From: a virus
Length of the DNA stretch: 27,230 nucleotides
Reading direction: 5' to 3' (one strand)
Virus record (IMG/VR): IMGVR_UViG_3300017776_000141
Span: 1-27,230 of that record
Shown here: piece by piece, positions 1-27,230 of the stretch
Position numbering within the stretch: position 1 is the stretch's first letter
How the letters are laid out: every line of letters starts with the position of its first letter
Made by a program: the position numbers and the translations under genes
The notes under the pieces: model-generated
The model's database searches: none
What the model saw: the letters and a program-made list of their open reading frames with translations, nothing else
Told to the model about the DNA's origin: nothing

Positions 1-224
1 CATTAAATACAGATATAGTTTTACAATTATCAGCAGATGGTGGTTCTAATTTTACTACTGCTACACTTACAGCTATGCCAGACTTTGCTACTGGAATTAA
101 GATGGCTAAAGTAAATGACTTGTCTGTTACAGCAGGCACGTCTTTAAAATACAAAATATCTTTTGCAAATCAATCAAGTGGTTCTAAAGAAGCAAGAATA
201 AGAGGTGTTTCACTACAATACTAA
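1..224 (+). CDS. C-terminal end of a phage structural (fibre-like) protein, 5' truncated
   Basis: The frame is open from the left edge to the TAA at 222-224 and gives about 73 residues. They are rich in Ser, Thr, Ala and Gly and end in ARIRGVSLQY. A segment resembling 'LSADGGSNFTTATLT' followed by a short beta-rich stretch is typical of the tails of receptor-binding or fibre-like virion proteins in marine phages, but I cannot name the family. It lies upstream of the lysis-type genes and the terminase, where T7-like genomes keep fibre genes. The stop codon overlaps the next ATG by one base (TAATG), so the genes are probably translationally coupled. The N-terminal part is outside the window. 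Confidence 0.6.
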   Translation, partial: LNTDIVLQLSADGGSNFTTATLTAMPDFATGIKMAKVNDLSVTAGTSLKYKISFANQSSGSKEARIRGVSLQY

Positions 225-460
225 TGGCTAAAAAAATGACCCCTAAAAAGTATGCTGAAATAGCAACTGGGGTAAGACTTTCTAGTCACGAAAAATTATG
301 TGCTGAAAGAATGAAGAATATCCAAGACAGTATTAAAGAATTATCTAAAGAAGTTAAATCTTTAAGAACTGAAGTTAGTAAAGGTAAAGGTGCAATTAGT
401 GTATTAGTCTTTTTAGGAACAGTTATTGCAGGAATAATAGGATTTTTTCAGTTAAGATGA
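224..460 (+). CDS. small coiled-coil protein with C-terminal membrane segment (XhlA/holin-like)
   Basis: The product has 78 residues. A charged stretch at about 20-52 with heptad-like spacing (ERMKNIQDSIKELSKEV) is predicted to form a coiled coil. It is followed by a hydrophobic segment at about 57-75 that forms one C-terminal membrane helix. This layout matches small phage membrane proteins of the hemolysin XhlA/holin-associated kind, and the position just before the terminase suits a lysis role. The holin assignment is inference from architecture and place. The start is the ATG in a TAATG junction with the preceding gene, and the end overlaps the next start by four bases (ATGA). Confidence 0.65.
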   Translation: MAKKMTPKKYAEIATGVRLSSHEKLCAERMKNIQDSIKELSKEVKSLRTEVSKGKGAISVLVFLGTVIAGIIGFFQLR

Positions 461-672
461 AATATATCCTAGTTATGTATCTTTGCATAAGTGGACAAAC
501 TTGTATTGAAGAAAAAATTTCACCTGTAGAGTATCCAAAATATTATGACTGTCTAAGTGATGGTTATATCAGAGCATATAGTTCAATTCAAAAACTTGGT
601 GTTGATGTAATAGAAAAAAATAAATTTATAGTAAAATTTGAATGTAGAGGAGTAAAAGGTGAAAATATCTGA
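457..672 (+). CDS. small cysteine-containing hypothetical protein
   Basis: The product has 71 residues and a short hydrophobic N-terminus (MKYILVMYLCISG) with four cysteines at about 10, 16, 32 and 63. This would fit a secreted or membrane-associated, possibly disulphide-bonded protein. I do not recognise a named family. It overlaps the gene before by four bases (ATGA) and the gene after by 14 bases, so it sits in a tight translationally coupled cluster of lysis-region genes. A role at the cell envelope, for example as a spanin-like partner, is possible but is only inference. Confidence 0.6.
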   Translation: MKYILVMYLCISGQTCIEEKISPVEYPKYYDCLSDGYIRAYSSIQKLGVDVIEKNKFIVKFECRGVKGENI

Positions 673-1021
673 AAATACTAATGTTGCTATGCCAGTTAAA
701 AATATGGTTGGTATTGTAGTTGCAGTAGCTATGGGTGTTTTTGCTTATACAGAAGTAACTGCAAGATTAACTTCATTAGAAACTTCAAGAGAATTATTCC
801 AAGCAGACTTACTTAAAAAAAGCCATCAGAAGCCAGTTGACCAAGAACAGTTTATGTTAATTGAAAGTTTGTTTGAAGATGTAGAAAAATTAATTAAAAA
901 CCAAGAACAGAATATGACTAACAAAGTTAATATAGAATTTTTAAAACAACAGTTAGAGAAAACACTAGCTGATGTAGAAAATCTTAAAGACAAAGTTAGA
1001 AAAAATGGGAACGGACACTAA
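659..1021 (+). CDS. membrane-anchored coiled-coil protein (spanin-like?)
   Basis: The product has 120 residues. A hydrophobic segment at about residues 15-31 would be a signal-anchor. The rest is charged and helical with heptad patterning, typical of a periplasmic coiled coil. A type II membrane protein of this kind beside terminase genes resembles an i-spanin such as T7 gp18.5, but no sequence motif proves this. The start is GTG at 659, chosen because GAGGAG at 647-652 lies six bases upstream. It overlaps the previous gene by 14 bases and meets the next gene at a TAATG junction. Confidence 0.6.
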   Translation: MKISENTNVAMPVKNMVGIVVAVAMGVFAYTEVTARLTSLETSRELFQADLLKKSHQKPVDQEQFMLIESLFEDVEKLIKNQEQNMTNKVNIEFLKQQLEKTLADVENLKDKVRKNGNGH

Positions 1022-1233
1022 TGATTGAAACAGCAGTAGCTTTATTACTTTTTGTAAATGGTGAAATAAAAGAACACCGAATACAAGACAGTATGGCAAC
1101 CTGTTTAAAGAGACGTAGAGTTGCTGAAAGAGAAATACAAGCATCAACTTCATATAAATGTTTGTCAGCAAAAATGGAACTAGAAGTAAATATAGACGGT
1201 TCTAAATCAATTAAAAAAATAATATTAGACTAA
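1021..1233 (+). CDS. small hypothetical protein with hydrophobic N-terminus
   Basis: The product has 70 residues. The first 13 (MIETAVALLLFVN) are hydrophobic, followed by a basic region containing CLKRRRVAEREI and a second cysteine (YKCL). The arrangement is like that of the small cysteine protein at 457-672, so the two may be related or work together at the envelope. This is inference; no family is recognised. The start ATG forms a TAATG junction with the preceding stop, and the stop forms another TAATG junction with a 19-codon frame. Confidence 0.55.
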   Translation: MIETAVALLLFVNGEIKEHRIQDSMATCLKRRRVAEREIQASTSYKCLSAKMELEVNIDGSKSIKKIILD

Positions 1234-1292
1234 TGAAAAAAATAATAGATTTTATAGAAAAGATAATTCTATGGATATTAGGATATAGATGA
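1233..1292 (+). CDS. tiny amphipathic/membrane peptide, 19 aa
   Basis: A 19-codon frame encodes MKKIIDFIEKIILWILGYR. It begins at a TAATG junction with the gene before and ends in an ATGA overlap with the small terminase gene. The peptide is very hydrophobic with Lys, Asp and Glu on one face, and could be an amphipathic or membrane-spanning helix. The exact fit between two coupled genes, with no non-coding base on either side, is the main sign that it is translated. It could instead simply serve as a ribosome relay to the terminase gene. Confidence 0.45.
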   Translation: MKKIIDFIEKIILWILGYR

Positions 1293-1504
1293 GCAAAGAT
1301 AAATTACTACAACTTCATTCGATACTAGCAGAACAGCTATTAAAAAAAGTAAAAGATGAAGATGTAAAAGCTAGTGACCTTAATGTTGCTAGACAGTTTC
1401 TAAAAGACAATGGTATTGATGGATTACCTACAAACGATAATCCACTAGGTCAATTAATGAATGAACTACCATTTGCTGAAAAGAAATTAGTTAAGAATAA
1501 TTAA
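1289..1504 (+). CDS. terminase small subunit (T7 gp18-like)
   Basis: The product has 71 residues. A helical N-terminus (LLQLHSILAEQLLKKV) is followed by DLNVARQFLKDNGIDG and a C-terminal stretch near LMNELPF, a pattern shared by the short small terminase subunits of T7-like marine phages. The small subunit recognises concatemeric phage DNA and presents it to the large subunit at the portal. It lies directly before the large subunit gene and overlaps the 19-aa frame by ATGA. It is shorter than T7 gp18 (about 89 aa). Confidence 0.8.
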   Translation: MSKDKLLQLHSILAEQLLKKVKDEDVKASDLNVARQFLKDNGIDGLPTNDNPLGQLMNELPFAEKKLVKNN

Positions 1505-1513
1505 TATAAGTTT

Positions 1514-3166
1514 ATGCACGAAAAACTGAAAGACTTCAGGAATTTTCTCTACTTAGCATGGAAGCATTTAAGACTTCCTGCACCTTCTACCATGCAATAT
1601 TCAATCGCTGACTATATTGCTAATGGCGATAAACGTACAATTATCAGTGCTTTTAGAGGGGTAGGCAAAAGTTGGATTACTTCAACTTATGTCTTATGGA
1701 GATTACTTCTTGACCCACAAATAAATATATTGGTTGTGTCTGCTTCTAAAAATAGAGCAGATGACTTTAGTACGTTTTGTTTAAGACTGCTATCTGAGAT
1801 GCCTATACTACAGCATCTAAAACCAAAAGGTGACCAACGACAATCTAAGATAAGTTTTGATGTTGCACCTGCATTAGCAAGTCACCAACCTTCAGTTAAA
1901 TCTTTAGGTATAACTTCTCAGCTAACTGGAAGTAGAGCAGACTTAATTATTGCAGATGATATAGAAACTTCAGGGAATACTCAAACTCAGTTTATGAGAG
2001 ACAAGTTATCTGAAGCCATTAAAGAATTTGAAGCTATTGTAAAACCTGAAGGTTCTAGAACTATATTCTTAGGGACACCTCAAACAGAACAGTCTATTTA
2101 TAACAAGTTGCAAGAGAGAGGTTATAAAATTAGATATTGGACAGCAAGGTATCCATCAGAGAAGCAACTAAAATCGTATGCTTCTAATCTTGCACCCATT
2201 ATTGCAAATACTTGGGAGCATGAACTTGTAGGGAAAGCAACTGACCCACAAAGATTTGATGAAAAAGATTTATTAGAAAGAGAAGCTAGTTATGGTCGTA
2301 TTGGCTTTAACATGCAGTTTCAATTAGATACTACTTTAAGTGATTTAGACAGATACCCACTTAAACTAAAAGACTTAATAGTATTGAATTTAAACCCCAC
2401 TACTGCCCCTGAGAAGGTCGTATGGGCTAGTTCTCCTGAATTACAGTGGAATGACTTACCTAATGTAGGTTTACAAGGAGACGCATATTTCAGACCCATG
2501 CAGACACAAGGAGACTGGATAGACTACACTGGTTGTGTAATGTCTATTGACCCTTCAGGTAAAGGTAAAGATGAAACAGCTTATTGTGTAACTAAGATAT
2601 TAAATGGTAATATTTATGTAGTTGCAACAGGTGGTTTTAACTCAGGTTATTCTGAGCATGTCTTAAATAAACTTGTAGGCATTGCTAAGAAGCATGAAGT
2701 TAAAAAGATACTTATTGAAGAAAACTTTGGTCAAGGTATGTTTGAAGCACTACTTAAACCTTATCTGACAAAAGAGTATCCCTGTACGACAGAGATGGTC
2801 AGACAGACCTCTAATAAGCATAGAAGGATACTAGACACCCTAGAACCTCTATTTGCACAGCATAGAATAGTATTTGATGCTAATGCTATAAGAGAGGACT
2901 ATGAGGGTACTAATAACCTATATCCACCTGAAACAGCATTAAGGTATCAACTGATGTATCAAATAAGTAGGTTACAGAAGGGTGCTAATACGTTATCGCA
3001 AGATGACCGAATAGATGCCTTACAGATGGCTTGTTATTACTGGATATTACAATTATCAAAAGACCAAGATATGTCAGTAAAGACAAGGAAAGAAGAACTA
3101 TTTAACCAAGAATTAGACCAATTCTTTGGAAGACCTAATAAAGACAATACTTGGATAAAGATATAA
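1514..3166 (+). CDS. terminase large subunit (T7 gp19-like DNA packaging motor)
   Basis: The product has 550 residues, close to T7 gp19 (586). The N-terminal ATPase has a Walker A-like motif FRGVGKSW at about 47-54 and a Walker B region LIIADDIE near 145-151. The C-terminal RNase H-like nuclease begins around SIDPSGKGKDETAY at about 345-358, whose first Asp is a metal ligand, and has the further acidic segment DRIDAL near the end. The protein drives DNA into the prohead through the portal and cuts the concatemer. The start ATG has no clear Shine-Dalgarno sequence and follows the small subunit stop by nine bases, which suggests translational coupling. Confidence 0.95.
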   Translation: MHEKLKDFRNFLYLAWKHLRLPAPSTMQYSIADYIANGDKRTIISAFRGVGKSWITSTYVLWRLLLDPQINILVVSASKNRADDFSTFCLRLLSEMPILQHLKPKGDQRQSKISFDVAPALASHQPSVKSLGITSQLTGSRADLIIADDIETSGNTQTQFMRDKLSEAIKEFEAIVKPEGSRTIFLGTPQTEQSIYNKLQERGYKIRYWTARYPSEKQLKSYASNLAPIIANTWEHELVGKATDPQRFDEKDLLEREASYGRIGFNMQFQLDTTLSDLDRYPLKLKDLIVLNLNPTTAPEKVVWASSPELQWNDLPNVGLQGDAYFRPMQTQGDWIDYTGCVMSIDPSGKGKDETAYCVTKILNGNIYVVATGGFNSGYSEHVLNKLVGIAKKHEVKKILIEENFGQGMFEALLKPYLTKEYPCTTEMVRQTSNKHRRILDTLEPLFAQHRIVFDANAIREDYEGTNNLYPPETALRYQLMYQISRLQKGANTLSQDDRIDALQMACYYWILQLSKDQDMSVKTRKEELFNQELDQFFGRPNKDNTWIKI

Positions 3167-3173
3167 GACATAT

Positions 3174-3191
3174 CTAAGTGCCACTATTAGA
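3174..3191 (+). promoter_or_regulatory. probable phage RNA polymerase promoter, copy 1
   Basis: The 18 bases CTAAGTGCCACTATTAGA occur here, eight bases after the large terminase gene, and again at 12260-12277 before the ssDNA-binding protein gene. The core CCACTATTAGAG resembles the T7 promoter core (CTCACTATAGGGAG). Perfect identity of 18 bases in two separate intergenic gaps suggests a site for the phage's own polymerase. Next to the presumed genome end it would match the position of T7 phiOR. The start of transcription is not known. Confidence 0.6.
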
Positions 3192-3218
3192 GAATTAGAA
3201 CTATTAGATAACTATTAG
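3183..3218 (+). repeat. three direct copies of ACTATTAG
   Basis: ACTATTAG occurs at 3183-3190, 3200-3207 and 3211-3218. The first copy is inside the promoter-like element and the other two are downstream of it. An inverted CTAATAG lies at 3283-3289. These may be extra polymerase-binding sites, part of a replication or packaging signal, or chance in A/T-rich DNA. Confidence 0.35.
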
Positions 3219-3304
3219 TTTAATAATAAGTGTAATCAGGTTCATGTATGCAATATAGGAACTGATGATGAATATAGTGTGACTAATAGAGATAACTAAA
3301 TAAC

Positions 3305-3580
3305 ATGAACCATAATGATAAACTATTATATCTTAAAGCCTTATGTAAAACTAAGGGTGACAAGAAGGTAGCTAAAGAAATAGCTGATGGTATCAAGTAT
3401 TTAAACAAGAAGACTGGCTTGGGGTATACTTATAGAGCAGACAAAAAGCCCTTAAATCCAAAAGAAGACCAAATAGAAGGCAAGAAGTTTATCTTAAAGT
3501 TCTGCCAAGAGTTTTTAGACTACGCAGTTGATTACTCAATGATTGATAGAGTAGAAGACTTGTTGCACCCACAAGAATAA
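3305..3580 (+). CDS. hypothetical protein downstream of terminase, 91 aa
   Basis: A basic, mostly helical protein of 91 residues with many lysines and a C-terminal acidic helix (FLDYAVDYSMIDRVEDLL). I do not recognise a family. It sits about 115 bases after the promoter-like element at 3174 and is the last gene before the 337-base non-coding stretch, the place of T7 gp19.5-type genes. The start ATG is preceded by A/T-rich sequence with only a weak Shine-Dalgarno (GAGAT). Expression from the phage promoter late in infection is plausible. Confidence 0.6.
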   Translation: MNHNDKLLYLKALCKTKGDKKVAKEIADGIKYLNKKTGLGYTYRADKKPLNPKEDQIEGKKFILKFCQEFLDYAVDYSMIDRVEDLLHPQE

Positions 3581-3917
3581 TTTGGCATAAAAATGTGACA
3601 ACCTCACGTATATGCCCAAATTTTTTTTGTCCCCGTATGGGTGTGGTAAAAATGTCACAATAAGGGGTGGTATATTTATTATAATGCAACGTCTGTAGCA
3701 CAAAAAATAACTATTATTTATATTCTACAACAATAAACACTGGTTATAGCAACCAATGACACCAATTTTTATAGTATTTTCTACTTTAGAATGGTTCTAA
3801 GCTGTTTTTTTAATTTGCGTCCATGTTTTACATTATCTGTTTTCTAACCATTGACACTGGTTGCACTAATATCGTACAGTGGTGCATTAATAAATATAAA
3901 TAGGAAGGTAGATAAAC
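3581..3917. other. non-coding stretch; candidate genome-end/terminal-repeat and early promoter region
   Basis: No gene is visible in 337 bases. AAAAATGTGACAA (3589-3601) and AAAAATGTCACAA (3648-3660) are direct copies with one mismatch, and their TGTGACA and TGTCACA cores are inverted complements. CACTGGTT recurs at 3738 and 3855. AACCAATGACAC and AACCATTGACAC form a second repeated phrase. The region lies between the terminase end and the early genes, where T7-like phages have their direct terminal repeat. A single collapsed copy would be expected here in a circularised assembly. The right part (3851-3886) holds the promoter and operator of the next gene. Confidence 0.45.
3851..3886 (+). promoter_or_regulatory. 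sigma-70-like promoter with palindromic operator, copy 1
   Basis: TTGACA at 3851-3856 could be a -35 box, with TACAGT (3875-3880) as a -10 box after 18 bases. A 25-base imperfect palindrome at 3862-3886 covers the -10. Its left half is TGCACTAATAT and its right half, read on the other strand, is TGCACCACTGT, separated by three bases. The same arrangement occurs at 4370-4394. A repressor bound here would block the host polymerase. The likely repressor is the HTH protein encoded at 5498-6178. Confidence 0.6.
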
Positions 3918-4274
3918 ATGAATAAGAAAAAACTAATAATTGAGAAATCAACTGGCAGAAAAACTGGAGTTGTGGCTTTGTGCTATGAATTTGAGTGGAA
4001 TACACTGGCAGATATTATTAAAATAATAAGCAATAAAGACTTAGGAATTAATTTTACTATTCCTAGTTATTTAAAATATCCTGATTATTGTGCAGGGTTA
4101 AAACATAGATATGAAGGGTTAGCCTATGAAATATTCAACGAAGAAAAAACAGATTTTAAAGAATTTAAATTTGAAGTTCAGTTTTTTTATAATGGTCAAA
4201 AAATGAGTAGAAGCAAATATTATAATTCATGCGTTAAAGATAATTTTAAAAAAGTTACTGAAGCATTAAATTAA
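3918..4274 (+). CDS. hypothetical early protein under repressor-type operator, 118 aa
   Basis: The product has 118 residues, is basic, and has no domain I can name. It has a lysine-rich N-terminus (MNKKKLIIEKSTGRKTG) and a beta-rich C-terminal half (FKEFKFEVQFFYNGQKM). It is a single-gene unit with its own promoter and operator (3851-3886), Shine-Dalgarno AGGAAGGT upstream, and a strong terminator at 4287-4323. It shares operator and leader sequence with the ardC gene next door, so the two are probably repressed in the lysogen and expressed first on infection or induction. An anti-defence or host-takeover role is plausible from that context alone. Small size and position recall the T7 0.x genes. 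Confidence 0.7.
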   Translation: MNKKKLIIEKSTGRKTGVVALCYEFEWNTLADIIKIISNKDLGINFTIPSYLKYPDYCAGLKHRYEGLAYEIFNEEKTDFKEFKFEVQFFYNGQKMSRSKYYNSCVKDNFKKVTEALN

Positions 4275-4286
4275 TTAAACAAAATT

Positions 4287-4323
4287 AAGCCCTTTAAAAT
4301 TAAACTTTTAGAGGGCTTTTTTT
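4287..4323 (+). terminator. rho-independent terminator
   Basis: AAGCCCT at 4287-4293 pairs with AGGGCTT at 4312-4318. The stem is extended inward by A/T and G-U pairs and followed by a run of seven T. It ends the unit of the 118-aa gene and separates it from ardC. Confidence 0.85.
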
Positions 4324-4336
4324 GTGCCTATAGTTT

Positions 4337-4420
4337 ACCTACCTGCGACAATTTGACTTATATTATACATGCACTAATATAATACACTGGTGCAATCGTT
4401 AATAAATAAAATAGGTAGGT
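4337..4420 (+). promoter_or_regulatory. inverted repeat able to hide the ardC ribosome-binding site in read-through RNA
   Basis: ACCTACCT at 4337-4344 is the exact complement of AGGTAGGT at 4413-4420, which serves as the Shine-Dalgarno region of ardC (ATG at 4425). The local promoter's -10 box lies at about 4378-4383, so RNA made from it lacks the left arm. RNA that reads through from upstream would carry both arms and could block ribosome binding. This is an inference from base pairing and positions. Confidence 0.4.
4353..4394 (+). promoter_or_regulatory. sigma-70-like promoter with palindromic operator, copy 2
   Basis: TTGACT at 4353-4358 and TATAAT at 4378-4383 could be -35 and -10 boxes; the 19-base gap is slightly long (AATATA at 4376 would give 17). 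The 25-base operator at 4370-4394 has the half-sites TGCACTAATAT and, on the other strand, TGCACCAGTGT, with three bases between. The left half-site is identical to that of the operator at 3862-3886 and the right one differs at a single base. It covers the -10 box in the same way. Confidence 0.65.
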
Positions 4421-4424
4421 AGAT

Positions 4425-5345
4425 ATGAAAAAAGCAAATGAAATAGTAAAACATGTTACTGAACATCTAATAAAACAGATGGAAAGTGACGATGGTGGCA
4501 AGTGGTTGAAGGGGTGGACTAATAAAGCTTTTCAAAATGTAGACGGACACAATTATTCAGGAATGAATTTATTTTGGTTGTCTATGATTGCAGAAGGTTT
4601 TTTGGGTGAACCTAAAGAGCGTAAAGTTTACGGAACTTATTTGCAATGGAAAAATAAAGGTTGTCAGGTTAAGAAGGGTTCAAAGTCTGTACAGCTTTTA
4701 AAACCTATAATTGGTTCTAAAGATGTAGAAGTAGAAACACCTAATGGAACTGAAACAGCAACTAGACACTATAAATTCTTTTCAACTTTCAATGTGTTTA
4801 ATATTGAAGACGTTGAAGGCAACGTGTCTAGATGGGACAATGTAGACAACCCACAACAAAAAAGTGAAGTTGAAGTGTCTGAAGTTGCTGAAAGTTACGT
4901 TAAAAATACAGGTGCAATTATCAACCATATTGATGGTGGTAACGCATATTACGTACCATCTCAGGACGTGATATTCATGCCTGATAAAACTAACTTTATA
5001 CATACAAAGAATGCCAGTGCAACTGATGGATATTACGGAACTTTATTCCATGAACTAACACACTGGACAGGTGACGCAACTAGATGTGACAGGAAAATGA
5101 GTGGTTGGAAGGGTTCAACTGACTACGCATTCGAAGAATTAGTTGCTGAAATGGGTAGTGCATTCCTATGCAATCAACTAGGCATTAGTGCAACACCACG
5201 TGTAGACCATGCTAAGTATTTAAAATCATGGATAAGATGCTTAAAGGATAAACCTACAGCACTAATGAATGCTAGTGGGTTAGCTAATAAATCACTTATA
5301 TACTTAAATGAGTTGCAACCTAAGGCACTCAAAAAAGTAGCATAG
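4425..5345 (+). CDS. ardC: ArdC-type antirestriction protein (ssDNA-binding plus zincin domain)
   Basis: The product has 306 residues, close to the usual length of ArdC. The N-terminal half (about 1-110) matches the ArdC N-terminal DNA-binding domain, with features such as WLKGW, NYSGMNLFWL and YGTYLQWKNKGCQVKKGSKS. The C-terminal half is a zincin-like metallopeptidase fold with HELTH at 209-213 and the downstream helix FEELVAEMGSAF (about 236-247), which provides the third metal ligand. ArdC proteins protect incoming plasmid or phage DNA from restriction. The gene sits at the entry end of the genome, like T7 gp0.3 (Ocr), but is unrelated to it. It has its own promoter, operator and terminator and is likely silenced in the lysogen. 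Confidence 0.9.
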   Translation: MKKANEIVKHVTEHLIKQMESDDGGKWLKGWTNKAFQNVDGHNYSGMNLFWLSMIAEGFLGEPKERKVYGTYLQWKNKGCQVKKGSKSVQLLKPIIGSKDVEVETPNGTETATRHYKFFSTFNVFNIEDVEGNVSRWDNVDNPQQKSEVEVSEVAESYVKNTGAIINHIDGGNAYYVPSQDVIFMPDKTNFIHTKNASATDGYYGTLFHELTHWTGDATRCDRKMSGWKGSTDYAFEELVAEMGSAFLCNQLGISATPRVDHAKYLKSWIRCLKDKPTALMNASGLANKSLIYLNELQPKALKKVA

Positions 5346-5362
5346 GTAAAAAAATAAAACTT

Positions 5363-5395
5363 AAAACCCTGTTATATTTTTAGCAGGGTTTTTTG
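5363..5395 (+). terminator. rho-independent terminator of ardC
   Basis: AAAACCCTG at 5363-5371 pairs with CAGGGTTTT at 5384-5392 around a 12-base loop, and T residues follow. It ends ardC transcription just before the convergent repressor gene. Confidence 0.85.
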
Positions 5396-5413
5396 TATTT
5401 TTATAAATTTTAA

Positions 5414-5462
5414 TGATAGTACATTGTCACTTTTATTATTGATGATAGTACATTGTCACTTT
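5414..5462. repeat. two perfect 20-bp direct repeats between convergent genes
   Basis: TGATAGTACATTGTCACTTT occurs at 5414-5433 and again at 5443-5462, a 29-base period. A degenerate third copy (TACATTGGCACTGTTT) lies around 5499-5514, over the end of the repressor gene. The repeats lie between the ardC terminator and the 3' end of the repressor gene. They may bind a protein or be part of an origin or partition-like site; the sequence does not decide which. Confidence 0.6.
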
Positions 5463-5497
5463 GTTTTTATAGAGGGTGGGTGTAGATACATTATGCC

Positions 5498-6178
5498 TTA
5501 CATTGGCACTGTTTCATTTTCTGTAGGTTGAGAAAATTCCATAAGATTAAAAGGTAGAACTGCAACAAACTTAGACCATCTTATATTATTTTTAAATGCA
5601 CAAGAAAACAATTCTTCTTTAGTGATTGAGTGAAAAAATTTATACGTATCTTTTATTCTATGACAATAAGCATAAATTGGAGATTGGTCTTTAGGATAAA
5701 TCATAACTAATCTATTATGACATTGTTGATTTATTGTTCCACTATTAATATTTTTTGAAGTAAAAACGTGAACACAACCATCATAATGACTTTTATCACT
5801 ATAATAATAACCAAACACAGGTTGCCACCCATTAATAAGTTCAGTTGGAACTTTAAGTGATGTAGGTTGAGAAGGGTTTAAAACTTGTATTTTACTTTCG
5901 TTAATGATTTGACCAAGTATAGGTAAATCAGAAACATCAGGTTGAGGTTCAGGTCTAAAGGCATTCGGAAAAGCATTACGAATTTTTAAATAATTTTCTA
6001 CAGTTACATTCTGTTTATTCTGTAGACGATATAATACATTCTTATCTATACCTGATTTATCAATAATATCTTTAGTTGAGTGTTCTTTAATAAGTATATC
6101 AATATAATGTGCTAAATCAGACAAAGTCTGTGGTGTTTTATTATTATTCATATAATCAAAGAATTTATTATTTACCAT
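5498..6178 (-). CDS. CI/LexA-like phage repressor with HTH domain
   Basis: The product has 226 residues if started at the ATG at 6178, chosen because TAGGTAGATAT lies just upstream, the same leader phrase as at ardC; longer in-frame starts lack support. A helix-turn-helix lies at about residues 34-56 (STKDIIDKSGIDKNVLYRLQ). A linker rich in Pro leads to a C-terminal domain that starts with LPILGQI, like the beginning of LexA/CI S24 peptidase domains. I do not see a clear Ser-Met cleavage motif or the catalytic Ser/Lys pair, so self-cleavage is doubtful. It is the only minus-strand gene of the window, divergent from 6360, which fits a lysogeny repressor. Its probable targets are the operators at 3862 and 4370. 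Confidence 0.75.
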   Translation of the reverse strand: MVNNKFFDYMNNNKTPQTLSDLAHYIDILIKEHSTKDIIDKSGIDKNVLYRLQNKQNVTVENYLKIRNAFPNAFRPEPQPDVSDLPILGQIINESKIQVLNPSQPTSLKVPTELINGWQPVFGYYYSDKSHYDGCVHVFTSKNINSGTINQQCHNRLVMIYPKDQSPIYAYCHRIKDTYKFFHSITKEELFSCAFKNNIRWSKFVAVLPFNLMEFSQPTENETVPM

Positions 6179-6359
6179 ATATCTACCTATAAAAAATAAT
6201 TTAATATACATTAAATCATATATCAAGTTAATATTTCATTTATTATAAAGTATTCTCATTTATGGGTTGCATTCTATTTAAAAATCGTTAATGATTTGTT
6301 TAACTGATTTGCGAGAAAAGTTCTCATTTATCAGGAAACATTAACTGTAAGGAGTGAAT
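6179..6359. promoter_or_regulatory. divergent control region between repressor and early rightward genes
   Basis: This 181-base gap separates the leftward repressor from the rightward small genes. TTCTCATTTAT occurs at 6253-6263 and 6321-6331, and the second copy overlaps an inverted repeat GAGAA-AAG-TTCTC (6313-6325). On the minus strand, CTTTATAAT near 6245 could be a -10 box for the repressor. The TGCAC-type operator seen at 3862 and 4370 is not present here, so this region probably binds a different regulator or the same one through another site. Confidence 0.4.
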
Positions 6360-6575
6360 ATGTTTAAAATAGCAACACAACTAAACTTGATACGAGTTGA
6401 AGTAACAAGATTAGTAGAAGCTGTATATTACTTAATTAAGTTATTACAGCATACAAATAGAGTATTAGACCCAAGTGATAGTAAAAATCCATATAAATTA
6501 AAGAGAAACAACGTAGTAGATGCTGATTTTGGCTTAGACCCAGTAAATATGTGGAGAAATAGGAGTAATAAATAA
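6360..6575 (+). CDS. small hypothetical protein, first rightward gene of the lysogeny block
   Basis: The product has 71 residues. The start is ATG 6360 because AAGGAG at 6349-6354 lies five bases upstream; a GTG two codons earlier overlaps that site and is unlikely. The N-terminal half is an amphipathic helix (LNLIRVEVTRLVEAVYYLIKLL) and the C-terminal half is polar. It occupies the place of a cro-like or early regulatory gene, but no HTH is visible and I do not recognise a family. It meets the next gene at a TAATG junction. Confidence 0.6.
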   Translation: MFKIATQLNLIRVEVTRLVEAVYYLIKLLQHTNRVLDPSDSKNPYKLKRNNVVDADFGLDPVNMWRNRSNK

Positions 6576-6760
6576 TGGCAAAACAATTACTTTTATTTAA
6601 ACCACATGACATTCTTACTGACGAGTTGTTGAAAGTAGTGGCTAGAGTTAGAAATAGCTTAAAACCTACTGCTAAAATAATTCCATTTCCAAACCCAAGA
6701 AGACAGCTTTTTAGCTGTTCTAACGTAAGGAAACAACATGGCAGAAGTAAGCATAGTTGA
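6575..6760 (+). CDS. small basic hypothetical protein, 61 aa
   Basis: A basic protein of 61 residues with an Arg/Lys-rich C-terminus (NPRRQLFSCSNVRKQHGRSKHS). AGGAG at 6561-6565 is nine bases upstream of its ATG. It is coupled to the preceding gene through a TAATG junction and overlaps the next by 23 bases. No family is recognised. Its place in the early operon suggests a regulatory or host-interaction function, but the sequence shows no domain. Confidence 0.55.
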   Translation: MAKQLLLFKPHDILTDELLKVVARVRNSLKPTAKIIPFPNPRRQLFSCSNVRKQHGRSKHS

Positions 6761-6923
6761 AGGTGAAATACCAATACTGGAAACTGCTACGTCACCTAAA
6801 ATGTTCAATCATTTAGGTAAGGCATTATTGAGTGCTGAGAAAACACTTAATAATAACAAAACTGACGTAAAAGAGTACAGTATTGTAGTTGTCACTGAGA
6901 CCATTGAAGATTTGCTTTACTAG
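6738..6923 (+). CDS. small acidic hypothetical protein, 61 aa
   Basis: A mildly acidic protein of 61 residues with no recognised domain. AAGGAAA just upstream of the ATG at 6738 provides a ribosome-binding site inside the end of the preceding gene, which it overlaps by 23 bases. It is the last of three small genes that probably form one transcript, followed by 199 bases without a gene. Confidence 0.55.
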   Translation: MAEVSIVEGEIPILETATSPKMFNHLGKALLSAEKTLNNNKTDVKEYSIVVVTETIEDLLY

Positions 6924-6978
6924 GTATATACAGTTTTATACCCAAGTAATTAAATTACAATGTTCTATAGTTGTTCTA

Positions 6979-7006
6979 TTGGTATATCAATATGATGTGC
7001 TATTAT
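6979..7006 (+). promoter_or_regulatory. extended -10 sigma-70-like promoter before the integrase operon
   Basis: TTGGTA at 6979-6984 and TATTAT at 7001-7006 are 16 bases apart, with TG one base before the -10 (TGCTATTAT). TGTTCTAT occurs twice just upstream (6961-6968 and 6972-6979). This could drive the 7123, 7505 and integrase genes, which are tightly packed. The surrounding gap 6924-7122 shows no gene. Confidence 0.45.
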
Positions 7007-7122
7007 AGATACACAGGCACAAAATCTAGGTAGGGTTGATTAGCACAATATTGATTATCTATTTTTTCGAAAGTGTCTCACATTAATAATAAACACTTGT
7101 GCAAGTAAGGAATATAGTTAAG

Positions 7123-7536
7123 ATGAATAAAATAATAAATAAAATAATAATGGTAGTAGCAATGGTAGTATGTAAGGTAGTTCACAAAGTCAGATGTCGG
7201 TCTTTTTTAAGACGTGTTGATGACTTCAGTTATGAAGTTAAGACTTTAAAAAATACAAAAAATTTACCTTTCATTACAAAGAAAACCCTTGTCAGTAACG
7301 ACTACGAAAAATCAAGAGCATTAAAAATAGGTGGTGTGTGTATCAGATATAGCTTTGATAAACTCATTAAATATCTTGATGTTAGAGACGTAGAAATTAC
7401 TGAACCTGAGTTTCAAACTAATGTTGCAATAGCACTAGCTAAAGTAACTACAGAAACTCATACCTCTGCTAACATTATAAAATTAGAAAGTAGAGAGAGG
7501 AAGTATGAAAGACCAATACAAAAAAGCAGTCTTTAG
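7123..7536 (+). CDS. hypothetical protein with hydrophobic N-terminus, 137 aa
   Basis: The product has 137 residues from the ATG at 7123; an upstream GTG at 7099 would add eight residues. AAGGAA lies about ten bases upstream of the ATG. The N-terminus (about 3-20, KIINKIIMVVAMVVCKVV) is hydrophobic with lysines and may be a membrane anchor or signal sequence. The rest is a mixed alpha/beta polar region with no motif I recognise. It overlaps the winged-helix gene by 32 bases and belongs to the integrase operon. Confidence 0.55.
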   Translation: MNKIINKIIMVVAMVVCKVVHKVRCRSFLRRVDDFSYEVKTLKNTKNLPFITKKTLVSNDYEKSRALKIGGVCIRYSFDKLIKYLDVRDVEITEPEFQTNVAIALAKVTTETHTSANIIKLESRERKYERPIQKSSL

Positions 7537-7936
7537 TTTAATGTTCACACAACACTTCTTAAATTACATTAAGAAGGTGGAGCAGAAAAAAGGCAAGACA
7601 CTACATACTAATGGTGTACCAAATCATTACATTGCAGTGTTACAAATAATATTAATTTTAAAAGATAACGAAATGTCTACTGAAAGTATTTCTTATCATT
7701 TTAATAATATTTTAGGTAAAGGTATTAATCAGTCTTCATTAAGTAGAACACTGACATATCTACATGAGACACTAAATTTAATTAAATATACTGATAATCC
7801 ATTCGCAGAAGATAAGAGATATACGTATGTTGAATTAACAAGTGAAGGTAAAAAACTACAAAAGTTCTTTTTAGGTTCAACGCAGGAAACTATACCGACA
7901 GTCTTTAGTAGTAATAAATTAATGACTGCGAGTTAG
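7505..7936 (+). CDS. MarR-like winged-helix DNA-binding protein
   Basis: The product has 143 residues. The middle shows a winged-helix fold: helices at about 43-70, a recognition helix near NQSSLSRTLTYLHETLNLI (about 75-93), and a beta wing containing DKRYTYVELTSEGKKL (about 103-118), which is the usual end of MarR-type domains. AGAGAGGAAG precedes the start. It lies seven bases before the integrase gene, so it may control the integrase or act as a recombination directionality factor. The fold is seen in the sequence; the role is inference. Confidence 0.7.
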   Translation: MKDQYKKAVFSLMFTQHFLNYIKKVEQKKGKTLHTNGVPNHYIAVLQIILILKDNEMSTESISYHFNNILGKGINQSSLSRTLTYLHETLNLIKYTDNPFAEDKRYTYVELTSEGKKLQKFFLGSTQETIPTVFSSNKLMTAS

Positions 7937-7943
7937 GAGTTAA

Positions 7944-9176
7944 ATGAGTAATATAAGTCGAGAAGCCATACTAAAATTGCACTCAGGTATTCGAATGAGA
8001 GGTAATACATTGGAAGTGCATACAAGAAAAAAGATGATAGTAGATGGCAACCAAGTAAAAGATAGTGCGTATGATACTATTAAACTAAATGATACAAGTG
8101 ATACATCTTTTAAGAAGGCACTTGCAGAAGCTATAAAGCTAAAAGAAAAACATAATGAAGCATTAGTTCCTGCTAATTATCATAGTCGTAAACAAGGCAA
8201 AAAATCCATTACTAAAGGTACATTAAAAGAATGTTTAGATATGACATTTAAAAAGCAATGGGAGAATGGAAACAATGTAACTAATATAAAAATATATATC
8301 AGAGACATATTAAATTATTTTCCACCGACAATTACATTGGCAGAAATGCAAACTGATGCACACTACAATGGCTTTGTAAATTACATGAAGAAGACTATTG
8401 AAGAACGACCAACAAACAATCTAGCAACTTTTAATAACAGGACAACTAATCATAGACTTTCTGTATTAAGAGAAACTTTTAGAGAAGCTATATCTAAACG
8501 TATGTTAGAACAATCTAAGTTACTTAATCCTGATGTAAGAGTTAGAGATATGGGTTGGAGTAATTTGCATGTCATAGAAAGTAAAAGCAAGAAACCAATT
8601 AGCAGAGAAGACGAAGCTAGAATTATGGAATTAGCTTATGCTAACAATGATGAAGAACATGCTGATGCAATGCAATTTTTAATAAATGGTTTGGGTGCAA
8701 GATTGCAATTTGAATTTTTTGACCCACAATACAACATTGATTGCATTGATTATAAACATAAAACTATTAATTTTTTTCGGCACAAAACACAACAATGGTC
8801 AGGTGATTTACCTTTAAATAATACTGCCTATAACATTGCTGTTAAGTATAGAGAAACTGCAATAGCACATAAATCTAGAAAATTATTTCCGAATGTAACT
8901 GTAAGAAGTATGAGAACTTTTTTTGAAAAATATGGAAAGTTATTAGAGATAAAAAATTTTACACCTTATGCTACAAAGCACACATTTATAACAAGATTAT
9001 GCGAAACAAAAACACCTGTAAAAGTTATATCTAAACTTGCAGGGATAAGCATTGAAACTGTATTAAAATACTACGCACAAGAAACACCCCAAGCATTAAG
9101 GGAAGCTGTAAATAGTATTAATGATAGTAACATTGTTTCTTTAATTGGTCATAACTCTAAAGGGTTGATTAAATAA
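7944..9176 (+). CDS. int: tyrosine recombinase (phage integrase)
   Basis: The product has 410 residues with AGGAG before the start. The layout is an N-terminal arm-binding part, a core-binding helical part (about 85-205) and a C-terminal catalytic part. The first catalytic Arg is probably R253 in LGARLQ, the beta-hairpin Lys is K281, and the nucleophile is Y376 or Y377 in ETVLKYYAQ. Box II reads PYATKHTF (341-348), so the usual His and second Arg are Tyr and Lys. Box III reads LAGIS, so the usual His is Gly367. The gene lies directly upstream of a tRNA-Leu sequence, a typical integration target. Integrases of this kind occur in temperate T7-like phages of SAR11 bacteria. Confidence 0.9.
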   Translation: MSNISREAILKLHSGIRMRGNTLEVHTRKKMIVDGNQVKDSAYDTIKLNDTSDTSFKKALAEAIKLKEKHNEALVPANYHSRKQGKKSITKGTLKECLDMTFKKQWENGNNVTNIKIYIRDILNYFPPTITLAEMQTDAHYNGFVNYMKKTIEERPTNNLATFNNRTTNHRLSVLRETFREAISKRMLEQSKLLNPDVRVRDMGWSNLHVIESKSKKPISREDEARIMELAYANNDEEHADAMQFLINGLGARLQFEFFDPQYNIDCIDYKHKTINFFRHKTQQWSGDLPLNNTAYNIAVKYRETAIAHKSRKLFPNVTVRSMRTFFEKYGKLLEIKNFTPYATKHTFITRLCETKTPVKVISKLAGISIETVLKYYAQETPQALREAVNSINDSNIVSLIGHNSKGLIK

Positions 9177-9206
9177 ATGAACACTGCTAATTAAATTTCA
9201 AAAGTT

Positions 9207-9291
9207 GGGCGAGTGGTGAAATTGGCAGACACGTCAGTCTTAGAAACTGATTTCGAGAGAAGTGAAGGTTCAAGTCCTTTCTCGCCCACCA
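9207..9291 (+). tRNA. tRNA-Leu (anticodon UAG), complete, with CCA
   Basis: A full 85-base cloverleaf can be folded. The acceptor stem GGGCGAG pairs perfectly with CTCGCCC (9281-9287), followed by A and an encoded CCA. The D arm contains GGTGAAATTGGCAGAC. The anticodon stem TCAGT/ACTGA holds the loop CTTAGAA with anticodon TAG at 9241-9243. A long variable arm (9251-9263) is typical of leucine tRNA, and the T arm is GAAGG-TTCAAGT-CCTTT. It starts 31 bases after the integrase stop. It may be both a working tRNA and the attP core shared with the host gene. Confidence 0.93.
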
Positions 9292-9597
9292 AAAGCAATT
9301 ATTGGGTTAATTTAGTTGCACAAGGTGTTGCATTATGAGTGGAATGTTGCATTGCATTAAAAAGGAAGTAAATAATAAAAGACTTATTAAAGGAAAACTG
9401 GTCTTAGGATACAGTGATAATGGTCTTAGAAACTACTTCCATAAAATTTATATGCACTGCTGTAGTATTGTTCTTTAATAGCAACACCTTTTTTTAAAAA
9501 CCAAGTATATGCAGTTGTGCATTGGTTTCGTGGCAAATGCAACAGAACCAGTGCAACAGGCACAAGTGCATACAAAAAGTAAGGAGATGTTCACATT
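9292..9597. other. probable attP region with arm-type repeats; no gene
   Basis: In 306 bases no gene is visible, but short repeats are dense. TGTTGCATT occurs at 9326-9334 and 9345-9353, and in inverted orientation as AATGCAACA at 9536-9544. GGTGTTGC (9324-9331) is inverted as GCAACACC (9481-9488). Related sites are AGTTGCACA (9314) and GTGCAACAG (9551). This layout resembles integrase arm-type sites on two sides. GTCTTAGAAACT at 9423-9434 copies the anticodon region of the tRNA (9237-9248). A hairpin AAACCAA/TTGGTTT (9498-9528) encloses the palindrome ATGCA-GTTG-TGCAT. The promoter of the RNA polymerase genes must also lie here or upstream. Confidence 0.55.
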
Positions 9598-10575
9598 ATG
9601 TCTAATACACAAGATAATTTACTACAACAACAGTTAGCTGAATTAGTTAAGGTTGGTGTAGGTGGTAAATTTAAGGATACAAAAGACTACACAAAGAAAA
9701 TACAGGAAGAAATAGAATTTGAAGAAAAGATGATTAGAGGTGGTATTGATAGATACAAACATTTAGTCACCGAAGCACAAGCTAAGAAGCAAGAAAGTAC
9801 GACCATGTATGGTCTATTTCACCAACAAAAATACATAGATAAACTCTCTAGTTTAATCCATTTGAAGGTAGAAAAAATAGATACAGGACAAGTAGGAACA
9901 CACCATATTGCTGTTAAAAAAATAGTGCAGTGTTTACCTAAAAGTGCTTTTAATGAAGACACTAAAAAAATGTCTAATAATCAGGCAATATTTGACACTT
10001 GTTCATTGATTATTTTGAAGAATGTAATTGATGGTATTTCCAGTGATTGCACCCTTAATAAATTATCAATTATTATAGGCAATGCGTTAATGCTTGAAGC
10101 TAGAATACTCTTATTCAAAGACCAAAAGAAGAAGGAATATGAGCAGGTATCTAAACGATTAGAAGGTAAGAACGTACCTCAGAAAACTAATAGATGGCAG
10201 TATAAAAAGAATGTTTGGGTCTATTGTATGAATAGGCATGAACTTCAATTTGACGATTGGACTAAAGAACATAGACTGCATTTAGGTGTTCAGATGATAC
10301 ATTTATGTGAACTCTTAGGACTTGTTAAGGTAGGTAATATGAAACTTAATAAAACCAAGACAATTACATACGTACAACCAACACCAAAAATTATTAAAGA
10401 AATAAAAAACTTTAATATTAAAAATGAAGCACTGTTTCCTAAGTATTTACCTATGCTTATGCCACCTAGAAAATGGACTTCACCTTTTATTGGTGGGTAC
10501 TATGGTAAGAAACATAATTTTGAAAACAAACCTGAGGAGATAGCACATGCACTACAATCTAGTAAAAGCAAGTAA
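9598..10575 (+). CDS. T7-type RNA polymerase, N-terminal part (N-domain and thumb)
   Basis: The product has 325 residues and matches the N-terminal part of single-subunit phage RNA polymerases. It ends shortly after LMPPRKWTSPFIGGYY, which corresponds to the PPKPWT...GGGYW segment near residue 410-425 of T7 RNA polymerase (883 aa), close to the thumb/palm border. It therefore includes the promoter-binding N-domain and thumb but none of the catalytic aspartates. AAGGAG at 9581-9586 precedes the ATG. The frame ends with TAA at 10573-10575, overlapping the second polymerase gene by 29 bases in another frame. Two separate subunits, programmed frameshifting or a sequencing error could all explain this. 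Confidence 0.85.
   Translation: MSNTQDNLLQQQLAELVKVGVGGKFKDTKDYTKKIQEEIEFEEKMIRGGIDRYKHLVTEAQAKKQESTTMYGLFHQQKYIDKLSSLIHLKVEKIDTGQVGTHHIAVKKIVQCLPKSAFNEDTKKMSNNQAIFDTCSLIILKNVIDGISSDCTLNKLSIIIGNALMLEARILLFKDQKKKEYEQVSKRLEGKNVPQKTNRWQYKKNVWVYCMNRHELQFDDWTKEHRLHLGVQMIHLCELLGLVKVGNMKLNKTKTITYVQPTPKIIKEIKNFNIKNEALFPKYLPMLMPPRKWTSPFIGGYYGKKHNFENKPEEIAHALQSSKSK
10534..10549 (+). promoter_or_regulatory. strong Shine-Dalgarno and start of the second RNA polymerase part
   Basis: GAGGAG at 10534-10539 lies seven bases before the ATG at 10547, inside the end of the first polymerase gene. The second frame has a TAG stop at 10541-10543, so this ATG is the first possible ATG of that frame. This supports independent initiation of the second half. 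Confidence 0.65.
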
Positions 10576-12241
10576 TAGAAGATATTTAGAAGAATTAAAT
10601 AACAAGGTGCATGAGATGCCAGTTGTTTATGACAGTGTAAATATTATACAAGAAACGGAATGGGTTATTAATAAACCTGTTTATGATTTAATTAAAACAT
10701 GTATGGATAATGATTTTAATTTAGGTCAGTTACCAGTCAATCCACAATCAACTGAGTTACCACCTAAACCATTTGACATTAAAACAAACAAAGAAGCATT
10801 AATTAAATGGAAGCGAGAAGCACAACAAGTACATAAAGCTATAGGTCAATCTATGTCTAAATTTATTCAAGTTAGACTAATTATGGAAGAAGCAAGTATG
10901 TTGTTAGATAAAGGTGGTTTCTTTTATCCACATCAATTTGATTTTAGATTTCGTATTTATCCTAAACCTGCATTGCTTTCACCACAATCAGCCGATTATT
11001 CAAGAGCATTACTTAAATTTAAATTTGGTAAACGAATGGGTAAAGGCGACAGTGTAAGTACATTCAACATTGCAGGTGCAAACTTGTATGGTGAAGTAGA
11101 TAAAATGGAGTTGCCAGTTAGAGAACAATGGGTGCAAGATAATTCAAAAAAAATTATTGCGTCAGCTAACAATCCACTAGAAAATACATGGTGGTGTGAT
11201 GCAGATAAACCATATTGTTTTCTTGCATGGGCTATAGAATATAGAGATTTTGCAGAAAGCAATTACTCACCTGAGTTTATAACTACATTGCCTATACAAG
11301 CTGATTGTTCTAACTCAGGACTACAGCATTATTCAGCAATGATGAGAGACCCTATTGGTGGTAAAGCTACTAATTTAGTTCCATCTAATAAACCTAATGA
11401 TGTTTATAATTTAGTTGCACAAAAACTAATTATGAAACTTAGAGATATTAAAGATGACCCACTAGCTAAGAAGTGGTTAGAGTATGGAATAGATAGGAAG
11501 CTATGTAAGAAACCAGTGATGTGTTTACCATATTCATTGACAAAGTTTTCATGCAGAAAATATATTGAAGACCACATGAAAAAACAATTAAATGAACGAA
11601 ATGTATCTATAGATATATTTAAAGTATCAGACAGAGAAGATGGTATTTTTGAAGCAACAAACTGGCTAACACCTGTATTGTGGGAAAGTATCAATGAGAT
11701 AATTGTTGGTGCTAAAGAAATAATGAAGTTCTTAAAAGATATAGCTAAACTGGTTGCATCAGAAAATTTACCAGTAAGTTGGACTTCACCATTAAATGCA
11801 CCTATTCAAATGCTTTGTTATGAAAAAGAAAGCAGACGAGTTAAGACACAAATGGGTGATAGTATTGTTAAACTTTCAGTAGCACATGATACCCCTAACA
11901 TATCAAAAAGGGCTACAAGTCTAGGTATATGTCCTAACTTTATACATGCTAATGATGGAGCAGTTTTACAATTAGCTGTAGTAAAAGCTAAAGAACTGGG
12001 TGTAGATAATTTTAGTATGATTCATGACAGTTTTGGGTGTGTGGCTAGTGACAGTCATTTAATGGGTAAAGCATTAAGAGAAGCATTTTGTGAGATATAT
12101 CAAAAAGATGTATTGAAGAATTTTGCTGATGAAATGTATGCAATGTTATCTGAGAAAAATCAGAAGAAATTTCCTAAAATGCCTAAAAAGGGAGACCTTA
12201 ATTTAGACTTAGTGAAACAATCTGTGTTTTTTTGTATATAA
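10547..12241 (+). CDS. T7-type RNA polymerase, C-terminal catalytic part (palm and fingers)
   Basis: The product has 564 residues and contains all catalytic motifs of T7-type RNA polymerase. Motif A has QADCSNSGLQH with D253 (T7 D537). Motif B has RKLCKKPVMCLPY with R317, K321 and Y329 (T7 R627, K631, Y639). Motif C has IHDSFG with H493 and D494 (T7 D812). PNFIHANDG matches the T7 H784 region. The two parts together have about 880 residues, the length of T7 gp1, so nothing large is missing. The specificity loop (about 405-445) differs from T7, in line with a different promoter. The C-terminus ends in FFCI after a run of seven T, where T7 ends in FAFA. Confidence 0.93.
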   Translation: MHYNLVKASNRRYLEELNNKVHEMPVVYDSVNIIQETEWVINKPVYDLIKTCMDNDFNLGQLPVNPQSTELPPKPFDIKTNKEALIKWKREAQQVHKAIGQSMSKFIQVRLIMEEASMLLDKGGFFYPHQFDFRFRIYPKPALLSPQSADYSRALLKFKFGKRMGKGDSVSTFNIAGANLYGEVDKMELPVREQWVQDNSKKIIASANNPLENTWWCDADKPYCFLAWAIEYRDFAESNYSPEFITTLPIQADCSNSGLQHYSAMMRDPIGGKATNLVPSNKPNDVYNLVAQKLIMKLRDIKDDPLAKKWLEYGIDRKLCKKPVMCLPYSLTKFSCRKYIEDHMKKQLNERNVSIDIFKVSDREDGIFEATNWLTPVLWESINEIIVGAKEIMKFLKDIAKLVASENLPVSWTSPLNAPIQMLCYEKESRRVKTQMGDSIVKLSVAHDTPNISKRATSLGICPNFIHANDGAVLQLAVVKAKELGVDNFSMIHDSFGCVASDSHLMGKALREAFCEIYQKDVLKNFADEMYAMLSEKNQKKFPKMPKKGDLNLDLVKQSVFFCI

Positions 12242-12246
12242 ATACA

Positions 12247-12258
12247 TGCACCTGTGCA
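12247..12258. repeat. short palindrome TGCAC-CT-GTGCA
   Basis: Perfect five-base arms with a two-base centre lie six bases after the polymerase stop codon. The arms are the same as the ends of the early-gene operators (TGCAC...GTGCA), but the spacing is much shorter. It may be a weak binding site or a small RNA hairpin before the phage promoter. Confidence 0.3.
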
Positions 12259-12259
12259 A

Positions 12260-12277
12260 CTAAGTGCCACTATTAGA
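12260..12277 (+). promoter_or_regulatory. probable phage RNA polymerase promoter, copy 2
   Basis: The 18 bases are identical to 3174-3191. The element lies in the 61-base gap between the RNA polymerase and ssDNA-binding protein genes, at the boundary between early and middle genes where T7 has a class II promoter. It would drive the replication operon. Confidence 0.65.
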
Positions 12278-12302
12278 TAGACTAACATATAGGAGAATAT
12301 CT

Positions 12303-12881
12303 ATGCAAAAACTAACAACACACGTTAGTGTTGTGGGTGAAGCAGTCTACCCTCATCTTAATAAACCTGACGTTAAATTTAACGAAGCAGGTGAATATAA
12401 GGTGACCTTAAAAGTCGCTAAATCAGATGCTACCGACATGATTAAATTATTTAATGATGCACAGGCAGACAGTCTAAAAAAAGCGATTGCAGACAATAAA
12501 GGTAAAAAGGTAAAAGAAGCACCTCACCCAAGATACAACGTAGAAGGAAACAATGTTTTCTTCATCTTTAAACTGAAAGCATCAGGGGTCAATAAGAAAA
12601 CTAAAGAAAGTTTTACTCAAAGACCACAAATACTTGATGCCGATAAGAAACCATTCCCAATGACTAAACAAATTTGGGGTGGGTCTAAGATAAAAGTTGC
12701 TTACGAATTAGTTCCTTACTATGCACCATTTGGAGCAGGTATCACAGCTAGAATGAAAGCAATCCAAGTCTTAGAACTTGTAGAGGGTAAATCAGATATA
12801 CCTTTTGAAAAAGAAGATGGCTACAAAGCCGAAACTAACTCAGATGTACAGACAGAAGTTCAAACGAGTTCAGATTTCTAA
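12303..12881 (+). CDS. single-stranded DNA-binding protein (T7 gp2.5-like)
   Basis: The product has 192 residues. The OB-fold region resembles T7 gp2.5: GEYKVTLKVAK, FIFKLKASGVNKKTKESFTQRP, and GGSKIKVAYELVPYYAPFGAGITARMKAIQVLELV. The C-terminus is acidic and ends in Phe, as in gp2.5, where that tail contacts the polymerase and helicase. The start is the ATG at 12303 because AGGAGA (12291-12296) lies six bases upstream; a longer GTG start at 12264 overlaps the promoter and is rejected. The gene overlaps the endonuclease gene. Confidence 0.93.
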   Translation: MQKLTTHVSVVGEAVYPHLNKPDVKFNEAGEYKVTLKVAKSDATDMIKLFNDAQADSLKKAIADNKGKKVKEAPHPRYNVEGNNVFFIFKLKASGVNKKTKESFTQRPQILDADKKPFPMTKQIWGGSKIKVAYELVPYYAPFGAGITARMKAIQVLELVEGKSDIPFEKEDGYKAETNSDVQTEVQTSSDF

Positions 12882-13302
12882 ATCTGTTTTCCTCAAATCA
12901 GGGTTAGAAGAAGTTGTCTACAACTGCTTAAACAAAAACAAATGTTCTTTTGTTTATGAAGGTTTAAAAATAACTTTTACTAGCCCTGAACAGAAACGAA
13001 CTTATACACCTGACTTTCCAGTTTCAAATTCAAATATTATTATAGAAACTAAAGGTGCATTTAATTCAGCAGACAGAAAAAAGATGAAGCTGATTAAAAC
13101 ACAAAATCCAAAATTGGATATTAGATTTATTTTTTCTAATTCAAAAAACAAAATTGGTAAGAAAAGCAAAACAACTTATGGCAAATGGTGTGAGATGTTT
13201 GGCTTTAAATATCACTGCGTACAATCAACTAAAAAAGAAATACCTGACGAATGGTTAAACGAAATAAAGGAAACTCAAAAAAATGGCAAGACTAGAAACT
13301 AA
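12817..13302 (+). CDS. endonuclease I, Holliday junction resolvase (T7 gp3-like)
   Basis: The product has 161 residues. The catalytic residues of T7 endonuclease I are present: Glu in KSGLEEVV (T7 E20), Asp in YTPDF (T7 D55), and Glu and Lys in IIIETKG (T7 E65, K67). DRKKMKLIKTQNPKLDIRFIFS and TYGKWCEMFGFK follow as in T7. The enzyme resolves branched DNA and helps degrade host DNA. The start is uncertain: ATG 12817 is used, while ATG 12844 would remove nine residues; both lie inside the ssDNA-binding protein gene. It overlaps the amidase gene by 20 bases. Confidence 0.93.
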   Translation: MATKPKLTQMYRQKFKRVQISKSVFLKSGLEEVVYNCLNKNKCSFVYEGLKITFTSPEQKRTYTPDFPVSNSNIIIETKGAFNSADRKKMKLIKTQNPKLDIRFIFSNSKNKIGKKSKTTYGKWCEMFGFKYHCVQSTKKEIPDEWLNEIKETQKNGKTRN

Positions 13303-13783
13303 ATACATTGTTGTGCATTGTTCACAAACAAGACCTTCACAAAAAATAGGTGCTAAAGAAATAGATAGATGGCACAGAGAAAGAGGTTGGTTAAAAATTG
13401 GATATGCAAGAGTTATCAAAAGAGATGGCACTGTAGAACAAGGCAGAGATGATGACGAATTACAAGCACATGTAAAAAATTATAATCACATATCAACTTC
13501 AGTATGTGTAGTGGGTGGTGCTAAAGAAGAAGATTGGCAACAACCTGAAGATAATTTTACAGGAGAACAATGGGAAAGTTTAAAGAAAGTTTTAGAAGAA
13601 TTAGTAATTAAATACCCTGAAGCAAGAATTGTAGGACATTATGAACTTGATGAAAGAAAAACATGTCCTAACTTTAATATCAGAGAATATTTATTAAACG
13701 AAGATATTAAAGGATACAAATTCGCAGATAGCACTGTCACTGATGGAGACATACAGGAAATGAAAGATGCAGGAGAACTCTAG
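13283..13783 (+). CDS. N-acetylmuramoyl-L-alanine amidase (T7 lysozyme gp3.5-like)
   Basis: The product has 166 residues and is a zinc amidase that cuts peptidoglycan. Zinc ligands are H12 (IVVHCS), H119 (IVGHYE) and C128 (KTCPNF), with Y41 and K126 as the likely catalytic Tyr and Lys; H69 is also conserved. In T7 the protein also binds and inhibits the phage RNA polymerase, which may hold here. A C-terminal tail of about 20 residues beyond the fold ends in an acidic helix. The gene overlaps both the endonuclease gene and the primase-helicase gene, so the whole replication operon is coupled. Confidence 0.93.
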   Translation: MARLETKYIVVHCSQTRPSQKIGAKEIDRWHRERGWLKIGYARVIKRDGTVEQGRDDDELQAHVKNYNHISTSVCVVGGAKEEDWQQPEDNFTGEQWESLKKVLEELVIKYPEARIVGHYELDERKTCPNFNIREYLLNEDIKGYKFADSTVTDGDIQEMKDAGEL

Positions 13784-15347
13784 CACTTTCATAAGACATG
13801 CACCTTGCGAAAATTGTGGTAGCCGAGACAACCTAGCTATCTACCTAAACCATACCTACTGTTTTGGTTGCCACAACTACGAAAAAACTCATGGCGAACT
13901 TCCTAAAGTTGCCACAACGAAACAAAATATAAATATGATAAGTGGAATAACAGAAGCATTACCTAAAAGAAAATTAAACAGTGAAACTTGTAAAGTCTTT
14001 AAATATGAGACTGGAACATACAATGGTAAGAATTGCCATATCGCTAATTACTTTGACAAAGATTACAACAAAGTAGCACAGCATCTAAGGTTTCCTGATA
14101 AGTCGTTTATATGGATTGGAGATACCACAAATATTTCCCTCTTTGGTCAGCACTTGTGGAGAGATGGTGGTAAGAATATTATCATTACAGAAGGTGAACT
14201 TGACGCAATGTCTGTATCACAAATGCAGAACAATCGTTATCCAGTGGTATCAGTACCTAGTGGTTCTGCAAGTGCTAAGAAATATATTAAAAGAGAATTA
14301 GAATGGTTATCTAAATTTGAAAACATTGTATTGATGTTTGATAATGATGAAGCAGGAAACAAAGCATCTATTGAGTGTGCAAATATTTTACCAGTAAGAA
14401 AAGTTAAGATTGCAAAACTACAAGAAAAAGATGCAAGTGATTTGTTACAAAAAGGATTAGGTTCTAAAATTATAGATGCCATGTGGGAAGCTAAAGCATA
14501 TACACCACAAGGTATTATTCAAGGTTCAGATACTAAAGACTTACTATTAAATGATGAAGAAGTAGAAAGTATTCCTTATCAATGGAATGGATTAAATGAA
14601 AAACTACAAGGCATTAGATTTGGTGAACTAAATTTATTATGTGGTGGTTCAGGAACAGGTAAATCTCAAATGTGTAGAGAGATTGCTTATGACTGTATTC
14701 TTAAAGGTCACAAGGTTGGCTACATTGCATTAGAAGAAAGTGTAAAAAGAAGTATCAGAGGAATAGTAAGTGTAGGATTAAATGCACAAATACATAATCC
14801 TGATGTTAGAAAAAAATTTAGTGAAGAAAAATTATTAGAAGAATTTGATAAAGTAAAAGACAACATTTGTTTCTATGACCATTTTGGTTCTAGTGACAGT
14901 GAAGATTTAATGAACCGAATAAGATACATGGTTCAATCATTAGACTGCAAAGTAATTATCTTAGACCACATCTCAATAGTTATCTCAGGATTACATGATG
15001 GAGATGAGAGAAGATTAATAGATAATACAATGACAGAGTTAAGAAAACTTGTTGAAGAAGTTAAATGTGCAATGTTTGTAGTATCACATTTAAAAAGACC
15101 TTCAGGCAATCTAGGACATGAAGAAGGTGTACAAACATCTTTATCACATTTAAGAGGTTCACATTCACTTGCACAGTTATCAGACGCAGTAATAGGTTTT
15201 GAAAGAGACCAACAATCTGAAACTGAAAGCAACATAATGATAGTAAGAGTTTTAAAAAATAGATTTAGTGGAGAGACAGGTGTAGCGACAAGTCTTATTT
15301 ATAATAAAGATACTGGTCGTTTATCTGAAAGTAATTTTGATGAATAA
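13767..15347 (+). CDS. primase-helicase (T7 gp4-like)
   Basis: The product has 526 residues (T7 gp4: 566). The N-terminal zinc finger has C14, C17, C32 and C35. The Toprim primase core follows, with ITEGELDAMS and VLMFDNDEAG. The RecA-like hexameric helicase has Walker A GGSGTGKSQ near residue 293, Walker B VIILDHIS, the loop SHLRGSHSLAQLSDAVIGFER, and the C-terminal KNRFSGETG as in T7. It unwinds DNA and makes primers at the replication fork. AGGAAA lies six bases before the ATG. The gene overlaps the amidase gene by 17 bases and the methyltransferase by eight. Confidence 0.96.
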   Translation: MQENSSTFIRHAPCENCGSRDNLAIYLNHTYCFGCHNYEKTHGELPKVATTKQNINMISGITEALPKRKLNSETCKVFKYETGTYNGKNCHIANYFDKDYNKVAQHLRFPDKSFIWIGDTTNISLFGQHLWRDGGKNIIITEGELDAMSVSQMQNNRYPVVSVPSGSASAKKYIKRELEWLSKFENIVLMFDNDEAGNKASIECANILPVRKVKIAKLQEKDASDLLQKGLGSKIIDAMWEAKAYTPQGIIQGSDTKDLLLNDEEVESIPYQWNGLNEKLQGIRFGELNLLCGGSGTGKSQMCREIAYDCILKGHKVGYIALEESVKRSIRGIVSVGLNAQIHNPDVRKKFSEEKLLEEFDKVKDNICFYDHFGSSDSEDLMNRIRYMVQSLDCKVIILDHISIVISGLHDGDERRLIDNTMTELRKLVEEVKCAMFVVSHLKRPSGNLGHEEGVQTSLSHLRGSHSLAQLSDAVIGFERDQQSETESNIMIVRVLKNRFSGETGVATSLIYNKDTGRLSESNFDE

Positions 15348-15876
15348 TTTTCCTAAAGGTAAATTTAATATTATCTACTGCGACCCTGCTTGGAAATACG
15401 ATAGTGGTTTTTTAAAAAGAAATTGGTCAAATAAATATCCAACAATGAAACCTGAAGATATTTATAATTTACCAGTAGATAAAATCGCAGATGAGAATTG
15501 TGTTTTATTTATATGGATAACTTACCCAAAACTATTAATTGGTTTAGAAGCAATAAAGAGGTGGGGGTTCACGTATAAATCGTGTGCTTTTACTTGGGTT
15601 AAGAGAAATAAAAAAGCTGATAGTTATTTTTGGGGTATGGGTCATTGGACAAGAGCAAACAGCGAATGTTGTTTTATAGCAGTAAAAGGAAAACCAAAAA
15701 GATTTTCAAAATCAGTACACCAAATAGTAGATTCTAAAATTCAACACCATTCAAAAAAACCCGATTGCGTTAGAGATAGAATTGTAGAACTTTGTGGAGA
15801 CCTTCCAAGAATAGAATTGTTCGCTAGAAATACAACTAAAGGGTGGACAGTTTGGGGAAACGAAGTAAATGAATGA
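15340..15876 (+). CDS. MT-A70 family adenine methyltransferase
   Basis: The product has 178 residues. The catalytic motif DPAW (D15-W18, in IIYCDPAWKYD) is the DPPW motif of MT-A70-type N6-adenine methyltransferases. FIWITYPKLLIGLEAIKRWGFTYK, AFTWVKRNK and the C-terminal RIELFARNTTKGWTVWGNE complete the family pattern. T7 has no counterpart in its replication block. Methylating phage DNA would protect it from host restriction and complement ArdC; a role in gene control is also possible. The start is ATG 15340, inside the end of the helicase gene, and the end overlaps the next gene by eight bases. Confidence 0.92.
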   Translation: MNNFPKGKFNIIYCDPAWKYDSGFLKRNWSNKYPTMKPEDIYNLPVDKIADENCVLFIWITYPKLLIGLEAIKRWGFTYKSCAFTWVKRNKKADSYFWGMGHWTRANSECCFIAVKGKPKRFSKSVHQIVDSKIQHHSKKPDCVRDRIVELCGDLPRIELFARNTTKGWTVWGNEVNE

Positions 15877-16138
15877 TGCAATGCTTACTAAATTTATATT
15901 AAATTATTTAGTTAATAAACCTGAGTATTTAAAATTATCAGGTAAACAACAACGAATAGCGTTTGAAACATTTAAAACAATAATGACTGCTATTTATCAA
16001 TCAATAAGGCATGACAATATTTTTCCAGTAATAGTTTGTGGAGATTTACAAGCTAGGAAAGTTATTACAAAAGCATTGAAATCAGTAGAACCTTTTTTAC
16101 CACGAATTGAAAAAATTACTGTTCACTTAGTACAATAA
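15869..16138 (+). CDS. hypothetical protein, 89 aa, with weak FlhA/FHIPEP C-terminal resemblance
   Basis: The product has 89 residues: a helical N-terminal half, then FPVIVCGDLQARKVITKALKS followed by PFLPRIEKITVHLV. The second part recalls the end of flagellar export proteins of the FHIPEP family (PVLLCSP..R..L+..LE..LP...VLS), but it is short and I treat the match as weak. It lies between the methyltransferase and DNA polymerase genes with tight overlaps, so it is likely translated with the replication proteins. Confidence 0.6.
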   Translation: MNDAMLTKFILNYLVNKPEYLKLSGKQQRIAFETFKTIMTAIYQSIRHDNIFPVIVCGDLQARKVITKALKSVEPFLPRIEKITVHLVQ

Positions 16139-16140
16139 AT

Positions 16141-17910
16141 ATGAAACTTATATTAGACCTTGAAACCAATGGTTTCTTGGACAAAGATAATTTAGTAATT
16201 CATTGTATAGTTTGCAAGGATATAACGACTAACGAAGTCTACACATATAATCCTAACACTATAAATGATGCACTAGAGTTACTAAACAAAGCTGAAGTTT
16301 TAATAGGACATAATATTACTGGCTTTGATATACGAGCATTAAAAAAAGTATTAAATTATAATTTTAAAGGTAAGTTATTTGATACGTTATTATGTTCAAG
16401 ATTAATATGGACTAATAGACTTGAACTTGATTACAAATATAAACAAATGCCACCTAAACTTTTTGGTAGACATTCATTAGAAAGTTGGGGTTATCGAGTT
16501 GGTTTACGTAAAGGTGATTATCAAGAACATTCAACATTTGATGAATACAATCAAGACATGTTAGATTACTGTGTACGTGATGTAGAGGTAACACATTTAT
16601 TATTTAATGAAATATTAAGAACTAATTATTCTGAAGAAGCAATTACTTTAGAACATAAGTTTGCTTATTGGATACAAAAGCAAGAAGAACAAGGTATTAA
16701 TTTTGATGAGAGGTCTGCTGAGACCCTTCATTCAATCCTTACAAAGAAAAGATTGGAGATTAGCGACAAGCTATCTTTAGTCTTTTCTGAATGGAAAAAA
16801 TCTACAGGTTTCAAAACATATAAAAGAGATAATATTAAAAGAGGAATAAAAGCAGGAGTTCCTGTTGAACAATTCAAAACTGAAATATTTAATCCAAATA
16901 GTAGAGACCACATAGCAGACAGACTACAAAAAGTATTAGGGTGGTCGCCTAAAACATTTACAGCAACAGGAAAACCTGAAGTGAACGAAAAAATATTAAA
17001 AGCACTTCCGTATCCTGAAGCAAAACTATTAGCAGAATATCTTATGATTACAAAAAGATTAGGACAGTTAGCTGATGGTGAACAAGCATACTTAAAATTA
17101 AACAAAAAAGGAAAAATTTATGGAAAAATTATTACCAATGGGGCTTTATCAGGCAGGTGTACGCATCATCACCCCAATCTTGCACAATGCGTTAGTAGTG
17201 GTTCGCCATTTGGTAAAGAATTTCGTGCCTTATTTACTGCTCCTTCCGATATGGTTATGTGTGGCATTGACTTTTCTGGTCTGGAGTTGCGTGTGTTGGG
17301 TCATTATCTCAACATATATGACAATGGTGATTTTTCACGAAAACTTTTGGAAGATGATATACATACCATCAATCAACAAGCTACAGGATTACCCACACGT
17401 GCTAAAGCTAAAACTTTTATATATGCTTTCATTTATGGAGCAGGAAATGACAAACTCAGTCAAATCCTTGAAGTCAATAATGCAGAAGCCAAAAGAGTAA
17501 GACAAAAATTTGAAACGTCTTTACCTGCATTAAAAACTTTAACTACTACAGCTAAAAATAAATTTAGACAGGCAGGTTTTGTAAAAGGTCTAGATGGTAG
17601 AAAATTAATTCCAAGAGCAGAACATTCAGTTTTAAACACACTTATTCAAAGTTGTGGTGCTTTATTAGTAAAGCAAGGAACAATCATATTAAACGAAGAA
17701 CTACATAGACATGGTTTTGTGTGGGGTAAAGATTATGCAATGGTTTTACATGTGCATGATGAAATGCAATTTTTAGTTATTCCAAAAAGATTAGAAGAAT
17801 TTAAGAAGGTAGCAAAAGGTATGTTCAAAAAAACGCAAGACCATTTTAATTTTAAAACAGAATTAGATGGTGAGATGAAGGTTGGACAGAACTGGAGTGA
17901 AACACACTAA
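16141..17910 (+). CDS. DNA polymerase, family A, T7 gp5-like
   Basis: The product has 589 residues. The 3'-5' exonuclease has D6 and E8 (LILDLETNG), the GHNITGFDIRAL segment and YCVRDVEV. The polymerase has motif A GIDFSGLELR, motif B RAKAKTFIYAFIYGAG, and motif C HVHDEMQF. It is about 115 residues shorter than T7 gp5 (704). Most of the difference falls where T7 carries the thioredoxin-binding loop in the thumb: only about 30 residues lie between FSEWKKSTG and FNPNSRDHI. Processivity may thus depend less on host thioredoxin. The start ATG follows the preceding stop by two bases. Confidence 0.96.
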   Translation: MKLILDLETNGFLDKDNLVIHCIVCKDITTNEVYTYNPNTINDALELLNKAEVLIGHNITGFDIRALKKVLNYNFKGKLFDTLLCSRLIWTNRLELDYKYKQMPPKLFGRHSLESWGYRVGLRKGDYQEHSTFDEYNQDMLDYCVRDVEVTHLLFNEILRTNYSEEAITLEHKFAYWIQKQEEQGINFDERSAETLHSILTKKRLEISDKLSLVFSEWKKSTGFKTYKRDNIKRGIKAGVPVEQFKTEIFNPNSRDHIADRLQKVLGWSPKTFTATGKPEVNEKILKALPYPEAKLLAEYLMITKRLGQLADGEQAYLKLNKKGKIYGKIITNGALSGRCTHHHPNLAQCVSSGSPFGKEFRALFTAPSDMVMCGIDFSGLELRVLGHYLNIYDNGDFSRKLLEDDIHTINQQATGLPTRAKAKTFIYAFIYGAGNDKLSQILEVNNAEAKRVRQKFETSLPALKTLTTTAKNKFRQAGFVKGLDGRKLIPRAEHSVLNTLIQSCGALLVKQGTIILNEELHRHGFVWGKDYAMVLHVHDEMQFLVIPKRLEEFKKVAKGMFKKTQDHFNFKTELDGEMKVGQNWSETH

Positions 17911-18256
17911 TAGGTTTGACCTTGACCTAAAGTTTGGTCAGAGTAAAGAAAACGAACTTCAAATAGCAATAGAAGGACAAGTTGAATGTAAGGCAGATAG
18001 ATTAACTGTACGTACAGGCAACGTATATGTTGAAATAGAAAGTAGAGGTAAGCCATCAGGTATTATGGTTACCACTTCTAAATATTATGCCATTTGTCTT
18101 GTTGTTGAAGAAAGAAAAAAAGATATTTGGATTTTAATTCCAACAAAACTTCTTAAAAAAATAATGAAGAAATTTCCCATTAAAGCAGGTGGGGATAGAT
18201 GGACTTCTAAAGGACACATCATACCAAAATGTGAACTACTTAATTTAGCAATCTAA
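17897..18256 (+). CDS. hypothetical protein, possibly PD-(D/E)XK nuclease-like
   Basis: About 119 residues with FDLDLKFGQSKENEL near the start, then EGQVECKADRLTVRTGNVYVEIESRGKPSGI. An acidic residue followed by E-x-K and a later GNVYVE strand resembles the core of PD-(D/E)XK nucleases found next to the DNA polymerase gene in marine T7-like phages. I have not confirmed the fold. The start is uncertain: GTG 17897 is used here, while TTG 17882 would add five residues. It overlaps the DNA polymerase gene in either case. Confidence 0.6.
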   Translation: MKHTNRFDLDLKFGQSKENELQIAIEGQVECKADRLTVRTGNVYVEIESRGKPSGIMVTTSKYYAICLVVEERKKDIWILIPTKLLKKIMKKFPIKAGGDRWTSKGHIIPKCELLNLAI

Positions 18257-18465
18257 TGCAAAGTAAATTATTTAGTTTAATTGAAAGTCTAACAAATGTT
18301 TGTATCGGATTTGTTATTTCTATAATTGCAAACTTACTTATTTTTCCGTTGTTTGGTTTTTATCCAACTCTAAGTCAAGCAACCAATATAGGTATTATTT
18401 ACACCCTTATATCAATTCTACGAAGCTATCTCCTTAGGAGATTATTTAACCTTATAAAAAAATGA
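18256..18465 (+). CDS. small two-helix membrane protein (DUF7220-like)
   Basis: The product has 69 residues and two hydrophobic helices at about 13-33 and 43-60, separated by PLFGFYPTLSQATNIG, and a basic end (LRSYLLRRLFNLIKK). The pattern SLIESLTNVCIGFVISIIANLLIFPLFG resembles the small phage membrane proteins grouped as DUF7220, whose function is not established. A holin role is possible from topology. The start overlaps the preceding stop by one base and the stop overlaps the next gene by ATGA. Confidence 0.7.
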   Translation: MQSKLFSLIESLTNVCIGFVISIIANLLIFPLFGFYPTLSQATNIGIIYTLISILRSYLLRRLFNLIKK

Positions 18466-18767
18466 AAAAATTATTAAAAACTAAAATCAAATTACCTGAC
18501 ATTGATGAGTACGACTTCCCACATAAATTTTATAAATGTTGGTGGTCAGATATAATCAGTGACAGCAGTTGGCAATCCTTGTCAGCAATTAAAAAATCTA
18601 AAACAGCAATCTGTATAACTATGGGTTGGCTAATAGATAATTCTAAAGGCAAATTTATTTTTGTCAGTGACCTTAACTTTAATGATGATGGCACAATTAA
18701 TGAGGGTGGTAACTCAACAGTAATACCAAAATCAAACGTACTAAAACTAAAGGAGATAAAACTATGA
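18462..18767 (+). CDS. conserved-looking hypothetical phage protein, 101 aa
   Basis: The product has 101 residues: a basic start, then FYKCWWSDIISDSSWQS, a central TAICITMGWLID and a C-terminal VIPKSNVLKLKEI. This pattern of a small beta-rich domain ending in 'IP...I..I' occurs in small phage proteins, but I cannot assign a function. It is joined on both sides by ATGA overlaps, between the membrane protein gene and the exonuclease gene. Confidence 0.65.
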   Translation: MKKLLKTKIKLPDIDEYDFPHKFYKCWWSDIISDSSWQSLSAIKKSKTAICITMGWLIDNSKGKFIFVSDLNFNDDGTINEGGNSTVIPKSNVLKLKEIKL

Positions 18768-19579
18768 AAACTTTAAATAGTTTTTTAAAAGATAAAAAGA
18801 AAACCATGTTGGTTGATGCTGACTTACTAGCATACAAGGTTACTTCTAAATTAGAAGAACCTATTGACTGGGGTAACGACCAATGGACATTACACTGTGA
18901 CTTTGCAGTAGCAAAACAATTATATGTTCAAGCTATTCAATTCTATATGAAACTTACAAACTCAACACAATACATAAATGTGTGGAGTGATAGTATGAAC
19001 TTTAGAAAAAAAATAGATAGTGACTATAAATCATATAGAAAAAATATTAGAAAACCTGTTTGTTATAAAGCATTAAGAGATTGGGTTGTAAAAACTTATC
19101 CAAGTAAAGTTTTTAAAAATTTAGAAGCTGATGATACTATTGGAATATTAGCTACAGGAGAATTTAAAGACAAAGCTATAATTATTAGTGGTGATAAAGA
19201 CATGCGAACAATACCTGCATTTCACTGCTCTATGTTAGATAATCAATTAGAAAAAGTTGATGAGACATTAGCTGATTATAATTTTTGTACACAAGTTTTA
19301 ACAGGTGACCAAACTGACGGATATAAAGGTTGTGTTGGTGTGGGTCATGTTAAAGCCAGTAGAATACTAGATGCTAAAAAGTCTCTAGAAGAAAACTGGA
19401 AAGTTGTCATAGAAGAATATCAACGTAATAAATATACAGTTGATGATGCTTACCATCAAAGCAGATTGGCAAGAATATTAAGAAATGGTGAATACAATAT
19501 CAAAACTAAGAAACCGAAACTATGGAGTTACCAATATGCTAAGTATAGAAATACTGGACAAAGTAAAAAAAATAGTTAG
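18764..19579 (+). CDS. 5'-3' exonuclease (T7 gp6-like, FEN family)
   Basis: The product has 271 residues (T7 gp6: 300). Metal-binding acidic motifs of FEN-type nucleases are present: MLVDADLLAYK near the start, FKNLEADDTIGILA and IISGDKDMRTIP in the middle, and LTGDQTDGYKGCVGVG, which contains the helix-hairpin-helix-type Gly-rich turn. The enzyme removes RNA primers and degrades host DNA during T7-like replication. AAAGGAG precedes the ATG. The last 44 bases overlap the next gene. Confidence 0.93.
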   Translation: MKTLNSFLKDKKKTMLVDADLLAYKVTSKLEEPIDWGNDQWTLHCDFAVAKQLYVQAIQFYMKLTNSTQYINVWSDSMNFRKKIDSDYKSYRKNIRKPVCYKALRDWVVKTYPSKVFKNLEADDTIGILATGEFKDKAIIISGDKDMRTIPAFHCSMLDNQLEKVDETLADYNFCTQVLTGDQTDGYKGCVGVGHVKASRILDAKKSLEENWKVVIEEYQRNKYTVDDAYHQSRLARILRNGEYNIKTKKPKLWSYQYAKYRNTGQSKKNS

Positions 19580-19874
19580 TTCCGATAGAGCAAAACAAAA
19601 TGGAGACATGGTAGAAAACCATGAAAACATAAGCAGACTATGGACTGGCTACTTACAAAATAAAACTAAATTAAATATTAATATACTGCCTGAAGATGTG
19701 GCAAATCTAATGGTCTTATTAAAGATTGCTAGAAGTCAGGGTGGTGCATTTAATATTGATGATTTTGTTGATATGACTGGCTATTCAGCTATTGCAGGTC
19801 ACATTACAAGCAAAAGACATGAATTAAGTACCACTTTAGGAGTATCTAATGATAAAAAAACCAAAAATAAGTGA
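19536..19874 (+). CDS. phage protein with DUF6378-like domain
   Basis: The product has 112 residues from ATG 19536, chosen because GGAG (19524-19527) lies eight bases upstream; a longer start at 19485 lies deep inside the exonuclease gene. The pattern ENHENISRLWTGYLQ, LPEDVANLMVLLKIARSQGG and DDFVDMTGYSAIAGHI matches small helical phage proteins of the DUF6378 type, which look like all-alpha MazG-related proteins. The function is not established. It overlaps the exonuclease gene and the next gene. Confidence 0.75.
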   Translation: MLSIEILDKVKKIVSSDRAKQNGDMVENHENISRLWTGYLQNKTKLNINILPEDVANLMVLLKIARSQGGAFNIDDFVDMTGYSAIAGHITSKRHELSTTLGVSNDKKTKNK

Positions 19875-20019
19875 AGAAATCATTACATACCTAGACGAAT
19901 TATTTCCTGACAAATGTCCTACTGTTGAAGAAACAGAAAAACAAATCATGTTTAAAGCAGGTCAGAGAAGTGTCGTTAATCATTTAATTAAAGAGAAATC
20001 AGTACAAGAGGAGAACTAA
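19849..20019 (+). CDS. small hypothetical protein, 56 aa
   Basis: A 56-codon frame, with AGGAG at 19838-19842 six bases before the ATG. The sequence YLDELFPDKCPTVEETEKQ and IMFKAGQRSVVNHL resembles a small protein seen before the portal gene in T7-like marine phages; its function is unknown to me. It overlaps the preceding gene by 26 bases and is followed by three bases and the next ATG. Confidence 0.7.
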   Translation: MIKKPKISEEIITYLDELFPDKCPTVEETEKQIMFKAGQRSVVNHLIKEKSVQEEN

Positions 20020-20022
20020 AAT

Positions 20023-20253
20023 ATGTGCATGTCACCAAGAATGCCAAGTCCACCCCCTGCACCTGAACCTTTACCACCTGCTACACCTTCAGTGTCTAAT
20101 GCTACAACTAAGCAGAAAGCACCAACTGAAGCAAGTACAGATGCGAGTAGAGATACTACTGTAGCTTCAAACTACAGCAGAAAAAGAACAGGCAGAGGTT
20201 CGTTAAGAATACCTTTATCAGGTGGAAGTGGTTTGAACTTTCCAACTAGCTAA
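20023..20253 (+). CDS. T7 gp7.3-like virion/tail assembly protein
   Basis: The product has 76 residues. The N-terminal half is rich in proline (PSPPPAPEPLPPATPS), the middle is Ser/Thr-rich, and the C-terminus reads RTGRGSLRIPLSGGSGLNF. The last part resembles the end of T7 gp7.3 (KKSLSVARSSGGGINI), a virion protein needed for tail assembly or host range. It is the gene directly before the portal, as in T7. Confidence 0.7.
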   Translation: MCMSPRMPSPPPAPEPLPPATPSVSNATTKQKAPTEASTDASRDTTVASNYSRKRTGRGSLRIPLSGGSGLNFPTS

Positions 20254-20255
20254 TA

Positions 20256-21869
20256 ATGGCAAGTTATACATTAAAAGAAAAACCTGAGAATTATAAAGAA
20301 AATTCAGTGTCAGGGCAGTACCAAAAGCTAGAGATTGAAAGAGAAACATATTTAGAGAGAGCAAGAGAAAGTGCAGAATTAACTATTCCTCACTTATACC
20401 CACCAAAAGGAAACAATGCTAATACAGAATATAGTACACCATATCAGTCTGTAGGAAGTAGAGGTGTTATGAATTTAGCATCAAAATTAATGTTAGCTTT
20501 ATTTCCACCACAAGCACCATTTTTTAGAATTGATGTAGACGAATTAGTTTACAAATCTATTGAAGGTGACCCCCAACAGAAAAAAGTAATAGAACAAGGT
20601 TTAGCCAAAATTGAGAAATCAGTTATGGATAACATTGAAGTACAGAACGATAGAGTTGCTGTATACGAAGCACTAAAACATTTAATTGTTTGTGGCAATG
20701 TTCTATTACATTTAACTGACACTGGTCTACGAACTTACAGGTTAGAAAACTATGTAGTTAAAAGAGACCCACAAGGTCGTGTATTAAAAATTATAATTAA
20801 AGAAAGTGTAGTGCCTGATACTTTACCAGTAGATATTATGAAAGCTGTTGGAAAAGAAGGTGATACCCAACAAGATAAAACTTTAGATTTATTTACTTGT
20901 ATTAAAAAAATGGGTAAAAAATATATGGTACACCAAGAAGTTAAAGGACATGTACTTTATACAAAAGAATATACAGAAGAAAATTTACCATTTATTGCAT
21001 TAAGATTTAATAGAGTTGATGGAATGAATTATGGTAGAGGTCATGTTGAAAGTTTTATTGGTGACCTTAAATCTTTAGAAGGATTAACAAGAGCAATTTT
21101 AGAAGGAAGTTCTGCATCAGCTAAAATGCTGTTTATGGTTGCACCTAATGGTACAACAAGAACTTCTAGCATTGCTAAAGCACCTAATGGTGCAATTATT
21201 GAAGGGTCAGCAACAGATGTATCTGTACTACAAGCAAACAAATTTGCAGACTTTAGAGTAGCTATGGAGACAATGCAAAGAATAGAACAAAGATTACAAT
21301 TTGCATTTCTTTTAAATGCTTCAGTACAAAGACAAGCTGAAAGAGTTACAGCTACAGAAGTACAATTAATAGCTAATGAATTACAAGATGCCTTAGGTGG
21401 TGTCTATGGAATATTAACTACAGAATTTCAACTACCTTACATAAATACTAAGTTAGCTATGTTAAGGCAGAAGAAACTACTACCTGATTTACCAAAAGAC
21501 ATAGTTAAAGTTAAAATTATTGTTGGAATGGAAGCATTAGGTAGACAATCAGATAGATTGAAATTACTTCAATTTATTTCTGACCTTGCAGGAACATTAG
21601 GTTCAGACGTTCTTGCAAAATATATAAACCTTGATGATGCAATTAAGAAGTTTGCAGTAGCAAATCAAATTGATACTTCAGGTTTAATTAAAACAACTGA
21701 ACAAATTCAACAAGACGAGCAACAAGCACAACAACAACAGATGGCACAGCAGATGCAGAATACTGCAACTGACCCTAGAGTGGCAATAGAAATGGGCAAA
21801 CAATTCGCTAACTCTGGTGGCACTGCAAATGTTGAAGGTGATGAACTTGTCCTTAACCAACAAGGATAA
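20256..21869 (+). CDS. portal protein (T7 gp8-like, head-tail connector)
   Basis: The product has 537 residues (T7 gp8: 536). Typical segments include RESAELTIPHLYPP, SVGSRGVMNLASKLMLALFPP, GNVLLHL, YGRGHVESFIGDLKSLEGLTRAI and RVTATEVQLIANELQDALGGVYG. The C-terminus is rich in Gln. It forms the twelve-subunit ring through which DNA is packaged and on which the tail is built. The start follows the gp7.3-like stop by two bases. Confidence 0.96.
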   Translation: MASYTLKEKPENYKENSVSGQYQKLEIERETYLERARESAELTIPHLYPPKGNNANTEYSTPYQSVGSRGVMNLASKLMLALFPPQAPFFRIDVDELVYKSIEGDPQQKKVIEQGLAKIEKSVMDNIEVQNDRVAVYEALKHLIVCGNVLLHLTDTGLRTYRLENYVVKRDPQGRVLKIIIKESVVPDTLPVDIMKAVGKEGDTQQDKTLDLFTCIKKMGKKYMVHQEVKGHVLYTKEYTEENLPFIALRFNRVDGMNYGRGHVESFIGDLKSLEGLTRAILEGSSASAKMLFMVAPNGTTRTSSIAKAPNGAIIEGSATDVSVLQANKFADFRVAMETMQRIEQRLQFAFLLNASVQRQAERVTATEVQLIANELQDALGGVYGILTTEFQLPYINTKLAMLRQKKLLPDLPKDIVKVKIIVGMEALGRQSDRLKLLQFISDLAGTLGSDVLAKYINLDDAIKKFAVANQIDTSGLIKTTEQIQQDEQQAQQQQMAQQMQNTATDPRVAIEMGKQFANSGGTANVEGDELVLNQQG

Positions 21870-21871
21870 AT

Positions 21872-22693
21872 ATGACAACAGGAAAAGTAGAAATAAATTC
21901 TGCTGTAGCAGAGAAATCAGTAGATGAACAAGTTAAAGAGTTAAACGAACAAGGTATTGATATTAATACTTTACAAAGTACAGATGGTTCTAAAGTAATT
22001 GCTAGTGAACCTGATACACAAGTACAAAATATAGAAAATCAAAGACCAACTTGGTTGCCTGAAAAATTTAAGAATGCTGAAGAATTATCTAAAGCATACT
22101 CAGAATTAGAGAAACAATTTTCAGGTAAAAAAGCAGAACCAGTTCAAGAAGAAGCTGATGAAGTAGCTATTCCAAAACAAGAAAATTTACCATTAGAACA
22201 AAATTCTTTAGATAAATATTCAGAAGAATATGCAGAAAAAGGTGAACTTGGTGAAAATAGTTATAAAGAATTAGCTAAACAAGGTTTATCAAAAGACTTA
22301 GTTGATGGATACATTGCAGGTCAAAAAGCAATAGCTGATACGCAAACTGCTGACATACAATCAGTAGCAGGTGGAAAAGAACAATATGGTCAGCTTATAG
22401 ATTGGGCAGGTAAAAACTTATCTGAAAATGAACAAACTGCATTTAATGACTTAACTCAAACAGGGACTACTGAACAAATTAAAATGGCAGTTCAAGGGTT
22501 GATGACTAAAGCAGGAATGACTACGCAATCACAACAACAAGAAATGGTTCAAGGTGATGTTAATAATATTTCTACAGAACAATTCAATTCAGTTGCACAA
22601 GTAACAGAAGCTATGAATGACAAGAGATATGAAACTGACCCTATGTATAGAAAAGAAGTTGAAAGAAAACTTGCAAATAGTTCCGTATTTTAA
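21872..22693 (+). CDS. capsid assembly scaffolding protein (T7 gp9-like)
   Basis: The product has 273 residues, is acidic and rich in Gln and Glu, low in hydrophobic core motifs, and has long predicted helices. NQRPTWLPEKFKNAEELSKAYSELEKQF near residue 50 is the typical 'WLPEKF' segment of podovirus scaffold proteins. Its place between portal and capsid genes confirms the role: it guides prohead assembly and then leaves. AAGGA lies before the ATG. Confidence 0.93.
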   Translation: MTTGKVEINSAVAEKSVDEQVKELNEQGIDINTLQSTDGSKVIASEPDTQVQNIENQRPTWLPEKFKNAEELSKAYSELEKQFSGKKAEPVQEEADEVAIPKQENLPLEQNSLDKYSEEYAEKGELGENSYKELAKQGLSKDLVDGYIAGQKAIADTQTADIQSVAGGKEQYGQLIDWAGKNLSENEQTAFNDLTQTGTTEQIKMAVQGLMTKAGMTTQSQQQEMVQGDVNNISTEQFNSVAQVTEAMNDKRYETDPMYRKEVERKLANSSVF

Positions 22694-22908
22694 TGGCTAG
22701 AAATTACCGAAAAGAATATGACAATTATCATTCAAAAGATAAGCAGAAGAAAAACCGAGCAGGTAGAAATCTTGCTAGACGAATGATGAAGAAGAAGGTT
22801 GGTATTAAAGGTAAAGACGTACACCATAAAGATGGCAACCCTCAAAATAATTCTAGAAGTAATTTAGCTATAACTACTAAAAAATATAACAGGAGTAGAA
22901 ACTCATAA
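22693..22908 (+). CDS. small HNH endonuclease
   Basis: The product has 71 residues and is strongly basic. DVHHKDGNPQNNSRSNLAI (about 42-60) is an HNH motif with H44, H45, N53 and N57, and GRNLARRMMKKKVG precedes it. It lies in the middle of the structural genes between scaffold and capsid, joined on both sides by TAATG junctions. It could be a homing-type or packaging-associated nuclease. The small size, with little more than the HNH core and a basic arm, is unusual but complete for the motif. Confidence 0.85.
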   Translation: MARNYRKEYDNYHSKDKQKKNRAGRNLARRMMKKKVGIKGKDVHHKDGNPQNNSRSNLAITTKKYNRSRNS

Positions 22909-23285
22909 TGTGGTTTAATTTATTAGGCATGGCAGTGAAAACTGGTGCAAAACTTTACACAGATAAACAAAAAACTAAACAAGCAATGTCTACAGCAAGA
23001 CTTCTTCAAGCTGAAAAAATGGCAACAGGAGAAGTTGAGTATAGTGGAAAAATATTAGAAAGTCATAAAGGCGATTTTAAAGATGAATTTGTTTTAGTTT
23101 TAATATCTATACCAATAATTTTATTAGCTTGGTCTGTATTTAGTGATGACCCTGAAATACACAAAAAAGTACAACTATTCTTTGACCATTTTAATAATCT
23201 TCCATTTTGGTTTCAAGCACTATGGGTTTCAGTGTGTGGAGCAATATTTGGAATAAAAGCAACTGACTTAATAAAAAGGAAATAA
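22908..23285 (+). CDS. two-helix membrane protein, 125 aa (holin-like?)
   Basis: The product has 125 residues. Membrane helices lie at about 61-78 and 99-117, with an amphipathic N-terminal part (about 1-40) and a positively charged end. The topology is like that of holins and of small membrane proteins next to capsid genes in marine phages. No motif proves a holin. The start overlaps the HNH gene's stop by one base (TAATG). Confidence 0.65.
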   Translation: MWFNLLGMAVKTGAKLYTDKQKTKQAMSTARLLQAEKMATGEVEYSGKILESHKGDFKDEFVLVLISIPIILLAWSVFSDDPEIHKKVQLFFDHFNNLPFWFQALWVSVCGAIFGIKATDLIKRK

Positions 23286-23287
23286 AT

Positions 23288-23413
23288 ATGTCATTAGTAA
23301 GAAATATAAATAGAAGAAAAAAACTAGGTATCTCTAGAAGTAAGAAAAAATCCACTGTTAGTGCGAAAGCATACAAAGATATGAAAAACAAGTGGAAAAA
23401 GAAAAGTGGCTAA
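23288..23413 (+). CDS. very small basic protein, 41 aa
   Basis: A 41-codon frame two bases after the membrane protein gene. The peptide MSLVRNINRRKKLGISRSKK is followed by more Lys and Ser, and about 40 percent of its residues are Lys or Arg. Similar short basic proteins occur before capsid genes in T7-like marine phages. It probably binds nucleic acid or acidic scaffold, but this is inference. Confidence 0.65.
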   Translation: MSLVRNINRRKKLGISRSKKKSTVSAKAYKDMKNKWKKKSG

Positions 23414-23552
23414 GAAAAAGTCTAACTTTCTTTCAAAAGAAGTACATGAAACTAGAGCAAGATTTAAGAAAACAAGTATATCAAAAAATAGAAGTAGATT
23501 AAAAACTTCTTCTCTTAATAAGCACAAAAGAAGACAACTAAAGAAAATATAA
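23406..23552 (+). CDS. very small basic protein, 48 aa
   Basis: A 48-codon frame starting with GTG at 23406, overlapping the previous gene by eight bases. The product begins MAKKKSNFLSKEVHETRARF and continues with KKTSISKNRSR and a Lys/Arg-rich end. The KKTSI..SR phrase is typical of small basic phage proteins of unknown function. No clear Shine-Dalgarno is present, so coupling to the gene before is likely. Confidence 0.6.
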   Translation: MAKKKSNFLSKEVHETRARFKKTSISKNRSRLKTSSLNKHKRRQLKKI

Positions 23553-23577
23553 TCACCACCTCTTGTAAGAGGGGTGA
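23553..23577 (+). terminator. hairpin before the capsid gene (weak terminator or RNA processing site)
   Basis: TCACC-A-CCTCT (23553-23563) pairs with AGAGGGGTGA (23568-23577), ten pairs with one bulged A and a four-base loop. No T-run follows directly, so it could be an RNA processing or stabilising hairpin rather than a terminator. It begins with the last three bases before and after the end of the small basic gene and is upstream of the capsid promoter-like site. Confidence 0.5.
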
Positions 23578-23653
23578 CTTATTAAAATTCAGATGATTGC
23601 CTGACACGTCAGATAACTTTCTAAATTGAAAAGTAAATAAGGTTAATCTCAAC

Positions 23654-23676
23654 AATAACACTAACAAATAGGGAGA
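23654..23676 (+). promoter_or_regulatory. possible capsid promoter and strong ribosome-binding site
   Basis: AATAACACTAACAAATAGGGAGA ends with ATAGGGAGA, the same nine bases as the end of the T7 consensus promoter, but the upstream part fits only with a gap and it differs from the 18-base element at 3174 and 12260. GGGAGA (23671-23676), seven bases before the capsid ATG, certainly serves as Shine-Dalgarno. The promoter reading is uncertain. Confidence 0.35.
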
Positions 23677-23683
23677 CATTAAT

Positions 23684-24634
23684 ATGTCAAACGCAACACC
23701 ATCAAGACTGGGTCTAGTTAATAATACTGGAACTGGTGTAAATGATTTGTTCTTGAAGTTGTATTCTGGTGAAGTTCTAGCTAGTTTTCAAAGAGAAAAC
23801 CTAATGCTTGGAATGACTAACGTCAGAACAATCTCAAACGGCAAATCAAGTTCGTTCCCTGTGACTGGAACTACAGTAAGTGGATACCACTCTGTAGGTG
23901 CAGAAATCACTGGAGACGCAATAAAACACAACGAAAAAATCATCAATGTTGATGATATGCTATTAGCATCATCTTTCGTTGCAGAGTTAGATGAACTAAA
24001 AAATCATTATGATATACGTTCAATCTACGCAAGAGAAATGGGTCAGGCACTAGCTAAAACAGTAGACCAAAATCTACTTCAATTAGCAGTTCTAGGTTCA
24101 CAAGCATCAGCTACTATAACAGGTGGCAATGGTGGTACTGAACTAACTGACGCAGATGCTAACACTAACGCAACATCTTTAATCGCTTCTATCTTTGAAG
24201 GTATTCAAAAGTTAGACGAAAAAGATGTGCCTAACACAGACAGAGTTTGTGTTGTTTCTCCTGATATTTATTATCAGTTAGCAAACAATGATAAACTTTT
24301 AAACAGAGACTTTTCTTCTCTTAACGGAGATTTTGGAAAAGGAACTGTTGTATCTGTAGGTGGAGTACCAGTAATTAAGTCAAACACTTGTGTGACTGCT
24401 TTTGCTGACAACTCCTCTGCTGTAGCAGGTGCGAATAATACTTACAACGTAGATGCAAGTAATCACGTTGCTGTAATATTCCACAAATCAGCAATAGGTA
24501 CTGTTAAGTTAAAAGACTTAGTAGTTGAAACAACTTATGACCCAAGAAGAATTGGTTCATTAATTACGTCAAGAATGGCGATTGGTTCAGGTATTTTAAG
24601 ACCTGAGGCATGTGTTTCAATCAAAACATCTTAA
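23684..24634 (+). CDS. major capsid protein (T7 gp10-like)
   Basis: The product has 316 residues (T7 gp10A: 345). It has the HK97-fold pattern of podovirus capsids: LYSGEVLASFQRENLMLG near the start, FPVTGTTVSGYHSVGAEI, NVDDMLLASSFVAELDE, and AIGTVKLKDLVVETTYDPRRIGSLITSRMAIG near the end. Codons ending in C are more frequent here than in neighbouring genes, in line with high expression. It has a strong Shine-Dalgarno (GGGAGA) and is bracketed by a hairpin upstream and a terminator downstream. Confidence 0.96.
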   Translation: MSNATPSRLGLVNNTGTGVNDLFLKLYSGEVLASFQRENLMLGMTNVRTISNGKSSSFPVTGTTVSGYHSVGAEITGDAIKHNEKIINVDDMLLASSFVAELDELKNHYDIRSIYAREMGQALAKTVDQNLLQLAVLGSQASATITGGNGGTELTDADANTNATSLIASIFEGIQKLDEKDVPNTDRVCVVSPDIYYQLANNDKLLNRDFSSLNGDFGKGTVVSVGGVPVIKSNTCVTAFADNSSAVAGANNTYNVDASNHVAVIFHKSAIGTVKLKDLVVETTYDPRRIGSLITSRMAIGSGILRPEACVSIKTS

Positions 24635-24654
24635 TACTTAGTAATTAAGACCGA

Positions 24655-24682
24655 GTGAGGGGAAGGGAGACTGACCCCTCAC
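24655..24682 (+). terminator. hairpin terminator after the capsid gene (T7 Tphi-like position)
   Basis: GTGAGGGG (24655-24662) pairs perfectly with CCCCTCAC (24675-24682) around a 12-base loop. The site lies 20 bases after the capsid stop, the place of the T7 terminator Tphi. The T-rich part downstream (ACAACTTTAT) is weak, so partial read-through into the tail genes is expected. Confidence 0.7.
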
Positions 24683-24704
24683 CACAACTTTATAGGAGAA
24701 CCAC

Positions 24705-24782
24705 ATGATGTGTTGGTTATGTAAATTAATAAAAAAATTTAAAAAGAAAGTAGACGAATATCTCGATAGCTTTTTACCTTAA
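24705..24782 (+). CDS. tiny cationic peptide, 25 aa
   Basis: A 25-codon frame (MMCWLCKLIKKFKKKVDEYL then DSFLP) starts five bases after AGGAGA (24694-24699), a strong Shine-Dalgarno, and ends in a TAATG junction with the tail tube A gene. The tail gene itself has no separate Shine-Dalgarno nearby, so its translation probably depends on this frame. The peptide has a CxxC-like start (C3, C6) and an amphipathic Lys-rich helix. Confidence 0.6.
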   Translation: MMCWLCKLIKKFKKKVDEYLDSFLP

Positions 24783-25396
24783 TGACAATTCAAACAAGAA
24801 CTACAGAATTAGAAGCTGTAAATACAATTCTATCAACGATAGGGGAAGCACCTTTATCAACTTTAACAGGAAGTTTACCTGTAGATGGAACAATGGCTAA
24901 ATCTGTACTAAATGAAATAAACAGAGAAGTACAAAGTATGGGTTGGCATTTTAATACGCAACCTAAAGTAACTTTATCTAAAGATGCAGGTAATAGTACA
25001 ATACCTTTAGCAACAAACGTATTAAGAGTAGAATTAAATCCATATCTTCATTCAAAAACTGATTATGATATTGTTCAAAGAGATAACATCTTATTTAATC
25101 TAGTTACAAACACTTCAACATTTACAGAAGATTTAAAAGATGTAAAAGTTGTATATCTATTAGACTTTGCTGATATTCCTGAACAAGCTAAAAGATATAT
25201 TACAATTAGAAGTGCAAGAGTATTTCACGACAGAACTTTAGGTGCAAACACACTACATAAATTTTCAGTAGAAGACGAAGAAAAATCTTTAGTAATATTA
25301 AGACAAGCAGAAGCATCTACTGGTGACTATAGTGTATTTGATAGCCCTGACCAAATTTATACAGTAAGTAGAAAAAAATCGAACTGGTGGTACTAG
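24782..25396 (+). CDS. tail tubular protein A (T7 gp11-like)
   Basis: The product has 204 residues (T7 gp11: 196). ELEAVNTILSTIGEAPLSTL at the start, REVQSMGWHFNT, and the C-terminal RSARVFHDRTLGA pattern are typical of podovirus tail tube A or adaptor proteins. It attaches to the portal and links it to the nozzle protein. It precedes the tail tube B gene with no gap. Confidence 0.95.
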   Translation: MTIQTRTTELEAVNTILSTIGEAPLSTLTGSLPVDGTMAKSVLNEINREVQSMGWHFNTQPKVTLSKDAGNSTIPLATNVLRVELNPYLHSKTDYDIVQRDNILFNLVTNTSTFTEDLKDVKVVYLLDFADIPEQAKRYITIRSARVFHDRTLGANTLHKFSVEDEEKSLVILRQAEASTGDYSVFDSPDQIYTVSRKKSNWWY

Positions 25397-27230
25397 ATGG
25401 CTTTAGTATCTAGAACTATTCCAAACTTAGTACAAGGTATCTCACAGCAACCTGAAGTATTAAGACTTTCTAGTCAAGCTACAGTGCAAGAAAATGGTTT
25501 CTCATCAGTCGTAGAAGGATTGAAAAAAAGACCACCTACAAATTATTTAGCAAAGTTAGGCACATCAACACCAAACAATGCTTATATTCATACAATTAAT
25601 AGAGACACTACAGAAAGATATTTAATTCAATTAACAAGTGGTTCAATAAAAGTTTATACAACAGCAGGTGTAGAAAAAACAGTTGTGATGCAAACAGGTG
25701 CATCTAATTATTTAACATCATCAGACCCTAAAGGTGATTTTGTTGCAATGACTGTTGCTGACTATACTTTTATTTTAAATAAACAAACAACAACTGCAAT
25801 GGCAGGTACGACTAGCACAGCTAAAGTTGAACAAGCTGTCTATTCCGTATTACAGGGAGTATCAGGTACAACGTACTCGATAACAATAGATGGTTCTACC
25901 TTTTCTTTTACAAGTTCTAATACTAACACCCAGTCAATCAGAGATGGAGTTAAGTCTGCGATTGGTTCAATTTCTGGTATCACATTAGCAGATTTAGGAA
26001 ATTCTAGTTTTTCTATAATCAAATCTTCAGGAACTTTAAGTATTTCTGCTAGTGATGGTTATGGTGATGATGCTTCACAAATTATAAAAGATACAGTACA
26101 AAATTTTGTAGATTTACCTTCTCCTGCAATAGACAACATGGTTGTTCAAATTACAGGTGATGCAACAAATAGTTTTGACGATTATTATGTGCAGTATGAT
26201 AGTAGTGGTGATGTTTGGCAAGAAAGTGTAGCACCAAGCACAAAAACTACATTAGATAATACGACTATGCCACATGTTTTAATTAGAACAGCAGATGGTA
26301 ATTTTAGATTTTCACAAGTAGATGGTTCTACTTATACAATATCAGGAACAGATTATACTGTGCCTTCATGGGGTTTAAGAATTTGTGGAGACATAGATAG
26401 TTCTCCTAATCCTAGTTTTATAGGTAGAAAAATAAACGACCTGTTTTTCCATAAAAATAGATTAGGTTTTATAGCTGATGAAAATGTAGTTATGTCTAGA
26501 AGTGGAGAATACTTTGCTTTTTTTAATGAAACAGTAACTACTGTATTAGCGACTGATGTTATAGATGTTGCTTCTACTCACAATAAAGTTTCTATACTTA
26601 GAAGTGCAATATCGTTTGATGAAGAAATACTTTTATTTTCAGACCAAACACAATTTATATTAGCAGGTACAGGTGGAACAATTACACCTGAAAATGTATC
26701 TATAAATGTATCAACAGAATTTGAAGCATCTTCTTCAGTAAAACCAGTAGGTGCAGGTAGTAATGTTTTCTTTGCATTTGATAAAGGAAGTTTTACAGGA
26801 TTTAGAGAATTTTATGTTAAGTCAGACACAGATACTAAAAGTGCTGATGATATTACAAGTAACGTACCTAGATTTATACCTTCAGGTGTATTTAAACTAG
26901 CTATTGCAACTAATGAAAACATTATGTTGGCATTATCTTCTAACGAACAAAATGCAATATATGTTCACCAATATTATGTTACTGGTGGGAAAAGATTACA
27001 AAGTGCATGGCATAAATGGACATTTGGTACATCTTCTACAGATAAAATATTAAATATAGATTTTATAGAAAACACTTTATATATCGTAAATCAAAGAAGT
27101 GATGGGGTCTATTTAGAAACAATGGATATATCACCTGCTGTTACTGACGCAAGTGCTTCTTATTTAACTCACTTAGACAGAAAAATTAGTAATAGCACTA
27201 CAGGTGTTAGCGAAAGCTATGATGCCAGTA
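25397..27230 (+). CDS. tail tubular protein B (T7 gp12-like nozzle), 3' end outside the window
   Basis: The frame is open from ATG 25397 to the right edge, 611 codons (T7 gp12: 794 aa). The start MALVSRTIPNLVQGISQQPE and then GLKKRPPTNYLAKLG match the typical gp12 N-terminus, and later FFHKNRLGFIADENVVMSRSGEYFAFF and DEEILLFSDQTQFIL are family segments. It forms the six-fold nozzle of the tail through which DNA leaves. It begins directly after the stop of tail tube A. Confidence 0.95.
   Translation, partial: MALVSRTIPNLVQGISQQPEVLRLSSQATVQENGFSSVVEGLKKRPPTNYLAKLGTSTPNNAYIHTINRDTTERYLIQLTSGSIKVYTTAGVEKTVVMQTGASNYLTSSDPKGDFVAMTVADYTFILNKQTTTAMAGTTSTAKVEQAVYSVLQGVSGTTYSITIDGSTFSFTSSNTNTQSIRDGVKSAIGSISGITLADLGNSSFSIIKSSGTLSISASDGYGDDASQIIKDTVQNFVDLPSPAIDNMVVQITGDATNSFDDYYVQYDSSGDVWQESVAPSTKTTLDNTTMPHVLIRTADGNFRFSQVDGSTYTISGTDYTVPSWGLRICGDIDSSPNPSFIGRKINDLFFHKNRLGFIADENVVMSRSGEYFAFFNETVTTVLATDVIDVASTHNKVSILRSAISFDEEILLFSDQTQFILAGTGGTITPENVSINVSTEFEASSSVKPVGAGSNVFFAFDKGSFTGFREFYVKSDTDTKSADDITSNVPRFIPSGVFKLAIATNENIMLALSSNEQNAIYVHQYYVTGGKRLQSAWHKWTFGTSSTDKILNIDFIENTLYIVNQRSDGVYLETMDISPAVTDASASYLTHLDRKISNSTTGVSESYDAS

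Follow-up and report, generated by a model that had tools for sequence, protein, structure and literature searches.

In a large marine group of SAR11 phages, the T7-like RNA polymerase (RNAP) is likely made as two separately translated proteins; the split itself is old and kept by selection. The window, meaning the whole stretch of DNA that was analyzed, is an IMG/VR-type virus record of 27,230 bases. Among named phages, Pelagibacter phage HTVC011P (Stopavirus, Autographiviridae) comes closest to it, at 84.7% over 4 kb. The reading we favor, with a probability of about 0.86, is that two overlapping genes give rise to two polymerase chains that would be co-translated and would assemble non-covalently. 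The two genes, called N and C below, agree in coordinates, lengths and 29-nt overlap with a first-pass annotation of the window, and C lies in the +1 frame relative to N. The features are as follows.

9598..10575, + strand: N gene, 325 aa, N-terminal domain of a T7-type RNA polymerase (Pfam RPOL_N, E 2.7e-13)
10547..12241, + strand: C gene, 564 aa, remainder of the T7-type polymerase (Pfam RNA_pol, E 3e-91)
10534..10539, + strand: Shine-Dalgarno (SD) sequence GAGGAG for the C gene, 7 nt 5' of the ATG at 10547
10541..10543, + strand: TAG closing the C frame just upstream of the C start
10547..10558, + strand: C start M-H-Y-N, at one and the same homologous position in all split relatives
10573..10575, + strand: TAA that ends the N frame, lying within C, at a position that differs among relatives

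Together the halves cover phrog_414 from end to end, N matching residues 3-259 (E 5e-39) and C residues 263-814 (E 1e-180). Both were modeled with AF2, separately and as single chains. The model of C (pLDDT 91) aligns over residues 1-564 to T7 RNAP 292-883 (Z 44.5, rmsd 2.6 over 519 residues), and that of N (pLDDT 80) aligns to T7 RNAP 22-288 (Z 20.5, rmsd 2.7 over 236). When the chains are aligned with T7 and other fused polymerases, the last residue of N falls at about T7 291 and the first residue of C at T7 292. Because the predicted folds match T7 RNAP 22-288 and 292-883, the cut is placed inside the N-terminal domain, with the thumb on the C side. The thumb (T7 ~330-411) maps to C41-C122, so that the cut lies about 40 residues ahead of it; the first-pass annotation had put the thumb in the first half and the break near the thumb/palm border, and neither placement holds. 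Its statement that all catalytic residues are in the second half was correct, as T7 D537, R627, K631, Y639, H784 and D812 correspond to C253, C317, C321, C329, C467 and C494. C holds the end of the N-terminal domain, the thumb, palm, fingers, specificity loop and all catalytic residues, and N (~T7 22-291) contains the AT-rich-loop and intercalating-hairpin regions. Beyond a GGYYG motif, N ends in a variable, poorly conserved tail of low pLDDT, longer than the short loop that fused homologues have at the cut.

The polymerase fold and the family's catalytic residues (the equivalents of D537, K631, Y639 and D812) are found in C, and the N-terminal promoter-binding domain is supplied by the N chain. 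In place of the single polypeptide of the family, two genes are found in 197 loci. By fold and gene organization, the window polymerase is a two-chain variant of the T7-type family and not a single-chain member. A separate observation concerns the DX2GR motif, in which the glycine (T7 G424) is replaced by phenylalanine at C135 (window 10949-10951) in both the window and HTVC011P (DFRFR), with D132, R134 and R136 present in the window. Locus L054 has serine at this position (DFRSR), and the other relatives checked have DFRGR.

The position of the cut raises the possibility that C is the polymerase by itself, and that N is a separate promoter-recognition subunit, exchangeable or dissociating in the manner of a sigma factor and not a permanent partner. 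N holds both the AT-rich-loop and the intercalating-hairpin regions, and the cut separates nearly the whole of the part of T7 RNAP that refolds when the enzyme leaves the promoter. The model of isolated N is nearest to the elongation-state fold (Z 20, compared to 13.5 for the promoter complex), although AF2's choice of one conformer for a chain modeled alone carries little weight. The gene order speaks against an exchangeable subunit: wherever the flanking sequence suffices, N and C are neighbors, and a single N gene was found in each locus. We consider such a sigma-like role for N unlikely. If true, N would join the catalytic C chain for initiation at phage promoters and might then depart or be exchanged, so that a T7-type polymerase would go through a sigma-like cycle and a temperate SAR11 phage would gain a switch.

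The junction in other phages bears on whether N and C are two separately translated genes. All loci fetched that span the junction comprise 197 split and 96 fused examples, the fused outgroups being drawn from IMG/VR scans and isolates. Some of these loci are overlapping fetches of one contig, so distinct junctions were counted, and the split loci represent 102. They include IMG/VR contigs, the isolates HTVC041P, HTVC025P, Eyrgjafa and Gjalp, the fosmid phage S30-C28 and Chosvirus KM23-C739, as well as 13 genome contigs, 12 of them labeled Pelagibacteraceae or Pelagibacter, with single-cell genomes among the sources. A comparison with related phages had been proposed as a check in the first-pass annotation; in it, all junction-spanning relatives but HTVC011P, which has a continuous frame, proved split, a pattern beyond chance.

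The start of C is present as [M/V]H[Y/F]N at one homologous codon in 102/102 junctions. Within this motif H2 and N4 are invariant (102/102), and M1 and Y3 are each kept in 97/102, with V replacing M in five and F replacing Y in five. Fused polymerases lack an MHYN-type motif at the corresponding position. An SD core precedes the C start in 101/102 distinct junctions, versus 8% of other ATGs within C genes. The end of N behaves differently from this fixed start: distances from the N stop to the C start are -32, -29, -20, -11, -1, +1, +5, +9, +131 and +497 nt (negative where the stop lies inside C), and all three frame relations occur. On the tree, the C start stayed put through no fewer than 20 changes of this distance and eight of the relative frame. 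The relatives keep and vary the junction as two genes would, which bears out the earlier proposal of a genuine second start, served by a ribosome-binding site of its own. These junctions show that the split is real and clade-wide. In HTVC025P, 497 nt and two other ORFs separate the halves. The two ORFs (L004 2958-3358) are small, and neither has a convincing PHROG match. An intron at the junction was also considered; no Rfam intron family matched in the window, HTVC025P, HTVC041P or L054, and the halves require neither intron nor intein splicing.

Programmed ribosomal frameshifting could in principle join both frames into one polymerase chain. In its favor, overlapping frames related by +1 are the commonest arrangement, and at most junctions there is some stretch without a stop in either frame. 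Against it, three lineages (gaps of +9, +131 and +497) offer no place for a shift, and the shift would need to switch between +1 and +2/-1 along with each of the changes of frame on the tree. Across the relatives, neither a shift window nor a constant direction of shift is maintained. Frameshifting would also make the conserved start codon and SD sequence superfluous. We regard a fused product of this kind as very unlikely. Because the C start and its SD are conserved, the N stop wanders and three lineages lack a shift window, frameshifting and sequencing error, which together formed the main alternative in the first-pass annotation, are excluded as general explanations.

In a maximum-likelihood tree of the C regions, all split sequences form one clade (100/100) inside the fused Autographiviridae. 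The first 12 residues were omitted, so the start motif does not drive the grouping. Because the split sequences form one such clade among fused relatives, the tree shows a single origin of the split followed by long retention. Members of the clade drop to 38% identity, with Chosvirus-type phages at ~38-43%. Between Stopavirus-type pairs, dN/dS is 0.05-0.15 for N and 0.08-0.20 for C; Chosvirus-type pairs give 0.18-0.29, the largest dS values being saturated. Judged by these ratios, purifying selection acts on both halves. As a side observation, Chosvirus KM23-C739 has two neighboring CDSs that are both annotated as capsid protein (L334 21756-22832), and its capsid gene is possibly broken or split.

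These values bear on whether the split gene is a decaying polymerase, a pseudogene in a phage that relies on the host enzyme. The wording used for related phages, "fragmented" and "gene interruption" (PMC6811365), would suit such decay. However, both halves evolve under dN/dS of 0.05-0.29, the catalytic residues are intact, the arrangement persists across a highly diverged clade, and promoter-like elements are retained, all of which make decay a scarcely credible account.

HTVC011P (KC465900; locus L166) is the sole fused member of the clade. Its RNAP region is 98.4-99.2% identical to the split contigs L016-L019 and L025, and in every comparison with them HTVC011P lacks one A, at genome position 6937. 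The fused reading lacks an LVK motif that is kept in both fused and split homologues. This pattern suggests either an error in the record or a very recent fusion, and if the missing base is genuine, fusion would appear to be tolerated. A one-base indel in an A-rich stretch could create or remove the split, as the fused HTVC011P illustrates, but we give practically no credence to the window being wrong through sequencing or assembly, since the split recurs at 102 distinct junctions whose sources are IMG/VR contigs, phage isolates and single-cell genomes, Chen et al. saw no unsplit reads for uv-Fonsiphage-EPL (PMC6811365), and a possible error, if there is any, sits in HTVC011P instead.

How would two co-translated chains work as one enzyme? 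Because N and C overlap or lie a few nucleotides apart in most lineages, we infer coupled translation, in which ribosomes finishing or passing the N gene would feed the nearby C start. The chains would then associate without a covalent link, via the same interface that joins the N-terminal domain to the polymerase core within T7 RNAP. Such non-covalent assembly is feasible, as engineered splits of T7 RNAP (PMC4299498) and N4 RNAP II (PMC4496689) both function. The dimer is expected to initiate at T7-like phage promoters with a division of work: N would contribute the elements for upstream DNA and melting, and C the specificity loop and active site. As for the benefit of the split, regulation of assembly, a possibility raised in the first-pass annotation, and neutral fixation with a subsequent ratchet are equally likely.

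A candidate promoter for this enzyme lies close to its own gene.

12262..12277, + strand: candidate T7-type promoter AAGTGCCACTATTAGA, directly 3' of the C gene

The exact 16-mer AAGTGCCACTATTAGA has a second copy at 3176-3191, after the terminase gene. In HTVC011P the 16-mer likewise follows the terminase and polymerase genes, at equivalent positions, and related elements occupy these two places in HTVC025P. An element containing CACT lies just 3' of C in most of the 42 split loci that were examined. In Chosvirus-type loci, GGACACTATAGATGA is found just after C and resembles the T7 promoter core. The two copies of AAGTGCCACTATTAGA are likely phage promoters.

Other features of the window are recorded here in their own right. 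A tRNA-Leu (anticodon tag) at 9207-9291 lies between the integrase (7944-9176) and the polymerase, and this region is likely the attachment site of a temperate phage. An ArdC-type anti-restriction protein (ArdcN + MPTase-PolyVal) is encoded at 4425-5345, and an MT-A70 type adenine methyltransferase at 15337-15876, adjoining the primase and DNA polymerase genes.

The HTVC019Pvirus group III pelagiphages are now classified as Stopavirus, Fussvirus and relatives. A "fragmented" RNA polymerase has already been reported in that group (Chen et al. 2019, PMC6811365). The identical split was described there in HTVC025P, Mediterranean fosmid phages and uv-Fonsiphage-EPL, with HTVC011P noted as the exception, but the fragmentation was stated without explanation. 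The present analysis adds the exact cut, the conserved second start with its SD sequence and the variable junction. It also adds the selection on both halves, the single origin, the spread to Chosvirus-type phages and the base missing from HTVC011P. The paper on the Eyrgjafa and Gjalp phages does not mention the RNAP.

Fused relatives show what has been kept. The fold and catalytic residues are shared with T7 and with fused Autographiviridae such as Bordetella phage BB8 and Roseobacter phage CRP-125, as is the gene neighborhood of RNAP, SSB, endonuclease I, lysozyme and primase. T7 and LUZ100 likewise have annotated phage promoters directly 3' of the polymerase gene. In those fused phages the polymerase is one continuous chain, whereas the window has two genes, an added tail on N and a new MHYN start on C.

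The RNA polymerase II of phage N4 (gp15 + gp16; PDB 6dt7), which belongs to the T7 single-subunit family and naturally consists of two chains, is a purified, active heterodimer (PMC4496689) and serves as the functional precedent. Like the N4 chains, N and C would jointly make up one T7-type polymerase, their predicted fold ranges being complementary. The N4 enzyme is cut at ~T7 453/454, after the thumb and DX2GR, so that its thumb is in the first chain; the window is cut at T7 291/292, and N4 gp16 aligns to C167-C564 only. The N4 polymerase also has a truncated N-terminal domain and requires gp2. Because the cut sites differ, the N4 and pelagiphage splits probably arose independently. The window enzyme likely works as a two-chain T7-type polymerase and is not an N4-type member. 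Next to N4, the pelagiphage split is a second case in which nature has bisected the T7 polymerase; its site is distinct from that of N4, and it is kept across phages of the ocean's commonest bacteria. It offers a natural system for the study of how the N-terminal domain and core communicate, whether the switch from initiation to elongation needs covalent linkage, and how genes become and remain split.

Finally, T7 RNAP has been bisected by design. Engineered split enzymes still transcribe, and the cuts named in the main text are at 67, 179 and 601 (Segall-Shapiro et al. 2014, PMC4299498). The main text of that paper and related papers do not state a split near 291-302, and two further seams go unnamed there. 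The natural cut falls at ~291/292, which makes this position a possible natural split site for engineered polymerases.
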